Assembly (NCBI GenBank): GCA_903901045.1
Contig: CAIUPP010000068.1
Span: 1 to 64,000 of the forward strand
Direction of reading: 5' to 3'
DNA: 64,000 bases
Source: an uncultured Planctomycetota bacterium
GTDB lineage: Bacteria; Planctomycetota; Brocadiia; CAIUPP01
Shown here: in pieces, positions 1-64,000 of the stretch
How positions within the stretch are numbered: the first letter of the stretch is position 1
Layout: every line of letters begins with the position of its first letter
Made by a program: the position numbers and the translations under genes
The notes under the pieces: model-generated
Databases searched by the model: none
Seen by the model: the letters and a program-made list of their open reading frames with translations, nothing else
Told to the model about the DNA's origin: nothing

Positions 1-2
1 AC

Positions 3-542
3 TTGGCGGCGAATCATGTGGGGACAGATATGGTGGATAAAATGGGGACACAAAACTTTCCGAGGGAAAGTATTGTGTCCCCATTTTATCCACCACTTTA
101 TCCGGGGGACATTCAGTTCAATATGACGCATTCCGCCGACCTGATGCTGCTGGCGGTGACGGTGCGCCGCGAGTTGGGGGTGGATGTGGAGCAGGTGCGC
201 GATCGCGTTGCCTGCGACCGCCTGGCGAAGCGGTATTTCGCGCCTGATGAGGTGGAGGAGTTGAATTCGCTGCCGGAGGGGGAGCGCCGGGCGGCGTTTT
301 TCCGCTGCTGGACGCGCAAGGAGGCGTACATCAAGGCGGTGGGGAAGGGCCTCGCGCTGCCGCTGCGGTCATTCTTCGTGCCGGTGCGACCGGGCGCGAC
401 GATGCTCATCACCAGCGCGGAGGAGCCGGGGGGTATCGCCGCCTGGACGCTGCGCAATCTGGAACCTGCCAAAGGGTTTGTGGGGGCGCTGGTGGCGGAT
501 GGCCCGGTGACGGCGCTGCGCTGCTATGAGTGGACGGAGTAG
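3..542 (+). pseudogene. 4'-phosphopantetheinyl transferase (Sfp/AcpT type), 5' end interrupted or cut by the window edge
   Basis: The readable 179-residue frame carries the C-terminal core of an Sfp-type phosphopantetheinyl transferase, which moves the phosphopantetheine arm of CoA onto carrier proteins. Visible are the THS loop (residues 42-44, FNMTHS context), the metal-binding GVDVE (59-63) and the WTRKEAYIK motif (103-111). The family is usually 200-250 residues; the N-terminal substrate segment is missing. The first 30 or so residues are a read-through of a palindromic REP-like element at 31-95, so the normal 5' part is either interrupted by that insertion or lies left of the window. The frame is open through the element, so a chimaeric protein is possible. 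I label it a pseudogene with moderate confidence; the functional assignment is firm. Confidence 0.7.
31..95. repeat. REP-like palindromic element, copy 1
   Basis: Long inverted repeat with arms of about 31 bases and one internal mismatch, closing on a GAG-type loop. The core reads GGGGACACARAACTTTCC on the left arm and its near-complement on the right. The same core occurs at 560-604 and 48154-48193. The outer arms of this copy (TGGTGGATAAAAT) are unique to it. It lies inside the reading frame of the phosphopantetheinyl transferase. Confidence 0.85.
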
Positions 543-559
543 GCGGGGCGCTGGGGCGA

Positions 560-604
560 GGTGGGGACACAGAACTTTCCTTTGGAAAGTACTGTGTCCC
601 CACC
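560..604. repeat. REP-like palindromic element, copy 2, between convergent genes
   Basis: Inverted repeat with 21-base arms beginning GGTGGGGACACAG and a 3-base loop. It has the same single A/T arm mismatch as copy 1, so the asymmetry is conserved rather than random. It sits between the ends of the convergent phosphopantetheinyl transferase gene and nadC, where its hairpin could also serve as a bidirectional transcription stop. Confidence 0.85.
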
Positions 605-658
605 GGCCCACCGGCCCGGCCTGCCAGCCGGGATGGTTTCAACAGAGCAAAACAGCTT

Positions 659-1543
659 CTACTCAAAATCCATCGCAATATCCAGCACCGGGGCGGAGTG
701 GGTGAGCGCGCCGAGCGAGATGGTGTCAACCCCCGTGGCGGCCACCTGCGCCAGATTCTCCAGCGTGATTCCGCCGCTGGCTTCGGTGATCGGGAACTTG
801 CGTCCTGTCCCCTCCCGCGCCTCGCGCACTGCGCGCACGGCCACGGCCATCTGCTCCGGCGTCATGTTGTCCAGAAGGATCACGTCCGCCTCGGCCGCGA
901 TGGCGGCCTCCACCATCGGCATGTCCTCCGTCTCCACCTCGATAATCATATCCTTCGAGACGTTCTCGCGGGCGAGGCGCACCGCCAGGGCCACGGCTTC
1001 CGGCAGGCTGCCGGCTTGCCGCAGGAGCATCTGCAGGTGGTTGTCCTTGATGAGCACCTGGTCGTACAGGCCGATCCGGTGGTTGCGCCCGCCGCCGATG
1101 CCCACGGCATACTTTTCGAGGTGGCGCAGCAGGGGGGTGGTTTTGCGAGTGTCGAGGATCGCCACGTCGTGCCCGCGCACGGCATCGACGCAGCGGCGCG
1201 TGAGCGTGGCGATGCCGCTGAGGCGTTGCAGGAAGTTCAGCGCCACGCGTTCGCCCGCGAGGAGCGCATGCGCGCGCCCTTTGATTTGAGCAATCTGCGT
1301 TCCGCGCGCCAGGCGCGCCCCTTCGGCGGAGCGCGGCATGAAATGGCAGGCGGGGCATACCTGCGCAAACACCTCCTGCGCCACCGGCAGGCCGGCCAGC
1401 ACGCCCGGCGCCCGGCTCACGATGAAAGCAGAGGCCAGCGCTCCTTCCGGAACGACGGCGTTGCTGGTGACGTCCCCCGCCCCGGTGTCCTCCGCCAGCG
1501 CGGCGGCGACGAGGCGCTTCACTTCGTCCCTGTCCAGTTCCAT
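659..1543 (-). CDS. nadC: Nicotinate-nucleotide pyrophosphorylase (carboxylating), quinolinate phosphoribosyltransferase
   Basis: Makes nicotinate mononucleotide from quinolinate and PRPP in de novo NAD synthesis, in the cytoplasm. The 294-residue protein matches the family length. Hallmarks seen are ALNFLQRLSGIAT, DTRKTTPLLR, the GGGRNHRIGLYD segment and IKDNHL, followed by the EVE and LLDNM phosphate-binding strands of the type II PRTase barrel. I chose the ATG at 1543 because a GGGAGAG ribosome-binding site lies 6-9 bases upstream. A longer frame to 1567 adds eight residues with no such site. No nadA or nadB gene is adjacent. Confidence 0.95.
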   Translation of the reverse strand: MELDRDEVKRLVAAALAEDTGAGDVTSNAVVPEGALASAFIVSRAPGVLAGLPVAQEVFAQVCPACHFMPRSAEGARLARGTQIAQIKGRAHALLAGERVALNFLQRLSGIATLTRRCVDAVRGHDVAILDTRKTTPLLRHLEKYAVGIGGGRNHRIGLYDQVLIKDNHLQMLLRQAGSLPEAVALAVRLARENVSKDMIIEVETEDMPMVEAAIAAEADVILLDNMTPEQMAVAVRAVREAREGTGRKFPITEASGGITLENLAQVAATGVDTISLGALTHSAPVLDIAMDFE

Positions 1544-1905
1544 GCGGCTTCTCTCCCGTTGAACCAACCGGCTTCAGCGATCATGCGCCATTGACAGTGA
1601 TGTTGTCATTGCGAGCGGAGCTTCCCGGCAGGGTTCCGTCGCCCCTTTCGGGGGCTCTCTTGCCTTCGAAGTCGTGTCGTCCCCCACGACTCGCTTCGCT
1701 CGCCGTGGGCTAGAATCCGACGGCCGCTTCGCGGCCTGACAACCGGAGCAGTACGGTTTCTGCCGAGAACCTTTCAGTTCTCAGTTTTCAGTTTTCAGTT
1801 CTCACTTCGCGCCGTTCGCCTTGCACGACCCGTCGTGAGGGCTTATGATAACTGTGCCTCGAAGCCACGAGGGCCGTTCCGGGCATCCTCTGAGAGGAGA
1901 GATCA
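1544..1905. other. Intergenic region with hairpins and a short tandem repeat
   Basis: About 360 bases between the divergent nadC and pgi starts without a convincing gene. It contains GC-rich hairpins, the clearest being GGCCGC-TTC-GCGGCC at 1722-1736, and an imperfect 7-8-base tandem (TTCAGTT/TTTCAGT units) at 1772-1803. I see no near-consensus promoter, although one for each gene must lie here. Confidence 0.6.
1772..1803. repeat. Short imperfect tandem repeat of TTCAGTT-type units
   Basis: Four imperfect copies of a TCAGTTT/TCAGTTC unit lie head to tail about 100 bases upstream of pgi. The tract is AT-richer than its surroundings. Heptanucleotide tandems of this kind are prone to slippage; any effect on pgi expression is speculative. 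Confidence 0.7.
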
Positions 1906-3531
1906 TTGACCCCTGCATCTCGATTGAAATTCCTATGCCGTCCGCTTTGGGACCAGACCGTTTCGCGCGATCCGATCGGACGCCTCTGGCGGCGCGATTA
2001 TACCCTCTGGAAGCCGGAACCGGAAGAGATAAGCAACCGCCTGGGCTGGCTGGACCTGCCGTTCTGCATGCGCGCCGACGCAGCGGAGGTCAACGCCTTC
2101 GCCGGGCAGGTGCGCCAGGAGGGGATCAACAGCGTCGTCCTGCTGGGCATGGGCGGGAGCAGCCTCTCGGCCGAGGTGTTGCGCATCGCGCTCGGCGAGA
2201 ACCCCGGTCAGCCGCGAATGCATGTGCTGGACTCGACCGTTCCTGAGAGGGTGGAGCGCGTCACCCGCAGCATCGACCCGGCTCGCACGCTCTTCCTCGT
2301 CTCCAGCAAGTCGGGGGGCACCATCGAAGTCATGTCGCTCTATCGCCATTTCCGCAAGCTCACGGAGGCGGCGGTGGGCGCGGGGGCGGGGAGCCATTTT
2401 GTCGCCATCACCGATCCGGGCACGAGCCTGGAGCAACTCGCGCTGGATGAAAAATTCCGCCGCGCGTTCATCAATCCCCCCGACCTGGGCGGGCGTTACT
2501 CGGTGCTTTCCTATTTCGGGCTTCTCCCCGCGGCGCTCATGGGGCTGGATGTCGTGCAACTCCTCTCGCGCGCGGGAGAGATGGCGCGCTCCTGCGGCGT
2601 GGAAGTCCCCGCGGAGGACAACGCCGGGGCATGGCTCGGGCTGGTCATGGGCTGCATGGCGGTGCTCGGGCGCAACAAGCTCACCATCATCACCTCGCCG
2701 AAACTTGCCGGATTCGGCCTCTGGGCGGAGCAACTCGTGGCTGAAAGCACCGGCAAGGAGGGGAAGGGAATCCTGCCGGTCGCAGGGGAGCCGTTCAACG
2801 CGCCAGGCGTTTATGGAGAGGATCGCCTTTTCACCTACCTGCGACTGGCCACCGACGATTGCACCGAATCGGACCGCCATGCCCGCGAACTTCATGAAGC
2901 GGGGCAGCCGGTGATGAGCATCGAATTGCGCGATATGTACGACCTCGGCGCCGACTTCTTCCGCTGGGAGTTCGCCGTCGCCGTCGCGGGGGTCTGCCTG
3001 GAGATCAATGCCTTCGATCAGCCGAACGTCGAGGAGAGCAAGCGCAACTCGCGGCGGATACTTGAGGAGGTCCAGAAGGGGGGCGCGCTGCCGAAGCTCG
3101 CCGACGTGGGGGACCCCGTCGAACTGATCCATTCCGCGCAGCCGGGGGGCTACGTGGCGCTCATGGCCTTTGCCGAACAGACCCCGGAGAGCGATGCCGC
3201 CTTCAATTCCCTGCGCAATGCCATTCTGACCAGGCGCAAGCTGCCCAGCACGCTGGGCTACGGGCCGCGCTTCCTGCACTCCACCGGCCAGTTCCACAAG
3301 GGAGGGCCGGAGGGAGGGCTGTTCATCCAGTTCACGGCGGACTACCGCAAGGGTGAGCCGATCCCCGGCGCGTCCTACGACTTCGCCACGCTGGCGACGG
3401 GACAGGCGATAGGGGATTTCGAGGCGCTGCAAGCGAACGGACGGCGCGTCGTGCGCGTGCATGTGGGCGAGCCGGCGCAACTGCCCGCGCGCATCCGCGC
3501 CATCGAAAGCAGGCTTGAGCAGAAGAGGTAG
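1906..3531 (+). CDS. pgi: Glucose-6-phosphate isomerase
   Basis: Interconverts glucose 6-phosphate and fructose 6-phosphate in the cytoplasm. The 541-residue protein has the SIS-domain signatures: LGMGGSSLSAEVLR, the sugar-phosphate loop VSSKSGGTIE, a GGRYSVLS segment, EINAFDQPNVEESK (the family's FDQPGVE-type motif) and the late HSTGQFHKGG histidine and lysine region. The sequence resembles the Pgi half of transaldolase-Pgi fusions more than the E. coli enzyme, but no transaldolase domain is present. The start is a TTG with GAGAGGAGAG just upstream. The last codons and the following 30 bases recur at 18928-19000. Confidence 0.93.
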   Translation: MTPASRLKFLCRPLWDQTVSRDPIGRLWRRDYTLWKPEPEEISNRLGWLDLPFCMRADAAEVNAFAGQVRQEGINSVVLLGMGGSSLSAEVLRIALGENPGQPRMHVLDSTVPERVERVTRSIDPARTLFLVSSKSGGTIEVMSLYRHFRKLTEAAVGAGAGSHFVAITDPGTSLEQLALDEKFRRAFINPPDLGGRYSVLSYFGLLPAALMGLDVVQLLSRAGEMARSCGVEVPAEDNAGAWLGLVMGCMAVLGRNKLTIITSPKLAGFGLWAEQLVAESTGKEGKGILPVAGEPFNAPGVYGEDRLFTYLRLATDDCTESDRHARELHEAGQPVMSIELRDMYDLGADFFRWEFAVAVAGVCLEINAFDQPNVEESKRNSRRILEEVQKGGALPKLADVGDPVELIHSAQPGGYVALMAFAEQTPESDAAFNSLRNAILTRRKLPSTLGYGPRFLHSTGQFHKGGPEGGLFIQFTADYRKGEPIPGASYDFATLATGQAIGDFEALQANGRRVVRVHVGEPAQLPARIRAIESRLEQKR

Positions 3532-3562
3532 GGGGCTCCGGTGACAGGCCGATAAGGCCCAC
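3492..3562 (+). repeat. Direct repeat: 3' end of pgi and flank, copy A
   Basis: The end of pgi plus about 30 bases beyond its stop codon. A diverged copy lies at 18928-19000. The first 22 bases are identical in both, the last 12 (GATAAGGCCCAC) are identical, and the middle is about two-thirds identical with a 2-base length difference. The two copies bracket the whole accessory cluster at 3.6-18.9 kb. Confidence 0.8.
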
Positions 3563-3652
3563 GGGGGACAGTTCAACGTCTCCTGACTGTGGACCGCGCG
3601 TGAGGGAGTTGCCGCCGCTGCTGGCGGGAATGTCCGCCGGAGGTTCGGGGAC

Positions 3653-4720
3653 TCACCGCCGGGCGCGCCCGTAGCGGGCAATCGCCTGGGCCATTGCGCG
3701 GACATTCTCCGGCTTCATGTCATCGGTAATGCTGTTCGACGTCGAGATGACGTAACCGCCGCTTCCGCCGATCTGCTCGATCCGATCCCGGACCTGGCTG
3801 TCGATCTCCGCCGGGCTCTTGCGAACGAGATCATCCATGAAGATGTTCCCAACCAGCGCCACGCGACTGCCATACTCCCGCTTCACTTTCACTATGTCCA
3901 TCACGTCCGGCTGAAGCGGATGGATTGCCGCCTGGCCGAGTTCCAGCCAGACGTCGAGCAGCGGCGTCATATCGCCATCGCTGTGGGTGATCAGCGGCTT
4001 TGAAAAGGTGGCGGCCACCGCGCGCTCTTTCGGCAGGATGTGCGTCGCGTAGAACCTGGGGCTGAAGACCGGCCCGGCGTTGAAGGCGACGTCGTCAAAG
4101 GCCCAGATGACGTCGAACCCCGCTTCCTCCAGGACCGGAACCACCTGCCGGGTCCAATCCGCATAGGCGTCATGGACATCCACAATCAACTGCGGTTCGT
4201 CGGCCATGGCGTACGAGAACGCCTCCAGCCCCATGCTCAGCAGGGTGGCGCCAATGCCGAGTCGAACGCAGGCGCACGCGCAATAGTCCTCCTTGTGCGC
4301 GATGAATTCCCTGGCGTTTGCGACAAAAGAGGAATCGCTTGGAGAGGGCAATCTGAAGAGCTTATCGAAGTCCTGGCGGCTGCGGACCATGCCATCGCCC
4401 ACGAGCACGGGGCTGCCGTCATCGGATTTCTTCATCTTGTGCGCGAAAATCGGGGCAAAGGCGCTGAAATTCAGGTTGTCTTTGCCGAGGGCCCGATTGA
4501 CCTTCTTCTGCTCCTCGGCCAGTTCGGCGCCGCGTTGCCGGGGGAATCCGTCCGGCGCCACGGACCAGTCGACGTTGATCTTCTCCCCGCAAAGCGCGGA
4601 TGCAATTCCATTGCCGACGATGCCTTCCATCCAGGGCAGGCCGTCGGGAGTCTCCCGGCGCAAAGCGGCCAGAACCCGTTCTCGCGGCGTCATATCCCCG
4701 GTCTTCTGTTTCTGCTTCAT
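3653..4720 (-). CDS. Uroporphyrinogen decarboxylase (UroD/MtaA) family protein
   Basis: A 355-residue TIM-barrel protein of the UroD superfamily. That family includes HemE, the corrinoid methyltransferases MtaA/CmuA and many uncharacterised paralogues in glycan-rich genomes. It begins with the family-typical MTPRERVLAALRRE stretch, and the HSDGD and HPLQPDVMDI motifs match the MtaA-like branch. HemE-specific active-site sequence is not evident and no haem genes are nearby, so haem synthesis is unlikely. It is the last gene of the leftward operon, starting about five bases after the upstream stop, so probably translationally coupled. An alternative start nine codons in (MTPRERV) is possible. 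Confidence 0.8.
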   Translation of the reverse strand: MKQKQKTGDMTPRERVLAALRRETPDGLPWMEGIVGNGIASALCGEKINVDWSVAPDGFPRQRGAELAEEQKKVNRALGKDNLNFSAFAPIFAHKMKKSDDGSPVLVGDGMVRSRQDFDKLFRLPSPSDSSFVANAREFIAHKEDYCACACVRLGIGATLLSMGLEAFSYAMADEPQLIVDVHDAYADWTRQVVPVLEEAGFDVIWAFDDVAFNAGPVFSPRFYATHILPKERAVAATFSKPLITHSDGDMTPLLDVWLELGQAAIHPLQPDVMDIVKVKREYGSRVALVGNIFMDDLVRKSPAEIDSQVRDRIEQIGGSGGYVISTSNSITDDMKPENVRAMAQAIARYGRARR

Positions 4721-4725
4721 TGGGG

Positions 4726-5751
4726 TCAGACGACCTCCGTCCGCCTGCGCTTGGATTCACGCAGATTCGTTTTCGCCGTTCGAATCCAGCTGACCTGGGT
4801 GACCAACTCCGTCAGCGCGGCATTTGCCAGCGCCACTTGGGTGGCATATCGGGGCGTGGTGCTGGCGGGGAAAGTCGCCAGCGTGGCATCGCCGACGAGG
4901 AACACGTTGAAATCCTTGCGCAGATTGTCATAGCCGCAGGTGGTCGCCTTGACGCACATATCCGTGCAATAGCCGGCAAGAAGAATATGGCGCACGCCGA
5001 GCTTCCGCATGAAGTCGCGGGCCTTCTCATACCCCTCGTCATCATAGAAGATGCGATCCGTGGGAACATAGGTGATGGCCGATGAGAGGGGCATCGGCAG
5101 CGTGGCAAAGTCGGGGCCGTTGTAGAAGTCCCTGGCATTGGTGGAAGGGGTTTGATCCATGTAGCTCGTTGCGGGGGCGCGCTCGTCAAGAGTCAAACCC
5201 GGCGTGAGGGGCTGGCCATGGAGGAGAGACCTCTGCCGAACCGCCTCAGCCAACTGCCGCTCCCCCTCCTTCGGGCGCAGCGCTTCGGGCGGGGTGTTGA
5301 CCGAGGCATAGAGCAGCCGTCGGATGGGGTCTTCCTGCAACGGCAGGGAGTAGCTGATCAGCGCCAGATGCGACCGCCATTGCCGGAGGAAAGAGTCCAC
5401 CACCTCTCGCATGTGCTGCTGTCCGATGCGATTCTTGGGGACGGTGCAGAAGAACCGAACGCCGTTGGGCTCCGGCGTGCGAAACCCGTGGTCATCGTCG
5501 ATGCCCCAGGGATGGACGACCAGCGCCGCCGTGGCCTTCGGGTCCAGCCGGTTCTCCATTTCCACAATGCCGTGCGCGTTATACCAGTAACGCCACGCGC
5601 GCACGAGAAGCGTGCCGTTCGGGTCGTTCACCACGGCCGGCGCGAGAAAACGCTGGTCGGCCGGCAGCGGCTCGACGTACTGCGGGTAGTCCGCCAGGAT
5701 GGGCGGGCCGTTCAATACGGGCTGAAGGGTATTCTCATAGGGGAGCGTCAT
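4726..5751 (-). CDS. Isochorismatase-like cysteine hydrolase (cytoplasmic paralogue)
   Basis: A 341-residue member of the isochorismatase-like hydrolase fold. The C-terminal third has GYCTDMCVKATTCGYDN, the equivalent of the family TDxCV nucleophile loop, followed by FNVFLVGDAT. The N-terminal Asp is probably within HPWGIDDDH. The family cleaves isochorismate, nicotinamide, ureido or peroxy amides; the substrate here cannot be read. It is clearly paralogous to the C-terminal half of the protein at 7548-9347, sharing PILADYPxYVEPL, VRxWRYWYNA and QHMREVV. No signal peptide is visible. The AAAGGAA ribosome-binding site supports the start. It is the fifth gene of the leftward operon. Confidence 0.78.
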   Translation of the reverse strand: MTLPYENTLQPVLNGPPILADYPQYVEPLPADQRFLAPAVVNDPNGTLLVRAWRYWYNAHGIVEMENRLDPKATAALVVHPWGIDDDHGFRTPEPNGVRFFCTVPKNRIGQQHMREVVDSFLRQWRSHLALISYSLPLQEDPIRRLLYASVNTPPEALRPKEGERQLAEAVRQRSLLHGQPLTPGLTLDERAPATSYMDQTPSTNARDFYNGPDFATLPMPLSSAITYVPTDRIFYDDEGYEKARDFMRKLGVRHILLAGYCTDMCVKATTCGYDNLRKDFNVFLVGDATLATFPASTTPRYATQVALANAALTELVTQVSWIRTAKTNLRESKRRRTEVV

Positions 5752-5772
5752 GGGGAGTTCCTTTCCCGGGAT

Positions 5773-6708
5773 TCAGGAGGACTTCGACAAGACGGCGCGC
5801 TTCTGGGCGGCGTATTGTCTGGCGAAAGCTGTTCCATCGAAACCGGCGGCGTCCGGGGCCAACTCCGACAGACGCACCACCGCCCCGCCCCGCTCGCGCG
5901 AGACTTTTGCCGCCAGCATGATCCGGATCGATTCGGTGAGCGCCTCGATTGGCGCCAGCCGATGCGGCTGGCCGTGCATGTATCGAATGACCTCTTCCAT
6001 GAGCGTGCGGTAGGGGGTCACGCCGGTGATGGCGACCTGACGCCAGCCTGTCGTGGTGGCCGCGTCCACGCGGAAGCCCGCGCCGGACGGTCCGGCCAAG
6101 TCGATGATTGCCTGAGCGCCGTTGCGGTAGCTGACGTGATGAACCGCGGGGCGGTCGCCCCCGAGCCATGCCACTGACCTGGCTCCACCCCCCAGCAACC
6201 CTCCGGCCATTTCGACGGCGTGAATGCCATAGTCGAAGAACCCGTTCTCGCCATGGATCACGGCGAAATTCACCTGCGCCTGCTGATCGTCGAGTTCCTT
6301 GCGCAGCGCGGCGAGCGGCTCCGCATAGCGCATGGAGCTTCCCCCGATGATCCGCGCGCCCTCGTCGCGCGCGAGGCGCTCCAACTCCAGACAGTCCCGC
6401 AGGTTTCCCGCAATCGGTTTATCGATGAAGACAGGCATTCCCCGCTTGATGAACGGCATGGCGCGTTCGAGGTGCCGGTCCCAGTCGGTCCCGAGGATGA
6501 ACGCCACATCAACCTCGCCCGCCATATCCGCGGGATTGCACACCACATGGCCAATCCCGAAGCGGGTCACAAAATCCTGCGCTTCAGCCTCGGGGCAGAC
6601 TTCGCCCGGGCACACGGCGACTACCCGCGCCTGGTCGCCCGCGTGAAGAACCTCCGTGAACCGCTCCCGGTGCGATGTTTCGATATCCACCAACCCGACC
6701 CGAATCAT
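5773..6708 (-). CDS. Gfo/Idh/MocA-family oxidoreductase
   Basis: A 311-residue NAD(P)-dependent sugar or polyol dehydrogenase-like protein. The N-terminal Rossmann strand (MIRVGLVDIETSHRERF) lacks the classical GxGxxG, but the family's EKP motif is present as IDKPIAGN and is followed by GGSSMRYAEPL. Members oxidise or rearrange sugars, inositols and their derivatives. The GGGAGGG ribosome-binding site places the start at 6708; seven extra upstream codons would bury it. It lies between a polysaccharide deacetylase and an isochorismatase-like gene on one transcript, which suggests processing of a released, modified sugar. Confidence 0.83.
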   Translation of the reverse strand: MIRVGLVDIETSHRERFTEVLHAGDQARVVAVCPGEVCPEAEAQDFVTRFGIGHVVCNPADMAGEVDVAFILGTDWDRHLERAMPFIKRGMPVFIDKPIAGNLRDCLELERLARDEGARIIGGSSMRYAEPLAALRKELDDQQAQVNFAVIHGENGFFDYGIHAVEMAGGLLGGGARSVAWLGGDRPAVHHVSYRNGAQAIIDLAGPSGAGFRVDAATTTGWRQVAITGVTPYRTLMEEVIRYMHGQPHRLAPIEALTESIRIMLAAKVSRERGGAVVRLSELAPDAAGFDGTAFARQYAAQKRAVLSKSS

Positions 6709-6769
6709 ACGTCCCTCCCGTGATCCCAACCCTGTTTACCAAGCGCATTGCGCAGAGCCGCCGCCGACC

Positions 6770-7507
6770 TCACTTTTTCGAGGCCAGGAGCCAGTTGACG
6801 ACGTCGTTCGGCTCGGCGAGCCATACATCGTTTCCGCCCAGGCGTCGGACGGTGGCGAAACGCTCCTCAAGCTGCTCCGAAGTGCAATCCTTCCAGGGAT
6901 GGACCGGCTTCCCCGGGGTCGGGCAGTGGCAATAGTCGATCACCCAGCCGCCCCGGTCCATGGCCTGATGAAGGCGCTTGTAGGGATCGAAGGCGGAATA
7001 GAAGGGGGGCGGATATTCCACGTGAATGGGGCACCGGCACAGGCGGAGCAACTCGGTGTCGGGCGTGTTGATGTCATCATAAATCGTCAGAACGGCTTTG
7101 TAGCCTGCCCGCTCCGCCACGGCGCGCGTCGCCGGGTACCCGTTGTTGTCGCCGGGCACGCAGAAAATGGTCACCGGCACCCTCAGTTCCCGTTCCAGCG
7201 TCTTGCGGCTTTCGACGACCTCCAACTCGGCGTTGGCGGCCGTGATGGCGGGATGCGTCATGCTGTGGCTCCCGACGCCCCATCCCTCGGCGCACAACTG
7301 GCGGATTTGTTCCTTCGATAGGATCATCATCCCATCGTAGCTGCTCCCCGGAATGTTGCGCGGCACGCCGATCTGACTGGCGACCAACTCCACGTGGCCG
7401 GGGATGCCGTAACGGCGATGGATCGGCACGGCATGATCCATCAGGGCTGCGCATCCTTCGTCATAGGTGATGGAATAGACCCAGCGCTTGTTGTTCTTCC
7501 ACGCCAT
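6770..7507 (-). CDS. Polysaccharide deacetylase (NodB-homology) family protein
   Basis: A 245-residue carbohydrate esterase 4-like protein. Visible motifs are the metal and catalytic Asp motif as ITYDEG (TFDDG variant) near residue 14 and GSHSMTHP, matching the HxxxH zinc ligands. Later strands read TIFCVPGDNNGYPATR, matching the RxPY/F region in position. CE4 enzymes remove N- or O-acetyl groups from chitin, peptidoglycan or xylan. There is no signal peptide, so it would act on imported oligosaccharides. The ribosome-binding site is AAAGGG, eight bases from the ATG. Confidence 0.82.
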   Translation of the reverse strand: MAWKNNKRWVYSITYDEGCAALMDHAVPIHRRYGIPGHVELVASQIGVPRNIPGSSYDGMMILSKEQIRQLCAEGWGVGSHSMTHPAITAANAELEVVESRKTLERELRVPVTIFCVPGDNNGYPATRAVAERAGYKAVLTIYDDINTPDTELLRLCRCPIHVEYPPPFYSAFDPYKRLHQAMDRGGWVIDYCHCPTPGKPVHPWKDCTSEQLEERFATVRRLGGNDVWLAEPNDVVNWLLASKK

Positions 7508-7547
7508 GAGTGAAACCCTTTGCCTGCAGAAGGAGGTCGGAACGAAG

Positions 7548-9347
7548 TCATTTTGAGGGGACGGAGCTCTTGTCGAGCGTGATCCAACTGGCCTGTGTAA
7601 TCATCTGCGTCTGCGAAGCGGCAGCCAGGGCGGTCTGCGTGGCGAATTTCGCCGTGCGGCTGGCAGGGCAGAGGGCCTGCGTCACATCTCCGACGATGAA
7701 GACGTTGAAGTCCTGGGACAGGTTCAAATAGCCGCAGTTCGTGGAGCGCATGCAGGCGTCGGTGGCATAACCGATCAGGAGCACGTTCCGGACCCCCTTG
7801 CTCTTGAGGAAATCGCGAACTTTCACGTAACCCTCGCCGTCGTAGAACACCAGATCTTTCGGGTCGCGTTCGATCTCTTTCGAGATCGGCATGGGGATAT
7901 CCCAGTACCCAGCGCCGTTGTAGCCATCCCCCGCGTCCAGGAACGGCGCAGCGGCAAAATAGTCTCTCACGGGCACGTCCGTCCCCAGGGTCAGCGCGGC
8001 GGGAACGGCCTGCCCCTTGAAGGAGAGTTTGTCGATCATTTCCTTCAGCAATCTCTCGCCGCGCGCCGTGTCCAGTTTCTCCGGCGGGGTGGCGATGGAG
8101 GCGTAGAGCAGCTTCCGGATATCATCCTCCTTGTTCGGCAGGGAATAGGCTACGAGCGCCACCGCGCCTCGCCACTGCCGAAGGAATGGATTCACCACCT
8201 CGCGCATATGCTGCTGGATCAGATGGTTCTTTTCAGGGGTGCAGCCGAATGCCGCGCCGGCCGGTTCGGGGCTCTTCATTCCATGGCCGTCATCGATGCC
8301 CCACGGATGCACCATGACGATGGCCGTGGCCTTGGCGTCCAGACGGTTCACCATCTCCACCATGCCTCGGGCGTTGTACCAGTACCGCCAGGAGCGAACC
8401 AGGAGAGTTCCGTCCTTGTCGTTGACCAGGGGCGCCGCCAGGAATTGGTTCTCATACTGCAACGGCTCAACGTACTTCGGATAATCGGCCAGAATGGGCA
8501 ACGGCTTGGAAATAGGTTCCAGTGTGTTGTTGTAAGTCATCTTCTTTTCACTCCCGAGTGGCATGGCCGCCGCGATTCCGTACTTGGCCATCAGGTAGGT
8601 CTCCACGGCATGACGCTCAGCGTCCGAAAGGGCCCTGGCATAGATCAGGACCTCGGCAATATCCCCCTTGCACGGAAGCATGCTTCGGCCGATGTAGACG
8701 GTGTTGCGCGGACTGGGCGCCGTGGCGGCCGCCACCGTCGAACTATTCATGGCGGCGCCATTCATATACAGCGTCAGGTTGGTATTCAGGGACTTGACGA
8801 CTTCGATCAGCGTCGGGCCGAAGCCGGCGGTGGGGGCGGTCCTCTCCGGCGCGCCGAAGTTGCTGTTATTGCTGAAGATCCACAGGGCATGACCCCACGT
8901 GCTGCGATCGATCCAGAACCCGTCTTTGTGGCCGGCGGCCGTCCCGTCGTCGATGGCGAGATAGCCGCGTTCGGCGCCTTCCTCCATCGCCGCGCCGGTC
9001 GCCGCGATGAAGACGCTGAACGAGTTCTTTCCCAGGTCGGGAATCTCCGCGCTGGAAAGGACCTGGTTCCCCTCGAACCGCACCGCGGGCTTGCCGTTGA
9101 TGGCCTGCGGGACGAACTTGGGGCACGCCTCAGGCTTTTCCTGAGCCACGGAGTGGTTGGCGCCGCTCTCATCCTTCCAGCTCTTCACGGCGGAACCCTC
9201 GGCTGCGCCCGCAAGACTGTCCGCCTTCAACCACAACACCAGCCCTTCCTTGCTCGGCGGTTCATCGGCTCCCCAGACATTCCCGGCCGATGCGGCGAAC
9301 AGCGCGGAGCAGAACATGATCACGCCCAAAGCCCTGACATCACCCAT
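7548..9347 (-). CDS. Secreted LamG-like domain / isochorismatase-like hydrolase fusion
   Basis: A 599-residue two-part protein. A signal peptide (hydrophobic stretch ending NVWGA) leads into a LamG/concanavalin-type module starting at EGLVLWLKAD and running to about residue 250 (VYIGRS, EVLIYARALSDAER). It then contains a full copy of the isochorismatase-like enzyme found at 4726-5751, with GYATDACMRSTNCGY as the nucleophile loop. The junction sequence MTYNNTLEPI looks like a former start codon, implying fusion of a duplicated gene behind an exported binding domain. I chose 9347 because GGAAG lies seven bases upstream; this start overlaps the gntR stop by eight bases, implying translational coupling. 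The substrate is unknown. Confidence 0.8.
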   Translation of the reverse strand: MGDVRALGVIMFCSALFAASAGNVWGADEPPSKEGLVLWLKADSLAGAAEGSAVKSWKDESGANHSVAQEKPEACPKFVPQAINGKPAVRFEGNQVLSSAEIPDLGKNSFSVFIAATGAAMEEGAERGYLAIDDGTAAGHKDGFWIDRSTWGHALWIFSNNSNFGAPERTAPTAGFGPTLIEVVKSLNTNLTLYMNGAAMNSSTVAAATAPSPRNTVYIGRSMLPCKGDIAEVLIYARALSDAERHAVETYLMAKYGIAAAMPLGSEKKMTYNNTLEPISKPLPILADYPKYVEPLQYENQFLAAPLVNDKDGTLLVRSWRYWYNARGMVEMVNRLDAKATAIVMVHPWGIDDGHGMKSPEPAGAAFGCTPEKNHLIQQHMREVVNPFLRQWRGAVALVAYSLPNKEDDIRKLLYASIATPPEKLDTARGERLLKEMIDKLSFKGQAVPAALTLGTDVPVRDYFAAAPFLDAGDGYNGAGYWDIPMPISKEIERDPKDLVFYDGEGYVKVRDFLKSKGVRNVLLIGYATDACMRSTNCGYLNLSQDFNVFIVGDVTQALCPASRTAKFATQTALAAASQTQMITQASWITLDKSSVPSK

Positions 9348-10791
9348 GGTGGTCTTCCTTTTGAAGGAGCGATCTTTCCTGGAGGCGCGCCTCCAGAATT
9401 CCATCGACCTGCGCGCAGAGCTCGTTCGCTTTCAAGAGACCCATCAGGAACTTCCCGAATAGCGCCGTCGTCACCTTTTCGATCTCCGCGTCGCTGCCCC
9501 GCTGGAACGAATAGGCATGGTCCAGGGAGCGCGTGAAGCTGGCGTAGCCGCGCGGGTGCACGAATTCGCTCGCGAACTGCATGTTCTCGGCCACCTGCCG
9601 AAGGGGGGGGATTCCAGCGCCGGAGCAGCGCAGGATAGTCTGCACCTCGCTGCTCGAGACGAACCGGATGAACTGCCGTCCGAGGGCCGCGTTGCGGCTC
9701 ATCTGCGGGACCACGAATCCGGACGCCAGCAGGAGGGTCCCGGGCTTCGGGCCGAAGGGCACGGGGGCCACGTCGGTCTCAAACTCGCGGCTCATCAATT
9801 GCTTCAGCCCGGTCAGGCTGCACAGGACCATCGAGGCGATCCCCTGGCTGAACATCTCCTCGGCGGAGATTTCAATGCCGCGAATCACGCTCGGTCGCTG
9901 CGAGAGATCGTAGGCGAACTGGCAGGCCTCGGCGACCCCTTGGACCGTCATGGCCGGAGTCTTGCGCCAGTCCGTGGCCGCTGCGCCGCCCGCCTGGGCA
10001 ATGAGCGCGCCCCAACGCCTGACCGATGGCGCGAAGGCGAACCCGTAGCGCCGCTCGGAGCCGGGGCCGTTCACCGCCAGGCGGTCAATCGCCTCGATCC
10101 ATGTCTGCGACGTCCACGTCTCATCCGGAAAGGAAAGGCCCGCCTCCTCGAAATGAGTCCGGTTGTAAGCCAGCATGATCGGGGAGGAAGTGAGTGGGTA
10201 CGCAACCTGCCGCCCGTCGATGCTCGTGGCATCCCGCACCGCCGGGTAGATACTCTCCAGCGCATCGGCGTCGAGCATCTCCTGCATGGGGACCACGGGG
10301 ACGGCTTCGCAGAGCGCGTCCAGGTGCTGTCCCGGCACGTGGACGACGTCGGGCGGATTCCCTTCACTGCACAGGCGCACCACCTCATCGTGCTGTTCCT
10401 GGCTGTGAATACGAAGCATCTCCACCTTGACTCCGGGAAACGCTCCATTGAACGCGGCGGTGAGACGGGCGATGTTGTCCGCCTGGAGGGTCGGCCAGTA
10501 TGTCAGGACACGGAGCGTGCCGGTGAGGCCGCGCCGCGCACGGGGTGAAACGCGCGAGGGCTCGTTGACGAACCTCCGGCGTCCCGGCTCGCGGTCAATC
10601 ACGCCCCGCTCCGCCAGACTGGCCAGAACCTTGCGGACCGTCCCGCGTGAGATGCTGTATTGTCTGGCAAGGACCATCTCCTGGGGAACGCGCTGCGTGG
10701 GCTGCAAGGTGCCGTCTTCCAACTGACGGCACAATTCCGCATAGAGAAGATCGAATTGTGGGCTGGACCGTTTTCTGGTCGCAACTTTCAT
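9340..10791 (-). CDS. GntR-type regulator fused to a type 1 extracellular solute-binding domain
   Basis: A 483-residue one-component regulator. Residues 8-75 form a GntR winged helix-turn-helix (VPQEMVLARQYSISRGTVRKVLASLAERGVIDREPG). From about residue 90 the protein switches to an ABC solute-binding fold of the SBP_bac_1 type (TLRVLTYWPTLQADNIARLTAAFNGAFPGVKVEML, then PPDVVHV and PLTSSPIMLAYN). There is no signal peptide or lipobox, so the binding domain should act as a cytoplasmic sugar sensor. Such a sensor is unusual, as GntR proteins normally carry FadR, HutC or aminotransferase-type effector domains. It is the first gene of the leftward operon, with a strong promoter and an operator-like site that it probably binds itself. 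Confidence 0.85.
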   Translation of the reverse strand: MKVATRKRSSPQFDLLYAELCRQLEDGTLQPTQRVPQEMVLARQYSISRGTVRKVLASLAERGVIDREPGRRRFVNEPSRVSPRARRGLTGTLRVLTYWPTLQADNIARLTAAFNGAFPGVKVEMLRIHSQEQHDEVVRLCSEGNPPDVVHVPGQHLDALCEAVPVVPMQEMLDADALESIYPAVRDATSIDGRQVAYPLTSSPIMLAYNRTHFEEAGLSFPDETWTSQTWIEAIDRLAVNGPGSERRYGFAFAPSVRRWGALIAQAGGAAATDWRKTPAMTVQGVAEACQFAYDLSQRPSVIRGIEISAEEMFSQGIASMVLCSLTGLKQLMSREFETDVAPVPFGPKPGTLLLASGFVVPQMSRNAALGRQFIRFVSSSEVQTILRCSGAGIPPLRQVAENMQFASEFVHPRGYASFTRSLDHAYSFQRGSDAEIEKVTTALFGKFLMGLLKANELCAQVDGILEARLQERSLLQKEDHHG

Positions 10792-10829
10792 GGCTACCTC
10801 TGGGGCTTAGCAAATGGTTCGGAAACCAA

Positions 10830-10847
10830 TACACGATGCACATTGTA
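10830..10847. promoter_or_regulatory. Operator-like site O1 at the gntR start region
   Basis: An 18-base site fitting TACACRATRYACAKTGTA, placed six bases downstream of the gntR -10 box on the minus strand. A second copy fitting the same consensus lies exactly 200 bases away at 11030-11047. Each contains a RYACA-N-TGTA half-palindrome. Autoregulation by the GntR protein is inferred. Confidence 0.65.
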
Positions 10848-10853
10848 CTGCCA

Positions 10854-10882
10854 AGATTATCATGTTTCAGATCGCTTGTCAA
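10854..10882 (-). promoter_or_regulatory. Sigma-70-type promoter of the gntR operon
   Basis: On the minus strand, TTGACA (10882-10877), a 17-base spacer and TAATCT (10859-10854) sit upstream of gntR. The operator-like site O1 begins six bases downstream of the -10 box, over the expected transcription start. Confidence 0.75.
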
Positions 10883-10934
10883 CAGTGATGCAATCCTCCG
10901 ATAACCGAGTTCGCATTTCAGACCAAATGGACCA

Positions 10935-10959
10935 TAACATACTATTGATAAATATGTTA
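10935..10959. promoter_or_regulatory. Inverted repeat TAACATA-N11-TATGTTA midway between divergent promoters
   Basis: A perfect 7-base inverted repeat with an 11-base AT-rich centre lies between the two divergent promoters, upstream of both -35 boxes. This is the position of an activator or looping site. No protein is assigned to it. Confidence 0.5.
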
Positions 10960-11001
10960 GGGGACGCCAGCAAGTCGACCAGGAACCGATTATGATTTCG
11001 C

Positions 11002-11030
11002 TTGACATGAGAGAGAGGTGTGGCTATACT
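11002..11030 (+). promoter_or_regulatory. Sigma-70-type promoter of the prepilin-aminotransferase operon
   Basis: TTGACA at 11002-11007, a 17-base spacer and TATACT at 11025-11030 form a near-consensus promoter about 85 bases before the prepilin-like start codon. The last base of the -10 box is also the first base of operator-like site O2. Confidence 0.8.
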
Positions 11031-11047
11031 ACACAATATACAGTGTA
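11030..11047. promoter_or_regulatory. Operator-like site O2 overlapping the -10 box and start site
   Basis: Second copy of the TACACRATRYACAKTGTA site, overlapping the -10 box of the rightward promoter. A repressor bound here would block RNA polymerase. With O1 it gives the two divergent promoters the same architecture. Confidence 0.65.
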
Positions 11048-11116
11048 ACTCCAAGGGTGTCTTCTGTAGTTTGGTGGTTGGTTCTGGTTGTTTTCTCTTA
11101 GGTGGAGGGGAGTGCC

Positions 11117-12436
11117 ATGGCTACGAGGCGTTGGTTGTCGGCCTTTACGTTGATCGAGCTGTTAGTCGTCATCGCCATCATTGCGATATTGGCGGCGATG
11201 CTCTTGCCGGCCCTTGCGGCGGCCAGGGAAAAGGCGCGTCGCACGGCCTGCCTCAGCCAACTCAACCAGATGTCGAAAGCTATGGAGAGCTACTGCAGCG
11301 ACTACAACGGATACTTCCCATCTTGGCCGGGGTACGGACTGGGTCCGCTTCAGAGCAATCAGACAGCGGATACCACCAAGACCTGTTGGGTGACCGGCGA
11401 ATTGGGCATTGTCTCCAATGGGGACGGCACCCAGCCGGTGCGCACGGGCTATGCCAGTACGCAAAATGCCGGAGCTGCGACCTATTTCCATTGCATGCCG
11501 ACCGTTTACCAGCGAACGATCTATGTTGGATCGACGGACGTCACGCTCGCAGGTAACGGCGCTACGGCAGTCCGCCCGGCGGGGCAGCGCAACATGGCGG
11601 CGGTGGGCCTGGGCTATCTGCTGGACGCAGGCTATCTTGGCGACGCGCGCGTCTTCTTCTGCCCCACGGCTGGAGAGACGATGCCGTCGGACAGCGGTCC
11701 GGCATTGAACAACGCCTCCCTTCCCGCGGCGCATACGCTTTCGAACCTCAAGACCGCCGGCGGCTTCGACGCGCACACGATGACTCACGGGGACTGGTCA
11801 AAGCTGGGGGTGTGGAGCCTGGGCGGAGGCGTTTTCAGCGTCAATTACCTCGCCATTCAGGGGAACTACAACTATCGTGATATGCCTCCCTGCATCGGGT
11901 TTGGAATCTACGCAGGGGATGGGATAACCGTATCCGGCACATTATCGTCGGTGAACCTCGGCTATTGCAGACCCAGGCAGGCCGTTTCTCCCGCCACGCC
12001 GATCTTCAAGAGTCAAAAGCAGCTTGCAGGCCGCGCTCTCATAACTGACTCGTTCTCGCAGGCGGCGGCGACGGACCCTGCGACCGCGTTCTATCCGGGA
12101 AAAGCCTTCTTCGCTCACAAGGACGGGTATAACGTCCTTTACGGCGATTGGAGCGCGAAGTGGTACGGCGACCCGCAGCAACGCATCATGTGGTGGCCAA
12201 CGCTGTCGCCCGGAGTGGCCTCGTCCGCGGCCTACATTGCCACGGACCGGCACTACGCCTCGCTTCAGATTTCCGGGATCTACTCCTGGTGGAGCAGCAA
12301 CCCGTCCTACGCCTATTACAGCACCGGCCCGATGTCCTACTTGAGCAACACGACGTATGTGCCGCACGACAGCGTCGAAGTATGGCATCAGTTCGATCTG
12401 GCTGCGGGGCTTGACGTGGGCGTTACAACCAACTGA
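11117..12436 (+). CDS. Prepilin-like protein with type II secretion N-terminus and H-X9-DG-type C-terminus
   Basis: A 439-residue protein with a type IV prepilin leader. A short basic stretch is followed by [17 protein letters not shown], where prepilin peptidase would cut before Phe, then a hydrophobic helix and charged [11 protein letters not shown]. The C-terminal part has [12 protein letters not shown], matching the H-X9-DG motif of the DUF1559-like pseudopilin-related family except that the final Gly is Trp. These proteins are abundant in PVC-type genomes; their role at the surface is not established. The ATG at 11117 follows GGAGGGGAG. It is the first gene of the rightward operon. No secretion ATPase or pilus assembly gene is present. 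Confidence 0.85.
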
Positions 12437-12486
12437 GAGGCGTTCTCAGCGAGAAGAGGAAAACAGTTCTTCGGAGGAAAGTCGAG

Positions 12487-13740
12487 ATGAGCGCACCGGT
12501 GAATCAACTCAAGGATGCGAAATTCGGCGCGGCGGCATTCCGCGCGTCCCAAGGAGGCGTGCTGCCCAGCGTGTTCCCGCGCGAGATGGGCCCCAATGCG
12601 CACAAGTACGTCGCGGAGGTCATCGACGGCGGCCTTCAGAGCACGATCGTTGACCGCATGGAGGCCATGATCGCGGAGGCGCACGGGCGCAAGCACTGCG
12701 TCGGGGCGCCGGGGTGTACGCAGGCGCTTTTCACCACCATGATGGCCATGGATTTCGAGCCGGGGGACGAGATCGTCGTCAGTCCGATCTCCGACTATGG
12801 CACGGTGGCCGGAGCGCTCTTCGAGAATTACATCCCCGTCTTCGCCGATACGGAACCCGGCACCGGGCTTATCTCGGCTGAAACGATCCTGCCCTGCATC
12901 ACGGAGCGGACCCGGGCGATTCTCGTGGTGCATAAGTTCGGTCTGACGCCCGACATGGACCCGATTATCGCGCTGGCGAAGAAGCACAAGCTGGTGCTGA
13001 TCGAGGACGTCTGCCAGGCGATTCTGGCAACCTACAAGGGGCGGATCGCCGGGTCCATGGGGGATGTGGCCTGCTTTTCCTTTGACGCTGAAAAGACCTG
13101 CGGCGCCGACATCGGCGGGGCGACGGTCACCGACGACGAAGCGATCTACAGCCGGCTGGTCAACCGCGGTCCCTCGCGCGGCGCGAAAGATGTGCCGGGC
13201 TTCGGGCGCGTGCACATCTTCCGAGGTTTCCCCACCCGCATTCCGCAATGCACGGCAGCCACCGTCATGGCCAACTTCGAGATACTGCCGCGCCAGATCA
13301 GGCAGCGCCAGAAGACCGCGGCGATGCTCACCGCGATGCTTGCGGAGATGCCCGGCATTATTCCATACTCTGTTCCGCAAGGCCGGACGCACAGCTACTG
13401 GATGTACGGCTTCACGCTCGAACTCGAGCAGTTCCGCTGCAACATTGACGAGTTCTGCAAGCAGCTCAGCCAGGAGGGCCTTTCGGGGGTCGGCCCGGCG
13501 CGGTATTATCTGCTGCCGGAGTCGCTCTGGTTCGTGAAAGAGAATGCGCAGAAAGGGCGCTATCCCTTCTGCACGCCGCCCGCCTCGCGGATTCCGGTTT
13601 ATTCGGCGGCGTCCACTCCCAACGCGCAGCGGTTCCTGGACCGGTGGGTCCGGTGGTTCTGGACGGAGAAATATACCGAGAAGCACGTCGAGATGATGGC
13701 CAACATGGTCCGCACCGTAGTGGAAAGAAACCATCGTTGA
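12487..13740 (+). CDS. DegT/DnrJ/EryC1/StrS-family PLP aminotransferase-like protein
   Basis: A 417-residue PLP enzyme of the sugar aminotransferase family. The expected PLP lysine is K203 in FSFDAEKTCGADIGG, and IEDVCQA (Asp174) supplies the pyridine-nitrogen partner. The QSTIVDRMEAMIAEAHGRKHCVGAPGCTQAL region matches the family's N-terminal substrate loop. Members transaminate keto sugars or dehydrate amino sugars (AHBA synthase and StrS types); which applies here is open. It starts 50 bases after the prepilin-like stop with a GGAGGAAAG ribosome-binding site, so probably shares that transcript. Its company (oxidoreductase, deacetylase, secreted glycan proteins) suits metabolism of an unusual amino sugar. 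Confidence 0.88.
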   Translation: MSAPVNQLKDAKFGAAAFRASQGGVLPSVFPREMGPNAHKYVAEVIDGGLQSTIVDRMEAMIAEAHGRKHCVGAPGCTQALFTTMMAMDFEPGDEIVVSPISDYGTVAGALFENYIPVFADTEPGTGLISAETILPCITERTRAILVVHKFGLTPDMDPIIALAKKHKLVLIEDVCQAILATYKGRIAGSMGDVACFSFDAEKTCGADIGGATVTDDEAIYSRLVNRGPSRGAKDVPGFGRVHIFRGFPTRIPQCTAATVMANFEILPRQIRQRQKTAAMLTAMLAEMPGIIPYSVPQGRTHSYWMYGFTLELEQFRCNIDEFCKQLSQEGLSGVGPARYYLLPESLWFVKENAQKGRYPFCTPPASRIPVYSAASTPNAQRFLDRWVRWFWTEKYTEKHVEMMANMVRTVVERNHR

Positions 13741-13764
13741 TCCGCCTCGTGCTGCTCTGATAGC

Positions 13765-16554
13765 GTGGGTGACATGAACATCTTCGGAGGTACGGCGGCG
13801 CTCTCTGTGCGCCATGTCATCATCGCGCTTGTCGTGGCGGGGGCAGTGTCGTCGGCACGGGCCGAATTTCGGCAACCGGCCGACGACCCTGGCCCCTGGA
13901 GCGTTGCCGTCGTTTCTCTGAATGAGTGGGTCCGGGCACAGGAGCTGGCCGAGCCGCGCGAAGTGGCGTGCCATCTCTACGGCATCGGCAAATACCGCGT
14001 CTCCTTTCGGACCCCCGATGCGACCCGAGACCACGAGGTCGATATCCCTGCCGCCGGCTGGCAGAGCTTCAAGCAGCAACTCGGCCCCGGCCAAGTCGAA
14101 GTGAAGATTGAGTGCGTCGCCGACCCCAAGTACCCCAAACCCGTGTTCAACGCATTCGGCGCGGTCGCGAATCCGGATTACGTCCCGGAGCTGGCCGACT
14201 ATCAGCAACCGTTGTACCTGCGCGCCACCAACTCCGGCCCGGCCGATGCGAGTATCTCGGTCGCGGGCGCATCCCGGGACACGACGCGCAGCTACTTCAC
14301 GCTGGGCGGGCTCTCGGCGGAAGGGTTCGAGCCCAAAGGCAGCTTCAAGGCGGGAGCTACGAGCCGCGTTATCAATCTTTCCAGAACGGTCTTCAAGCGC
14401 ACGGTGCTGACTTTCAAGCCGGAACAAGGCCCGAAACAAATTGACGTCCAGCTCGCGTTCTTTGCGGACCGCGCCGCAACGCATCTTCTCAAGACGGTGC
14501 AGTTGAAGGGCGCCCCGGCGGCCAATGAGAGCGTTATCTTCATCCCACAGCCCGACGGGTCGTACCGGATTCAGAGCACCGCCGAACTCTTCGCGCAGGA
14601 TCTGAGCGTGCTGGAGGAGGAAATGCGCAAGGATCCCCGCTTGCGCCGCCCGGTGCCGGTCAAGTCGCGCGTCCTGGTGGTGGCCGGGGATGCCGGGGAA
14701 GAGATGGAGACTTATCGTTCCGAGCTCCGGCTGCTTCGCCTGGTGGGGATCAACGGCATCAACGGCATGGGTCGGCTGGACAAGGAGTGGGAGAGCCTGG
14801 GCTTCGCCTACTGCCGGCAGTCGAACTTCCTGAGAACGAACCCGCAGTGGACTTTTGACGAGGCGGGGGCTCTGTCCGTGGCGCGCGGGCGCGCCTTTCG
14901 CAAGGGGATGGAAACCATTCTCATGCTGACGGACGAGCCGACGTTCTATCCCATAGCCCAAACGCCGCAACAGGACTCCCGGTTCGCCGCCTGGCTCCAG
15001 GAGCGCGCGGAAGTGACGGCCGCGACCCAGAAACAGCTCCAGATGTTGCGGCGGCAATTCGAGATGGGCGAAGAGGCCGCGTGGTGGAACGATTGGGGGC
15101 GCGCCTTCTCCGCCGTCCATCCCAAGGTCGAGCCGGCCATCAATTGGTCTGTGGACAACTACTACTATGGCTTCACGATCGATCTCTGGGAATTCTACCG
15201 CCAGCCCGGTTGCGAAGTCGTATGGGGGGAGGATTGGTACGGGTATATGCCGAGGGGGTCCGGCGTGATCGCCTGGTATGCCGACCTCATGCGGTCGCAG
15301 GCGAAGTATCGCAACCTCCCGACCGGGTCTTACCTCATCCTCGGCTACGGCTACAGCCCCGCGCTGGACTCGCAGCGCTACTACGAGCGCATGATGCGCG
15401 GCGGATACACCTTCGATACGTACCCGTACTGGCCGCGTGGAAGTGACGCCACATGGCTCGAGCATCCGGACGTTCTGGTCAACATGGCGCGCTTGCACCG
15501 GGATTTGGCGGAGGTGGAGGATATCCTCGTCGGCGGCCGGGTTTTGCCCGCGAAGGCCGCCATCGTCTATCCCAACTCCTGCATGTTGTGGGATGTGGCG
15601 GCGTACCAGGACGCGCTGGCGCTCTACCTGGCCCATCTGCACGCCGGCATTCCGCTGGACGTCCTGACCGAGCAGGACGTGGTGGACGGCCGCGCGCAGG
15701 ACTACGCCTTGCTATACTGCCTTGGCGCAAACATCCGCAGGGATGCCCTGGAGGCGCTGGATGCGTTTGTCCTGCGCGGCGGCACACTGGCCGGCATCTG
15801 CCCGGAGGCGCGAGATCAGTTCGATGATCCCATCCGCGGCGGCGAATCCGCGTTCGGAGCCCGGAAGATGGCCTCCGTTGCGCGCAAGGCCCCCGGCGGT
15901 TTTGCCTATGAATTCAAGAGCGCGCAGTCCATCGATACGGTGAAGTGGCAGGAAAAGGAAGTCAAGGTCTACTGCCGGAAATTGGAGATTGAGCCGCTGG
16001 AAGGCGCGGAGGTCCTGGCGACCTTCTCCGGAGGGAGTCCGGCGGTCATCCAGTCCCGAAGAGGAAAGGGGCGGGTCATTCTTTACGCCTTTTCGCCGGG
16101 CCTCAGCTACATGAAGATGGGCTATGGCGATAACAAGAGCATTCCCACCGGCCTTCGCGCCAACAGAACCGAGCGCGATTTGTGCATTCTTCCCACCCGC
16201 TCGATTGAAAATGCCATCGCCCTCAGCGAGCCGATGATCAGCGGACGCATCGTCTGCGGAGCGACCGCCTCGCTCGTGGGGCTGGTCGACTACGCCATGG
16301 GCAAGGCCGGCAGGGAAACGGATCTGCTGGACCCGTGGAGCGTGGACCTGGAGAAGATGGAGCCGTTTCGCGTGACGGTGCAGATCAATTGCAATCAGAA
16401 GCCGGATGACGTGCGCGCGGTCCGCGCGGGCAAGGTCGAATGGGATTATGCGGCAGGGAAGCTGCGCGTGCAGCTCCCGCTGCGCGGCGTCGATATGCTG
16501 GTTCTGACCGGACGGAACCTCTTTTCCTTACCACCGACAGGGAAAAATCAATGA
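13765..16554 (+). CDS. Secreted glycoside-hydrolase-like protein with a beta-galactosidase trimerisation-type domain
   Basis: A 929-residue exported protein. A signal peptide (hydrophobic, ending SSARA) is followed by about 270 residues of beta-rich sequence. A probable TIM barrel covers about 300-600 (LTDEPTFYP, NWSVDNYYYGFTIDLWEF, VVWGEDWYGYMPRGSG). A segment around 600-700 (AAIVYPNSCMLWDVAAYQDALALY, then DYALLYCLGANIRRDALEALDAFVLRGGTLAG) resembles the GATase-like trimerisation domain of GH42 enzymes. I cannot assign a glycoside hydrolase family. Acidic residues in the LTDEP and WGEDWYG strands are candidate catalysts. The GTG start at 13765 is preferred; ATG at 13774 is an alternative. The stop overlaps the next start (ATGA). 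Confidence 0.65.
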   Translation: MGDMNIFGGTAALSVRHVIIALVVAGAVSSARAEFRQPADDPGPWSVAVVSLNEWVRAQELAEPREVACHLYGIGKYRVSFRTPDATRDHEVDIPAAGWQSFKQQLGPGQVEVKIECVADPKYPKPVFNAFGAVANPDYVPELADYQQPLYLRATNSGPADASISVAGASRDTTRSYFTLGGLSAEGFEPKGSFKAGATSRVINLSRTVFKRTVLTFKPEQGPKQIDVQLAFFADRAATHLLKTVQLKGAPAANESVIFIPQPDGSYRIQSTAELFAQDLSVLEEEMRKDPRLRRPVPVKSRVLVVAGDAGEEMETYRSELRLLRLVGINGINGMGRLDKEWESLGFAYCRQSNFLRTNPQWTFDEAGALSVARGRAFRKGMETILMLTDEPTFYPIAQTPQQDSRFAAWLQERAEVTAATQKQLQMLRRQFEMGEEAAWWNDWGRAFSAVHPKVEPAINWSVDNYYYGFTIDLWEFYRQPGCEVVWGEDWYGYMPRGSGVIAWYADLMRSQAKYRNLPTGSYLILGYGYSPALDSQRYYERMMRGGYTFDTYPYWPRGSDATWLEHPDVLVNMARLHRDLAEVEDILVGGRVLPAKAAIVYPNSCMLWDVAAYQDALALYLAHLHAGIPLDVLTEQDVVDGRAQDYALLYCLGANIRRDALEALDAFVLRGGTLAGICPEARDQFDDPIRGGESAFGARKMASVARKAPGGFAYEFKSAQSIDTVKWQEKEVKVYCRKLEIEPLEGAEVLATFSGGSPAVIQSRRGKGRVILYAFSPGLSYMKMGYGDNKSIPTGLRANRTERDLCILPTRSIENAIALSEPMISGRIVCGATASLVGLVDYAMGKAGRETDLLDPWSVDLEKMEPFRVTVQINCNQKPDDVRAVRAGKVEWDYAAGKLRVQLPLRGVDMLVLTGRNLFSLPPTGKNQ

Positions 16555-18908
16555 GCCGAATCCTGTATCTCGTGGTGCTGTCCCTCTGCGTATCTCTCTC
16601 CGCGACGGCGGCCGACACGGAAATAGCTCAGGGCTCCGCCGAGGGGCAATGGTCCGTGCTTGTGAAGACCCCGGACGCCGGGGCCAAACCGTTTGACCTC
16701 GACAAGGTCAATGGCTGGCGCGACTACACCAATCGGGGCTACGAGCAGGCCGCGGCAACGGAACTGGCGGGGGTGATCGAGCGCCTGACCGGCGTCAAGC
16801 CGGTGGTCGCCTCTGTGAAGGATGCCGGCTCCACGGCCGCCTATCCCCGCTTCATAGCCATTGGCGAACTGGCCCGCGACCTGGGCGCCCAGCCGCCGGC
16901 AAGCACCTTCGGGATTGACGGAAGCGTCGTGGAAATTCAACCCGATAGAATCCTGCTCGCGGGCGAGACGCCCATGGCTTCGTACTTCGCCATGACCCGC
17001 TTGGCGGAGATGGCGGGATGCCGCTGGTACATGCCGGGGCCTCTCGGCGAGATCATGCCCGCCCGCAAGCCGCTGACCTTTGCGCCGGGGCGGTTTGAAG
17101 AAGTCCCGGCGGTGTGGAGCCGGTTCCTCACACTCAGTGGCGGCAGCCTCGTGGCCAGTCCCGCCGAGCAGGCGCAGTTCCACCGCTGGCTTCTCCATAA
17201 CCGGCAATACGGGGTCTATGTGCATTTCGGGCATATCTGGGCCACCGTGCTTCCGGCCAAGCAGTACTTCCAGGCGCATCCGGAGTGGTACGCACTGAAC
17301 AAGGGCAAGCGCGTCCCCGAGATGCTGTGCACTTCCAACGAGGAGATGACAGCGGAGTTCATCAAGAACTATCGCGCGCGCATCGAGGCCGGGATCAAGA
17401 AGGCGCCCAACCTGAAGTGGTTCTCCATCTCTCAAGACGATGGCATCAACTTCTGCGAATGCGCGAACTGCACGGCCCTCGATCCGGGCCTGAAGGATCC
17501 GATCCTGCCGAATCTGCCGCAGATCACGGACCGGCTGGTGAATTTCTACAACAAAGTCGTGACGGAATTGGTCAAGGACTATCCCGACAAGTATTTCTGC
17601 TTCATCGCCTACGTCAATTCGGCGACGCCGCCCGTCCGGGAAAAGCTGCATCCCCACTTGATGCCGATCATCGCCCCCATCACCTTCTCACGCTATCACG
17701 CCATGAACGCGACGAACTCTGAAACGATGCAGGCGCTCCGCGGTGACGTCGAAGGCTGGGCGAAGGCGTCCAAATACATCGCATACTATGGCTATGCTTA
17801 TAACCTCGGCGACGTCACCTTGCCCTACACCCGCGAGCTTCAGACGCGTTATGACGTTCCCTTCCTGGCGGCGCATGGCCTGGGATGCATGACGATGGAG
17901 ACCATGCCCGGCTGGCAGAATCTGCTGCCCTATTACTACCTCCTGGCCCGGATGAATCTGGACCCGAATCTCGACGCCGACGCCCTCCTGGCGGATTTCT
18001 ACCGCGATTTCTTCGGGCCTGCCGCCGCGGACATGAAGGCCTACATGGACCTGCTCAAGAACGCCTATTCCGGCTCGGACTACGAAATGGGCGGTTGGTG
18101 GGTTGTGCCCCGCGTGTTCACTCCGAAATTCATGAAGAACAGCGGCAAGTGCCTGGCATCGGCGGAAAAAGCCGCCGGCGGCAACGAGGTCCTTGAAGCG
18201 CGAATCCGGATGTGGCGGGTGTCCTACGACAGCGCGCGGCTCGTTCTGCGCATGCGCGAACGGGTTAACGATTTCGATTTCAGCGGCGCCGCGGACTCCA
18301 TGTCCGCGCTGTACGCCCTCGAGGAAAAGGCGCTGGGGGAGAACCAGAAAATGGTCTCCGGGTTTGCCCACAAGTATTGGTGGCCCACCTTCTGGAAGAA
18401 GCCGGTAGACTTCTGCGCCGAGACGCTTCGAGGAGCGAAGGTTCTCTTCAAGTTCCCGGACGAGTGGTATGCCTTCGTGGACTACTCAGGCATCGGCGCG
18501 GCGGGCCGACTCTATGCCCCTGAGTTCCCCCTGTCGCGCTGGATCAAACTCAAGACCTATACCCAGACCATCGGCGAGCAGGGCTACACCCGTTTTCGTG
18601 GGACGATCTGGTACCGGCAGGACTTTGACCTCGGACGTGAGGTGACGGGCAACAAGGTCCACCTGCTCTTTGCGGGTGTGGATGACATGCTGGAGCTGTA
18701 TGTCAATGGCAGGCAGGTCGGGCGGAAGCAGGGGGGGCACTTTGACGCATTCGATTTTGACGTCAGTGAGTTCGTTCGGGCGGGCCGCAACACCGTCGTC
18801 TGCGCGGTCAGCAATCTGGGCGTGACCGAACTGGAGACCGGGGGCATCATGCGGCCGGTCGTCCTCTACAGTCCGCAAGAGCCCGTGCCGGCAGCCACCC
18901 CGAAATAA
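16551..18908 (+). CDS. Secreted DUF4838 protein with C-terminal galactose-binding-like domain
   Basis: A 785-residue exported protein with a cleavable signal peptide (ends SATAA). The N-terminal part (residues 40-160, YPRFIAIGE) resembles the alpha-glucuronidase/hexosaminidase N-terminal fold. The DUF4838 core follows with HPEWYALNKGKR, LCTSNEEM and the hallmark FSISQDDGINFCECANC near residue 300. The last 120 residues form a GH2-type jelly-roll (GTIWYRQDF, FAGVDDMLELYVNGRQVG). DUF4838 proteins are suspected glycoside hydrolases related to GH20/GH67-type barrels, without a defined substrate. The start overlaps the upstream stop as ATGA, so the two are translationally coupled. Confidence 0.85.
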   Translation: MSRILYLVVLSLCVSLSATAADTEIAQGSAEGQWSVLVKTPDAGAKPFDLDKVNGWRDYTNRGYEQAAATELAGVIERLTGVKPVVASVKDAGSTAAYPRFIAIGELARDLGAQPPASTFGIDGSVVEIQPDRILLAGETPMASYFAMTRLAEMAGCRWYMPGPLGEIMPARKPLTFAPGRFEEVPAVWSRFLTLSGGSLVASPAEQAQFHRWLLHNRQYGVYVHFGHIWATVLPAKQYFQAHPEWYALNKGKRVPEMLCTSNEEMTAEFIKNYRARIEAGIKKAPNLKWFSISQDDGINFCECANCTALDPGLKDPILPNLPQITDRLVNFYNKVVTELVKDYPDKYFCFIAYVNSATPPVREKLHPHLMPIIAPITFSRYHAMNATNSETMQALRGDVEGWAKASKYIAYYGYAYNLGDVTLPYTRELQTRYDVPFLAAHGLGCMTMETMPGWQNLLPYYYLLARMNLDPNLDADALLADFYRDFFGPAAADMKAYMDLLKNAYSGSDYEMGGWWVVPRVFTPKFMKNSGKCLASAEKAAGGNEVLEARIRMWRVSYDSARLVLRMRERVNDFDFSGAADSMSALYALEEKALGENQKMVSGFAHKYWWPTFWKKPVDFCAETLRGAKVLFKFPDEWYAFVDYSGIGAAGRLYAPEFPLSRWIKLKTYTQTIGEQGYTRFRGTIWYRQDFDLGREVTGNKVHLLFAGVDDMLELYVNGRQVGRKQGGHFDAFDFDVSEFVRAGRNTVVCAVSNLGVTELETGGIMRPVVLYSPQEPVPAATPK

Positions 18909-18927
18909 CCGTTCCTCACGGAGAGTT

Positions 18928-19000
18928 CATCCGCGCCATCGAAAGCAGGACTGAGCGGAAGAAGCAGGGGGGGCGACGGCGTTAAGCAGATAAGGCCCAC
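18928..19000 (+). repeat. Direct repeat: remnant of the pgi 3' end, copy B
   Basis: A non-coding, diverged copy of the last 14 or so codons and flank of pgi (copy A at 3492-3562). It has 22 identical bases, a diverged middle and an identical GATAAGGCCCAC end. No other part of pgi is present here. Confidence 0.8.
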
Positions 19001-19014
19001 TTCCCGTAAACGCT

Positions 19015-19043
19015 TTGACTCTGCCCCTCCGACGGACTATAAT
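19015..19043 (+). promoter_or_regulatory. Sigma-70-type promoter of the polysaccharide export operon
   Basis: TTGACT at 19015-19020, a 17-base spacer and a perfect TATAAT at 19038-19043, about 80 bases upstream of the ABC permease start. All five following genes are co-directional and closely spaced until the terminator at 24355. Confidence 0.8.
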
Positions 19044-19125
19044 CCGGCTGTAAATTGAAGCAGTTTGCCGCGTTGGGCGCTTCCTTTGCCGGCCCGGGCT
19101 TCTTCAAGAGTGGAACTGTGGCGCA

Positions 19126-19989
19126 ATGCTCGAGACGCCCTCGACAGACCCATTACCAATTCTGGCGGCTCCGACGGTCCATGTCATCGCGCCCCACAAG
19201 GGCTGGCTCGGCCTGAACGTCGGCGAGATGTGGCGTCACAGGGAACTTGCGTATATTTTCGCATGGCGCGACGTGAAGGTCCGCTACAAGCAGACGCTCC
19301 TTGGCTTTCTCTGGGCGTTGCTCCAACCGCTGACCAAACTGGTGATCTTCACTGTGATCTTCGGCCGGTTGGCGAAGATCGACTCGGAAGGCGCCCCGTA
19401 CGCCGTGTTCGTTTACGCCGGACTGCTCCCATGGGAGTTCTTCGCCGAAGCGCTTCAGCGCAGCAGCCAGAGCATCATTGAGCAGCAGTCCCTCGTGACC
19501 AAAGCCTCTTTCCCGCGAATGCTGATGCCCGTGGGCGCGATGGGCGCGAGCCTGGTGGATTTTGCGGTGTCCTTCCTGATCCTGCTCGCGCTGATCCTCT
19601 ATTATCCCGATGTGCACCTGGGCTGGCGGCTCGTGGGAGTGATCCCATTGGTCGTGCTGACCATCATCGTGGCGACGGGGGTGGGCACGTTCCTCAGCGC
19701 ACTCAACGTGGCGTATCGTGATTTTCGCTATGTCATCCCCTTCCTGATTCAAGTCTGGATGTTCCTGACCCCCGTGATCTACCCGGTGAGCGTCGTGCCG
19801 CCCAAGTGGCAGTGGCTGATTTCACTGAACCCGATGTCCGGCATTGTTGACGCCTTTCGGTCGGTCGTCCTCGCCAAGCCAATGGCCTGGACCAACCTGG
19901 GGATCTCCACCAGCGTAGCCTTGCTGGCGTTCGTCGTCGGTGTGAAGTACTTCCGTCGTGTCGAGCGTTCCTTCGCGGACATCATATGA
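19126..19989 (+). CDS. ABC-2 type polysaccharide export permease (Wzm-like)
   Basis: A 287-residue inner-membrane protein with six hydrophobic segments. It starts with the family-typical HRELAYIFAWRDVKVRYKQT amphipathic entry and GFLWALLQPL. Later come LLPWEFFAEALQRSSQSI and the conserved NVAYRDFRYVIPFLIQVWMFLTPVIYP and LNPMSGIVDAFR segments of O-antigen and teichoic-acid exporters. With the ATPase encoded next it would export a lipid-linked surface polysaccharide. It is the first gene behind the promoter at 19015-19043. The ribosome-binding site is weak. Confidence 0.93.
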   Translation: MLETPSTDPLPILAAPTVHVIAPHKGWLGLNVGEMWRHRELAYIFAWRDVKVRYKQTLLGFLWALLQPLTKLVIFTVIFGRLAKIDSEGAPYAVFVYAGLLPWEFFAEALQRSSQSIIEQQSLVTKASFPRMLMPVGAMGASLVDFAVSFLILLALILYYPDVHLGWRLVGVIPLVVLTIIVATGVGTFLSALNVAYRDFRYVIPFLIQVWMFLTPVIYPVSVVPPKWQWLISLNPMSGIVDAFRSVVLAKPMAWTNLGISTSVALLAFVVGVKYFRRVERSFADII

Positions 19990-19999
19990 CAGGATTCTG

Positions 20000-21268
20000 A
20001 TGGCACAACCCGCGATAAAAGTCGAAGGCCTCGGCAAGCTATATCGAATTGGGCCCAGGGGGGGCTATCACACCTTCCGCGAATCGGTCACGGAGTCGGT
20101 CAAGTCGCCATTCCGCTGGCTCGCGCGAATGGGCCAGCCCTCCAGCGCCGCTGCGAATGCCCTCTGGGCGCTCAAGGACGTTTCCTTTGAAGTCCAGGCA
20201 GGCGAAGCCATCGGGATCATCGGGCGCAATGGCGCAGGCAAGAGTACCCTCCTGAAGATACTCAGCGACATCACCGAGCCCACCGAGGGACGCGCGGAGA
20301 TTCGCGGCCGGGTCGGCAGTCTGTTGGAAGTGGGGACCGGGTTTCATCCCGAGCTCAGCGGCCGCGAAAACATTTACCTGACCGGTGCCATCCTGGGAAT
20401 GAGGCGCGCGGAGATCAAGGCAAAATTCGACGAAATCGTTGATTTCTCCGGCGTCGAGAGATTCCTGGAAACCCCGGTAAAACGCTATTCGAGCGGTATG
20501 TGGGTTCGCCTTGGCTTTGCCATCGCGGCGTACCTCCAGCCGGAAATCCTTCTCGTCGACGAAGTCCTCGCCGTCGGCGATGCGGAGTTCCAGAAGAAAT
20601 GCCTGGGGAAGATGGATGATGTGGCCAAGACCGGGCGCACGGTGTTGTTCGTCAGCCACAGCATGCCTGCCATACATAGCCTCTGCACCCGGGCCGTGCT
20701 GCTGGAGCACGGAGGGGTGAGTATCGATGGTGCGCCCGCGGAGGTGATCGCACGCTATATGTCGATCATCGGTGCGGTCCACCGAAAGAACGACTGGCCC
20801 GACCAGGCGGCCGCCCCTGGAAATGAGGATATTCGCGTTCGGAGCGTGCGGGTTGGTTCGACGGACAGCCAGGACACGGCCCTTATCACTATGAAGTCGC
20901 CGATTCGGGTCGTAACAGATTACTGGGTACTCCGGCCGGGGAGGACTCTGCACCTGACTTACCACCTCGTGAACGAGTATGGTGTGACGGTGCTCACGAC
21001 CGGTTGTCCTTCCCGGCAGTGCCAGCCCGGAATCTACCGAAGCAGTTTTTGCCTGCCGGGCGGACTGCTGAACAGCGGAGAGTACTTCCTTCGCCTCCTC
21101 ATCGTTGAGCAGGGCAACCAGGTGACTTTCGACATGGCGGACATCGCGTCATTCTCCGTCGTTGAGGCGGAGAAACGCGAAGGCGCCTGCCTCACTCGCG
21201 AGCCAGGGGTTGTGCAGCCGGTCCTGGCGTGGGACACTTTGCCGCTTGGCAGCGGCGCTGAAGTTTAA
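20000..21268 (+). CDS. ABC polysaccharide export ATPase (Wzt-like)
   Basis: A 422-residue ATPase partner of the permease. Walker A GRNGAGKST (75-83), signature YSSGM, Walker B ILLVDEVLAVGD and the switch histidine in VSHSM are intact, and EVGTGFHPELSGREN is typical of the polysaccharide-export subfamily. The last 150 or so residues (after YMSIIGAV) form a beta-rich extension like the Wzt C-terminal domain. In known systems that domain recognises a terminal modification of the O-polysaccharide chain, so this is likely a chain-end-dependent exporter. The start at 20000 lies ten bases after the permease stop; an in-frame extension upstream overlaps the permease and is unlikely. Confidence 0.93.
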   Translation: MAQPAIKVEGLGKLYRIGPRGGYHTFRESVTESVKSPFRWLARMGQPSSAAANALWALKDVSFEVQAGEAIGIIGRNGAGKSTLLKILSDITEPTEGRAEIRGRVGSLLEVGTGFHPELSGRENIYLTGAILGMRRAEIKAKFDEIVDFSGVERFLETPVKRYSSGMWVRLGFAIAAYLQPEILLVDEVLAVGDAEFQKKCLGKMDDVAKTGRTVLFVSHSMPAIHSLCTRAVLLEHGGVSIDGAPAEVIARYMSIIGAVHRKNDWPDQAAAPGNEDIRVRSVRVGSTDSQDTALITMKSPIRVVTDYWVLRPGRTLHLTYHLVNEYGVTVLTTGCPSRQCQPGIYRSSFCLPGGLLNSGEYFLRLLIVEQGNQVTFDMADIASFSVVEAEKREGACLTREPGVVQPVLAWDTLPLGSGAEV

Positions 21269-21301
21269 AAGGCTCAAAGAGTTCAGACTCGGAGAGTTGG
21301 C

Positions 21302-21961
21302 ATGCGAAGGGTCGTTATCATAGGCGCCGGGGCTCTGGCGCGCGAAGTGCTGGATGCCCTCAATGCTTGTGCAGCAGCGGGCGACCCGGTTGAAATGGTG
21401 GGCTTTGTGGTGGACCCCCAGTATAGCGCGGCCGGCACAATCATCAATGGCCGTCCCGTGCTCGGCGGCTTTGACTGGTTGTCCAGACATGCCCGTGAAG
21501 TCGAGGCGGTCTGCGCTGTGGGACAGCCGGACGTTCGCCGTCAACTCATCCTGGCGGCACAGGCTGCAGGGGTTGCCTTCACTAACGTCATCCACCCTTC
21601 GGCCATCACCAGTCCTTGGGTTACCATGGGACAAGGGAACATGGTCCTCGCAGGGGCCGCGCTCAGTTGTCAAGTCCAGATGGGCCATCATGTACTCGTG
21701 AACTTTCAAGTGACCGTGGCACATGATGTTGTGCTTGAGGACTTCGTTACCGTTTCGCCAGGCGTGCGGCTCTGCGGCCACGTAAGGGTTTGCCGTGGAG
21801 CATTTGTCGGCGCCGGCGCCACCGTTATTGAGAAGTTAACGGTTGGCAAGTGGTCTCTGGTCGGCGCAGGCAGCGCCGTCGTGCGGAACGTGCCCGAAGG
21901 TGCCACGGTACTTGGCGTTCCTGCCACAGCAGTCCACATACGCCAGGAGATGCCGGATTAG
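21302..21961 (+). CDS. NeuD/PglD-like sugar O/N-acyltransferase (left-handed beta helix)
   Basis: A 219-residue acetyltransferase of the NeuD/PglD type. The N-terminal Rossmann-like domain (RRVVIIGAGALAREVLDAL) binds the nucleotide sugar. The C-terminal hexapeptide repeats (about 95-205) form the left-handed beta helix, with H-P-S-A near 99 and the likely catalytic His in the VAHDVVLEDFV stretch. Such enzymes acetylate UDP- or dTDP-amino sugars or sialic acid. The next gene is a sugar aminotransferase, so N-acetylation of the amino sugar it makes is the simplest reading. A GGAGAG ribosome-binding site precedes the ATG. Confidence 0.88.
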   Translation: MRRVVIIGAGALAREVLDALNACAAAGDPVEMVGFVVDPQYSAAGTIINGRPVLGGFDWLSRHAREVEAVCAVGQPDVRRQLILAAQAAGVAFTNVIHPSAITSPWVTMGQGNMVLAGAALSCQVQMGHHVLVNFQVTVAHDVVLEDFVTVSPGVRLCGHVRVCRGAFVGAGATVIEKLTVGKWSLVGAGSAVVRNVPEGATVLGVPATAVHIRQEMPD

Positions 21962-22021
21962 GAACATCATCTCGCGTTCTGCCAAAAAGGCGCGAGGCCT
22001 CTAACGGGGAGCTACCTTGGG

Positions 22022-23221
22022 ATGAAGGCACACAAAGCGGAACTGGCCCTGCTGGGCGGTCCTCCTGCATTTCGAACTATGCTGCACGTGGGTCGCCCAA
22101 ACCTTCCGGACAGGGCGCGGCTGCTGGAGCGCTTCAACGACCTTCTCGACCGGAATTGGCTGACAAATAATGGCCCGCTGGTGGGTGAACTGGAGCAGAG
22201 AGTCGCGGAGTTGACCGGGGTGAAGCACTGCGTTGCCATGTGTAACGGGACCGTCGCCCTGGAAATTGCCATCCGCGCGCTGGGGTTGACCGGCGAAGTG
22301 ATCGTGCCGTCTTTCACCTTTGTTGCCACCGCGCATGCGCTTCAGTGGCAGCAAATCACGCCGGTTTTCTGTGACATCAATCCGGAGACTCACACGATCG
22401 ATCCCGCTCAGGTGGAGGCGTTGATCACACCGCATACCAGCGGAATCATCGGTGTTCATTTGTGGGGGCGTGGATGCGACACCGAAGCCCTGCAGGCGAT
22501 CGCCCATCGTCGCGGACTCGCGCTGTTGTTTGACGCTGCTCACGCCTTTGCCTGCACTCGCGGCGGCAAACCGATCGGTGGGGCCGGCAGGGCCGAGGTC
22601 TTCAGTTTCCATGCCACGAAATTCTTCAACACCTTCGAAGGCGGCGCCGTCACCACGAACGACGATGCCCTGGCCGAGAAAATGCGTCTCATCAAGAACT
22701 TCGGGTTTGCCGGTTACGACAACGTCGTCGAAATCGGTACGAACGGCAAGATGCCGGAGATTTGCGCCGCCATGGGCCTGTGCGGGCTGGATTGCCTGGA
22801 TGAATTCATAGCGACGAACCGCAGGAATTATGCGGCCTACGCACGGGACTTGCAGGGCCTGCGCGGTCTTCGCTTGTTGCCATACGATGAAAGCGAGAAG
22901 AACAACTACCAGTACATAGTCGTTGAAATCGACCCGGGCGCAGCCGGTCTGCGGCGGGATGAACTTGTCAAAGTATTGCATGCAGAGAATGTGCTGGCCC
23001 GTCGTTACTTCTGGCCGGGTTGCCACCGCATGGAACCTTATCGCTCGCTGTACCAGCAGGCCGGCCGAGTATTGCCCGCGACGGACCGTGTTGCAGATCG
23101 CGTGATCGTTCTGCCCACGGGCGCGGCCGTCGGCCCCGAGCAGATCGCGACCCTCTGCTCGATCATCCGCCGCGCGCTCGATCGAGCGGGCGAGGTGCGT
23201 GAGGCGCTCGCCGCCACATGA
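22022..23221 (+). CDS. Nucleotide-sugar aminotransferase, DegT/DnrJ/EryC1/StrS family (VioA/FdtB-like)
   Basis: A 399-residue PLP enzyme. K200 in FSFHATKFFNTFEGGAV is the Schiff-base lysine and Asp171 in LLFDAAHAF the partner. The opening LLGGPPAF...RPNLPD and NRNWLTNNGPLVGELE pattern is typical of the VioA/FdtB branch that aminates dTDP-4-keto or 3-keto-6-deoxyhexoses. With the preceding acyltransferase it would make an N-acetylated dideoxy amino sugar for the exported polysaccharide; the exact sugar is not determined. Its stop overlaps the next start (ATGA). It is only distantly similar to the aminotransferase at 12487-13740. Confidence 0.9.
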   Translation: MKAHKAELALLGGPPAFRTMLHVGRPNLPDRARLLERFNDLLDRNWLTNNGPLVGELEQRVAELTGVKHCVAMCNGTVALEIAIRALGLTGEVIVPSFTFVATAHALQWQQITPVFCDINPETHTIDPAQVEALITPHTSGIIGVHLWGRGCDTEALQAIAHRRGLALLFDAAHAFACTRGGKPIGGAGRAEVFSFHATKFFNTFEGGAVTTNDDALAEKMRLIKNFGFAGYDNVVEIGTNGKMPEICAAMGLCGLDCLDEFIATNRRNYAAYARDLQGLRGLRLLPYDESEKNNYQYIVVEIDPGAAGLRRDELVKVLHAENVLARRYFWPGCHRMEPYRSLYQQAGRVLPATDRVADRVIVLPTGAAVGPEQIATLCSIIRRALDRAGEVREALAAT

Positions 23222-24324
23222 ACTCAAAATCGATTATTGCGCGGCTTGTGGGGCGGGCTCGCAGGACGATGAGGGGATTCGTCCGCGGGGTGCGTGTGCG
23301 TCCCATGCAGGCCGTGCGGTTGCGGAAATACCCCAGGGACGCTCGTCGCCTGATCGTCTTCCTGACTCCGGGGGCTGATGATGTCACCGGGGGGATTCTG
23401 TCCATCTGCGCTCATTACGGCGAGTCCGTCGGTCTTCGCCCCATTCACAATTCGGAGGTCCTTCTTTGCACGGTCCCTGGCGAGCCGATACTTGCGCGGT
23501 ATACCAAGTTTGAGAACAGCAACCGGATCTTCCTGCTTTCGCAAGTGCTGAGTTATTTCAAGCAGGTCGAATCGCTGACGATCCACATACCCGAATATCA
23601 CATCAATGAATTTCTCGCGGGTCTCAGCCGGCGGGAATACGCGGCCCTTCGGCGCGTGAAGGAGTTGCATCTGAATATCATGCTTCAGAACATCCGCTAC
23701 ATCGACGGGCAGAACATAGGCGCACTCAAGGCGCTGGGAAGGACAACGTGCACGACGGCGCACGAACGCTATTCGACTCGAGAGATTCGGGACCGGCTCG
23801 GCGTTCCCCTGCACAGATTGTCCGTGTATGTGAGTCCGGAGCAGTACTGCCGGGCGCCGTATGAGGACAAGGAAGACCTGCTGATAGTTTCGCCCGATGA
23901 GCATCCTCTGAAGAAGGCCATACTTGAAGAAATCGCCGCGAAGCTTCCGCACCTTCGCATCCAAATCATTTCGGGGCTCACTTACGAGCAGTACAAGAGG
24001 ACGATCTGCGCGGCAAAGTGGTCGCTGACCTTTGGGGAAGGGCTGGACGGGTACTTTGTGGAGGCGGTGTTCAGCGGAGCTGTGAGTCTTGCCGCGTACA
24101 ATGAGGAATTCTTCACGCCGGATTTCAAGTCACTTGAAACCGTCTATGACTCCTATCGGAGTCTCAAGGAGCACGTCGTCAGCGACTTGCGGCGGCTTGA
24201 TGAAAAACAGGCCTACGCGGGTTATCAGGCCCGTGAGTTCTCCATGGTAGCCAAGTACTACAATATCACCCTTTACCGCTCGAATCTGGCAAGGTTCTAC
24301 CGCGGCGACTACACTTTTCCGTGA
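23218..24324 (+). CDS. Putative glycosyltransferase or polysaccharide-cluster protein of unknown family
   Basis: A 368-residue protein, last in the export operon and coupled to the aminotransferase by a 4-base overlap. I do not recognise a named family. The first 45 residues are basic without a signal peptide. A strand-turn LIVFLTPGADDVTGGILSI begins the first Rossmann-like half. The C-terminal half (LLIVSPDEHPLKKAILEEI, LRIQIISGLTYEQYKRTICAAKWSLTFGEGLDGYFVEAVFSG) has the look of a GT-B donor-binding lobe, including an FGEGLDGYFVEAVFSG segment where GT4-type enzymes carry their E-x7-E region. Context favours a sugar transferase, but this is inference. Confidence 0.55.
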   Translation: MNSKSIIARLVGRARRTMRGFVRGVRVRPMQAVRLRKYPRDARRLIVFLTPGADDVTGGILSICAHYGESVGLRPIHNSEVLLCTVPGEPILARYTKFENSNRIFLLSQVLSYFKQVESLTIHIPEYHINEFLAGLSRREYAALRRVKELHLNIMLQNIRYIDGQNIGALKALGRTTCTTAHERYSTREIRDRLGVPLHRLSVYVSPEQYCRAPYEDKEDLLIVSPDEHPLKKAILEEIAAKLPHLRIQIISGLTYEQYKRTICAAKWSLTFGEGLDGYFVEAVFSGAVSLAAYNEEFFTPDFKSLETVYDSYRSLKEHVVSDLRRLDEKQAYAGYQAREFSMVAKYYNITLYRSNLARFYRGDYTFP

Positions 24325-24354
24325 CGGCCCGCAGGAGAGCGCCTTTGCTAAATT

Positions 24355-24399
24355 GAAAAGGCCCACAGGAGACAAGAAGTCCCTCCTGTGGGCCTTTTC
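24355..24399 (+). terminator. Strong rho-independent terminator after the polysaccharide operon
   Basis: Perfect 16-17-base stem (AAAAGGCCCACAGGAG and its complement) around a short loop, ending in TTTTC. The A-tract on the left arm and T-tract on the right make it potentially bidirectional. The lower-G+C element begins directly after it. Confidence 0.9.
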
Positions 24400-24503
24400 A
24401 CTGGCTCCCCGATTTTGACGCTGCACAAACACGCCAATTTATAGCTTACGACCGTGCCCGCATCAATTGGCACCCCAATCGTAAGAAAAGCCCCAGCCTA
24501 CGG

Positions 24504-24833
24504 TTGTGGGACGCAGTGCTTGACGCTCCCCCCATCCATCACCCCATCGGATACTACGTCCAGCGGGCCGAGGACTACGCCAACGCACTCGCTTCAGGTG
24601 AGTTTTCCAGTCTGCGCGCCCTGTCAAGAAAGGAGGGTATCAGCCCTGCGCGGGTCTGCCAACTTCTACGCCTGCACAGGCTCGACGAGGGCATACGAGC
24701 CGACCTCAAGACGAACGGGAATGGCTGGACGGTACGGCGGCTCTATTCGTTGGCACCACTCCCAAAAGAGGAACAACGGTCAGCGTACTTTGAGCCGCAG
24801 AAACCGGGCAATGGTGCGCGGCAGAGGCAGTGA
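24504..24833 (+). CDS. Small HTH protein resembling recombinase-associated helix-turn-helix segments
   Basis: A 109-residue basic protein with a ParB/KorB-like helix-turn-helix: FSSLRALSRKEGISPARVCQLLRLHRLDEGIRADL, about residues 35-70. Such a segment occurs at the C-terminus of many large serine recombinases and as stand-alone small proteins near them. The best start seems to be TTG at 24504. No good ribosome-binding site is seen and the N-terminus could be truncated at the element's left boundary. A role in controlling recombination is inferred from family and place. Confidence 0.5.
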   Translation: MWDAVLDAPPIHHPIGYYVQRAEDYANALASGEFSSLRALSRKEGISPARVCQLLRLHRLDEGIRADLKTNGNGWTVRRLYSLAPLPKEEQRSAYFEPQKPGNGARQRQ

Positions 24834-24867
24834 AGTTCAACACACCGTTAGAGAAAGGAGCAGGACG

Positions 24868-25509
24868 ATGGCGAAGCCCTTCATGGGAAAGCGATTACCG
24901 TTCAACTGGCGGCGGAACAAGAAGCGGACGGAGTACGACACCTTTATGAAGATTGACGCGCACAAAGCGGTTGGGGCGCTACGTGATCTAGGCTCTGCTG
25001 CGAAGAGCGTCTTACGGTCGTATGTAGACCATGCAGATAGCTGCGGAATCACATGGCTCTCACGGGGGGCGGCAGCAAAGGAGTCCGGGGTCAGCTATGC
25101 GGATAATGCCGAGTATCGGCAACGAGCGGTAGGCAGACACCTGCGTACTCTTGTGCGGAGCCGAATTCTAGTCAGGGTCAAGGACTTGCCCGAAGGACTT
25201 CCGCCGCAGGTGCGCCGCCGCATTCTCCACACGCTCGACAAATGGAGGAAAAGTTTCCGCGCACCTCCTGTGAGAACAAGGCGGGACGGATGGACGTTGG
25301 TGAACATGCGTCGCCTCACCCCGGAACCTGTGTTGTCCGCATTTTTGGAGCAACTGAAAGAGGAGAGCGAAGAGAGTGGCCGGAGGAAAAAGATGCGAGC
25401 GGATACCGCGAAACACAGGCCGGAAGTTCGTCGGAAAGGAGGGAACAACGGTGCATCTTTCGGAAGGCATAAGAAATCAACCAAACGGAACAAAAGTTCC
25501 CTCAAATAG
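24868..25509 (+). CDS. Putative winged-helix DNA-binding protein (replication-initiator-like?)
   Basis: A 213-residue, very basic protein starting at an ATG behind AAAGGAGCAGG. Residues 30-110 (FMKIDAHKAVGALRDLGSAAKSVLRSYVDHADSCGITWLSRGAAAKESGVS...VGRHLRTLVRSRILVRVKD) have the layout of the winged helix used by plasmid-type replication initiators and replisome loaders: one helix bundle, a recognition helix and a wing. The C-terminal 60 residues are a lysine/arginine-rich tail. No catalytic motif is visible. The low-G+C element context supports a replication or maintenance role, but the function is not established. Confidence 0.5.
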   Translation: MAKPFMGKRLPFNWRRNKKRTEYDTFMKIDAHKAVGALRDLGSAAKSVLRSYVDHADSCGITWLSRGAAAKESGVSYADNAEYRQRAVGRHLRTLVRSRILVRVKDLPEGLPPQVRRRILHTLDKWRKSFRAPPVRTRRDGWTLVNMRRLTPEPVLSAFLEQLKEESEESGRRKKMRADTAKHRPEVRRKGGNNGASFGRHKKSTKRNKSSLK

Positions 25510-25535
25510 GATAGACGGTAACGTAACCGTACTCG

Positions 25536-25634
25536 TACAGCTTCGCTGTAATAGTACTATGGATGAAATTTTTCTTCACGCGCAAAGTTTGCTAGGCGCG
25601 CTTCGCGCGCCAGCCGGTCGCTTCGCTCCCGGCT
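25536..25634. repeat. Three consecutive GC hairpins with TTC-type loops
   Basis: TACAGC-TTC-GCTGTA (25536-25550), GGCGCGC-TTC-GCGCGCC (25595-25611) and an AGCCGG/CCGGCT hairpin (25612-25634) follow each other in the 240-base gap after 25509. The last two are adjacent. They may end transcription of the upstream gene or form a structured origin-type or RNA element; no T-run follows. Confidence 0.65.
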
Positions 25635-25752
25635 GACAGTCTTCCATAGAATTGCGGGAACGAAAGACTGGAAGCAGGCCGGATAGGAGAGGCTACCTCC
25701 CCGGCATTGGCAATGCGGGTTCCGTGTTGGACTATTTTTTAGGAGGCTTGGG

Positions 25753-26064
25753 ATGTTCGAGACCTTGATGATTAGCGAGCAGTTCATTGGCGGCGGGCTA
25801 CCGGAAGGGCCGTTGGCGTTCATTTTGTCGCCAGCGGCGCGTGAGAAATTGAGTCTGAAGGGAGGCGATTCTCCGTGGTCAATGCTCGATGTGCTCATCG
25901 CCTTGCGGGCCGTTGGTCGGCCCATAACGCGAGGCTCGGTCGTGCAGTTCACGGTGCCTTCGCAAGCCACGCGGCATGGACCTGTCCCGATGCGGGCGGT
26001 GTGTCACCCCGGAAAGGCGGGCACATCCGAGATTCATCTCCTTCTCAGAACCGAAAGGGCTTAG
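25753..26064 (+). CDS. Hypothetical protein of the element
   Basis: A 103-residue protein with a good ribosome-binding site (AGGAGG, six bases from ATG). I do not recognise it. It has no signal peptide, no membrane segment and no cysteine motif. The central GGDSPWSMLDVLIALRAVGRPITRGSVVQFTVPS looks like a small alpha/beta domain ending in an exposed strand. It lies between the hairpin cluster and the HU-like gene, all co-directional. Confidence 0.55.
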   Translation: MFETLMISEQFIGGGLPEGPLAFILSPAAREKLSLKGGDSPWSMLDVLIALRAVGRPITRGSVVQFTVPSQATRHGPVPMRAVCHPGKAGTSEIHLLLRTERA

Positions 26065-26217
26065 AATGCAGAATGGACGCCCGGAAGCTGACCGCGGGAC
26101 GCCGGAGAATTGCTCCAAACAGGGGAAAGAATAGCCGTGCCTGGACCCGTCAGAAAGAGTGCAAGGCGGGCGGTTGACTGAACGTTCACGCGATTCGGAA
26201 GTGTGAAGGAGGTGCTT

Positions 26218-26532
26218 ATGCCGTACAGCAGGCTGGCGCGGGAGCTTAGGTCGCGCTGCGGACTCCACCCGGACGCCGTCGCCGTGGTACTCAGGGAACT
26301 TGTTCGGCATGTCATCCACGAGACGCGCCAGGGAGAGCCGGTGCATGTGCCCGGCTTGGGAGTCATCCGCCCGTCATACCGCAAAGGGAAAAGGGTTGTG
26401 TGCAACATCCCCGACTCTCGCCTTCGGGGCCGTCAGTTCAAGACGCCCTTCAGGGTCGTGCCTTTTCTCCAAGCGTCAAGGGCACTGGTGAGAGAGGAAC
26501 AACTCATGGGAGTGCGAAACAATGTGCCTTGA
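26218..26532 (+). CDS. HU/IHF-like DNA-binding protein
   Basis: A 104-residue protein. The N-terminal helices (YSRLARELRSRCGLHPDAVAVVLRELVRHVIHETRQGE) are followed by VHVPGLGVIRPSYRKGKRV, matching the VxLPGFGTFxxxxR beta-arm motif of HU family proteins. The proline-tipped DNA-binding arm appears short, so this is a divergent member. Such proteins bend DNA in recombination and replication complexes, and an element-encoded copy could assist its recombinases. The start at 26218 is set by AAGGAGG six to seven bases upstream. Confidence 0.72.
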   Translation: MPYSRLARELRSRCGLHPDAVAVVLRELVRHVIHETRQGEPVHVPGLGVIRPSYRKGKRVVCNIPDSRLRGRQFKTPFRVVPFLQASRALVREEQLMGVRNNVP

Positions 26533-26895
26533 CGCGAGGAGTTGGAGAGCCTATTCTAGCGCCGTTGATCCTGACTGAACGAAGGAGGTTCCAAGAAAGC
26601 ACAAACGCCCGGTGAATAGACAATTGGAGTGAAGCTCGTCTCGGCTAGTCTCGCCAACAAGTACTGCCACCTCAGCCACTAGGCTGTGTTTTTTCGCACG
26701 AGACAAGGGCCGGACGGTGTTCCCATCGTTTCGGGGAGCGCCTGTCCGCTCTTGCGTGTTCCTCGTGCGAGGCCCCGTGGCAGGGGTCGTTGGCGGGGGA
26801 GCGTGGGTGGCGATGGGTTGCTCCCCGTTTTCTTGCGCTCCGCTGCGAATGCTCCGATCAGGCAATCAGTCATCAACATTGGAAGGGGAATGACT
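26533..26895. other. Intergenic region with a long imperfect stem-loop (candidate structured RNA)
   Basis: About 360 bases with no supported gene. After TTTTTT at 26689-26694 comes CGCACGAG (26695-26702), whose complement CTCGTGCG lies at 26762-26769. Inside it, CAAGGGCCGGAC can pair with GTCCGCTCTTG, giving a two-stage stem about 75 bases long. The rest (26770-26895) leads into the zinc-ribbon gene. Confidence 0.45.
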
Positions 26896-28713
26896 ATGGC
26901 GGAATGTCAGAAGTGCAAGAAGCAGGTCGAGGGCGCACCGAAGTTCTGTCCCGAATGCGGTGAACGGCTCTCTCTCGTTAGCAAGTGCCCCAAATGCTCG
27001 GTGGAAGTTGCGCCCGGAGTGAAGTTCTGTAGCGAATGCGGGACTGCTATCGGCGGTGTCGCACCGACTGCGCCGAACACACTTGCTCCGGCGGTGGCGA
27101 TGGACGGGCAACAGGTGGCGTTGAGGCTTTACCGCCCCCTTCAAGGCATCTATAGCAGCTACCTCCTCGAACGGTTCAACACCGCTATGCGCGAGAGGAG
27201 CGTCGTCCGGCGCATGTACATCTTGGAGCCAGGTTCCATAGAGCATGACGTGGACCAAGCGCTATACGATATGACGGCCGCCGTTCCGAAAGTCTTGAAT
27301 CACCTCGGTGCCGGAAATGTCCCTCTGGATACGACCGTCCTGTACAGTGAGTGCAAAGCGTTGCTCGGCCCGGTGAACGCCACGCTGTCCACCTTGCGCA
27401 GCATCATGGCAGAGGCGGGTGTTGCTGTCCAGACGAAGGGAAGCGGGGGCGTGGTAGCCGGCGCGATTCTGGGCGCAAGGAGCAAGTCCGTGTGGGGGAA
27501 CCTCGCGGCCACGGGCCTAGGCGCAGCATACGATAGCGCCGAACACGCGGGGCGGGTACAGGCAGTGGCAAGCAGGTACAACAGCAGCGCCGCGCAATTG
27601 GGCGCGGACTTTCAATCAACATGGGAGCGTGTCTTCGACAAGGTTGCCGCGACGGTTGGCACATCCTTGCGGCTGCAACTTCCCGGCACGAAACAGGTCC
27701 AGCCTGCCGTCTCCGAGTTCACGGATGCTCTGACCCAGGCACATGCCGCTCTATCGTCCAATCAAGTGGCAAGTGCGATTGCTTCGGCATCAAGAGCAGT
27801 GGCCGTATGTTCTGATGACCCGGAAGTACTTGTCGTTCGGGGCGAAGCGCGCTTGCGAAACGGCGAACCGGATGCGGCCCTTGAGGACGCTCAGAAGGTG
27901 CTCATGCTGGAGCCGACGTGCGCAGAAGCATTGCTCCTGAAAGCGGAAGCACTTCATGCCAAGAAAGGAAGTGGTGCTAGTCCGGACACAGATGCTCAAG
28001 TCCGGCAGCTCCTCCAGTCTATCTTGAGCAGTGATGCAGACTACCGTATTTTGCTGAAGGCGGCGTCATCATTTGAGCAGGTTGGCTATGCCGATCTGGC
28101 CAGAGGGCTTCGGAACAAGGCAGCAACATCTGTGCCATTTATCCTACTCGAATGCGCGGATGGCGTGATTCATAGAATTGAAAGGTTACTCGGTGGCAAA
28201 GTATCCCTCCTAGAGGAACATTCCGTGGCGGATGTTTCCCAAGACGAGGGTCGCACGATGTTGAAACGGCTGAAGCAGGGAGTAGATCAAAGGCAGTGGG
28301 AGTTGAATGAGAAGCATCGAGCAATGCTCATCGCCGGACTTGGGGGACTGCGTGACGGGGAGGTTCTCTTGTGGGCGGACGTTGGGCACGTTGGCCGCTC
28401 CTATATAGTTGTGACCACGCAGCGAGTCCTCGCCCACCCTGTGGTCATGAAGATGCCAGATGTCGAGATAGCTCTCGGAAACATAGAGCGTTGTGCGGTG
28501 AAGAAGCTTCTCCTGTTCGTTTACGTGAAAGTCATCATGCGCAACGGCACGTTGCATAACTGGAACAACGGGGAACAGGCGTCCCTTGAGGAGTTCTCTA
28601 AGGTGATGAATGAGGCAATCCTCCCTGCCGTGGGGAAGTGGGTTGATGGGCCAGCAACTCCGTCCCCGCTTCCTAAGATCCAAGCCGTACCTCCGCCATT
28701 GCCGAAGACCTGA
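26896..28713 (+). CDS. Double zinc-ribbon / TPR-like / PH-like multidomain protein
   Basis: A 605-residue protein with two tandem zinc ribbons at the N-terminus (CQKCKK...FCPECGE and CPKCSV...FCSECGT, residues 4-48). Then follow a long helical region, a Gly/Ala-rich hydrophobic stretch (VVAGAILGARSKSVWGNLAATGLGAAY), a TPR-like part near 285-350 (VASAIASASRAVAVCSDDPEVLVVRGEARLRNGEPDAALEDA) and a C-terminal bacterial PH-like fold (VGRSYIVVTTQRVLAHPVV...NIERCAVKKLLLFVYVKVIMRNG). It ends in a proline-rich tail. There is no enzyme motif. The start at ATG 26896 gives AAGGGGA eight bases upstream; ATG 26890 would leave none. It is followed 55 bases later by a GYF_2 membrane protein, suggesting a two-protein envelope-associated unit. 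Confidence 0.65.
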   Translation: MAECQKCKKQVEGAPKFCPECGERLSLVSKCPKCSVEVAPGVKFCSECGTAIGGVAPTAPNTLAPAVAMDGQQVALRLYRPLQGIYSSYLLERFNTAMRERSVVRRMYILEPGSIEHDVDQALYDMTAAVPKVLNHLGAGNVPLDTTVLYSECKALLGPVNATLSTLRSIMAEAGVAVQTKGSGGVVAGAILGARSKSVWGNLAATGLGAAYDSAEHAGRVQAVASRYNSSAAQLGADFQSTWERVFDKVAATVGTSLRLQLPGTKQVQPAVSEFTDALTQAHAALSSNQVASAIASASRAVAVCSDDPEVLVVRGEARLRNGEPDAALEDAQKVLMLEPTCAEALLLKAEALHAKKGSGASPDTDAQVRQLLQSILSSDADYRILLKAASSFEQVGYADLARGLRNKAATSVPFILLECADGVIHRIERLLGGKVSLLEEHSVADVSQDEGRTMLKRLKQGVDQRQWELNEKHRAMLIAGLGGLRDGEVLLWADVGHVGRSYIVVTTQRVLAHPVVMKMPDVEIALGNIERCAVKKLLLFVYVKVIMRNGTLHNWNNGEQASLEEFSKVMNEAILPAVGKWVDGPATPSPLPKIQAVPPPLPKT

Positions 28714-28767
28714 ATCGGCCATGCTGTCAGGGCGGACTCCCAGATTTTCTGTGAAGGGGTTTGATCC

Positions 28768-29787
28768 ATGAACGACATGAAGTTTTGGTACGTGGGCATT
28801 GCCAACAAACAAGAGGGACCATTATCGGTTGCCGAAGTCGTGGCGATGCTGTCGAACGGGAAGCTGACACCGGAGTCTTTGGTCTGGAAGGACGGCATGG
28901 CGGACTGGCAGCCAATTGTTCAGGTGCCAGCGCTGTACAACGTGTGGCTCAACCGTCCAACAACAATGGCCGGCAAAGCGAAAACCGCTCTTGTGTGCGG
29001 AGTGCTATCATGGTTATGCACACCTCTAGGCATCATCATGTGCGTTCCAGCCATTGTGATGGGGCGCAAGGTACTGAAGTCGAAGGTAGCCAACGATAAA
29101 GAGAGACGCCTCGCCAAATGGGGCTTCGGGCTGGGGGTCTGTTTTGGGACCATAGCCCTACTTGTCTGTGGGTTTGTAGTGGGCCTTGTCCTTGTCAGTA
29201 AGACCAAGATGGGGGACATAGAGAAACGCATTTCCGAGGCCAACACGATATACGACACCGGGCGGAAAGCTGAGGCCGTATCCATATACGAGAAATGCGC
29301 CGACTCGGCATGGGCATCCGGTAGTGGATTAGATGAAACGGTTTTCAACAGGATGATTGATTACGCTGCTGAGGTGAAAGATGACACCAAACTGGATACA
29401 TACCTTCAGCTTGCTCTGAAGTGGAATGTCACGCCACACCCGGAATCCGAAGCGGGACAACTTGGCATAGCGCGTCTTGTGAAAGCGCAGGACGCTAAGT
29501 GTGCCGCCCAGGCATACGAAGCCGGTAAGAAAGCCGTAGAAGGATACTGGCTGGCATGGGGAGATAAGGTTTGGTACGAAGATGCGGCAGTCGCGCGGAC
29601 TACTGCCCGAAATCGCATTCATCTTTTTCACAAGGAATATCAACCATATTTTCAGCAAGGGTGGGATGCGGAGGACGCCCTTCAATCTAGAAAGTGGGAG
29701 GCGAATCAGGACGCCGACCGAGCCAAGACCAAGGAAAAGGACAACGCGGAGAAGAGGGCAAAGGGGTGGATGGACGTGGATGAATAG
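28768..29787 (+). CDS. GYF_2 (DUF4339) / DUF4190 membrane protein
   Basis: A 339-residue protein. Residues 5-55 match the GYF_2 domain (FWYVGIANKQEGPLSVAEVVAMLSNGKLTPESLVWKDGMADWQPI), a proline-peptide-binding fold. The next 75 residues hold two hydrophobic helices as in DUF4190 (AKTALVCGVLSWLCTPLGIIMCVPAIVMG and GFGLGVCFGTIALLVCGFVVGLVLV). The remaining 190 residues are soluble, helical and TPR-like. The neighbouring zinc-ribbon protein ends in a run of prolines (PPPLPKT), a plausible GYF ligand; the interaction is my inference. No catalytic motif is visible. Confidence 0.7.
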   Translation: MNDMKFWYVGIANKQEGPLSVAEVVAMLSNGKLTPESLVWKDGMADWQPIVQVPALYNVWLNRPTTMAGKAKTALVCGVLSWLCTPLGIIMCVPAIVMGRKVLKSKVANDKERRLAKWGFGLGVCFGTIALLVCGFVVGLVLVSKTKMGDIEKRISEANTIYDTGRKAEAVSIYEKCADSAWASGSGLDETVFNRMIDYAAEVKDDTKLDTYLQLALKWNVTPHPESEAGQLGIARLVKAQDAKCAAQAYEAGKKAVEGYWLAWGDKVWYEDAAVARTTARNRIHLFHKEYQPYFQQGWDAEDALQSRKWEANQDADRAKTKEKDNAEKRAKGWMDVDE

Positions 29788-29902
29788 GGAAGCGCAGAAA
29801 ACCTTTGGCAGAACTACGCGGACGGCGTGACGGACGGTATCTTGGGGCGCGAGGTGAGACGAGGAAGATAGGAGCGCTGCGTCGTCTCTGCAACCGGCGG
29901 CG

Positions 29903-30940
29903 TTAGCCGTCGTGGCCGTCAACGGGAGAAGGCTGAGACGCAGGACTCGTATTCGCCGCTTCGGGCAGTCGGATGCGGAGGTAGTCGGCAGCATTGTCGT
30001 CAAGATTTGTCTTGGCACGGTCGTAACGCATTGTGGTTTCAGGGCTGGCGTGCCTTGAAAAATTCTGTACCTGTCTTATCGAGGCCCCGCCGTCCAGTGC
30101 CAACGTAATTGCGGTCGCTCGCGCAGAGTGCGGCGCGAGCCGCGTGGCGTCCAAACCGGCCCGGCGGGCGTACTTCTTGTAGAGCACGGCAACCGCAGTT
30201 GTGGACAGATGCCGCCTCGGGTCATTGTATGTCTGATTCCTGCTCAAGGCGGGGAAAAGATAGCCGGTGATTTCCCGCGCCTGCGTGTACGCTTGGACTT
30301 CCCGCCACAGGGCCGGGGCAACTTTGATGACATCGTCCCGGCCTCCTTTGCCAAGCACTCGTAATACTGTGTGGCCCGATGTCTGCATGAAGTCTTCCGC
30401 CCGGACCTTCACGACTTCGTGGCGGCGCAGTCCACAGTAAAAGAGAAGTCCCAACATGATGAAGTCGCGCTGGCCTACCGCCATCCGCCTGTCGGGAGTC
30501 GCCAGGAGCCGTTCCGCTTCACGCTTTGTTAGGGCAGGCGTCTTGCCTTCGCGGCTAACCCTCGGACGCTTTACCCGAAAGAATGGGGACTTCTCAATCG
30601 CGCCTTCCTCGCGGAGTACCTCGTAAATACTGGCCACGACAGACACGCGCCGCGCCACGGTTGCGGGGGCCTTCCCCTGCGTGGTGAGAAGACTATCCCG
30701 AAAGGCGGTGGCTTGTTCTCTTGTCACGCTCGACAAGGCGCGAATCAAGTCTTCGCCCGTCACGCCGGGGGCAATTTCCAAGAAGCCTAAGAAGCTCTGG
30801 AAGTCCGTTTTATACGCCTTTCGCGTCAAGGGCGACAATTGGCCCGTGAGGAATGCGTTGACGGCCCTTGCGCCGTCTTCCCGCTTCGCGGGGGCAAGCC
30901 TGCCCCCCAGATCGGCCCTTACGATGCTTTCCATGCCCAT
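29903..30940 (-). CDS. Tyrosine recombinase / phage-type integrase (XerC/D-like)
   Basis: A 345-residue site-specific recombinase. An N-terminal SAM-like core-binding domain (residues 25-125) precedes the catalytic domain with R172 (CGLRRHE), K198 (LGKGGRDD), H271-x-x-R274 (PHSARAT), H297 (SRHASPETT) and the nucleophile Y306 (MRYDRAK), so all catalytic residues are present. It stands alone, leftward, in the middle of the element rather than at an end. This suggests a composite element, an internal inverter or an older integration event. The promoter is at 31075-31103. Confidence 0.9.
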   Translation of the reverse strand: MGMESIVRADLGGRLAPAKREDGARAVNAFLTGQLSPLTRKAYKTDFQSFLGFLEIAPGVTGEDLIRALSSVTREQATAFRDSLLTTQGKAPATVARRVSVVASIYEVLREEGAIEKSPFFRVKRPRVSREGKTPALTKREAERLLATPDRRMAVGQRDFIMLGLLFYCGLRRHEVVKVRAEDFMQTSGHTVLRVLGKGGRDDVIKVAPALWREVQAYTQAREITGYLFPALSRNQTYNDPRRHLSTTAVAVLYKKYARRAGLDATRLAPHSARATAITLALDGGASIRQVQNFSRHASPETTMRYDRAKTNLDDNAADYLRIRLPEAANTSPASQPSPVDGHDG

Positions 30941-31074
30941 AGCGGCCCTTCCTTCCCTTCTGGACGGCCCACAACGCCACAGGACGCCCCCGGAGCCAAC
31001 AACGGCCCGGAGTCCCTCGCCCAGTGCCTTGCGCCGTCATACTTGCGAGAGCCAACATTCTCATAACTATACGT

Positions 31075-31103
31075 ATCTTAGCATGTACTGCCCCATAAAG
31101 CAA
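31075..31103 (-). promoter_or_regulatory. Promoter of the tyrosine recombinase gene
   Basis: Minus strand TTGCTT (31103-31098), 17-base spacer, TAAGAT (31080-31075), about 135 bases upstream of the integrase start codon. Confidence 0.55.
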
Positions 31104-31126
31104 CGCAACTCTATATACCATAATAC

Positions 31127-31155
31127 TTTACAACAGCCTATATTTCTGCTAAAAT
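31127..31155 (+). promoter_or_regulatory. Promoter reading toward the DUF6876-like and SymE-like genes
   Basis: TTTACA at 31127-31132, 17-base spacer and TAAAAT at 31150-31155, back to back with the integrase promoter. The hairpin at 31328-31367 lies between it and the first gene and could attenuate it. Confidence 0.6.
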
Positions 31156-31327
31156 ACAGGGGAAAACTGGCCTCTTGCCACTGGCGGAGAGGCGCAGGCG
31201 CGTTTGAGAGTATGGCCGGGGGGCATGGCGGGCGGGCTTGCAGCCGGGCCGACAGTGGCGCGGGGGCGTGTTGATTGGGCCGTGCGGCGGATGTGTCATG
31301 CGGCGACTTGTGCCGTTTGCCGTCTTT

Positions 31328-31367
31328 TGAGAAGCCCGGTGGAGGAGTCAACCCCACTGGGCTTTTC
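31328..31367 (+). terminator. Terminator-like hairpin or attenuator before the SymE-type operon
   Basis: AAGCCCGGTGG pairs with CCACTGGGCTT across a loop of about 14 bases, followed by TTTCGC. It looks like a rho-independent terminator, but lies between a promoter and a gene pair transcribed in the same direction, so conditional attenuation is possible. Confidence 0.6.
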
Positions 31368-31389
31368 GCATTAGAAGGAGGTCATGCCG

Positions 31390-31725
31390 ATGGGCGAGTA
31401 CTACCGATTGCATCCTGGGATGCTCATTACCTGCGGAGTGAAAGCGTTTTGTGACGAACATGGCGCGTGGTGGATGTTGGACATCCTGTGGTCGTATCAG
31501 CCTCAATGCCGGAAGGACAAGATGCTCCGAGAAATACAGTTCTGGAAGTTCGAGAAGCCGACGCCGGACGCCAGCACCATCACGGCCATCTGCGAACGCG
31601 ATGGTGGCGATGTGGCCATTACACAGGAAGTGCCCTACACGGACTTCAGGCCGCAGTCCTGCCGCCTATGGGTTGCCCCCGCCGATGGGGAGCAATGGGT
31701 CATCATGCTGCCGGAGGAGTATTGA
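31390..31725 (+). CDS. DUF6876-like small protein
   Basis: A 111-residue acidic protein. LITCGVKAFCDEHGAWWMLDILWSYQPQC at residues 12-40 resembles the opening of the DUF6876 family (TDGVKYLAEAAGAYWLLDAI pattern), known from mobile elements without assigned function. The strand-rich remainder ends SCRLWVAPADGEQWVIMLPEE. AGGAGG at 31375-31380 is nine bases from this ATG and only three from an earlier one at 31384, so 31390 is preferred. The stop lies two bases before the SymE-like start, indicating an operon. Confidence 0.6.
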   Translation: MGEYYRLHPGMLITCGVKAFCDEHGAWWMLDILWSYQPQCRKDKMLREIQFWKFEKPTPDASTITAICERDGGDVAITQEVPYTDFRPQSCRLWVAPADGEQWVIMLPEEY

Positions 31726-31727
31726 CC

Positions 31728-31937
31728 ATGAAGAACGCCGAGAGCGAGGAGCGCACGTTCACAATTGACCGCATCGCTCGGAGCAAGGTAGAAGGCGGAT
31801 ACCTGTACTATCCATCCTTGCGCCTCGTGGGTCGTTGGCTCGAACGAGCCGGGTTTCAGTACGGATGCCGTGTCACAGTCACAGTAGAGTCCGGGCGGCT
31901 GGTCATTACGCCACGAAAAACGCCTGACGCCACGTGA
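31728..31937 (+). CDS. SymE-like small basic protein
   Basis: A 69-residue protein with the SymE/AbrB-derived core YPSLRLVGRWLERAGFQYGCRVTVTVESGRLVITP at residues 29-63, matching the C-terminal domain of SymE. SymE in E. coli is an SOS-induced toxin or nucleoid-condensing protein controlled by the antisense RNA SymR. In many mobile elements SymE-like genes lie beside restriction genes, as here. I cannot see an antisense promoter with confidence. Confidence 0.78.
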   Translation: MKNAESEERTFTIDRIARSKVEGGYLYYPSLRLVGRWLERAGFQYGCRVTVTVESGRLVITPRKTPDAT

Positions 31938-32041
31938 CCGCAAGCCCCCCGGCTCATGCGTCATGTTGGTATGGCACCCCCAATGCGCCATAGGGACGGA
32001 ACCCCCTCCCTGCAATGTCAATAGCAAGATTCCTTCCACCG

Positions 32042-32061
32042 CTCAACAGTCTGTTGACTTC
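32042..32061. repeat. 20-bp site with palindromic core, left copy
   Basis: CTCAACAGTCTGTTGACTTC, containing the palindrome TCAACAG-T-CTGTTGA. An identical 20-base copy lies at 42065-42084 in the same orientation. Flanking bases are also loosely alike (CCGC before, CCG-GCAGA after). The two copies bracket the 10-kb defence-like gene block. Confidence 0.85.
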
Positions 32062-32093
32062 CGGGCAGATAGCCATGCTGCCGAGGCCCCCAT

Positions 32094-32867
32094 TCAGGAT
32101 GCCTTCGCCGCCGACGCGCGAACAAACCGCGCGAGAGCGTCCGTCGCCATCTGAATTTCATCGGCGTTCAACTTCGGCTTCTCGTGGTCGAGGAATATAG
32201 CGAAGTTCTCTGGAGTCAGTACCCACACTTCCCGTCCTGTGGACGTGCCGTTCACGTACCAGCCTGGATAAGTGACGACGCCACGAAGGGGGAACGTCTT
32301 GCGCGTCTCCTTAGCCAGAAGTTGCCCTATCCAGTCGGCGTGCCACTTCGCCTGAAACACCGGATTCCTGTCGGGCGTGTAGCCGTTGACGGTCACGCTC
32401 TCTCCATCATAGACCACATGCACATCTCCCCTCATGGGCTTGCTCCTCATCTTTGTCTCAATGACGAACACCCCGCCCGGCCCGACGATGACATGGTCCA
32501 CATTGAACTTGCCGGGGACCTCGATATCATGCAGGACTTTGTAGCCCTTCTCGCGCAGAGCTTCCAGTGACTGTCCCACCGAGATTTCGCCTTCGCGGCC
32601 TAGTCTCAGATTTCGCAATTGGGGACGCATCCTGATGTATCTTCGCGCCATGACAGCCGCCCACACCGCAGTAGCAACCGTGAGGGGAATCGGCTGAGGT
32701 TGCCACCGAAGAAGCCACGCTGCCCATTCGTAGGCGCTGAACAAAGCAAAGAAGAACACCGTGACGGCCAGTGGCAGGAAGTCATCAAGCAGCCGGTCAA
32801 TTTCATCTTGCGTGGATTGACCGGGGAGGTGCAGAGGCTTTTCTTTCAGTGGTGAGCGCGTCTCCAT
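32094..32867 (-). CDS. Membrane-anchored NERD-domain nuclease-related protein
   Basis: A 257-residue protein. Residues 25-80 contain two hydrophobic helices (FLPLAVTVFFFALFSAY and PIPLTVATAVWAAVMA). The NERD domain follows from LRLGREGEISVGQSLEALREKGYKVLHDI through FNVDHVIVGPGGVFVIETKMRS; the D-x-V and ETK residues correspond to the nuclease-like catalytic core. NERD proteins are related to restriction-type PD-(D/E)XK nucleases and are frequent in defence islands. It is the outermost leftward gene of the cargo, 33 bases from the left 20-bp site. Confidence 0.82.
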   Translation of the reverse strand: METRSPLKEKPLHLPGQSTQDEIDRLLDDFLPLAVTVFFFALFSAYEWAAWLLRWQPQPIPLTVATAVWAAVMARRYIRMRPQLRNLRLGREGEISVGQSLEALREKGYKVLHDIEVPGKFNVDHVIVGPGGVFVIETKMRSKPMRGDVHVVYDGESVTVNGYTPDRNPVFQAKWHADWIGQLLAKETRKTFPLRGVVTYPGWYVNGTSTGREVWVLTPENFAIFLDHEKPKLNADEIQMATDALARFVRASAAKAS

Positions 32868-32913
32868 GATGATCCCTCAGTTCTTCCGAGTGTCATGTCT
32901 GTCCTTGGCGGTT

Positions 32914-33186
32914 TCACCCTTTGCGGACTTTTGACCATACAATCTTGGGGGTTCCCGTTTTGATCGTGATCGTGCGTGTCCGTGCGTTCTTGGGAACTTT
33001 TGGCCAAGTGAGCTTGACGACCCGATACTTGGACAGCGAGGAGCCGGCCGGTAGAGTGGCAACAAGTAGGGAGCCGCACATGCCGCAGTATTTGGCGTCC
33101 TCTGGTAAGCCACGGAACTGAAGACGACAACGGGTACAGAGGCAACGGCGTACAGGCTTCTTTGTCCCAGATTTCTGAGCAGGCAT
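32914..33186 (-). CDS. Small zinc-ribbon protein
   Basis: A 90-residue basic protein. CLCTRCRLQFRGLPEDAKYCGMCG at residues 15-38 is a CxxC...CxxC zinc ribbon, followed by about 50 residues rich in Lys, Arg and Thr. There is no enzyme motif. AAAGGAACC before the ATG at 33186 supports the start. It lies between the GIY-YIG and NERD genes on the same strand with about 50-base gaps, so it is probably co-transcribed; a DNA- or protein-binding accessory role is inferred. Confidence 0.6.
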   Translation of the reverse strand: MPAQKSGTKKPVRRCLCTRCRLQFRGLPEDAKYCGMCGSLLVATLPAGSSLSKYRVVKLTWPKVPKNARTRTITIKTGTPKIVWSKVRKG

Positions 33187-33237
33187 TTGGTTCCTTTCTC
33201 TCTCCAACGTGGAAAAGAAAACGCGACGCTCGCTCCG

Positions 33238-33966
33238 CTACCGCGGATTTCTACGAAGTTGACTCAACGGTACCCATGCGCCAGAGGCGTCTTTGTACTT
33301 CCAGAAGTCCCACCCATTCACAGGACGGCCTATGGCGGCTTTCCCGGCCCACGATGGTGAATTGTATCTGTGCCGAAGAAAGTAGATGCAACCTGTACGA
33401 CGCACGCGCGCCCGGTATGTCGTTCCCTTGTGCGTCGCACGAATTGTGAACCGCCGCTGGACGTAAGGCCCCAATGTCGGCTGGCGCGCCCCGTCTTCCA
33501 CCGGCGCGGCGAGCGATATTCGCCTGACTCTGCGCACGAGGCCGTCTCGCCCTCCCAATACGGTGTCCAACTGTTCCTCTTGCGCCTTCTTCATCTTGGT
33601 AAGGAGTTGGGATCGGAGGTTGGAAGCGTGAGGCAGTCTTCCCGTGGAAGCGTTCCCGCGAGGGGCGGCGATCCGCATGACGAGCGACTCAAGTTCTTTG
33701 ATGTGGTCGGCCTTCCGCACGAGGTAGAGGCTGAATCGGTCCCACTTGCCCGCGTGCTTGTCCCGGAGGTGATGATTGATCCGCGTGCGCAGATTCGTTG
33801 CCAGCCCCACATAGTAGAGGTGGGAGCCTTTGTAGAGGGCGTAAACGCCGTGCTGCCGCCCGACCAGTTGGGTCAATTGTTTGGGGAAGCCGGAGAAGAC
33901 TTTGCTGGAGACCTGTTCGAGGTAGCCGGAGACCAAGTGCTGCGTCTTGCGGACTCGCCGCGCCAT
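33238..33966 (-). CDS. GIY-YIG nuclease with C-terminal RAMA-type domain
   Basis: A 242-residue protein. HGVYALYKGSHLYYVGLATNLRTRI at residues 39-63 is a GIY-YIG motif (variants GVY and YVG), with Arg60 in the catalytic position and Glu91 or Glu93 as metal ligand. The last 60 residues (YRARVRRTGCIYFLRHRYNSPSWAGKAAIGRPVNGWDFWKY...WVPLSQLRR) match the RAMA domain, found in restriction and methylation systems and thought to read modified DNA. The combination suggests a modification-dependent or methylation-partnered endonuclease. The start at 33966 has GGGAGGG upstream. It is divergent from the methyltransferase gene. Confidence 0.82.
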   Translation of the reverse strand: MARRVRKTQHLVSGYLEQVSSKVFSGFPKQLTQLVGRQHGVYALYKGSHLYYVGLATNLRTRINHHLRDKHAGKWDRFSLYLVRKADHIKELESLVMRIAAPRGNASTGRLPHASNLRSQLLTKMKKAQEEQLDTVLGGRDGLVRRVRRISLAAPVEDGARQPTLGPYVQRRFTIRATHKGTTYRARVRRTGCIYFLRHRYNSPSWAGKAAIGRPVNGWDFWKYKDASGAWVPLSQLRRNPR

Positions 33967-34000
33967 GTTGCGCCCTCCCAAGGTAGCTCCAAGACGCCCC

Positions 34001-34015
34001 CGCGCATTGTGCGCG
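34001..34015. promoter_or_regulatory. Palindrome CGCGCA-TTG-TGCGCG between divergent nuclease and methylase genes
   Basis: Perfect 6-base-arm inverted repeat in the 149-base divergent gap between the GIY-YIG and methyltransferase genes. This is a typical place for an operator or control-protein box; no controller gene is adjacent, so function is unproven. Confidence 0.45.
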
Positions 34016-34114
34016 CCATATTGACATGTTTCACCTCTGGAGGCAAGTGCGCAACTTCTGCAAAAGGTATTCCTGATGCCACTTGCAAATGCCAACCGAG
34101 GGCGGTAGAGTTCT

Positions 34115-37100
34115 ATGGCCAGTACGAACAGCGGGACAAGACTGGCACATGTGTTGAATCCGGTCAGAGAACAGTGTGAGGGCCGCTCACCCGTGACGAA
34201 CAATACTGAAACGCGGAAAAATGAAGTCTCCTTCTGCGCGGATGTCAAAGCATGGGCACAGATGCTCTTCGCCCAACACCCCGAATGGCCTTTCGGTGAT
34301 GCTCACATCGAGGAATACGGCACGGGCAACAACAAACGCCAGGACTTACGCATCCTGGACCGAGAGCATCGAACTCCGATCCTCTCCGGCGAAGTCAAAA
34401 TGCCCGGCACGCTCGAAGGCCGGACTCCTTACAATCCTGAACTCATGCTCGACGCATCACAGAAGGCGGAGAACTGCCGCGCACGGTTCTTCTTCACTTG
34501 GAACGTCAACACATTTGTCCTCTTCGACCGCAGTCTTTGGGATAAGGACATCTATGAACGCCGGTTGAAGGAATGGGACTTGCATCTGGACCTGCGCAAC
34601 ACCGGCCAGTGCAGGCTGCCCGAAGTGGAAGCGTACATCCGCGACACGTTCCTTCCTCAGTTCTTCGCGGAGTTCGCGGACATCGTCCTCGACAAGAAAC
34701 CCGACTGGGCGATGCCGCCGGACGAGGTGTTTATCCGTTCCCTCGAAAGCCATCTCCGCTGGCCGCTGGATGGAACCCGCGATTTCCTGGCGGAGCAGTG
34801 CAAAGACAAGGTGTTCTTGGGCCGGTTCTGCCAGTGGCTCACGGAGGACTTGCAGTGGAGCGTTGACCCAAAGAACGTTGAGCACTGGCGCAAGATTCTG
34901 GATCGTGCCACGCGCACCCTCTGCTACGTCTTCTGCAACCGGGCCATCTTCTACGATGCCATTCGCCCCAGGTATGAGGATCGGTTGCCGAAGCTCAAGA
35001 TGCCGTCGGACAAAGTAGAGTACGAGAAGAAGTACCGCTACTTCAGGGAATGTTTCGCTGACGCCGTTGACGCCACAGGCGACTATGAGCCGGTCTTCTA
35101 TCCGCATGTGGATGATTGGGTAGGCGCGCTCGTCTTCGGCTCTCCGCACGCCTGCCAAGGTTGGAAAGGCGTCCTGGCGAACCTCGATCAATACAATTTC
35201 CGCGACATCCCCCACGATATCATCGGCGGCATTTTCCAGAAGCTCATCGCACCAGAAGAGCGCCAGAAGTTCGGACAGTTCTTCACCCATGAAGACATCG
35301 TGGATGTCATCAATGCGTTTTGCATCCGCCGGGGCGGGGATACGGTGCTGGACCCGGCCTGTGGTTCAGGCAGCTTCCTCGTGCGCGCGTACCATCGCAA
35401 GGCGTGGCTCGGCGAGCATAGGGGCGGCGGGCGGCGGCATCAGGACCCGCACAAGACCCATCAGGAGCTTCTACAGGAAGTTTACGGGTGCGACATTGCT
35501 CTGTTCCCGGCGCACCTGGCGACATTGAATCTCGCTTCGCGCCACATTGAGGACGAAGACAATTACCCCATTGTCCGCCGAGGGAACTTCTTTGAGGTGA
35601 TCGAAAAGCCGGAGGCTTTCTACAGCATCCCCATGCGGACGCCAGAGGGCGGGAAGACGAAGTTTCAGGTCGCGCTACCTATGCTCGACGCCATCGTTGG
35701 CAACCCGCCGTATGTTCGCCAGGAACTTATCCCCAAGCTGGCGAGCATCAAGCGCGGGCGCAACGAGAGCGACCAGTCCTTTGAGAGCCGCCAGAAAAAT
35801 AGCAAAGAACACCTACAGTATCTCGCCAGCAGCGCATGGCCCGGACTTGTCCTGACCGGCCGAAGTGACCTGCACTGCTACTTTTGGCCCGTGGCGACAA
35901 AGCGTCTGAAGGAAGGCGGCTACTTCGGTTTCCTCACCAGTTCAAGCTGGCTGGACGTGGAATACGGCTTCCCCCTGCAAGGCTGGATTCTCAGCAATTT
36001 CAAGCTCTTGGCGATCCTTGAGAGCGTGGACGAACCGTGGTTTGAGGACGCTCGCGTGAAGACGTGCGTTGCGATCCTCCAGCGGTGCAGCGATGAAAAG
36101 GCGCGCAATGACAATGTCGTGAAGTTCGTTCGGCTGCAAGTACCGCTGGCGGCTATTCTGGGAGATCACGAACCCGGCGATGAGTCTGCGCGGCAGGAAG
36201 CAGCGATGAAACTGCGCCAGTTCATTGACTCCACGAAGGACGCCTATACCGATGAGCGCCTGCGTATCATCCCGGTGCCACAAGCCGATCTGTGGAAGGA
36301 AGGCGTCGAGGCAGGCAAGGTATTGGCGAAAGTGCAACCAGAGCCGGAAGCTACAGATGAGGATGATGCGGAGGAAGAAAGTGACACCCCTCGTGACGGT
36401 TCCCAGGGCAGCTACATGCCCGGCACGTATGCCGCCGGGAAATGGGGCCGCTTCGTCCGCGCACCCGACATCTACTTCAAGATCATGCGGCAGTACGGGG
36501 CGCGGTTTGTGAAGTTCGGCGAGATTGCCGACATTCGTTTCGGCATCAAGAGTGGGTGCGATGCCTTCTTTATGCCGCGCGACGTGACGAAGGAGATACT
36601 CGGCAAAGTAAGGAACGGCCTGCCGTGGAATGACGTAGGGCTGATGTCCTCCTGCACGCTCAAGGAGATTGAGAGCGGGAAGGTGAGCATCGTTCAGGCC
36701 GGTGACAAGACCCGTCATCCCGTCGAAACGGAATACCTGCGCCCAGAAGTCCACAGCCTGATGTCCGTGGATCGTCCTGTCGTGCGCGCCCGTGACTTAG
36801 ACAGAGTTGTGCTGTGGGTGAAGAAGCCGCTCAAGGAACTCACCGGCACGCACGTGGCCAGCTATATCCGGTGGGGAGCAAAGCAGACGTTTGCATCGAA
36901 TAAATCGAAGGCTGTCCCCGTGCCGGAGCGGAGCACGTGTGAAGCACGGCCAACGTGGTATGACCTGACGAATGCCGCTGTTGGCGTTGCATTCTGGCCA
37001 ATGGCCCAGAAGTATCGGCACATTGTTCCTGCGAACCCTGACGGTTTAGTATGCAATCACAACCTCTTTTACATAATGCCCGCCCTAGCGAAAGCAGAGG

Positions 37101-38071
37101 CAACGGCTCTCGCTGGCGCACTCAATTCGACAATCACCGGACTTGTGAAGCATTTCTTCGGCCGATACGCTGGTGCGGAGGGCACGCTGAAGACAGAGGT
37201 TGTTGACACGCTGCTGCTGCAAGTTCCCGACCCCAGAGGCGTATCGGAAGAAACGGCTCGCCGCATTAGCAAGGCTTTGCGGTCAATGGGTGACAGACCC
37301 GTGACGCATCTTGTTGAGGATGCTCTTCTCGAATGCCATTCATCCGAACGCCTGCGGGAGATTCTTGCATCGCCCCCAACCCTTCCGAAAGAATTACAGC
37401 AGGAAGATCGGCGGGAGCTTGACGATGCGGTCCTCGAATTGATGGGCGTCTCCAATCCGAAGGAGCGCAAGACTCTTCTGGATGAACTCTATTTGGAGAC
37501 AACGCTCTACTATCGGTATCTGCGCACGCAAGACATTCAGTCAATGGAAAACCGCGCCACGGGCAAGCAGCGCAAGTTGACGGCGGAGGATATCGCCGCC
37601 AGCATTTGGGATTCGCTTGACGCGGCAGATCAGGGGCCACGATTGGTGGATTGGCTGGCTGAACGGCAGGTGACAACCAGCGCCGTCCAAATTCCTGACG
37701 GAAAAGCGAAAGCGCTCGGTCGCGGCCACATGTTCTCCTCTAGCGCCGTCGAATTCGCCCAGGGCAAGAGCCTCCATCAGGAAGAATACGCCGGACCCGG
37801 CCAAGCGGCCCTTGTCGCCACGCTTGCCAACCTCGACATTCGCGGCAGCGTGGAAGTCCCGGCGGATGATGCGACCTGCAAGCAATGGCGCAAAGACATC
37901 GAAGCCCGCCTCAAAGCCGCCTCAGAACGTCTCGACGAACTCGCCGCTACCCGCACAGGCGATCACAGCCTGCGTGAAGGAGTCGTGGGACTGCTCAAAC
38001 ACTGGTACGTCGTGGGGAAAGAAAGGCAGATTGCGAAAGGAGCCACCGATGCCGGAGAGCACGTCGGCTAA
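34115..38071 (+). CDS. N6-adenine DNA methyltransferase with probable fused N-terminal nuclease (type IIG-like)
   Basis: A 1318-residue protein. The N-terminal part has a PD-(D/E)XK-like pattern: HIEEYGTG, then KRQDLRIL and LSGEVKMPG around residues 68-97. The methylase core follows: FGQFFTHEDIV (about 385), SAM motif DPACGSGSF (about 413), and catalytic NPPY in DAIVGNPPYVRQE (about 529), the adenine-N6 signature. An acidic linker (ATDEDDAEEESD) separates the catalytic half from a probable target-recognition half (FVKFGEIADIRFGIKSGCDAFF, then WYDLTNAAVGVAFWP). Size and order suit a single-chain type IIG/IIL-like enzyme. An alternative GTG start at 34193 would shorten it by 26 residues. Confidence 0.83.
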   Translation: MASTNSGTRLAHVLNPVREQCEGRSPVTNNTETRKNEVSFCADVKAWAQMLFAQHPEWPFGDAHIEEYGTGNNKRQDLRILDREHRTPILSGEVKMPGTLEGRTPYNPELMLDASQKAENCRARFFFTWNVNTFVLFDRSLWDKDIYERRLKEWDLHLDLRNTGQCRLPEVEAYIRDTFLPQFFAEFADIVLDKKPDWAMPPDEVFIRSLESHLRWPLDGTRDFLAEQCKDKVFLGRFCQWLTEDLQWSVDPKNVEHWRKILDRATRTLCYVFCNRAIFYDAIRPRYEDRLPKLKMPSDKVEYEKKYRYFRECFADAVDATGDYEPVFYPHVDDWVGALVFGSPHACQGWKGVLANLDQYNFRDIPHDIIGGIFQKLIAPEERQKFGQFFTHEDIVDVINAFCIRRGGDTVLDPACGSGSFLVRAYHRKAWLGEHRGGGRRHQDPHKTHQELLQEVYGCDIALFPAHLATLNLASRHIEDEDNYPIVRRGNFFEVIEKPEAFYSIPMRTPEGGKTKFQVALPMLDAIVGNPPYVRQELIPKLASIKRGRNESDQSFESRQKNSKEHLQYLASSAWPGLVLTGRSDLHCYFWPVATKRLKEGGYFGFLTSSSWLDVEYGFPLQGWILSNFKLLAILESVDEPWFEDARVKTCVAILQRCSDEKARNDNVVKFVRLQVPLAAILGDHEPGDESARQEAAMKLRQFIDSTKDAYTDERLRIIPVPQADLWKEGVEAGKVLAKVQPEPEATDEDDAEEESDTPRDGSQGSYMPGTYAAGKWGRFVRAPDIYFKIMRQYGARFVKFGEIADIRFGIKSGCDAFFMPRDVTKEILGKVRNGLPWNDVGLMSSCTLKEIESGKVSIVQAGDKTRHPVETEYLRPEVHSLMSVDRPVVRARDLDRVVLWVKKPLKELTGTHVASYIRWGAKQTFASNKSKAVPVPERSTCEARPTWYDLTNAAVGVAFWPMAQKYRHIVPANPDGLVCNHNLFYIMPALAKAEATALAGALNSTITGLVKHFFGRYAGAEGTLKTEVVDTLLLQVPDPRGVSEETARRISKALRSMGDRPVTHLVEDALLECHSSERLREILASPPTLPKELQQEDRRELDDAVLELMGVSNPKERKTLLDELYLETTLYYRYLRTQDIQSMENRATGKQRKLTAEDIAASIWDSLDAADQGPRLVDWLAERQVTTSAVQIPDGKAKALGRGHMFSSSAVEFAQGKSLHQEEYAGPGQAALVATLANLDIRGSVEVPADDATCKQWRKDIEARLKAASERLDELAATRTGDHSLREGVVGLLKHWYVVGKERQIAKGATDAGEHVG

Positions 38072-38441
38072 GACGGAACGAATGGCGAACAAGTTCGTAT
38101 GGTACATGGGCGAGAAGTACCACAGTTCAAAGCATGTTCTCCGTGTGGCCACTTGGATTGGCTTTATCCTCAAGGGGATTGAGGGAGTAGCCGGGGCATC
38201 GTTGGATTACCGTCGCACACGGCAGGTTTCATTCAGATACAAGAGACGCACGTTCAAGGCTAAGTACAATCACCACGCCGGCCTCCGTGGAGGAATAGAC
38301 ATTGTTGAGGTTCTTCCCGGCAGAGGAGCACCCGAGGGAGAGCTTGCTGTCAGAATCAGGAACCTTGGTGAAGCAGAGGATGTCTATCTCACGTTGAAGG
38401 AACGCCTTGACAGATTCATTGCGCAGCAGCGCGGCGTGTGA
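38049..38441 (+). CDS. Small unknown protein coupled to the methyltransferase
   Basis: A 130-residue basic protein that begins 23 bases inside the end of the methylase gene, with AAAGGAG seven bases before its ATG, so translation is coupled. I do not recognise it. It has a hydrophobic segment (VATWIGFILKGIEGVAGASL) and a strand-rich middle (QVSFRYKRRTFKAKYNHHAGLRGGIDIVEVLPG). The C-terminal helix ends FIAQQRG. No cysteine cluster or nuclease motif is visible. A specificity, regulatory or immunity role is possible from position only. Confidence 0.55.
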   Translation: MPESTSAKTERMANKFVWYMGEKYHSSKHVLRVATWIGFILKGIEGVAGASLDYRRTRQVSFRYKRRTFKAKYNHHAGLRGGIDIVEVLPGRGAPEGELAVRIRNLGEAEDVYLTLKERLDRFIAQQRGV

Positions 38442-38492
38442 ATACGTGCGCTGACGGCAGCAGGGCCTCTACGATCCTTTCTGTGGAGTAGA

Positions 38493-41180
38493 ATGATGGT
38501 GCTGTTCAAGGATATTGCGGCTGTAGAGAACGGTGCCCATTTTCTCAACGTCGACATGCACATTCATTCGCACGGGGCATCTTCGGATGTGCAAGATGCA
38601 ACTATGACCCCTCAAGCGATTGTCAACTCGGCCGTAGCACAGGGGTTGAGCGTCATCGCGATTACGGACCACAACTCCAATAAGAACGTCGACGCAGCGC
38701 TAGAAGCCGCACAAAAATATGTTGGGAAGCTGCTCGTACTCCCAGGAGTTGAAGTGGCTACCGCACACGGGCATCTCCTTGTGTACTTCGCCCCCGAACG
38801 CACCGATAACCTTGCCAAGTTCCTCTCGCGGCTCGACCTAATCGGCGCAATGGGGGCCGAAAAGACACACACGACCAAGTCTATGGCCGACGCTATCGCC
38901 GAGGCCGAAAGACTTGGCGGTATTTGCGTTGCCGCTCATATTGACCGCGAGAAGACTGGGTTCGACATGGTCGCGCCAGGCTTTCCGAGTTGGAAGCGTG
39001 ATGTCATTACCAGTGTCGGACTCTACGGTGTTGAGTGTGATGCGAAGGACAGTCTATGTTGGTATTCCGAAGTTGATGATGCTGGTTCGGCTGGCGCTGA
39101 ACGCCGCAAGCTCTTGGAAGCGCGCAACCTTGTTTCAGGCCTTTCGGCCCGACGCGATCTCGCCCATGTGCAGGGTTCTGACTCTCATTCGATGGCGGAC
39201 TTTCAGAACGCTTCCCCCGACAAGATGTGGACGCGCGTAAAGCTAACCGAATTGAGCTTCGGCGCGCTGCGGATTGCCCTAGTCGACCCGACTGCTCGCG
39301 TACGCGCCAACGCGACAGTTCCTCGCTCCATTCCCCGCGTCCTTGGTATAGCGTTCACGGGAGGCTTCCTACACGGTGAAACGATTCACTTCAGCGACAA
39401 CCTGAATTGTTTCATCGGCGGGCGCGGGACTGGTAAGTCCACCGCGATCCGCGCGCTGGCGTATTCCTTCGGCATCAACGAGGAGTTTGCTGAATACGGG
39501 AACTGCCCGGATTCGGTTGTCGTTTACTGCGAGGGTGCGGACGGCGTACGGTATCGCTATGAGCGTTCTAAAGGTGGCGACATTTCCGTCAAGGCAAAGG
39601 AGGATGAAGCGATCACTGATGTTCCGACCGACGCCTTCCGAATTGAATATTTCGGGCAAGGTGAACTGGCAGAGGTTGCGAAAGATCCGCTCAATACCCC
39701 ACAACTGCTTCAAGAATTTCTTGATCGTCACACCAACTTGCGGGACCTCGCTGAACGCGAACTGTCCCTCGTAGCAGAGCTTCGTGAAAACGCCGCTCGT
39801 CTCAACCCACTTGAAACAAGTTTTTATCAGCTGACCGGAAAGCGGAAATCCCTGGCTGAGATTGAGGCGAAGCTGAAGATTGCCGAAGCAGGCAAGCTTC
39901 GTGAGGTTGTAGGCATACAAAGCAAGATTGCCTCGGAGAAGACAATACGGTCGACAGTCGAGAGCATCGTTCAGGAATACCAGACTGGCCTGACGCTGGC
40001 CAATTTTGAGAGAGACTACGCCAAGCTTACCGCCACCGCAGGCGATTGTACGACGGATTCGACATCGAAAAGTTTGTTGCAGGCCATTCAGAACGAACTC
40101 GACGCAACAAATAAGAACCTTGGACTGAAGGCTAAAGAAACCAATGCAATACTGAAGGAATGCGCAATCAGGCTTGCTAAACACTGTGCTGATTTGAAGA
40201 CAAACCATGCTCGCATGGATGGGGAAGTGGCGGCCAAAGTGGCGGACCTGAAAGCGAGAGGACTTGTCGGCAATATCGCCGAGTTGGAACAATTGCTTCG
40301 TCAGAAAGGAGCCACAGGAAAAGAGATTGCTCTGGTGGAGCAGCGAAGCAATGAGTTGGAACAGTGCCGTGCGCAGCGCCAAAAGCTTCTTGCCGATTTG
40401 GCCGAGGTCCGCTCCACGATGACCGAACGCCGAAAGGCGCAGCTCAAAGGCATCAACCAGAACCTCGCCGTGACGATCAAGGATTACACGGTATTCGTCC
40501 GCTACGATGAGGTCGGAATTGCCGACGAGTTCTGCAACTTTATTCAGAAGAAGATGACCGGCTCGTACTTTCAGGATCAGACTATTCGGCAAGTATGTGA
40601 GAGAACCACGCCAAGTGACCTTGCTAACTGGGTTCTTTGCAGAGACCACGGGAAGATTGCGGCATCTTCTGGAATCTCGTCCAATTGGGCGCAGGAAATA
40701 GTCACCCGCCTGTGTTATTGGAACACTCTGTTCGAGCTTCAAGTCCTCGCGAAGCCGCCCAAACCGATTATTACTGTACGAACGAAAACGCCACCGGCGA
40801 AGGACATCCCTGTTTCGCAACTATCCGATGGGCAACGTCACACCATTCTGTTGACGATTGCCATGCTGGCAGAATCCAATGTCCCGCTCGTCATTGACCA
40901 GCCGGAGGACGACCTCGATAATGCCTTCATTTTCTCCAGCATCGTTGCAAGCCTACGGACGATCAAGGAGCGCAGGCAGGTCATTCTTGTTACCCACAAT
41001 GCAAACATCGCCGTGCTTGGCGACTCAGAATTACTCCTGCCCATGCACCGCCAGAATGACTTTGGAAAAGCCGTTGAACGCGGGGCGATTGACCGTGAAG
41101 CGACAAAGATGTCAGTACAGAAAATCCTTGAAGGCGGTCCTGCGGCTTTTCTTCGCCGAAAAGAGATATATGGTTATTGA
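38493..41180 (+). CDS. PHP-domain / SMC-like AAA ATPase (TrlF-like)
   Basis: An 895-residue fusion. Residues 18-255 form a PHP phosphoesterase domain with metal motifs DMHIHSHG, ITDHN, PGVEV and GSDSHS. From about 290 an SMC/RecF-type ATPase follows: Walker A GGRGTGKST near 309, a coiled-coil insertion about 430-680, ABC-like signature QLSDGQRH near 775, Walker B PLVIDQPEDDLDN near 800 and LVTHNANI. The layout fits the TrlF-like AAA ATPases listed near defence genes; PHP proteins hydrolyse phosphodiesters or phosphates, so a nucleic-acid or nucleotide target gated by ATPase sensing is a fair hypothesis. It follows the 130-residue gene by 52 bases. Confidence 0.8.
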   Translation: MMVLFKDIAAVENGAHFLNVDMHIHSHGASSDVQDATMTPQAIVNSAVAQGLSVIAITDHNSNKNVDAALEAAQKYVGKLLVLPGVEVATAHGHLLVYFAPERTDNLAKFLSRLDLIGAMGAEKTHTTKSMADAIAEAERLGGICVAAHIDREKTGFDMVAPGFPSWKRDVITSVGLYGVECDAKDSLCWYSEVDDAGSAGAERRKLLEARNLVSGLSARRDLAHVQGSDSHSMADFQNASPDKMWTRVKLTELSFGALRIALVDPTARVRANATVPRSIPRVLGIAFTGGFLHGETIHFSDNLNCFIGGRGTGKSTAIRALAYSFGINEEFAEYGNCPDSVVVYCEGADGVRYRYERSKGGDISVKAKEDEAITDVPTDAFRIEYFGQGELAEVAKDPLNTPQLLQEFLDRHTNLRDLAERELSLVAELRENAARLNPLETSFYQLTGKRKSLAEIEAKLKIAEAGKLREVVGIQSKIASEKTIRSTVESIVQEYQTGLTLANFERDYAKLTATAGDCTTDSTSKSLLQAIQNELDATNKNLGLKAKETNAILKECAIRLAKHCADLKTNHARMDGEVAAKVADLKARGLVGNIAELEQLLRQKGATGKEIALVEQRSNELEQCRAQRQKLLADLAEVRSTMTERRKAQLKGINQNLAVTIKDYTVFVRYDEVGIADEFCNFIQKKMTGSYFQDQTIRQVCERTTPSDLANWVLCRDHGKIAASSGISSNWAQEIVTRLCYWNTLFELQVLAKPPKPIITVRTKTPPAKDIPVSQLSDGQRHTILLTIAMLAESNVPLVIDQPEDDLDNAFIFSSIVASLRTIKERRQVILVTHNANIAVLGDSELLLPMHRQNDFGKAVERGAIDREATKMSVQKILEGGPAAFLRRKEIYGY

Positions 41181-41303
41181 GAAGCTATTCTAATACGCCA
41201 TTGTTCCTTTCCGCCGTCAAGCTGTGGTGTCCCCTGATTGCTGGCGTGCTACTCGCCTCAGTCAGCCCATCCTTCAGAAGGCACTTTCGGGAAAACCGTA
41301 AAC

Positions 41304-41978
41304 ATGGGAAAGAATAGCAACGTCAAACCCGGCCTGAACATTCCGAAGGACGGCCACATTGAAGCGTTTGCGATCATCGTGGATTTGAATCAGTTTACAG
41401 CGATGGTGAGCAAAGCTGAGAAGGAAGGCGCGTTGATTGCGCAATTCACACGTGATGCACTGTATGGTGCTATTCGTGAGATCGAGGCGCAAGGCGGGGA
41501 AGTCGTTGGGTTCATGGGCGACGCGGTGTTAGGCATTATCCAAGACGGGGAGGGCGCGGCTATAGCCTGTTTCGGAATTGCGAAGGACCTTGATAGGCAA
41601 TGCGAGTATATCTCCGACGCCCAGTCCAGCCGCGACCGCAACTGGCCCTTCGCGCCCGGAGGGCCATCACTCAAAATCGCTATTGAGTATGGTTCAATGG
41701 ACATCTCAACGATCTCCAGCCGCCTCCTCGGCGAACAACGTCTGCTCATCGGTAGCCCCATCAACTACGCCGCACGCATCAGCGCTGCCGGAGAGGGAAA
41801 CCGCTGCGTAATCGGGCCGGTTGCTGCAAAGAAAGAGTTCAGTTCCTACACCCTTGACGGGCCACATTCGATCAGAGGGAAACGCGGCGAACCCGCCTAC
41901 AAATACTATTTCTTCCCGATGGATGACATCTGGATTGAAGGGCCAAGAGAGCCTGGGAAAGAAACGTATTGGGGGTAA
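41304..41978 (+). CDS. Class III nucleotidyl cyclase with altered base-specificity residues
   Basis: A 224-residue single-domain cyclase. Metal-binding aspartates are D27 (IIVDLNQFT) and D73 (VVGFMGDAV), and the transition-state pair is N154 and R158 in INYAARIS, so catalysis should be intact. The residue that selects purines four before the second Asp, usually Lys, is Gly69; the position seven before the catalytic Asn, usually Asp or Thr in adenylyl cyclases, is Leu147. Pycsar pyrimidine cyclases deviate at this pocket too. No sensor, HAMP or membrane segment is attached. It is the last gene before the right 20-bp site. No cyclic-nucleotide-binding effector is recognisable beside it. The ribosome-binding site is weak. 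Confidence 0.78.
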   Translation: MGKNSNVKPGLNIPKDGHIEAFAIIVDLNQFTAMVSKAEKEGALIAQFTRDALYGAIREIEAQGGEVVGFMGDAVLGIIQDGEGAAIACFGIAKDLDRQCEYISDAQSSRDRNWPFAPGGPSLKIAIEYGSMDISTISSRLLGEQRLLIGSPINYAARISAAGEGNRCVIGPVAAKKEFSSYTLDGPHSIRGKRGEPAYKYYFFPMDDIWIEGPREPGKETYWG

Positions 41979-42064
41979 GGGCCAACCATAGTATTCCCGG
42001 CAAGCGTTCTCGCCTACGACGCGGCCTCCTCCCCGCCTGTCAGTAGAGAAGTTGTTCCCCCGCA

Positions 42065-42084
42065 CTCAACAGTCTGTTGACTTC
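42065..42084. repeat. 20-bp site with palindromic core, right copy
   Basis: Identical to 32042-32061 and in the same orientation. It lies between the cyclase gene and the promoter of the recombinase operon. Confidence 0.85.
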
Positions 42085-42154
42085 AGCCGAGCAGAGAACA
42101 TGGCGCGGGCCTAACTACATCCACGTACCTATACTCCCAAGTACACTTGTTATA

Positions 42155-42184
42155 TTGACAACAGAGGGCGTTCCCGGATATAAT
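42155..42184 (+). promoter_or_regulatory. Consensus promoter of the HTH-recombinase operon
   Basis: TTGACA at 42155-42160, an 18-base spacer and TATAAT at 42179-42184: both boxes are perfect. The start codon of the HTH gene is 28 bases beyond, giving a very short leader. A repressor, perhaps the HTH protein itself, would be needed to keep it silent. Confidence 0.85.
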
Positions 42185-42211
42185 AGGAGGCAATGTAGGA
42201 GGACAGTCCTA

Positions 42212-42571
42212 ATGGACAAGAAAACGATGGGCACGTCAGGACGGCCTGAAGGTTCAGGGCGTTTGACGGAAGGCTTTCCCGTACCGAGGAAGTTTTCACC
42301 CGATGACATTTGCTCACTTCGCAAGAGGCTTGGCAAGCGATTGGGTCTGGCACGGCGTCTCTCGCAGCGGGACTTGGCGGACATCTTGGGCTTGAAGCGG
42401 CGCGTGGTGTGCGCGTGGGAACTTGGCACGAAGCACCCGTCTGCTGCGTCTCGACGCCTCATGGAGATTCTGACAATTGTGCCGGAGGTCGCGCCTGCCT
42501 TGATTGCGAGGGAAGGCGCATGGCGCAAACTCTTGGAGCGAAAGGCTCGGAAACGGAAGGTGAGCAAATGA
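42212..42571 (+). CDS. XRE-like helix-turn-helix regulator
   Basis: A 119-residue basic protein with a Cro/CI-type helix-turn-helix: LGLARRLSQRDLADILGLKRRVVCAWELGTKHPSAASRRLMEIL, residues 43-86. It is the first gene behind a consensus promoter, and its stop overlaps the next start (ATGA). The likely job is to regulate its own operon, which ends with the serine recombinase, in the manner of an element repressor. Ribosome-binding site TAGGAGG is eight bases upstream. Confidence 0.8.
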   Translation: MDKKTMGTSGRPEGSGRLTEGFPVPRKFSPDDICSLRKRLGKRLGLARRLSQRDLADILGLKRRVVCAWELGTKHPSAASRRLMEILTIVPEVAPALIAREGAWRKLLERKARKRKVSK

Positions 42572-42963
42572 GTAAACCGATTACGGCGGAACGACGCAAG
42601 AGGCTGGACGAAGAGAAAGCCGCGTTCGTCCGAGCGTGTGATAGACAGGTCGAGATGCTGTCAATGCTGGCCCTGCAACTTCCCGGTATTGACAGAGTGG
42701 CAGCGGAGCTTTCGGCTGTGCTCGTTCGCCTCTACGATAAATATGACCCGGATGCGTCTGATGGAACGGTTGAAAAACTTCATGCCTTGATTTTGCGGGA
42801 ATGGAAGAAGATGCCCGGCACGGAGACGGACAAGAAGAAGCTGACCGTCGTTCGGGATAGAGTCGTGAGCTTCATTGAGGACAAGGGGGCTGAGGTGGCA
42901 GAGGCAGATAAGACCCGCTTTGTCGAATTGATATCTTATGCCCTCTCTGCGGGAGCACGGTAA
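42568..42963 (+). CDS. Hypothetical helical protein in the recombinase operon
   Basis: A 131-residue, mostly helical, charged protein sandwiched between the HTH regulator (4-base overlap) and the serine recombinase (1-base overlap, TAATG). I do not recognise a family; no cysteine, nuclease or membrane motif is visible. The tight coupling on both sides suggests a recombination directionality or accessory factor, by inference from position only. Confidence 0.6.
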   Translation: MSKPITAERRKRLDEEKAAFVRACDRQVEMLSMLALQLPGIDRVAAELSAVLVRLYDKYDPDASDGTVEKLHALILREWKKMPGTETDKKKLTVVRDRVVSFIEDKGAEVAEADKTRFVELISYALSAGAR

Positions 42964-44678
42964 TGGACAAAAAGAAGGTGTCATTTTACGTCCGCGTCTC
43001 CACGGACGCACAGGTGAACAGAAGTCCTTCTATTGTGAATCAGCGGCAAAAACTGGAACAGGAGTTGAAGTATCGAAATGACCGCCGGCATGAGAACGAG
43101 GCGGAGTGGGTTCTCGCCGAGATATTTCAGGACAGGGGGCGCAGCGGGAAGGACACTGACCGGCCAGGTCTGCACCAACTTCGCGCCGCGATCCGTGAGC
43201 GCAAAGTTGACGTTGTGATGGTGACGGAACTAAGCCGCATCAGTCGGTCATTGAAGGACGCCTGCGAACTGTGCGAGGAGTTCAAGGCCGCGAACGTTGA
43301 CTTCATCTGCCTTAGAGAGCGATTTGACACAACTGACCCGGCTGGCAAGCTCTTTTTCCAGATTGCTTCGGCCTTCGCTGAGTTCGAGCGAGAACGGTTG
43401 ATCGAGCGAACGCGCGCCGGTGTGCTGCAAATGCGGTTGCGCGGGGAGTGGTTTGGACGCCGCATTCTTGGCTATAGGCCGACCAAGGGAGCGGAAGGCC
43501 GCGTGGTACTCGTGAAAGAAGAAGCCTCCGTGGTAAAACTTGCCTTTGACTTGTACGAGGAGTTGGGTAGCCTACAAGCCGTCGCGGATGATCTGAACCG
43601 CAGAGGGTATCGCACACAGAACTTCGAGCGTAGGACATGGGACAGCGACCAGAACGCTGAACGGGTGCAGCACCACGGCAACACCCCATTCTCGAAAGAG
43701 AACATCCGGGGCATTCTCTCGTCTCTCCGCTATACGGGGTTCGACGAAATCAATCCTGAGAACGAAGGCAAACCTGATCTCGACGGAGCAAAACTGGAAG
43801 ACCGCTATTATCTCGTAACCGGCAAATGGCCTGCCATCATCTCGCGGAGACAGTTCGACCATGTCCAAGAGTTGATCCGTGCGAACAGAGAAACGGGACA
43901 CAACCAGCAGAAGGAACGTTTCGTCAACTATCTCCTTCAGGGTCGCGTGTTCTGCGCGCGCTGCGGCGCGCGGGCATTCCAAGGGGCCGGGACGAGTAAG
44001 GGCATTGAGAAGGCAACAGGGAAGAACCGACTTCACGGCTACTATCATCTGAGGTGCGGATGCTTCAAGGGTAACGGACGGCAGAAAACCTACGGTATCC
44101 CCTCCGCCGGTCTCGAAACTGCCGTTCTGAAACGGATGGAACAACTTGCGGCGTCACCGGAACTGATGGACGCCATTTTCGCCGACGCACGGGCGCATCT
44201 GGGCGGCGAGGAGAGTAAGCGGCATGGTCAGATTGTCTCGCTCCAAAAAGAAGTTGACCGACTCGGAAAGGACATTTCCGGGGTCATTCGCCAGATGGCC
44301 AGCTTGTCCGATGACGAGGTGCGGAATACTGTTCAAGCTGAAATCCGCAAGATGGAGGAGGAGCGTTCGCGGAAAACGGCAGAGTTGGAAAGGCTTAGGT
44401 CCTCGCCGTCGCCAACACTCGCGCCACGTGATGAACTTGCGCGGACATTCGGAAGCTTGGGAGATGCGCTGAAGTGTTTATCCTCGGCTCAACAGCGGGA
44501 CCTACTCCGTCTTGTAGTGAACAGAATCGAAGTGGACAGGATGGAAATCAGAATAGGCTTGAACGTTGCTCTTACTGCCCCACTGCCTGACCCGAACAAA
44601 CTCCCCCTTCGCGGGGAGTTTGTTCGGCGGCCTGATTGGCTCCTCGGTGAGGACTTGAACCTCAAACCTAGTGGTTAA
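42963..44678 (+). CDS. Large serine recombinase (element integrase)
   Basis: A 571-residue recombinase. The N-terminal resolvase domain has R11 and nucleophile S13 in FYVRVSTDAQ, then VVMVTELSRISRS, and ASAFAEFERERLIERTRAG leads into helix E. The recombinase domain (170-270) is followed by a zinc ribbon (VFCARCGARAF...YHLRCGC) and a coiled coil about 420-490. The last 13 residues (WLLGEDLNLKPSG) are encoded antisense to tRNA-Asn including its CCA, so the natural C-terminus is supplied by the integration site. This supports the tRNA as the attachment site. It is the last gene of the HTH operon. Confidence 0.92.
   Translation: MDKKKVSFYVRVSTDAQVNRSPSIVNQRQKLEQELKYRNDRRHENEAEWVLAEIFQDRGRSGKDTDRPGLHQLRAAIRERKVDVVMVTELSRISRSLKDACELCEEFKAANVDFICLRERFDTTDPAGKLFFQIASAFAEFERERLIERTRAGVLQMRLRGEWFGRRILGYRPTKGAEGRVVLVKEEASVVKLAFDLYEELGSLQAVADDLNRRGYRTQNFERRTWDSDQNAERVQHHGNTPFSKENIRGILSSLRYTGFDEINPENEGKPDLDGAKLEDRYYLVTGKWPAIISRRQFDHVQELIRANRETGHNQQKERFVNYLLQGRVFCARCGARAFQGAGTSKGIEKATGKNRLHGYYHLRCGCFKGNGRQKTYGIPSAGLETAVLKRMEQLAASPELMDAIFADARAHLGGEESKRHGQIVSLQKEVDRLGKDISGVIRQMASLSDDEVRNTVQAEIRKMEEERSRKTAELERLRSSPSPTLAPRDELARTFGSLGDALKCLSSAQQRDLLRLVVNRIEVDRMEIRIGLNVALTAPLPDPNKLPLRGEFVRRPDWLLGEDLNLKPSG
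44592..44627. repeat. 15-bp perfect hairpin at the recombinase 3' end, beside the tRNA
   Basis: CCGAACAAACTCCCC pairs perfectly with GGGGAGTTTGTTCGG around a six-base loop. It lies inside the recombinase coding region, nine bases from the tRNA-Asn CCA. It may stop transcription from the tRNA or form part of the attachment site. Confidence 0.8.
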
Positions 44679-44711
44679 CAGCCACCCGCTCTACCATTGA
44701 GCTACCGAGGA
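44640..44711 (-). tRNA. tRNA-Asn (anticodon GTT)
   Basis: Cloverleaf on the minus strand: acceptor TCCTCGG/CCGAGGA, D stem GCTC/GAGC, anticodon stem GGTGG/CCACT (one G-T pair) with loop CTGTTAA giving anticodon GTT, and T arm TGAGG/CCTCA with TTCAAGT. Discriminator G is followed by an encoded CCA (44639-44637). Its 3' part overlaps the antisense 3' end of the serine recombinase gene and marks the right end of the integrated element. Confidence 0.96.
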
Positions 44712-44984
44712 ATCTATTTGTCTTTCCGCATGCAGCCGCATCTGCACGACTGCGACGGACGCTGCTTGTCAAAGGAAGTTTACCAGCACGGGGCCTCTTT
44801 TTCAACCATACCCGGCTTCGCGCGCGCTCCCATTCGGCGCCGCCGCATGCGCTCCACACCTGCCGGGCGTCCTCGGCGCCCACGCGTCGCGCGACCGCGC
44901 TGGCGGCGCGCTGGACTTGGGCGGAGGGTTGTGTATGATGTCGGAAGCGAGGCGGGCGTTGCGGCATTGAATACAGGGACACCT

Positions 44985-46088
44985 ATGAATGCGGAAATCA
45001 TCTATCTGTACGCCTTTGACATTGCCCAGGAGGCGGACCTTCAGAAGATCGAGGCGATGCTGAGGGGCTCGGCGGAGCGGTACGAGTTCGGCCGATTGAA
45101 GGACGCGCCGCGCAGTTTCCCGATGTACCGGCCTCTCTCCATCCGGCTCGACGCGATGACTGCGAAGGGGGTGGCGGGGCCGATGAAGCTCTTCGCGTCG
45201 GTGAAGCTTTTCGCCATCGGCGCGATGTCCATCAAGGTGCGCATGCCCGTCGTCTGCGATCAGCTTTCCGAATTGCAGAAATACCACGATGCGGTGATGG
45301 AGGATGGGGCGACGCTGGATCAACGGGTTTTTGAGATTGCGCGCCGGACTTTCGACAACATCCTCCCAGCGCTGGATACGCCGGTGGACAAGCTCCAGCC
45401 GCCCGAGGGGTACACCGTTTTTTGCATCAGCGCGCCGCCGGGAAAGGCTGCGGAGACCGACAGCGAGCTGTGGCTCCGTTCGCACGAGCGCGAGGTCGCG
45501 GGGTTGCTGGTCGGCGAGGCAGATCCCGCCCGCCTCAGCAATCAGGAGGTCCAGGATACCACCCGCTGCTGCTACTCGTACTACAAGCGCGATCTGGCGG
45601 TGATCGACTGGGATGCGGCGCTGCTGATCGACGCGCCGGAGGAGTACAACGATACGCTCTACGTCATCGAGGCCGCGAACCTGCAACTGGAGGAGTTGCG
45701 GGTGTACGACACCCGGCTCGATCAGGCGCTGGACAAGGCGTATGACGACGTGGAGCGCGCCGCGCGTCCGCTGGTCTTCAGCGGCCGGCAGCGCGTGCTG
45801 GATGAGTTGCGCGCCATCCGCATGGATATTACCAAGGTCGCCGACGAGATATCGAACATCACCAAGTTCTTCGGCGACTGGCACCTGGCGCGCGTCTATA
45901 TGGGCTGCGCCACGCGGTTCCATCTGGCGGAGTGGGAGAATATGGTCAGTTCCAAGCTGCGAGCGCTGGACAATCTCTACACGATGCTCCAGCAGGACAG
46001 CGCCAGCCGCGCGATGATTCTGCTCGACCTGGCGATTGTGGGGCTGTTCGTCCTGGACCTTATCATCATTCTGATCGGCACGCGGTGA
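44985..46088 (+). CDS. Conserved protein with C-terminal membrane anchor (RMD1/DUF155-like?)
   Basis: A 367-residue protein: soluble alpha/beta N-terminal two thirds, long helices (LYVIEAANLQLEELRVYDTRLDQALDKAYDDVERA...) and one C-terminal hydrophobic helix (AMILLDLAIVGLFVLDLIIILI) ending in GTR. The order (globular domain, paired amphipathic helices, C-terminal anchor) resembles the RMD1/DUF155 family, but I hold that loosely. The ATG at 44985 follows CAGGGACA; a longer upstream frame is arginine-rich non-coding sequence. It is the first host gene right of the element, convergent with the next gene. Confidence 0.6.
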   Translation: MNAEIIYLYAFDIAQEADLQKIEAMLRGSAERYEFGRLKDAPRSFPMYRPLSIRLDAMTAKGVAGPMKLFASVKLFAIGAMSIKVRMPVVCDQLSELQKYHDAVMEDGATLDQRVFEIARRTFDNILPALDTPVDKLQPPEGYTVFCISAPPGKAAETDSELWLRSHEREVAGLLVGEADPARLSNQEVQDTTRCCYSYYKRDLAVIDWDAALLIDAPEEYNDTLYVIEAANLQLEELRVYDTRLDQALDKAYDDVERAARPLVFSGRQRVLDELRAIRMDITKVADEISNITKFFGDWHLARVYMGCATRFHLAEWENMVSSKLRALDNLYTMLQQDSASRAMILLDLAIVGLFVLDLIIILIGTR

Positions 46089-46103
46089 GGGGGTTGCCGC
46101 ACG

Positions 46104-46961
46104 CTACGCCTTGCGCTTGAGGCGGCTGAGCGAGCGTTCGATCTGGCAGCGAATCTCCTCATCGGTATGCAGCGGCTGGGTGGGGTTTGGAACCGCGCGC
46201 GTGCTCCCCTCGGGCAATTCCATATGCACCGCGCCGTAACCGGCCGGCTCGGAGCTGCCGGAGAGGTGGTCGGCGTATGCATCCCCCGAGGAGTAGTGCC
46301 AGAACTCGTAGGGATAGGCGACGAATCCATGGCGCGCCATGAGGGCGCTGATCTCCTTGCGATTCTCCCGCGCTTCCCGGGAGGGGAAGGGGGAGTTCAT
46401 CGGGGTCAGTTCCGACATTTCCAGGTAGGGCGCGCCGCGATCGACCTCCGCGCCGCCATCCCGGCGCAGCACGGAGATATCCAGCGCGCTGCCGGACATG
46501 TGGGTGCCGACCTTCGGGCACGTGGCCACCAGCGCGGAGACGCGCCGCAGCATCTCCTGGACGGTGGGGGGGCGGCCTTTGAGCTCCCAGAGCATGCGGG
46601 TCAGGATGACGTCAAATACGTACTCCTGCACGGCCAGGCGCTTCTGAGTTTCCACGGTGCGGTACGCGTCCTCCACTTTGAGCAGCCATCCCCGGCGATT
46701 CATGTCGCGCGCAATGTCCAGGAACGGGGCGATCAGCCCCTTGCGGAGGTAGAAGAGCCGCTTCGACCCCGCGGGGGCGGGGCGCTCGGAGAAGAGCACT
46801 TCCACATCGGCATTGCGCGCCGCCTCGGCGAGCGACGCCATCGGTTCGCCGCATTCGTTGACGGGCAGGAGGGCCACCTTCTGCATGAACAGAAAGGCCG
46901 CATCCATCTGCTCGGCCCAGAAAAGCCGGCGCGCTTCGTCGTCAGCCCTGCGATTTTGCAT
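46104..46961 (-). CDS. M15-type D-alanyl-D-alanine dipeptidase (VanX/DdpX-like)
   Basis: A 285-residue zinc peptidase. GTHMSGSALDISV matches the family SxHxxGxAxD zinc motif and EFWHYS the ExWH motif carrying catalytic Glu and zinc His; DAYRTVETQ is the upstream substrate-binding Arg segment. There is no signal peptide, so it would cleave D-Ala-D-Ala in the cytoplasm, as for DdpX-type recycling; no vanH or vanA genes are adjacent, so glycopeptide resistance is not implied. The start is set at 46961; a TTG eight codons earlier is a weaker choice. Confidence 0.85.
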   Translation of the reverse strand: MQNRRADDEARRLFWAEQMDAAFLFMQKVALLPVNECGEPMASLAEAARNADVEVLFSERPAPAGSKRLFYLRKGLIAPFLDIARDMNRRGWLLKVEDAYRTVETQKRLAVQEYVFDVILTRMLWELKGRPPTVQEMLRRVSALVATCPKVGTHMSGSALDISVLRRDGGAEVDRGAPYLEMSELTPMNSPFPSREARENRKEISALMARHGFVAYPYEFWHYSSGDAYADHLSGSSEPAGYGAVHMELPEGSTRAVPNPTQPLHTDEEIRCQIERSLSRLKRKA

Positions 46962-47084
46962 TTGGGACGGCCCTTCACTGAACAACGGTTCTTATTCTTT
47001 CCGCGCAACACTCAGGAATATCATACAACCTCCACCGCCATATCTCCACGCGGCGGCGTTGCGCTTGCGCGGGAATCACGAGAG

Positions 47085-47882
47085 CTACTTCGGCGCGCCG
47101 ATGGAATTCAGGTAGGCCAATTGCTTCCGGTGCAGTTCCTCAAAATGCCCGGGACCGTTGAACTCCGCTTCGAACCCCAGCGCTTCTTTCGCATGGGTGG
47201 GGTCACAGTAGACCGGAGTTCCCTGAGACACGACGTGCAGGACATCATGGCTGATGCGCCGGTCCTCCAGCGCCATGCGGAAAGCGCGCGCCACGTCGCG
47301 CACGTCCACCTGGCTCTGCCTGTAGTCCCCCTCCAAGTTGCGAATCCGGAGATGCGGGCAGACGGTGCCCAGCCGCAGCGCGAGGGTCTTCACGCCGTGC
47401 TTATGCGTGAACTCGCGGAGCAACTGCTCGGCAAGCCACTTGCTGGTGTCGTAGCTCGCGCCCACGTGGGGAGGCGTCTGCTCGGTCACCGTCTCGTTGG
47501 GCCGGGGACCGTTGACCGAGACCGTGCTGGCGTACACGAACTTGGAGACGTGGCGCGCCGCACAGGCTTTGAGAAGGCAGAAAGGTCCGGCGACGTTGAC
47601 GGTGAACTGGGGCGTTGCTTCATAGACTGTCGTCAGGGCCGCATAGACGACGGCATCCATCCCCTCCAGCATCGCTTCGGCGGCTCCGGGGTTGGTTGCG
47701 TCCTGATAGAGCCACTCCGAATCGGGGAGCGTCGGGTCATAACCGAAGAGTTCTAGCGCGAGCGTCATGTCGTGGCATGGGGGCGCGATGTCCACGCAGC
47801 GGACGCGGTGGCCGTGGGTTGCCAGATCCTTGTGAACCGCAATGCCGACCGTGCCGGCGGCGCCGACCAGAAGCACATTCAT
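47085..47882 (-). CDS. NAD-dependent epimerase/dehydratase (extended SDR)
   Basis: A 265-residue short-chain dehydrogenase-type protein: nucleotide motif GAAGTVG near the N-terminus, VYAALTTVYE, the Ser of FVYASTVSVNG and catalytic Y-x3-K in ASYDTSKWLAEQ. It fits nucleotide-sugar epimerases and uronate-dehydrogenase-like enzymes; the substrate is not readable. A plausible minus-strand promoter (CTGCAA at 47981 complement, 16-base spacer, TACAAT complement at 47959) lies about 75 bases upstream. Confidence 0.85.
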   Translation of the reverse strand: MNVLLVGAAGTVGIAVHKDLATHGHRVRCVDIAPPCHDMTLALELFGYDPTLPDSEWLYQDATNPGAAEAMLEGMDAVVYAALTTVYEATPQFTVNVAGPFCLLKACAARHVSKFVYASTVSVNGPRPNETVTEQTPPHVGASYDTSKWLAEQLLREFTHKHGVKTLALRLGTVCPHLRIRNLEGDYRQSQVDVRDVARAFRMALEDRRISHDVLHVVSQGTPVYCDPTHAKEALGFEAEFNGPGHFEELHRKQLAYLNSIGAPK

Positions 47883-48222
47883 AATACTCTCCGCTGCTTG
47901 CCGGGCAGCGGCCGCATGTTGCGAATGACCCGGGACTCATGCCGCTGCCTGTGAAGCTATTGTACTCTCCGGCTATTGCACTGCAAGCGTCCTGTATACG
48001 CTCTGTGCGCCGTCTGACCCACGTGCGCGGATTCGTGACTTGGCGAAACGGCCGAAGGAAGATAAAATGATTGGATTGTTGCCCTTCCAGCCGCGAGCCG
48101 GTTTTCATCCGGACTTCCGGGCGGAGTGCATTTCGCCCTGTCATAGCGCAAGGGGGCGACACAAGACTTTCCATTGGAAAGTATGGTGTCCCCACCCTGC
48201 CGAAGAGAGAAAGGTGTGACTC
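47883..48222. other. Divergent intergenic region with promoters and a REP copy
   Basis: 340 bases between the epimerase and malic enzyme genes. It contains a leftward promoter candidate (47959-47986), a rightward one (TTGGCG at 48040-48045, 17-base spacer, TAAAAT at 48063-48068) and REP-like copy 3 at 48154-48193. No small gene is supported. Confidence 0.6.
48154..48193. repeat. REP-like palindromic element, copy 3
   Basis: Inverted repeat with about 18-base arms around an ATT loop, sharing the GACACARRACTTTCC core of copies 1 and 2. It has more arm mismatches (GGCGACAC against GGTGTCCCC), so it is an older or degenerate copy. It lies in the untranslated leader of the malic enzyme gene. Confidence 0.8.
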
Positions 48223-49680
48223 ATGGCCGTGACTCCCGGACCTAGCCCAAGTTACAGCGTCGTGCTTCGCGTGGAATTTCCCTCCGTCCCCGGTTTTCTG
48301 GGACGGATTATGACGGTGATCGGCAAGACGGGGGCCAAGATCGATTCGGTGGACATCGTCAGCTTGAAGAGCGGACGGCGCACGAGGGATATCTGCGTCT
48401 ACTGCGCCAGCCCCGAGCATGCCGACATCGTCGTCAAGAAGACCTCGGCCATTCCGCGGCTGAAGGTCGTGGATGTCTCGGACCGCACCTTCATGCTGCA
48501 CAAGGGGGGGAAGATTGAGGTCACGAGCCGCATCTCCATGGACAACCGCGACGCGCTGGCGATGGTGTACACCCCCGGCGTCGCGCGCGTGAGCGAGGCG
48601 ATTCACGCCGACCGCGAGAAGGTGTACTCGCTGACGATGAAGGGGCGCACGGTGGCTATCGTCACCGACGGCACGGCGGTGCTCGGGCTGGGGGACATCG
48701 GCCCCGAGGCCGGGTTGCCGGTGATGGAAGGCAAGGCGATGCTGTTCAAGGCCTTCGGCAATGTGGACGCTTTCCCGATCTGCCTGGCGACGAAGAAGGT
48801 GGATGAGATTGTGGCGATCGTGAAAGCGATCGCGCCGGGATTCGGCGGGATCAACCTGGAGGATATCTCCGCGCCACGATGCTTCGAGATCGAGGAGCGG
48901 CTGATCAAAGAGCTGGATATCCCCGTCTTCCATGACGACCAGCACGGCACGGCGGTGGTGGTGTTTGCGGCGCTGACCAACGCGCTGAAGATCGTCGGCA
49001 AGGATATGCGGAAGATGCATATCGTCATCAACGGCATCGGGGCCGCCGGGATGGCCACGACGCGCCTGCTGATGGAGTGCGGATGCAGCCACATCATCGG
49101 CTGCGACACGGCGGGGGCGATTTATGAGGGGCGCAAGGAGAATATGAACCCGACGAAGGAGTGGTTCGCGCAGCACACCAACCCGCGCCGGCTGAGCGGC
49201 TCGCTCAGGCAGGTGCTCAAGGGGGCGGATGTGTTCCTGGGCGTCTCGGGGCCGAACCTGCTGAAGAGGCGGGACATTCGGACGATGGGCAAGAACCCGA
49301 TCGTTTTCGCGCTGGCCAATCCCACGCCGGAGATTCTGCCGGAGGAGGCCGGGAAGTACGCGCGCATTATGGCGACGGGCCGCAGCGATTATCCGAACCA
49401 GATCAACAACGTGCTCTGCTTCCCGGGGCTCTTCCGCGGCGCGCTCGACTGCGGCGCGACGAAGATCACCCTGAAGATGAAGCTGGCGGCGGCGCAGGCG
49501 ATTGCCGGGATGGTGCCCGCGGCGGAGATGAATGAGGAGTACATCATCCCATCGGTCTTCAACGACCTGGTTGCGCCGGTGGTTTCGGGAGCGGTCGCCC
49601 GCGCGGCGCGCGAAGAGGGCGTCATTCGCCCGAATTGGCGCAACACCACCGCGCTCCTGGGGCGCTCGCGGGAGCGGTAG
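48223..49680 (+). CDS. NAD(P)-dependent malic enzyme with N-terminal ACT domain
   Basis: A 485-residue enzyme decarboxylating malate to pyruvate. Residues 8-85 are an ACT domain (VVLRVEFPSVPGFLGRIMTVIGKTGAKIDSVDI), usually an amino-acid-binding regulatory module. The catalytic part shows MVYTPGVA, VTDGTAVLGLGDIGPEAGLPVMEGK, NLEDISAPRCFEIE, FHDDQHGTA, the nucleotide loop NGIGAAGMA and RSDYPNQINNVLCFPG. All are characteristic of the short bacterial malic enzymes; no phosphotransacetylase domain is present. Allosteric control by an amino acid is inferred from the ACT domain. Confidence 0.93.
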   Translation: MAVTPGPSPSYSVVLRVEFPSVPGFLGRIMTVIGKTGAKIDSVDIVSLKSGRRTRDICVYCASPEHADIVVKKTSAIPRLKVVDVSDRTFMLHKGGKIEVTSRISMDNRDALAMVYTPGVARVSEAIHADREKVYSLTMKGRTVAIVTDGTAVLGLGDIGPEAGLPVMEGKAMLFKAFGNVDAFPICLATKKVDEIVAIVKAIAPGFGGINLEDISAPRCFEIEERLIKELDIPVFHDDQHGTAVVVFAALTNALKIVGKDMRKMHIVINGIGAAGMATTRLLMECGCSHIIGCDTAGAIYEGRKENMNPTKEWFAQHTNPRRLSGSLRQVLKGADVFLGVSGPNLLKRRDIRTMGKNPIVFALANPTPEILPEEAGKYARIMATGRSDYPNQINNVLCFPGLFRGALDCGATKITLKMKLAAAQAIAGMVPAAEMNEEYIIPSVFNDLVAPVVSGAVARAAREEGVIRPNWRNTTALLGRSRER

Positions 49681-49778
49681 AGCGGAGAGTTCCCCGCCGG
49701 CGGGTTGACAGCGTTCGGTTGCAGCGTTTACCATCCCCGGGGTGGAGCGGCGCGTTTCCGGCGAAAGGAGATCGGCTG

Positions 49779-50945
49779 ATGCACAGCGGACGCTTCGCGG
49801 CGCTGGGCATTCTGGCCGCGCTCCTGGCGGGAAGCGGCGCGGCAATCACTGCGGAACCGGAGAAGATCATGGAAAGCGTGGAGAGCTACCAGAACAGCTT
49901 TGACGGCACGGGGCCGCTGCTGGCCACCGTCTCCTTCGACGCGACGAAGCAGCGCATGCCGATGATTGTCTTCATGCACGGCTTCAGCGGCGATAAGAAC
50001 GCCGTGCTGCCGGACGTCCGGCAGTTCGCGCGCAAGGGAGTTTTCGCCGTGGCGCCCGATATGCGCGGGCGCGGCGGCTCCGCCGGCAAGCCCGATTGCG
50101 GCGGCATGGAGATCCTCGATATCGCGATGGCGGTGCGCCACTGCCTCCAGAAATATCCCGACCGGATCGACCCCGACAATATCTCCCTCTGGGGCTACAG
50201 CGGCGGGGGAGGCAACGGCTTTGCCTGCGCGGTGCGGTTCCCCGACCTGTTCAACCAGATCGCCATCTTCTTCGGCATCAGCGACTACGGCCGCTGGCGC
50301 GGCGTTTCGCCGAACTACGCCGCGATGGTGGAGGGATGGGTCGGCGGGACGCCGGAGCAGCTTCCCCACGCCTACGCGGCGCGCAACGTGATCCCGGGCG
50401 CGGGCAATGACCCGTTCAGCCGCATCCACCTGGTGTGGGACGAGAAAGAGACCACCTGCCCGGGCTTCTTCCATACGGACTTCTTCGATGCCGCCCGCGC
50501 CGCCGGCTGCACGAACGTCACCCTCCATGAAAGCAAGGCGAGCGACATCCGGCGCTTCAAGCACGGCTACACCACCGACAATCCCGACCTGAGCTGGTTC
50601 GAGGAGACCCTCCTTTTCCCTGAGATTCAGAGCGGGAGCAGGGCGATCCGCCTCCCGGAGAAGGGGCGATTCCGCGTGCGCGGCTTCATCTGGACGAAAC
50701 GCTTCGCGCTCGTTCTTGAGAATGCCGCGGGGACGTGCGACCTGGAGTACGAGCTGTCGCCGGAGAAGGCGGCGTTCCGCGTCAGCCATCTCGAAGCCGC
50801 GACGCCGAAGCTCTCGCTGCTGCTCTTCAGACCGGAGGGCGGGGCCTTCCTTGCCTCTGCGTGGCTGAACGGCAAAGAAGTTCCCATGAAGCTCACGACC
50901 CCGTCGGAGCGCCGCGCCGATCTTTCCGTCGAAGAAGCTCAATAG
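49779..50945 (+). CDS. Secreted alpha/beta hydrolase (S9/dienelactone-hydrolase-like)
   Basis: A 388-residue exported protein: signal peptide ending GSGAAITA, then an alpha/beta hydrolase core with oxyanion FMHGFSGDK, strand FAVAPDMRGRGGSAGKPD and nucleophile elbow WGYSGGGGNG. A likely catalytic His is in FKHGYTTDNPD, near residue 265. The last 100 residues form a beta-rich add-on (RVRGFIWTKRFALVLENAAGTCDLEYEL). It is probably an acyl or carbohydrate esterase or peptidase. The ATG at 49779 follows AAAGGAGATC. It lies 98 bases downstream of the malic enzyme gene. Confidence 0.78.
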   Translation: MHSGRFAALGILAALLAGSGAAITAEPEKIMESVESYQNSFDGTGPLLATVSFDATKQRMPMIVFMHGFSGDKNAVLPDVRQFARKGVFAVAPDMRGRGGSAGKPDCGGMEILDIAMAVRHCLQKYPDRIDPDNISLWGYSGGGGNGFACAVRFPDLFNQIAIFFGISDYGRWRGVSPNYAAMVEGWVGGTPEQLPHAYAARNVIPGAGNDPFSRIHLVWDEKETTCPGFFHTDFFDAARAAGCTNVTLHESKASDIRRFKHGYTTDNPDLSWFEETLLFPEIQSGSRAIRLPEKGRFRVRGFIWTKRFALVLENAAGTCDLEYELSPEKAAFRVSHLEAATPKLSLLLFRPEGGAFLASAWLNGKEVPMKLTTPSERRADLSVEEAQ

Positions 50946-50990
50946 CCGGCGGTCCCGGCGTCGCAACCGCAGTTCTGATTAGGAGCGATC

Positions 50991-53003
50991 ATGTCCCGCC
51001 GAACTCTCCGCTACCATCTTCGGTTCCAGATCATTCCCGGCAGGAACGTGGAACGCGATGCGCGCGCGCTGGCGAAGTTCTGCCGCGCCCATGGGATCGA
51101 GGAGGTGGTCCTTTTCTTCGCCGGCGAGGAGTGGAACAACGGGCTGCTCTCCGGGAAAGAGGAGGAGCGCTGGTTCCGGACGCTGCGGCGGATCAAGCCG
51201 ATCCTGGACAAGGCGGGGATCATCGCCAGCCTGAACCCGTGGATGACGACGCTTCACAGCGATCGCGGCCGCGCGTTCCCGTCCGACCGGACGTTCCGTC
51301 CCATGGTCTCCCCGCGCGGCGAGGTGAGCGGCGCATGCGCCTCCTTTGCCGATCCGGGCTGGCGGGAATACCTCTGCCGCCTCTACGGCCGCTTCGCGAC
51401 GCTCGGCTTCCGCGTGCTCTGGGTCGAGGATGATTTCCGCTACCATAACCACTCGCCGCTGAACTGGGGGGGCGGGTTCGAGCCGGAGGTGCTGGCGCGA
51501 TTCGGAAAGAAGATCGGCCGAGCGGTCTCGCGCGAGGAGGTCGTCGCCAGGATCACGCAACCCGGCAGGCCGCACCCGTGGCGCGCGAAATGGATGGAGA
51601 CGTGGCGCGAGATTCAGCTGGAAGTGGCGGAGGGGCTGGCGAAAGCCGTGGCCGGGAATGCCCCCGGTGAAAGCACGCTGGGACTGATGAGCTCCGGCCT
51701 CGGAATTCACAGCACGGAAGGGCGGGACTGGCAGAAGCTCTTCGCAGCGCTCAGCATCGACGGCCGCGTGGCGCACCGCCCGCATTACGCCAGTTATGAT
51801 GATTGGCCCGGCGCTCAGCAAGCCTACTGCATCACGATGCTGGATGCGCAGCGCCGCCTGCGCCCCGCCACGGCCGAAGTGGCCCCGGAGGTGGAGAATT
51901 TCCCCTACACGCGCTGGACGAAGTCCGACAGCATGGCCTGGACCCAGATGGCTCTGGCGATGTTCTACGGCTCCGACGCGCTGCTGCTGAATCTCTTTCC
52001 ATTCGTCGGCAACCCGATCGACCGGGAGCCGCAGGTGGGGGAGTTGCTCGACCGCAGCCGCGCCGGGCTGGAGTGGATCGCGCGCCGCTTCCCAAGGGAG
52101 TCGGAGACGCTGGGCGTGGGCGTGCCCTGGCGCGAGGATGCTCAGGCGCACGTCCGCGTGAAACCGGGGGTGGGAATGCAGGGGTTCGACGCCTCTCCGC
52201 TGGAGCCCGGCGCGTTCCTGATTTCGTACGGCATTCCGACCTCCTCCCGGAAGCAGAAGGTCAATGCGCTCTTCGGCAGTCTGGCCTGGGCGTTCAGCGA
52301 CAAGGAAATTGGCGAGATGCTCGCGGGGGGGCTGATGCTCGACGCCGTCAGCGCCGAGGCGCTCTGCGAACGGGGATTCGGCGCGCTGATCGGCGTTCGG
52401 TTCAAGCGCTGGCTGATGCGGCAGGAGAGCACGTATTCGCTCGAATGCGCGACGGCGGCGGAGTCGGGCGTTCCGGTCGGGCATTATTCCAGCGTGAACA
52501 CGCGCGAGCGCGTTGCGATGATCGAGCCGCGGGGAGGGGCCAGGGAGTGGAGCGCGATCCTCACCCCCGAATCCCGCCGCGTCGGCGCGTGCGTGGTGGC
52601 GCACCGGAACCGGCTGGGGGGGCGCGTGGTCACCTACGCCGTGCCGAACCCGGCGCAATTGAGCAGAAGCTACCAGCGTCAGGCGCTCGCCCAGAGCGCT
52701 GTGCGCTTCCTCGCCGGGGGCGCGTTCGAGTCCCCCCTGATCACCGGCGGCGCGCATCTGGCGCCGATCCACTTCCGGGCCGGGGAGCGCAATGCGCTGG
52801 TGGTCTTCAATCACTCACCCGACCCGGCGCGGCCGGTCATCCGGCTGCCGCGCGGCCTGCGCGCCGTCTCATCGGGGACGCTGCTTGCGCCGCTGGCCAA
52901 GCCCGCCGCCATCCGGCTGAGCGTGGCTCGGAAGGGGGGGGCGACGCTCCTGACATCCCGCAGTGATATCCCTTATCTCGGCTGCCTCGTGCTTGAACTG
53001 TGA
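50991..53003 (+). CDS. Glycoside-hydrolase-like TIM-barrel protein, unassigned family
   Basis: A 670-residue protein without signal peptide. The first 340 residues read as a TIM barrel: LRFQIIPGRNVERDARALAKFCRAHGIEEVVLFF, GIIASLNPWMTTLH, FRVLWVEDDFRYHNHSPL, ALLLNLFPFVGNP. The WVEDDFRYH strand places adjacent acids where catalytic residues often lie. A middle Rossmann-like segment and a beta-sandwich end (ITGGAHLAPIHFRAGERNALVVFNHS) follow. I cannot name a family. It lies 45 bases after the hydrolase gene on the same strand, probably co-transcribed; cytoplasmic handling of an imported oligosaccharide is inferred. Confidence 0.6.
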   Translation: MSRRTLRYHLRFQIIPGRNVERDARALAKFCRAHGIEEVVLFFAGEEWNNGLLSGKEEERWFRTLRRIKPILDKAGIIASLNPWMTTLHSDRGRAFPSDRTFRPMVSPRGEVSGACASFADPGWREYLCRLYGRFATLGFRVLWVEDDFRYHNHSPLNWGGGFEPEVLARFGKKIGRAVSREEVVARITQPGRPHPWRAKWMETWREIQLEVAEGLAKAVAGNAPGESTLGLMSSGLGIHSTEGRDWQKLFAALSIDGRVAHRPHYASYDDWPGAQQAYCITMLDAQRRLRPATAEVAPEVENFPYTRWTKSDSMAWTQMALAMFYGSDALLLNLFPFVGNPIDREPQVGELLDRSRAGLEWIARRFPRESETLGVGVPWREDAQAHVRVKPGVGMQGFDASPLEPGAFLISYGIPTSSRKQKVNALFGSLAWAFSDKEIGEMLAGGLMLDAVSAEALCERGFGALIGVRFKRWLMRQESTYSLECATAAESGVPVGHYSSVNTRERVAMIEPRGGAREWSAILTPESRRVGACVVAHRNRLGGRVVTYAVPNPAQLSRSYQRQALAQSAVRFLAGGAFESPLITGGAHLAPIHFRAGERNALVVFNHSPDPARPVIRLPRGLRAVSSGTLLAPLAKPAAIRLSVARKGGATLLTSRSDIPYLGCLVLEL

Positions 53004-53018
53004 CGCAGGCGCAGCCGA

Positions 53019-55691
53019 TCATTTTGCCGCATTGCGGACCAGCGCCGCTGCGCCTTGCGGCGGGACCTCGACCGTGAAGGAGGTCACGTGGTCCTTTGTC
53101 GCGCTCTGGCAGGTTCCCACGGACTCCCTTCCCTCCGCGTCGTAGAGATAGCAGGTGACGGCGCTCTCATCCCCCCAACTGTAGGTTCCGGAGTTGAGCG
53201 TGATGATGCGCTCCTTCCCCTTGATGCACCCGGCGTGAAGCTCCTCAATCGTAATCGGGTACATCCGCGAGAGGATCGTCGGGCGCGTCAGCGCGCAGGG
53301 CTGAAGGTAGGAGACCCCCGGGGGCGCGAGGTAGGTGTAGTACAGGCATCCGCTCCGGAGCTTGTCCTTGACATCCTCGAAGTAATCCTTGTCCGTCTTC
53401 CAATCCTGCCACCAGGCGCCCTCTTTGCCGATGTATTTCGCTCCGGCGATATACCCGCCGGTGAAGCCGAGTCCGATGGGGGTGGAGAAATGCCCGCGCA
53501 CGTAGCCGTAATCCGCGATCCCTTCACTGAAGTGGAAGACCGGCAGTTCGCGCACCTTTGAGGCCATTCCCATGTCGTTGGCGATGACGACGTTCCCCTT
53601 CTTGTCGCCGAGGATCATCTTCACGATCTCCGCGCGCGCCTCCTCGGTCACCTTGCAGATATCCGCCTTGGTCCGCTTGATCGTGTACGTGTTCATGTCC
53701 ATGTCTACGGTGCGGTTGTCCCAGCGGTCGTAGGTCCAGCGGTCCTCGGGCCCGTTGTAGGCGTAGGAGAACAGATCGAAGTAGACGCCGTCGGCCCCCG
53801 CCTCCTTGAGCGCGCGCGTGATGCAACTCTTCATGAACGCGTAATAGGAGTTGGTGAGCGTGGGATAATAGACGTACATGTGCGGGCTGGTTTCGAGGAA
53901 CTTCTTGCGCTCTGCCGGGTCCTCCGGCCAGCGATAGCCTCCCGCCGCGCCGTTGGCCGAGATGGAAACGCTGTCGGGGAAGCGCACGGTCGTGTCGCCA
54001 GCCGCGAGGTCGGGGGTCAGGGGGGTCTCAAAGGTCACCAGACACTTGACCGTCGGGTCGATGGCATGCAGCGCGTCGATACCCTTCTTCAGCCCGGCCA
54101 GGTGTTCCTCCAGATTGTAGGGGCCCACCTTCTGGTTGTAGACGGCGTAGCCGCCGAGCCAGGGCGCGCCGCCGTTGGGGCCGCCGAGAATGACCAGCTT
54201 CGTGCCGGTATTGCGCAGCCACGCGGCCACCGGCTCGCGCGGACCCGCCGCAACCGTGTAGGCCATCATCCCCGCGGACCCCTCGATGGTGCAGGAGGGC
54301 ACCCAGTCCGCGCGGACTTTGTTGATGAAGTCATAGTAGTCCGCCGATGCGATGGGGTAGAGCGCCCAGATGAACGTGTAACGGTCGTCGCCCGGCAGGC
54401 CGAAGCTGGAGTTCGTGATGGACCCGCTGACGCCCTCGGTCTTAAGGCCCAACTGGAGGCGGTAGAAGTCGTCGAGCGCGACCATGCCGAGCCCCGCGCC
54501 ATTGCCGGAGAAGAAAATCGTCGGGTTCCAGGCCGGGTTCTCCGGCGCATAGGGCTGGAAGGTCTTCTTGTACGGTCCCGAGACGTTGATGTCGGCGGGA
54601 ACGTTTGCCGGCGTGACCTTGTTCTCGAACGCCACTCCCAGCGGCGCTTTCGTGAGGTTGATGATCGTATCCTTGATGAGGATGTATCGGTTCTTTTCGA
54701 CGGTCACCACTCGCTGGAGTTGATAGTTCTTGCCGGAGGCGGTGATCTTGAAGCCGTTTCCCTCGCGGGCGGTCAGGAATTTCCATTCTCCCGTTGGCGC
54801 GGGCTGATCCGACACCGCCAGGCTGTTCCATTTTTCCTGCGGCATGTTCGGATAGGAGAACTCCGATTCGACCCGGTAGCTCTCCGTGCCGCTCTGCACC
54901 ATCAACCCGCCGCCCCCGGTCAGCGAGAGGGAGAACTCCGGAGCGGTTAGGGTCCAGCGGGGCGTCACCTTCGCATGCGAGGTCAACTCGCGCCGCAGGG
55001 GGGCGCGTTCAGCCGCCTCCAGCGGGAGGTAGCCGGCCTCCAGCGAACTGATTTCGAGGGGGACCGGCGCTTTGCCTTCCTTATACTCCGCGCCGAGGTG
55101 AGCCCAGTAGGTGGGCGTCGCCGCGTTCTTGAACGTGAGGAGGTTCTGCTCATAGGCGCCGACCGAGGGCGAGACGGTCAGGTCGGAGATGTCCAGGAGA
55201 TACCAACCGACCTCCTGCGTATCGGGGGTCTTGCCGAGGCGGGTTCCCTCCAGCGGCATGCAGAGCCAACTGCCTCCGTGCGTGTCTTCGTAGAAATAGG
55301 AGTTGCAGTAGGAGGGGTTGGGCGCGTCGCTCATGAAGTATTTCATCGAATAGTTCAGGAGCCGGGGGAGGCCGATGCGCCGGTTGCCGATGTTGGCCGC
55401 GATCTGCGCGCCGTTGAGCTGAATGGAGAGGCAGTTGTTCACCCCGTCGCTCGGCACCTTCAGGACCGCGTGAAAGCGCAGGACGATGGCCTTGCCGCTG
55501 CGGGGGGGAAGCGTCGGCAGGGTCCAACTCTTTTCTCCCTGGGAGGGAACGTCCACTGTCCCCTCGGGAGCTTTCCAGGCCGATTCAAAGGAGGAAGGGC
55601 GGAAGCGCGCCTGGCCGAAGGCGCTGGCTGAAAGAAGAACGGCCAGCAGTCCCAAAACTTGCCAGCGCCATTGAGTGCGTGATGCGCGCAT
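53019..55691 (-). CDS. Large secreted glycoside-hydrolase-like protein, unassigned family
   Basis: An 890-residue exported protein with a clear signal peptide ending SASAFGQA. The N-terminal 230 residues form a galactose-binding-like beta sandwich (CLSIQLNGAQIAANIGNRRIG). The middle is a beta-rich supersandwich (ITASGKNYQLQRVVTVEKNRYILIKDTI). A C-terminal TIM-barrel-like part follows: VKCLVTFETPL, REPVAAWLRN, ALKEAGADGVYFDLFSYAYNG, VVIANDMGMA. The GADGVYFDLF strand holds a candidate catalytic Asp. It is convergent with the preceding gene (15-base gap), with no named family recognised. Confidence 0.65.
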   Translation of the reverse strand: MRASRTQWRWQVLGLLAVLLSASAFGQARFRPSSFESAWKAPEGTVDVPSQGEKSWTLPTLPPRSGKAIVLRFHAVLKVPSDGVNNCLSIQLNGAQIAANIGNRRIGLPRLLNYSMKYFMSDAPNPSYCNSYFYEDTHGGSWLCMPLEGTRLGKTPDTQEVGWYLLDISDLTVSPSVGAYEQNLLTFKNAATPTYWAHLGAEYKEGKAPVPLEISSLEAGYLPLEAAERAPLRRELTSHAKVTPRWTLTAPEFSLSLTGGGGLMVQSGTESYRVESEFSYPNMPQEKWNSLAVSDQPAPTGEWKFLTAREGNGFKITASGKNYQLQRVVTVEKNRYILIKDTIINLTKAPLGVAFENKVTPANVPADINVSGPYKKTFQPYAPENPAWNPTIFFSGNGAGLGMVALDDFYRLQLGLKTEGVSGSITNSSFGLPGDDRYTFIWALYPIASADYYDFINKVRADWVPSCTIEGSAGMMAYTVAAGPREPVAAWLRNTGTKLVILGGPNGGAPWLGGYAVYNQKVGPYNLEEHLAGLKKGIDALHAIDPTVKCLVTFETPLTPDLAAGDTTVRFPDSVSISANGAAGGYRWPEDPAERKKFLETSPHMYVYYPTLTNSYYAFMKSCITRALKEAGADGVYFDLFSYAYNGPEDRWTYDRWDNRTVDMDMNTYTIKRTKADICKVTEEARAEIVKMILGDKKGNVVIANDMGMASKVRELPVFHFSEGIADYGYVRGHFSTPIGLGFTGGYIAGAKYIGKEGAWWQDWKTDKDYFEDVKDKLRSGCLYYTYLAPPGVSYLQPCALTRPTILSRMYPITIEELHAGCIKGKERIITLNSGTYSWGDESAVTCYLYDAEGRESVGTCQSATKDHVTSFTVEVPPQGAAALVRNAAK

Positions 55692-55762
55692 GTGAGTCTC
55701 GCCTCCGTCAGAGAAAGGTGTGGATAGTTCAATTCCGAGCGAATGCGGAGCCGGTCAGGTGA

Positions 55763-56836
55763 TCATGAGCCCTCGGTGTCAGCCCCCAGGACGTACTCCG
55801 CCATCCCCTTGCCTCGGAGCGTCAGCTCGCGGCCGTAGCGAGTTACGCGCGCCGTGCAATCGAAGACCAGCGGCAGGTTCCGGTTCTCGGCCCGAGTCTG
55901 GGGCACCGCGCCCCCGCCCCAGCCGGAGGAACCCCACGCCTTGAGGATGCCGGTCTCGCGAACGGTCGCCTCCAGCGAAAGCGACCACTTCGGCGAAAGC
56001 CAGTTGGCGCTCCACGCCGTGGGAAATCCGTTCGGGTCGCAGGCGAGGCGGGGCATCGCGCCGCCGGGCAGCCATTGAGCGCGCCCGTCCGGGGAGATGA
56101 AAAGGGCGAAGCAGAAGTCTTCTACGCAGCGGCCGGTCGCGTCCACCGTATGGTACGCCGCTACGCGCGAGCCATCCTCGAAGGCGATGGGCATATACAG
56201 GTACCGCCCCAGCGGCGGGACTTTATGCTGCAGCAAAGAGGTCCGCGGGTGATCGTAGAACGCCGTCCCCTTCACCGCCACGCGGCGGCCGTTGTAGCGC
56301 AACCACCCCTTCGCCTTCCCCACCGTCAGCCACATGGCGAAAAGGTTGCGGCGCAACTTCTGGTCCGGCAGGATCGTCACAGACTCGGGGGCGATCTCCA
56401 TCTCCAACTCCGCCTGGCCGTCGTCGGAACTCATCTGCCAGAGCGAGGTGGGCCAGCCGCTGATGCGCAGAATCCGCCGCGCGCCGTCGTTCAAAGTCAC
56501 CTCCATGCGCCGCGGATCGCTGAGGATCTGAGATGCCTTGTACTTGCAGTTGGCCAGCCAGAGCACCGCCCCTTCGCGCGTCATCATTTCCATCTGCAGG
56601 AGCATGAATTCCCTGGAAGGGGCCTCGCCCGGGCCGTAGTCGCGCAGGTCGAACGCCCCGGCGCCGAAGCCGAACCGCGCGGCGGGTATCTCCTCGCTGT
56701 CGAACACGCAGAACGCCCAATTCCCCTCGTAATCGTAGCGCGAAGGGTCCATCAGAACATTGGCGAGCGGGAAATCCCGGGCGGCGACCGTGCGCGCGAC
56801 TTCCCCCGAGAGATTAAGGCTTTGTTCGGCGCACAT
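55763..56836 (-). CDS. CrtC/AttH-like lipocalin-fold protein (putative)
   Basis: A 357-residue, strand-rich soluble protein. GNWAFCVFDSEEIPAARFGFGAGAFDL, VAVKGTAFYDHPRTSLLQHKVPP and RYLYMPIAFEDGSRVAAYHTVDATG follow the two-lipocalin pattern of CrtC (hydroxyneurosporene synthase) and AttH-like proteins, but the match is by pattern only. The start at 56836 is supported by GGAGGAAAACC. It lies 34 bases downstream of the PIG-L deacetylase gene on the same strand, so the two form an operon. Function unknown. Confidence 0.5.
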   Translation of the reverse strand: MCAEQSLNLSGEVARTVAARDFPLANVLMDPSRYDYEGNWAFCVFDSEEIPAARFGFGAGAFDLRDYGPGEAPSREFMLLQMEMMTREGAVLWLANCKYKASQILSDPRRMEVTLNDGARRILRISGWPTSLWQMSSDDGQAELEMEIAPESVTILPDQKLRRNLFAMWLTVGKAKGWLRYNGRRVAVKGTAFYDHPRTSLLQHKVPPLGRYLYMPIAFEDGSRVAAYHTVDATGRCVEDFCFALFISPDGRAQWLPGGAMPRLACDPNGFPTAWSANWLSPKWSLSLEATVRETGILKAWGSSGWGGGAVPQTRAENRNLPLVFDCTARVTRYGRELTLRGKGMAEYVLGADTEGS

Positions 56837-56870
56837 AGGTTTTCCTCCTCGTGGTGGGTGGGGCGCGGGG

Positions 56871-57575
56871 CTAGAGCAGCCCGTCCTTCGGAGCCGTGCG
56901 TGGCCAGTAAGCGGGGATGACAAAGGCCTCGGCGAAGCGGCAACCGCACTGGTAGCCGCGCATCCGCGCGAAGCTTTCCATCAACTCGACGCAACCCATC
57001 CCGTTCAGGTGCCGCATCCACGCCTCCTGGCTCTTATGGCATGCCAGCATCCGTTTCTTGGTCTCGATATCTTCGCTGATGTCAACAAACTTGTTCGGGA
57101 TGCAGTTCACTACCGCGACGGTGTCCATGTAAACGATCTCGGGGATCGCCGGCGTGGGGGGATGCGCGGTCTGGATGTTCCGCACGGCGACCATGATTCG
57201 GATATCCCAGATGATCTGGCCGGTGGTCGTGTGGTCGGGATGATAGTCCAGCGTGGGGTTCGGGCAGATCACCAGGTCGGGGCGGGCTTGCCGGACCACG
57301 TCGATGAAGGCGAGGCGGACGCTCTCGTTGTTGAAAAGGAACTCATCGGGGTGGCCCATCCAGTAGAACTCGGCGCCGAGGGTCCGCGCCGCGGCGGCCG
57401 CCTCCTCTTTGCGGATGGCGGCGATTTCCTTCTTGCCGAGAGAGGGGGAGCCCACTTCGCCGTTGGTGGCCACCGCAATCGCGACCTCATGGCCGAGGCG
57501 TTTGTACTTGGCCAGTGTCCCGGCGCACTGGAACTCCACATCGTCGGGATGGCCGCCAACCGCCAGGATTCTCAT
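56871..57575 (-). CDS. PIG-L/LmbE family N-acetylglucosaminyl deacetylase
   Basis: A 234-residue zinc deacetylase. GGHPDDVEFQCAGTLAKY near residue 7 is the zinc-binding (A/G)HPDD motif, and DYHPDHTTTG near 115 carries the third zinc histidine. Family members deacetylate GlcNAc-linked lipids, mycothiol or bacillithiol precursors and chito-oligosaccharides. There is no thiol-synthesis gene nearby, so oligosaccharide deacetylation is likelier here. The start is ATG at 57575 with AAAGG upstream; the promoter is at 57611-57640. Confidence 0.9.
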   Translation of the reverse strand: MRILAVGGHPDDVEFQCAGTLAKYKRLGHEVAIAVATNGEVGSPSLGKKEIAAIRKEEAAAAARTLGAEFYWMGHPDEFLFNNESVRLAFIDVVRQARPDLVICPNPTLDYHPDHTTTGQIIWDIRIMVAVRNIQTAHPPTPAIPEIVYMDTVAVVNCIPNKFVDISEDIETKKRMLACHKSQEAWMRHLNGMGCVELMESFARMRGYQCGCRFAEAFVIPAYWPRTAPKDGLL

Positions 57576-57610
57576 TATTGACCTTTCTGTGAACCACCTA
57601 TACGAAGAAG

Positions 57611-57640
57611 ATTGTAGCGCTGATAGCGCAGGTGTGTCAA
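57611..57640 (-). promoter_or_regulatory. Promoter of the PIG-L operon with a palindrome in the spacer
   Basis: Minus strand TTGACA (57640-57635), 18-base spacer, TACAAT (57616-57611). The spacer contains GCGCT-GAT-AGCGC (57617-57629 on the plus strand), a possible repressor site between the two boxes. Confidence 0.7.
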
Positions 57641-57774
57641 TACGTTCCCAACTTGAGTTTGGACCTCGGATTTTGCGGCTTGTGAAATATGAGAAGAACA
57701 AGTAACATATTAGCATGAGACCGTTGCCAGTGCCGGTTCATGCGTTCCCTGTACCAAAGTCAGGAGAAGCAAGC

Positions 57775-60700
57775 GTGAAAAGTTCCAGTATTGCGGCCGC
57801 GTTGCTGGTGGCGCTTTGCCTAAGCACGTTCCTCCGAAGCGCGTCCGGGCAGGCTGCGCCGCTGGATGCCGTCAACGATGCGACGGCGACCGAGAACCTC
57901 AGCCATTGGAATAACCATTACGTCCCGAGTCTGGATTTGTCCGACGATGCGAAGGTGGGAAAGCACTCGATCGCGGGGAGCTTCGGCTTCACGCAGAACG
58001 CCATCTTCTATCGCGGCGCGGACTCCTCCTGGAATCTGACGCGCTTCGAGAAGATGCGCTTCTGGGCGAAAGCGGAAAAGCCGAATGGCAATTTGCTCGT
58101 GATGCTTCTGACCGACGGCTTCGGCAACCGCCGCGACGCCACGGTGGCGCTCACAACGGAATGGCAGTTGTTTGAACTCGCTTTCAATGAAAACACCTTT
58201 GACCGGAATGCGGCGGGGAAGTTCACCTTCACGAAGGTGGAGGGGATTTCCTTCTACAACAATGATAACGCGGAAGTGAAGATATGGATTGACGGACTGG
58301 AGTTCGTGGGAGAGAAGGCGGGGGAGGTGATGGAAGCGCCGGGTCTGAAGCCGGCCGAGGATGAAGGCTCGCACGCGATCCGGCTTCTCCGGGCGGATCC
58401 CTTCCCGCACCTGGGAGAGGCGACGCTGACTCGCACCGAAGTCACCCCGCGCTACGACCTGCCGCCGCAGGGGTTCAACCGAGAGAACTCCTTCAAGAAT
58501 GCGCTGGTCAATTTCGATTTGGCCGCCGGCTGGAAGGGCATCCTGCAGGACGCCGAGGGGTACATGTGCCTTTCGATGGACCAGTCCCTTCGCGGAGTGC
58601 CGAACCTGAAAGTGGAACTGATCCCCACGGGGAAGAAGCCGCGCGTGACTCTCGTGCCGCCCCAGCCGATCCGGATCGACCATGATTTCGACATCCTCGA
58701 ATGCTGGGCTTACGGGCATAAGACCGGGGCGACGATGACTTTCCAGTTCCGGCGCAAGGACGGCAGCCTGCTCTCCGTCGGCGCGGGGGCCGGCAGCACG
58801 CGCGATGACGTGAACCCCAAGCCGATCTCCGAGTTCTGGAACCTGGTGCATGTCGTGCTGCCTCACAAGGTCGAAAGCGGCGCCGAACTGATCGCCATCA
58901 CCGCCACCCCCAACTACTCGGAAAGCTACAAAGACCCGACTCTGCTGCTCTACTTCGACCAGTTGCGGCTGTTCCTTTTCAGCGACTACCTGAAACAGCC
59001 TGCGCCACAGTTCAAGGACGTGGGGAAGATCGTGGACAACTTCCCGACGACCCCCGACGGCGCTTGTCCCCGGACGGTGGAGCCGGTCAAGGATTCCGTG
59101 GAGAAGACGGGGGAGGGCTATCGCTTCTCCTATGCCTCCGCGTCGGGCGAGGAGGTGGCGTATCTGTACGCTCCCAGAACAGGCTCCTTGTCCGACCTGA
59201 GCGTCTCGCCCAAGGGGAAGAACTCCTTCCAGCCCGCGTTCGAGAGCGGCCCGATCTTCGATTTCAACGGCGCGGAGTACGACGCAGCGCATGGCACGGG
59301 GGGGAAGGCGGAGCTGGTGTCGCAGGAACTGAAGGGGGAGCGCCTGAAGGTCGTCTGGCGCTACGCCGGCAACTGCCTGGCCGAGGAGATCGCCTACGAG
59401 TTCCATCTGAAGGGGAAGACCCTGGTGGTGGAGGCCTCTTCGCAGGAGCGTTTCGCGCGGTGCTGGCTCTTCGGCAAAGCCACGGGGGTGCCGGATGCGC
59501 GCGTGATCGATATCCCCTTCATGTGGTACTGTCCCGGCGCGCTGCTCACGCAGGGGCTGTTCGTCACCTACCATGCCGACTGGTACAAGAGCAACGTCTC
59601 CGCCATCCCGACAGCGACGAATGAAGCGCACGGTGGGGTCGCCTACTACAACTGGCGCGACAACCCCGGCAATCCCATGGATGGCTACTCCTATTACAAG
59701 CGCACCGACGGCCTGCGCCAGCCCTTCCGCGAGGTGTTCTATATCACCGCCAGCTCGGACTTCAACGACACGATGCTCACCGTCGCCAATCCTCCCTCGC
59801 CGATGAAGGAAGTGCTCAAGACGCGGCTGTACCGCATGACCACCACCTCCAAGCAGGGGATCTTCGCCAACGCCGGCGCGGTGGTGGACCTGTGCGCGAA
59901 ATACGGCGTCACCGATTTCTATTTCCTCTTCCACGCTCCCCTTTTCTTCAAGCGCAGCATGGGGTGCGAGGCGTTCCCCGGCGACATGAGCGTTTCGCTC
60001 ATCCACGAACCCGAAGGAGGGGACCAGGGGCTGATCAAGCTGTTCGCGCACATGCGCGACCTGGGGATTTACCCCGGCTACTACGACGGCTACCCCGCGC
60101 GCGACGTCACCTCCGCCAATTTCCACTACGACTGGGTCACCTGGCTGGTCAACGGCGACTGGAACAACATGTGGCGCTGCCCGGCGCTCAAGCCCTGGAG
60201 CATGGCCGAATACGCCGCGACGCTCTACAAGGAGCGCGCGAAAAAGTACGGCGCGCGCGTCTCGTACCAGGACGGCATCACCTCCTGGATCATCACGTAT
60301 ATGCAGGACTTCGACCACCGCGTCCCGGAGTCCGGCACGCTGCGCGAAACGATGCGCGCGCTGGCGACCGGCTGGCAGCGCTGCCGCGAGGCGGTCAACG
60401 GCCCCGTCTTCAGCGAGGGGCGCGGCAGCGATTACTTCACCGCCGGCCTCAACGACGGCGATTACAGCAAGCTGAAGGGATACTGGGACGAGAAGCCCTG
60501 CACCGAGGACCGCGCGCAGTTGCTAGTGGACTTCCGACTGAGGAAACTCGGAGAGCTCTCGGCGCCGGTCAGTCTGAATATCGGCTACGCCGGGTTCGCG
60601 CCGGACAACAAGATTCACTACGAGACCTGGTACGCGAACGAGGACAGTTACGCCTACCTGCATCACTTCCTGAGCGCGCAAATCGCTTTCGCCTCCATCG

Positions 60701-61218
60701 GCATGCTGGAGCCGTACTGGGCCAGCTTCACCGACCCGAAGCTGATGTTCAACCACACCCTGACCTGCTACTTCATGATGCGCCAGGTGCAGGAGCGCTA
60801 TATCATGGAACCGGTCGAGGAGATCGGGTACTTTGACGGGAAGAATCTCCTCTCCGTCAGCGATGCGCTGCGCGCGGACGTGGTCAAGGACAACCTGCTG
60901 CGCATCCGCTATCGCAACGGGCTGACGCTGTACATCAACATGAACTGGGACGGGCGGCACTGGACGGTTCAGGATGTGGACGGCAAGCTGTACGAATTGC
61001 CGCCGGGCGGCTGGCTGGCGCGGCAGGGGAAGGACTTCCTAGAGTTCTCCGCGCTGGTGGATGGCCGGCGCATCGATTTCGTGGACAGCCCGGCCTATAC
61101 CTACCTCGACGGAAATGGGAAAATGATCAAGCTGGGGGGCGTGCGGACCGACAAGCAGGCGGTCCTGTGGAAGAGCGGCCCGCACAAGGGAAAAACGTTG
61201 TATTACCCTGAAGAATAG
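57775..61218 (+). CDS. Very large secreted glycoside-hydrolase-like protein with N-terminal carbohydrate-binding-like domain
   Basis: A 1147-residue exported protein. GTG at 57775 is chosen because AGGAG lies eight bases upstream and the signal peptide (SSSIAAALLVALCLSTFLRSASG) starts there. Residues 30-190 form a CBM11-like jelly roll (WNLTRFEKMRFWAKAEKP, TEWQLFELAFN, IWIDGLEFVG). A second beta domain and a supersandwich (SDLSVSPKGKNSF) follow, then a TIM-barrel-like part about 700-1000 (FYFLFHAPLFFKRSMG, LGIYPGYYDGYPARDV, ARVSYQDGITSW) and a beta end. The YYDGYPARD and YQDGITSW strands carry candidate catalytic acids. Distantly related in layout to 53019-55691. Family unassigned. Confidence 0.65.
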   Translation: MKSSSIAAALLVALCLSTFLRSASGQAAPLDAVNDATATENLSHWNNHYVPSLDLSDDAKVGKHSIAGSFGFTQNAIFYRGADSSWNLTRFEKMRFWAKAEKPNGNLLVMLLTDGFGNRRDATVALTTEWQLFELAFNENTFDRNAAGKFTFTKVEGISFYNNDNAEVKIWIDGLEFVGEKAGEVMEAPGLKPAEDEGSHAIRLLRADPFPHLGEATLTRTEVTPRYDLPPQGFNRENSFKNALVNFDLAAGWKGILQDAEGYMCLSMDQSLRGVPNLKVELIPTGKKPRVTLVPPQPIRIDHDFDILECWAYGHKTGATMTFQFRRKDGSLLSVGAGAGSTRDDVNPKPISEFWNLVHVVLPHKVESGAELIAITATPNYSESYKDPTLLLYFDQLRLFLFSDYLKQPAPQFKDVGKIVDNFPTTPDGACPRTVEPVKDSVEKTGEGYRFSYASASGEEVAYLYAPRTGSLSDLSVSPKGKNSFQPAFESGPIFDFNGAEYDAAHGTGGKAELVSQELKGERLKVVWRYAGNCLAEEIAYEFHLKGKTLVVEASSQERFARCWLFGKATGVPDARVIDIPFMWYCPGALLTQGLFVTYHADWYKSNVSAIPTATNEAHGGVAYYNWRDNPGNPMDGYSYYKRTDGLRQPFREVFYITASSDFNDTMLTVANPPSPMKEVLKTRLYRMTTTSKQGIFANAGAVVDLCAKYGVTDFYFLFHAPLFFKRSMGCEAFPGDMSVSLIHEPEGGDQGLIKLFAHMRDLGIYPGYYDGYPARDVTSANFHYDWVTWLVNGDWNNMWRCPALKPWSMAEYAATLYKERAKKYGARVSYQDGITSWIITYMQDFDHRVPESGTLRETMRALATGWQRCREAVNGPVFSEGRGSDYFTAGLNDGDYSKLKGYWDEKPCTEDRAQLLVDFRLRKLGELSAPVSLNIGYAGFAPDNKIHYETWYANEDSYAYLHHFLSAQIAFASIGMLEPYWASFTDPKLMFNHTLTCYFMMRQVQERYIMEPVEEIGYFDGKNLLSVSDALRADVVKDNLLRIRYRNGLTLYINMNWDGRHWTVQDVDGKLYELPPGGWLARQGKDFLEFSALVDGRRIDFVDSPAYTYLDGNGKMIKLGGVRTDKQAVLWKSGPHKGKTLYYPEE

Positions 61219-61230
61219 GCGTGGGCGCAT

Positions 61231-61260
61231 GCGGGGCGCGCATGGTCGCGCGCCTTGCCC
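61231..61260. terminator. GC-rich hairpin after the large secreted protein gene
   Basis: GGCGCGC and GCGCGCC arms about 14-40 bases after the stop codon, without a T-run. It may mark the transcript end or just separate two messages. Confidence 0.4.
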
Positions 61261-61281
61261 CCACAAAGAGGAGAAGAGATC

Positions 61282-62325
61282 ATGGTCGAAATCGAACTAT
61301 CCGGTTCCCCCCGTCAGATCGGCCTGAGCCGGGGAAAGCAACTGAGGTACGCCATCCAGATGGCGTTGGAGCACCACGGTTTCGGGCACGCGCACCAGTG
61401 GACGCTGGAGGCGGCGCACGCGTATGGAAGGCGCATGGCGGAGGATTTGAACCACCGCTGCCCCGCGCTGCTTGAGGAGGTGATCGCCACCGCGAAGGGT
61501 GCGCAGTTGCCGGAGGCGGATATGCTCGCGTACAATTTCCGCGTCTGGAATGCTCTCTCGGGCCACCGCGCCACGCTGGCCTGCTACGGCATGTCCGGCA
61601 TCGATCCGAAGCGCGGGATGATCATCGCCGGGACTCTGGACGACAGCCCGCAGTTCTATCTCCTGGAGATCCTGCGTCCCCGGAGCGGCCAGGCGTGCTA
61701 CGTCGTCAACTGGGCCGGGATGGCCTGGGCGGGCAAGGCGATGAACAAGGCGGGGCTGGCGATCGGACAGGCCTCCAGCTTCGCGGGGACCCGGTTCCGC
61801 CCGGGCAAGCACAAGTTTCCGTTCGACTGCTACTCTCGCTCATTCTTCGCTCAGCGTTGGGCGATCCAGAATGCCACGACCGTCGCCGAAGCGATCGAGA
61901 TACTCCGCAGCTTCGAGTGCGCCGGGGTCTTCATCCTCAGCGACCGCAGCGGCAAGGTCGCCGCTCTGGAATGCTGCGGCGACCTGTCCGCCGTGCGCGA
62001 GCCGGACGCCGATGGCATCGTCACGGCAGGGACGTTCGAATCGCCGGAATTGATCAAGTCGCTCATCGACGACGGCGTTGCGCACGACTGGGAGGAAGGG
62101 GTGCGCCTGGCCATGCGCACCAGCGCGGCGCTGCGCAAAGTGAAGGGGAAGTTCTCCATGGAGTGGATGGCCAAGTTCCTGCAGACCGAGCGCACCGACG
62201 GCGGCTGGTGCCATACCGACTGCCAGGCGGCGTTCATCGCCAGTTCGAAGACCGGCGAGTTCTGGGTGAGCGGCTGCCGCCCCTGCACGAGCGGCTTCAA
62301 GATATTCAACGTCAAGGCGCTGTAA
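61282..62325 (+). CDS. C45-family autoproteolytic acyltransferase/hydrolase-like protein
   Basis: A 347-residue Ntn-hydrolase-type protein. GSPRQIGLSRGKQL opens it as in acyl-CoA:isopenicillin N acyltransferase (AAT) relatives. ATLACYGMSG about residue 105 offers the N-terminal nucleophile Cys, followed by GMIIAGTLDDSPQ, the family GRNxDW-like region, and AMNKAGLAIGQ. Such proteins self-cleave before Cys and hydrolyse or transfer acyl groups from amides. GAGGAGAAGAG before the ATG at 61282 fixes the start. No signal peptide is seen. A hairpin TGCGGGC-N6-GCCCGCA follows at 62336-62355. Confidence 0.72.
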   Translation: MVEIELSGSPRQIGLSRGKQLRYAIQMALEHHGFGHAHQWTLEAAHAYGRRMAEDLNHRCPALLEEVIATAKGAQLPEADMLAYNFRVWNALSGHRATLACYGMSGIDPKRGMIIAGTLDDSPQFYLLEILRPRSGQACYVVNWAGMAWAGKAMNKAGLAIGQASSFAGTRFRPGKHKFPFDCYSRSFFAQRWAIQNATTVAEAIEILRSFECAGVFILSDRSGKVAALECCGDLSAVREPDADGIVTAGTFESPELIKSLIDDGVAHDWEEGVRLAMRTSAALRKVKGKFSMEWMAKFLQTERTDGGWCHTDCQAAFIASSKTGEFWVSGCRPCTSGFKIFNVKAL

Positions 62326-62335
62326 CCATTTGCGG

Positions 62336-62355
62336 TGCGGGCTGCACGGCCCGCA
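62336..62355. terminator. Hairpin between the C45-like gene and the DUF4082 esterase
   Basis: TGCGGGC-TGCACG-GCCCGCA lies ten bases after the stop codon. There is no T-run, so termination is uncertain. Confidence 0.45.
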
Positions 62356-62442
62356 TCGCTCGACCTGGGATTGGAGCGGAAAAACCGTATAATGTTCGCG
62401 AGCTTGAGCCCCGCGCTGCAGGCTTCGCAAGAAGGAGGCCGT

Positions 62443-63795
62443 ATGAAGACCCTTTGGGCTGGCATTGTTCTGATGACGGGGATTGCCATGAACATCCATG
62501 CGGCGGGCTTCGGCGAACCCAGGGATGTCACATTCACCTCGCTGGCGGACGGCACGGCGCAGAAGTATGTGATGCTGCTTCCGGCGGGGTTCGATGCCGC
62601 GCAGGAGCACCACGTGATGATCGCCCTTCATGGGCACGGCTCGGACCGCTGGCAGTTCATCAAGGCGGACCGGGGCGAATGCAGCGGCCTGCGCGACGTC
62701 GCCGCCAAGTACGGCATGATCTTCGTTGCTCCGGACTACCGCGCCAACGCCTCCTGGATGGGACCGAAGGCGGAGGCGGACGTGGTTCAGATCATCCGCG
62801 AACTGCGCGCACAGAACAAGATCGGCAAAGTGATCCTCGGGGGCGCATCCATGGGCGGGGCCTCCGTCCTCACGTTCACTGCGCTGCATCCCGAACTCGT
62901 GGATGGCGTGTGCAGCCTCAACGGCACCGCCAATCATCTCGAATACCGCAACTTCCAGGATGCGATCCGCGAATCCTTCGGCGGCGGGAAGACGGAGATT
63001 CCGCTGGAGTACAAGCTGCGCAGCGCGGAGTACTGGCCCGAGCGTTTCACGATGCCCGCAGCTTTCACCGCGGGGGGGCAGGACCAGTCCGTGCCGCCTC
63101 AGAGCGTCCTGCATCTGGCCGACGTGCTGTCGCAGATGAACCGGAAAGTGCTGCTGATCTACCGCCCGCAGACCGGGCATGAGACCAACTACGCCGATAC
63201 CGTTGCGGCGGCGGAATTCGTCGTCCGCGCCGCGCTCGGACTGGATCAGCCGGCGCCTGCCGCCGCGGCTCCGGGCGCGCCGGCCGCGCCGGTTCCCGCT
63301 CCCGCGCCCGCGGCTGCGTCCGGGCTGCCGGGGCAGGGGGGGCTCTTCTTCAGCGGTCAGACCCCCGCGAACCTCGGCGCAGCGGGCACGGTGGAGTTGG
63401 GGCTCAAGTTCCAGATTACCAAAGATGGCGCGATCACCGGCTTCCGCTTCTTCAAAGCAATGGGGGAAAGCCCCATCAAGCACCAGATGCGCCTGTGGGA
63501 TGACAAGGGGAGCGCCATCCTGGCGGTGGAGACGGCCAACGAAAGCCCCTCCGGCTGGCAGGCTGTGGCGCTCAAGGAGCCGTTGTCGGTCAAGGCGGGG
63601 GCGATTTACATCCTCTCCTACACCGCCGCCGACAAGTACGTCGGCACGGCGCACACGTTCGCGCAGCCCATCGTCTGCGCCGGGGCGACCGCGATCGAGG
63701 GGCTCTACACCTTCGACAAACTCGGGCGGCTGCCGGACAAGTCGTACGATCAGCTTTCGTACTTCCTGGATATCGATTATTCCCCCAAGCCCTGA
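62443..63795 (+). CDS. Secreted esterase (alpha/beta hydrolase) with C-terminal DUF4082 domain
   Basis: A 450-residue exported protein: signal peptide ending NIHAAG, an esterase domain to about residue 270 with MIALHGHGSDRW (oxyanion), the nucleophile elbow GGASMGGAS and catalytic His in TGHETNY. An Ala/Pro linker (about 270-300) then leads to a DUF4082 domain (LFFSGQTPANLGAAGTVELGLKFQ...GFRFFKAMGE...SYFLDIDY). DUF4082 is an extracellular beta domain often attached to carbohydrate-active enzymes, so deacetylation or feruloyl-type esterase work on polysaccharide is likely. AGAAGGAGG lies before the ATG. Confidence 0.85.
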   Translation: MKTLWAGIVLMTGIAMNIHAAGFGEPRDVTFTSLADGTAQKYVMLLPAGFDAAQEHHVMIALHGHGSDRWQFIKADRGECSGLRDVAAKYGMIFVAPDYRANASWMGPKAEADVVQIIRELRAQNKIGKVILGGASMGGASVLTFTALHPELVDGVCSLNGTANHLEYRNFQDAIRESFGGGKTEIPLEYKLRSAEYWPERFTMPAAFTAGGQDQSVPPQSVLHLADVLSQMNRKVLLIYRPQTGHETNYADTVAAAEFVVRAALGLDQPAPAAAAPGAPAAPVPAPAPAAASGLPGQGGLFFSGQTPANLGAAGTVELGLKFQITKDGAITGFRFFKAMGESPIKHQMRLWDDKGSAILAVETANESPSGWQAVALKEPLSVKAGAIYILSYTAADKYVGTAHTFAQPIVCAGATAIEGLYTFDKLGRLPDKSYDQLSYFLDIDYSPKP

Positions 63796-63811
63796 GAGGG
63801 AGGGTTGCACA

Positions 63812-64000
63812 GTGCGGAGCTGCTTTTTCCTCCTGCTGGTTCTGCTGACCGGCGGGTGCGCATCATCCGGAGCGAATTCGCGCGCGTACTGGCTTGATGA
63901 AAAGGACGTTCTGGTCGCTCCGAGCGGGAGCGCCCTGCTGCATTTCACCGCGCCCGATCCGCCCGGCGCGCGCCCGGCGCTCTGGCTCGCGCCGCGAGCG
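63812..64000 (+). CDS. Putative lipoprotein, 3' end beyond the window
   Basis: 63 codons are visible from a GTG behind GGGAGGG. The start encodes MRSCFFLLLVLLTGGCASS, a lipoprotein signal peptide with TGGC lipobox, then a proline-rich soluble region. It starts 16 bases after the esterase stop, so probably shares its transcript. The function cannot be told from this fragment. Confidence 0.65.
   Translation, partial: MRSCFFLLLVLLTGGCASSGANSRAYWLDEKDVLVAPSGSALLHFTAPDPPGARPALWLAPRA

Follow-up and report, generated by a model that had tools for sequence, protein, structure and literature searches.

Several described systems each resemble one part of the locus analyzed here. Type IIG restriction-modification (R-M) enzymes (Eco57I/MmeI-like) carry a PD-(D/E)XK nuclease, an N6-adenine methylase, and a long C-terminal part in one chain. 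A possible role as 6mA-dependent type IV enzymes has been noted for two-domain GIY-YIG-RAMA fusions, the reading of 6mA by RAMA being unsettled (PMC11037411). Dnd defence loci can be flanked by stand-alone NERD and GIY-YIG (URI) nucleases, in some cases encoded on the other strand (PMC10853773). TrlF was named in the Photorhabdus temperature restriction locus, where none of the mutations selected fell in trlF (PMC7554251), and its defence role therefore rests on the relationship to Ppl and on its neighbours. Pycsar combines a PycC cyclase with PycTM or PycTIR (PMC11224242).

In the window (the whole 64-kb stretch of DNA that was analyzed), the type IIG-like enzyme has the same one-chain arrangement, but it is long (approximately 1290 aa) and distant from the characterised type IIG enzymes. 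The GIY-YIG-RAMA fusion has the same two domains in the same order, with intact motifs, as the type IV candidates (PADLOC candidate PDC-S14); it differs from them in sitting with an adenine methylase, and thus must tolerate that mark or read it differently. The edge placement of NERD and GIY-YIG nucleases at Dnd loci is much like that in this block. TrlF shares the full-length PHP and SMC-type ATPase of its family (NF045780; PMC7554251), but has no trlG or trlR neighbour as in Photorhabdus. The cyclase is, as in Pycsar, a single-domain class III enzyme, weakly PycC-like, whereas no TM- or TIR-type cyclic-nucleotide effector lies beside it.

The cargo comprises seven intact genes, bracketed by two 20-bp sites and transcribed outward from approximately 34.0–34.2 kb (Table 1). 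The seven-gene map of the sequence-only reading, an earlier interpretation of this DNA, needed only small corrections of start sites (zinc-ribbon gene approximately 33186, GIY-YIG/RAMA gene 33966, methylase gene near GTG 34193, small gene 38049, and cyclase gene 41304). All seven of its domain calls held up, and it was right in describing the cargo as of defence type and the element as foreign. The families of the genes and their intact active-site motifs were demonstrated, the catalytic motifs of the nuclease, methylase, PHP-ATPase, and cyclase genes being complete. The tight spacing of the four rightward genes makes a single transcript possible, in which the small gene, trlF, and the cyclase gene would be co-transcribed behind the methylase gene. 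The locus is an unlisted assortment of known defence modules and an ordinary kind of defence island. As relatives show, at least two or three distinct defence kits stand side by side in the cargo. The best explanation is probably a foreign island by tRNA-Asn, with a defence cargo of separately evolved modules.

Table 1. Features of the cargo block and of the surrounding element, with positions in the window, strand, and supporting evidence.
Feature	Position	Strand	Evidence
XerC/D-like tyrosine recombinase, backbone	29903..30940	-	NCBIfam/Pfam
20-bp site copy 1, contains TCAACAG-T-CTGTTGA	32042..32061	+	exact match
NERD-domain membrane-anchored nuclease	32094..32867	-	Pfam PF08378 2e-18; D...ETK motif intact
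Small zinc-ribbon protein, CxxC at two places	32914..33186	-	weak DZR 0.02
GIY-YIG nuclease-RAMA fusion	33238..33966	-	Pfam RAMA 8.8e-9, GIY-YIG 2.3e-4 (just under gathering score); PADLOC PDC-S14 2e-15
Divergent intergenic region between leftward and rightward genes	33967..34192	.	sequence
Type IIG-like restriction-methylation enzyme	34193..38071	+	Pfam N6_Mtase 5e-14, Eco57I 1e-12; PADLOC REase_MTase_IIG 1e-29
130-aa protein	38049..38441	+	start overlaps methylase end
TrlF: PHP phosphoesterase fused to SMC/Rad50-like ATPase with coiled coil	38493..41180	+	NCBIfam NF045780 439 bits
Single-domain class III nucleotidyl cyclase	41304..41978	+	PADLOC PycC 1.3e-9 (best family match)
20-bp site copy 2	42065..42084	+	exact match
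HTH_3-type regulator, head of serine recombinase operon	42224..42571	+	Pfam HTH_3 2.7e-4
Large serine recombinase, backbone	42963..44678	+	Pfam Resolvase 3e-37, Recombinase 1e-15
tRNA-Asn(GTT), island right edge	44637..44711	-	Rfam: only match

The type IIG-like enzyme contained an N-terminal PD-(D/E)XK motif (QDLRIL...LSGEVK), DPACGSG (motif I), NPPY, and a long C-terminal part, the nuclease motif and the N6-adenine methylase being joined in one chain, and its best matches were the type IIG models. Its relatives were 39–41% identical and came from the same phylum; at one of two such loci the gene stood alone by an integrase-like gene, and at the other it was followed by an ATP-binding protein that was OLD-like by eye. 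As the first module, the enzyme would methylate host DNA at adenine and cut unmethylated entering DNA. In the GIY-YIG-RAMA fusion, both domains were found in order, GIY-YIG at residues 44–79 (just under the gathering score) and RAMA at residues 183–244 (above it), with the GVY...YVG, R, and E residues present. In a genome of the same class, a relative (55% identical) immediately followed the gene of a type IIG-like enzyme of 1077 aa, and the methylase and GIY-YIG/RAMA genes therefore make a plausible R-M module. A second relative (38%) was located near a DNA methylase, and others were alone. This half of the block can soundly be read as an R-M module with accessory nucleases; the NERD protein, with two hydrophobic stretches at its N terminus, and the zinc-ribbon protein are its putative further members. 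GIY-YIG-RAMA, and possibly these two proteins, would serve as accessory nucleases, and the RAMA domain would probably read the adenine-modification state. The coupling of GIY-YIG-RAMA nucleases with type IIG adenine methylases merits a study of its own. At locus L179 (3279–7294), from a same-class genome, a type IIG-like enzyme is directly followed by GIY-YIG-RAMA, adjoining apparent housekeeping genes; this pair is compact and of interest for RAMA as a possible methylation reader.

TrlF matched its family model at full length (439 bits against a cutoff of 350 bits; residues 13–894 of 895 aa). The PHP and ATPase residues (DMHIH, DHN, E87, H149, SDSH, Walker A, LSxGQ, and DQPED) were invariant or nearly so in 37 sequences. 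The fold of the structural model (pLDDT 87) matched the PHP nucleases EndoQ (Z 20.7, rmsd 3.1, 224 residues) and RNase AM (Z 16.2, rmsd 3.0, 182 residues), as well as SMC/Rad50 heads (Z 16–19). The six closest relatives were 49–75% identical and came from several phyla, and no homologues of the methylase, the small gene, or the cyclase were found in their flanking DNA examined, which at L078 amounted to almost nothing. On plasmids, TrlF genes were found alone, within BREX loci, or by R-M genes. Among 130 proteins flanking approximately 40 TrlF genes, ResIII was the commonest Pfam family (5), HATPase_c_4 and AlbA_2 were seen four and three times, and DUF1016, DNA methylases, and NACHT approximately twice each, with no fixed partner. 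Since the neighbours of its relatives vary in this way, TrlF is a self-contained module, the second of the block. Its ATPase would probably sense DNA ends or replication structures, and the PHP domain would then cut nucleic acid, like Rad50-Mre11 in one chain. TrlF is a Mre11-Rad50-like nuclease-ATPase in a single chain, widespread on plasmids and almost uncharacterised, and merits its own study.

Against the model of anti-phage Ppl (NF042955), TrlF scored 176.7 bits, below the cutoff of 1000. At the TrlF loci L080–L138, the flanking proteins with AlbA_2 and HATPase_c_4 (Schlafen-type, TrlG-like) fitted trlG of the Photorhabdus temperature-restriction locus, suggesting that the trlF-trlG pair is recurrent. 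Among the six closest relatives, three TrlF genes looked broken: two were split by frameshifts near residues 243 (L079) and 510 (L081), and one stopped at approximately residue 421 (L083). This could be due to assembly error, or the gene could be costly and often lost.

Class III cyclases are all related to one another, and the family profile of the window cyclase matched those in PDB; its single-sequence model had a pLDDT of 31, too low to be of use. No close relative was found in related genomes, plasmids, phages, or viral contigs, and as the third module the protein would be an orphan class III cyclase. The 130-aa protein had no Pfam, PADLOC, or NCBIfam match for its scanned 106-aa part and no relatives in plasmids or 147 genomes. 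Compared with MADS (methylation-associated defence), the methylase, ATPase, and NERD genes showed weak domain-level matches to mad2, mad3, and MAD6, but the gene set of the window differs. MADS was rejected with scores far below the cutoffs (MAD2 51 against 720 bits, MAD6 22.8 against 460 bits), as was BREX (PglX at most 21 against 400 bits). Pycsar was rejected as well, the PycTM/PycTIR effector being absent beside the cyclase; the scanned neighbours of the cyclase (TrlF and HTH) gave no TIR, CNBD, or Pyc effector matches in Pfam or PADLOC.

The sequence-only reading had left the choice between one composite system and two adjacent ones (R-M plus PHP-ATPase/cyclase). In the composite case, the methylase would set the self mark, the nucleases would be effectors, TrlF the sensor ATPase, and the cyclase the alarm, with the 20-bp sites as the ends. 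The divergent block is indeed closed and tightly spaced, with an overlap of the methylase and small genes and with both sites at its outer ends, and a single rightward transcript would make joint action in this strain possible. However, the closest TrlF relatives were not accompanied by any other gene of the block, the methylase relatives in genomes G115 and G016 had no adjacent TrlF, cyclase, NERD, or GIY-YIG homologue, and the GIY-YIG-RAMA relatives accompany other methylases or occur alone. The seven-gene order was searched for via the methylase, TrlF, cyclase, GIY-YIG/RAMA, and 130-aa proteins in relatives and plasmids (with some of them also in phages and viral contigs), and was not found. 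A single composite system is accordingly not supported and is judged improbable: TrlF, the methylase, and GIY-YIG/RAMA occur independently in relatives with no common order, an outcome that the earlier interpretation had itself named as speaking against it. The exception to the independence of GIY-YIG/RAMA is its link to type IIG enzymes. The direct demonstration of independence from neighbours covers TrlF; close relatives for a comparison were found for neither the cyclase nor the 130-aa protein. The option of two systems was right, but the pairing of PHP-ATPase and cyclase within it was not recurrent. A Pycsar-like pair, in which the cyclase would make a cyclic nucleotide on infection and TrlF would be the effector in place of PycTM/PycTIR, is very unlikely. 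The two genes are adjacent on the same strand, with 123 bp from the TrlF stop to the cyclase start, PycC is the best family match of the cyclase, and in the alignment both catalytic, metal-binding Asp residues and N-x-A-A-R are kept, with the usual base-selecting Lys and Asp replaced. Against this, a profile search of the TrlF loci returned no class III cyclase directly beside another examined TrlF; the nearest cases were a generic cyclase 2.6 kb from the shortened TrlF of L083 and, at L056, a cyclase with another gene between it and a TrlF-like ATPase. A search for the window cyclase in the genomes from which the six closest TrlF relatives come, which had no positive control, found nothing. 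In addition, TrlF has no cyclic-nucleotide-binding domain recognisable by Pfam or NCBIfam, and the cyclase profile, which is dominated by ordinary cyclases, scored ordinary adenylate cyclases far above PaPycC. The cyclase might be an alarm cyclase. It is highly improbable that TrlF and the cyclase form an unrecognised signalling defence of two genes, with a non-standard cyclic nucleotide that is made on infection and licenses the PHP-SMC nuclease, and with type IIG/GIY-YIG-RAMA as a methylation guard. Separate modules remain the preferred reading, and the locus illustrates cleanly how a defence island is put together from modules of separate history; it also warns that a closed gene block should not be taken for one machine. 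An anti-phage role is predicted for the genes of the block, as are their substrates and triggers.

The surroundings of the block are those of a foreign island. GC falls from approximately 0.60–0.66 to 0.53–0.60 between approximately 24 and 45 kb, and GC3 is 0.59–0.75 in the island against 0.81–0.88 in the genes to its right. The 3' end of tRNA-Asn, which had not been mentioned in the earlier interpretation, meets the 3' end of the serine recombinase gene; a recombinase beside a tRNA 3' end is combined with foreign composition, as in an integrative island at a tRNA. The backbone that had been proposed outside the block (SymE, HU-like protein, HTH, and two recombinases) was supported by Pfam, and the other backbone genes included DUF6876, zinc-ribbon/TPR, and GYF_2 proteins. 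No long copy of the tRNA-Asn end was found at a left or far boundary in the 90.7-kb contig, and an orthologous empty locus was not obtained in relatives via the right-flank gene. Close relatives were found neither for the tyrosine recombinase of the element (197 genomes) nor for its 131-aa protein (247 genomes). At the left edge of the cargo, a DUF6876 gene is directly followed by a SymE-type gene (31384–31937). Perfect inverted repeats with 18-bp and 15-bp arms are located at 24354–24400 and 44592–44627, near both ends of the low-GC region, and are possibly terminators at the island edges.

The two identical palindrome-containing sites described earlier as bracketing the cargo were confirmed as exact. 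The sequence CTCAACAGTCTGTTGACTTC was present in two exact copies in the same orientation, in the 64-kb window and in the whole genome, where no further copies were found. No matches to the 20-mer were obtained in 100 shuffles, and none of the 150 simulated 64-kb sequences contained an exact 20-bp direct repeat, so chance is an unlikely origin of the pair. The contig has other exact repeats of at least 20 bp (a 22-bp direct repeat at 3492/18928, 15 kb apart, and a tandem repeat near 68.5/70.0 kb); the exact 20-mer alone is therefore weak proof, and the palindrome and the position outweigh its length. Each copy holds a perfect 15-bp palindrome (7-1-7), and of the ten palindromes of that kind in the window, two are the 20-bp sites. 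The repeats may, tentatively, be operators of a regulator of the element, either the HTH protein at 42224 or the SymE/AbrB-like protein at 31728. A perfect 15-bp palindrome is typical of a dimer site, and copy 2 precedes a perfect sigma-70 promoter (42155–42184; 12/12 match, TTGACA-18-TATAAT) by approximately 70 bp, in the 245-bp region ahead of the operon of the HTH, 131-aa, and serine recombinase genes. Copy 1, with the SymE stop on one side and the end of a convergent gene on the other, has no promoter-like match within 400 bp, however, and there are only two copies. Alternatively, the nearby tyrosine or serine recombinase would cross over at the repeats and excise or exchange the 10-kb block as a cassette, which agrees with the direct orientation, the exact bracketing of the cargo, and the recombinase genes on either side, but is rather doubtful. 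The 7-1-7 palindrome is short and tightly centred for the usual core of a tyrosine recombinase, and its arms are not extended, the similarity between the copies being confined to exactly the 20 bp and extended or accessory matches being absent. Composition is unchanged at the sites, the genome has no third copy, and near-copies did not exceed chance level in 294 relatives and were absent from viral contigs. For this pair, the operator reading has a slight edge over that of a recombination site. The palindromes are most likely binding sites for a protein of the element, a regulator or, less likely, a recombinase, with the HTH regulator at 42224 as a candidate binder. In the 22-bp direct repeat, the bases downstream of the copies at 3492 and 18928 are also similar.

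Follow-up and report, generated by a model that had tools for sequence, protein, structure and literature searches.

The loading of defence genes into mobile islands as ready blocks is mostly inferred from gene content, and a defined joint sequence would make cargo loading directly assayable. Several described systems come close to the locus reported here. In integron attC arrays, homologous, imperfect sites of 60-140 bp lie in one orientation at the cassette ends, the adjoining tyrosine recombinase faces away from the array and a promoter faces into it. In the Xer-dependent pdif modules of plasmids, short inverted-repeat sites flank exchangeable gene modules; a pdif site measures 28 bp, with 11-bp arms and a 6-bp spacer. 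In SCC elements, which insert site-specifically, a large serine recombinase accompanies cargo for restriction and defence, and the direct repeats form the element ends. SSV-type suicidal integrases are tyrosine recombinases that are called exclusive to archaea; their attP lies within the integrase gene, which is split on integration (PMC8371274).

The 64,000-nucleotide stretch of DNA analysed here (the window) holds a locus that resembles each of these systems in part. With integrons it shares the homologous sites in one orientation at the cargo ends and the gene and promoter directions, with pdif modules the short inverted repeats flanking a set of genes, with SCC a CcrB-like recombinase and the kind of cargo, and with SSV the position of attP.

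An integrative element in a tRNA-Asn gene

The site discussed below lies in an integrative element of ~20.2 kb (24403-44643), which is inserted at the 3' end of a tRNA-Asn gene (Table 1). It forms a stretch of lower G+C from ~24.4 to 44.6 kb that ends in tRNA-Asn (44637-44711, minus strand). The CCA end of this tRNA contains the hexamer GGCTCC, which is found again at 24403. When the att halves are joined, a dyad centred inside the hexamer has 15 matches of 24, a value attained at 0.26% of random places. The gene right of tRNA-Asn has no homologue in the one same-family genome compared. A perfect 18-bp hairpin at 24354-24400, just before the left end, probably terminates transcription of the host gene upstream.

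The large serine recombinase gene at the right end (PF00239, E = 3e-37) has CcrB as its best NCBIfam match, at 146.5 bits against a cut-off of 900. When the element ends are joined at GGCTCC as in the circle, a single open frame of 701 aa results, in which the recombinase runs into the left-end sequence. Both parts align in one frame to a 658-aa paralogue encoded elsewhere in the genome, on another contig (residues 5-401, E = 2e-34; residues 600-684, E = 1e-6). Read from this joined frame, attP lies inside the serine recombinase gene, and the predicted effect of integration is removal of the C-terminal domain. After integration into tRNA-Asn, a ~560-aa N-terminal part stands at the right end and an HTH-like C-terminal part of ~140 aa at the left. 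In the genomes examined, relatives of this recombinase reach at most ~38% identity, and this over a limited stretch; those at 22-38% identity have a different layout around them.

The left-side backbone further comprises small HTH-like and HU-like proteins (judged by eye), a zinc-ribbon/TPR protein and a GYF-domain protein. At its zinc-ribbon start (26882-27013), the TPR gene has 83% DNA identity to the very end of contig C132 (L043 10316-10447). This contig also bears tyrosine recombinase genes and may carry part of a second, related element that the assembly has cut.

Table 1. Positions of the features of the element, with the evidence or context for each.
Feature	Position	Strand	Evidence or context
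Element left end, attL core GGCTCC-CCGA	24403..24412	+	GGCTCC recurrence
Cut-off C-terminal part of serine recombinase	24409..24834	+	In frame with 42963-44643 in the circular form
Backbone: XerC/XerD-like tyrosine recombinase	29903..30940	-	PF00589 E = 1e-18; TIGR02225 E = 5e-33, below cut-off
Backbone: DUF6876 protein and SymE-like protein	31384..31937	+	Domain matches
Diverged repeat, copy 1 (~90 bp)	31995..32085	+	Between SymE-like stop (31937) and NERD stop (32094)
Copy 1 of 20-bp core	32042..32061	+	Palindrome 32043-32057
Cargo: NERD-domain protein	32094..32867	-	PF08378 E = 2e-18
Cargo: small CxxC zinc-ribbon-like protein	32914..33207	-	ORF and translation, judged by eye
Cargo: GIY-YIG / RAMA-DUF4357 protein	33238..33966 (start approximate)	-	Pfam matches just under curated cut-offs
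Cargo: type IIG-like N6-methyltransferase / restriction protein, 1318 aa	34115..38071	+	PF02384, PF07669, PADLOC REase_MTase_IIG E = 1e-29
Cargo: TrlF-family PHP + AAA ATPase, related to anti-phage Ppl	38493..41180	+	NCBIfam NF045780 439 bits, cut-off 350
Cargo: Pycsar-like nucleotide cyclase	41304..41978	+	PADLOC PycC E = 1.6e-9
Diverged repeat, copy 2 (~90 bp)	42018..42108	+	Between cyclase stop (41978) and promoter-like site of HTH-recombinase operon (42155)
Copy 2 of 20-bp core	42065..42084	+	Palindrome 42066-42080
Backbone: HTH protein (weak MqsA-type match) and 131-aa protein	42212..42963	+	HTH gene 42212-42571; operon with serine recombinase
Backbone: CcrB-like large serine recombinase, cut by integration	42963..44678	+	Last residues from antisense of tRNA-Asn
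Element right end, attR core GGCTCC-TCGG	44638..44647	+	3' end of tRNA-Asn 44637-44711 (minus)

A paired palindromic site at both edges of the defence genes

Inside the element, the 20-mer CTCAACAGTCTGTTGACTTC occurs twice on the plus strand, the two starts being 10,023 bp apart, and each copy contains the odd palindrome TCAACAG-T-CTGTTGA (TCAACAGTCTGTTGA) with 0 mismatches. A sequence-only reading had pointed out this 20-base identity with its perfect 15-base palindrome in two direct copies 10 kb apart and held chance to be unlikely; the window scan confirms the former and simulation bears out the latter. With two mismatches allowed, the palindrome gives four rows (two sites on both strands) vs 0.05 matches in shuffles. 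Among 300 simulated windows (order-3 Markov), two (0.7%) contain an exact 20-base repeat and none a 15-bp odd palindrome that occurs twice. Throughout the 4.77-Mb genome the 20-mer has exactly two copies, even with three mismatches, and is thus not scattered. Both copies are intergenic. Elsewhere in the window, a 22-base direct repeat CATCCGCGCCATCGAAAGCAGG lies outside the element at 3492 and 18928, 15 kb apart, and short dispersed repeats at 43-83, 554-650 and 48151-48196 have counterparts on several further contigs (C21, C108, C71).

Each core is embedded in a diverged repeat of ~90 bp. In total, 62 of 87 aligned bases are identical, 43 of 68 (~63%) outside the core; by part, the matches are 30/46 to the left, 19/19 in the core as aligned and 13/22 to the right. 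The left flank reaches a local alignment score of 17, attained by 0.07% of random pairs, and a core-anchored score of 13 vs a maximum of 11 in 600 trials, while the right flank alone is weak (score 8, attained by 33% of random pairs). A blastn search of copy 1 against the whole genome finds copy 2 with 77% identity over 60 bp (E = 4.7e-4). Hence the loose similarity of the flanks, from which a longer ancestral repeat had been suspected, is real. Since identity has fallen to ~63% in the flanks but is complete over 20 bp, the core either is under selection or was homogenised by recombination.

The two cores bracket a cargo of six genes of predicted defence type, and the mobility and regulatory genes lie outside. 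All recognisable defence genes are found between the cores, in a block of defence-type genes only that abuts both sites; both recombinases, the HTH operon and the DUF6876 and SymE-like genes are found beyond them. Relatives of the methyltransferase (37-59% identity) occur at six loci in five other genomes, and none of these loci has any of the other cargo genes beside them, which suggests that parts of the cargo move separately from the element. By composition, cargo and backbone are not distinguishable. The tyrosine recombinase lies ~1.1 kb left of copy 1, and the residues R...HxxR...H...Y are seen in its translation.

We tentatively read the paired site as a cargo-junction (recombination) site. 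The joints of the defence block with the element would then be two homologous ~90-bp recombination sites whose 20-bp palindromic core does not vary, and exchange might also take place there. If an incoming circular block with one such site recombined with another in the backbone, the inserted block would be flanked by two direct copies, as is observed, and such an event may have placed the cargo. The nearest candidate enzyme would be the XerC/D-like tyrosine recombinase left of copy 1; host homologous recombination between the repeats is an alternative agent that would yield an identical picture. This reading is drawn from the pairing of the site, the longer homology, the position at both cargo edges and the presence of exactly two copies. 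The separate movement of cargo parts and a tyrosine recombinase with catalytic-type residues near copy 1 also count for it. In contrast, the tyrosine recombinase is located outside the block that it would move, the dyad has no 6-8 bp spacer separate from its arms as is usual in tyrosine recombinase cores, the composition of cargo and backbone is alike and no analogous repeat was seen beside the relatives of the tyrosine recombinase (32-44% identity). The failure to find a related element with different cargo, an empty site or an excised circle counts against it as well.

These searches covered genomes, viral contigs, plasmids and phages. The 20-mer has no match in GTDB genome contigs, and a 19-mer of the core none in IMG/VR. 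A profile of the ~90-bp unit, run over 392 related genomes, finds just the two copies of the window (85-86 bits), the next match scoring 19 bits. Near-matches to the 20-mer in genomes of the class and phylum (L005-L011, two mismatches) are about as frequent as those to a reversed-pattern control; one of them, L005, keeps the palindrome via paired changes and was discounted, lying within a helicase-like coding frame. Searched for on its own, the 15-mer is present in over 120 viral contigs, with one match each among the 80 listed, and the ~90-bp flank is missing from all of these 80 (best 15.5 bits vs 85). Nothing was found in plasmid and phage records. Up to 392 related genomes, GTDB and IMG/VR yielded no related element, and the assembly, which has just the two sites, contains neither an excised circle nor an empty site. 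The tyrosine recombinase has one relative at 44% identity, in an unrelated setting. The element is a singleton among the genomes and collections searched. In another genome (L035), a 20-bp direct repeat TCTACTGATTACATACGGAA with similar flanks (1310-1329 and 5987-6006) encloses a large serine recombinase, with a tRNA-Asn nearby, and is a candidate att pair of a 4.7-kb element. It was rejected as an analogue, since its sequence differs, the recombinase is enclosed and the repeat is an ordinary att-pair candidate.

The proposal that cargo may be exchanged at this boundary is supported for the boundary, with both copies exactly at the edges of the defence cargo and facing mobility or regulatory genes; for exchange itself, no related element was found in the collections searched and no alternative junction in the assembly. 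A broader picture, in which the island has a modular cargo bay where the palindromic site and the XerC/D-like recombinase swap whole multi-gene defence blocks while the serine recombinase places the element in tRNA-Asn by splitting its own gene, would be rather unlikely as a whole.

Alternative functions of the site

The palindrome might instead be an operator bound by a dimeric regulator that the element encodes. The simplest candidate is the HTH protein, which would control its own operon from copy 2, upstream of it, and would work through looping or control of readthrough at copy 1. We regard this as unlikely, though it fares best among the alternatives. Odd palindromes of this size suit HTH dimers. 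Copy 2 stands ~75 bp upstream of the -35 box of a promoter-like TTGACA-18-TATAAT (42155-42184; 12/12 sigma-70-like) ahead of the HTH-recombinase operon, and ACAACAG, the tail of a half-site, falls across the -35 box in both of the best promoter-like sites of the region, at 31127 and 42155. However, this places copy 2 too far upstream for simple repression, and copy 1 sits between converging genes with no gene start adjoining. An operator would have no obvious work there, which favours the cargo joint. Furthermore, an operator does not need the 90-bp homologous flank, and the HTH protein has no homologue in 392 genomes that could show a conserved upstream palindrome.

Somewhat less probable is a signal at the 3' ends of transcripts, the 90-bp unit being a terminator, perhaps Rho-dependent, or another 3' RNA element that follows the DUF6876-SymE and methyltransferase-TrlF-cyclase groups and was duplicated with or without capture of the cargo. 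Both units start 40-58 bp past a plus-strand stop codon (41978 and 31937, respectively), their upstream parts are C-rich on this strand, with a C-G excess that ranks among the top 1-6% of the element according to the counting window, and the core can pair into a 6-bp stem. Against this, the units fold barely better than shuffles (z -0.2 to -1.8) and have no Rfam match, and an invariant 20-bp core is unexpected for a Rho-dependent terminator. An intrinsic terminator was rejected: a GC-rich stem followed by a T-run is absent, and no intrinsic terminator was called at the units.

A chance or functionless repeat is highly improbable. Repeats of 18 bases do arise in 9% of simulated windows, as exemplified by GAAGGGGTTTGATCCATG at 5144 in the chromosome and at 28753 in the element, where it ends in the start codon of the GYF-domain gene, but the simulated frequencies of the 20-mer and of the doubled palindrome are far lower (see above), and the flanking homology is independent support against chance.

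That the copies are attachment sites of the serine recombinase and hence a scar of the whole element, as direct repeats near such an enzyme might imply, is barely credible: the 20-mer is unlike the att core GGCTCC, which is backed by the tRNA end, the in-frame recombinase across attP and the dyad of the joined site, and its copies are not at the outer ends. The insertion scar that the sequence-only reading had considered is thus ruled out, the element's own integration sites being 24403 and 44638.

Comparison with described systems

Despite the similar arrangement of its sites, the locus is not an integron. The recombinase is XerC/D-like, XerD and XerC models outscoring the integron-integrase model TIGR02249 (46.5 bits vs a cut-off of 265). 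Unlike attC, the site is conserved in its core and not at its two ends; it lacks the R''/R' ends (RYYYAAC ... GTTRRRY), as GTTGACT does not fit the right end, and has no significant single-strand fold (bottom-strand z -0.4 and -1.0). Moreover, one 10-kb multi-gene block takes the place of single-gene cassettes. The site differs from pdif in its 15-bp dyad with a single-base centre, and the host XerCD is not implicated. Membership of the SCC class was likewise rejected: the serine recombinase scores far under the CcrB cut-off, the target is tRNA-Asn and not rlmH, and the repeats are internal, whereas those of SCC are the element ends.

The split recombinase looks like a bacterial, serine-class counterpart of archaeal SSV-type suicidal integration. 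As in that class, its ORF is continuous across attP in the inferred circle and split in the chromosome. It is not a member, being a serine recombinase (PF00239) and not an archaeal tyrosine recombinase, and it loses only its C-terminal part, ~140 of 701 aa. If confirmed, a self-splitting serine recombinase would extend a strategy termed exclusively archaeal to bacteria and to another recombinase class (PMC8371274). For the palindromic site, which lies at both cargo edges in the same orientation, the best reading is provisionally that it works like a cassette boundary.
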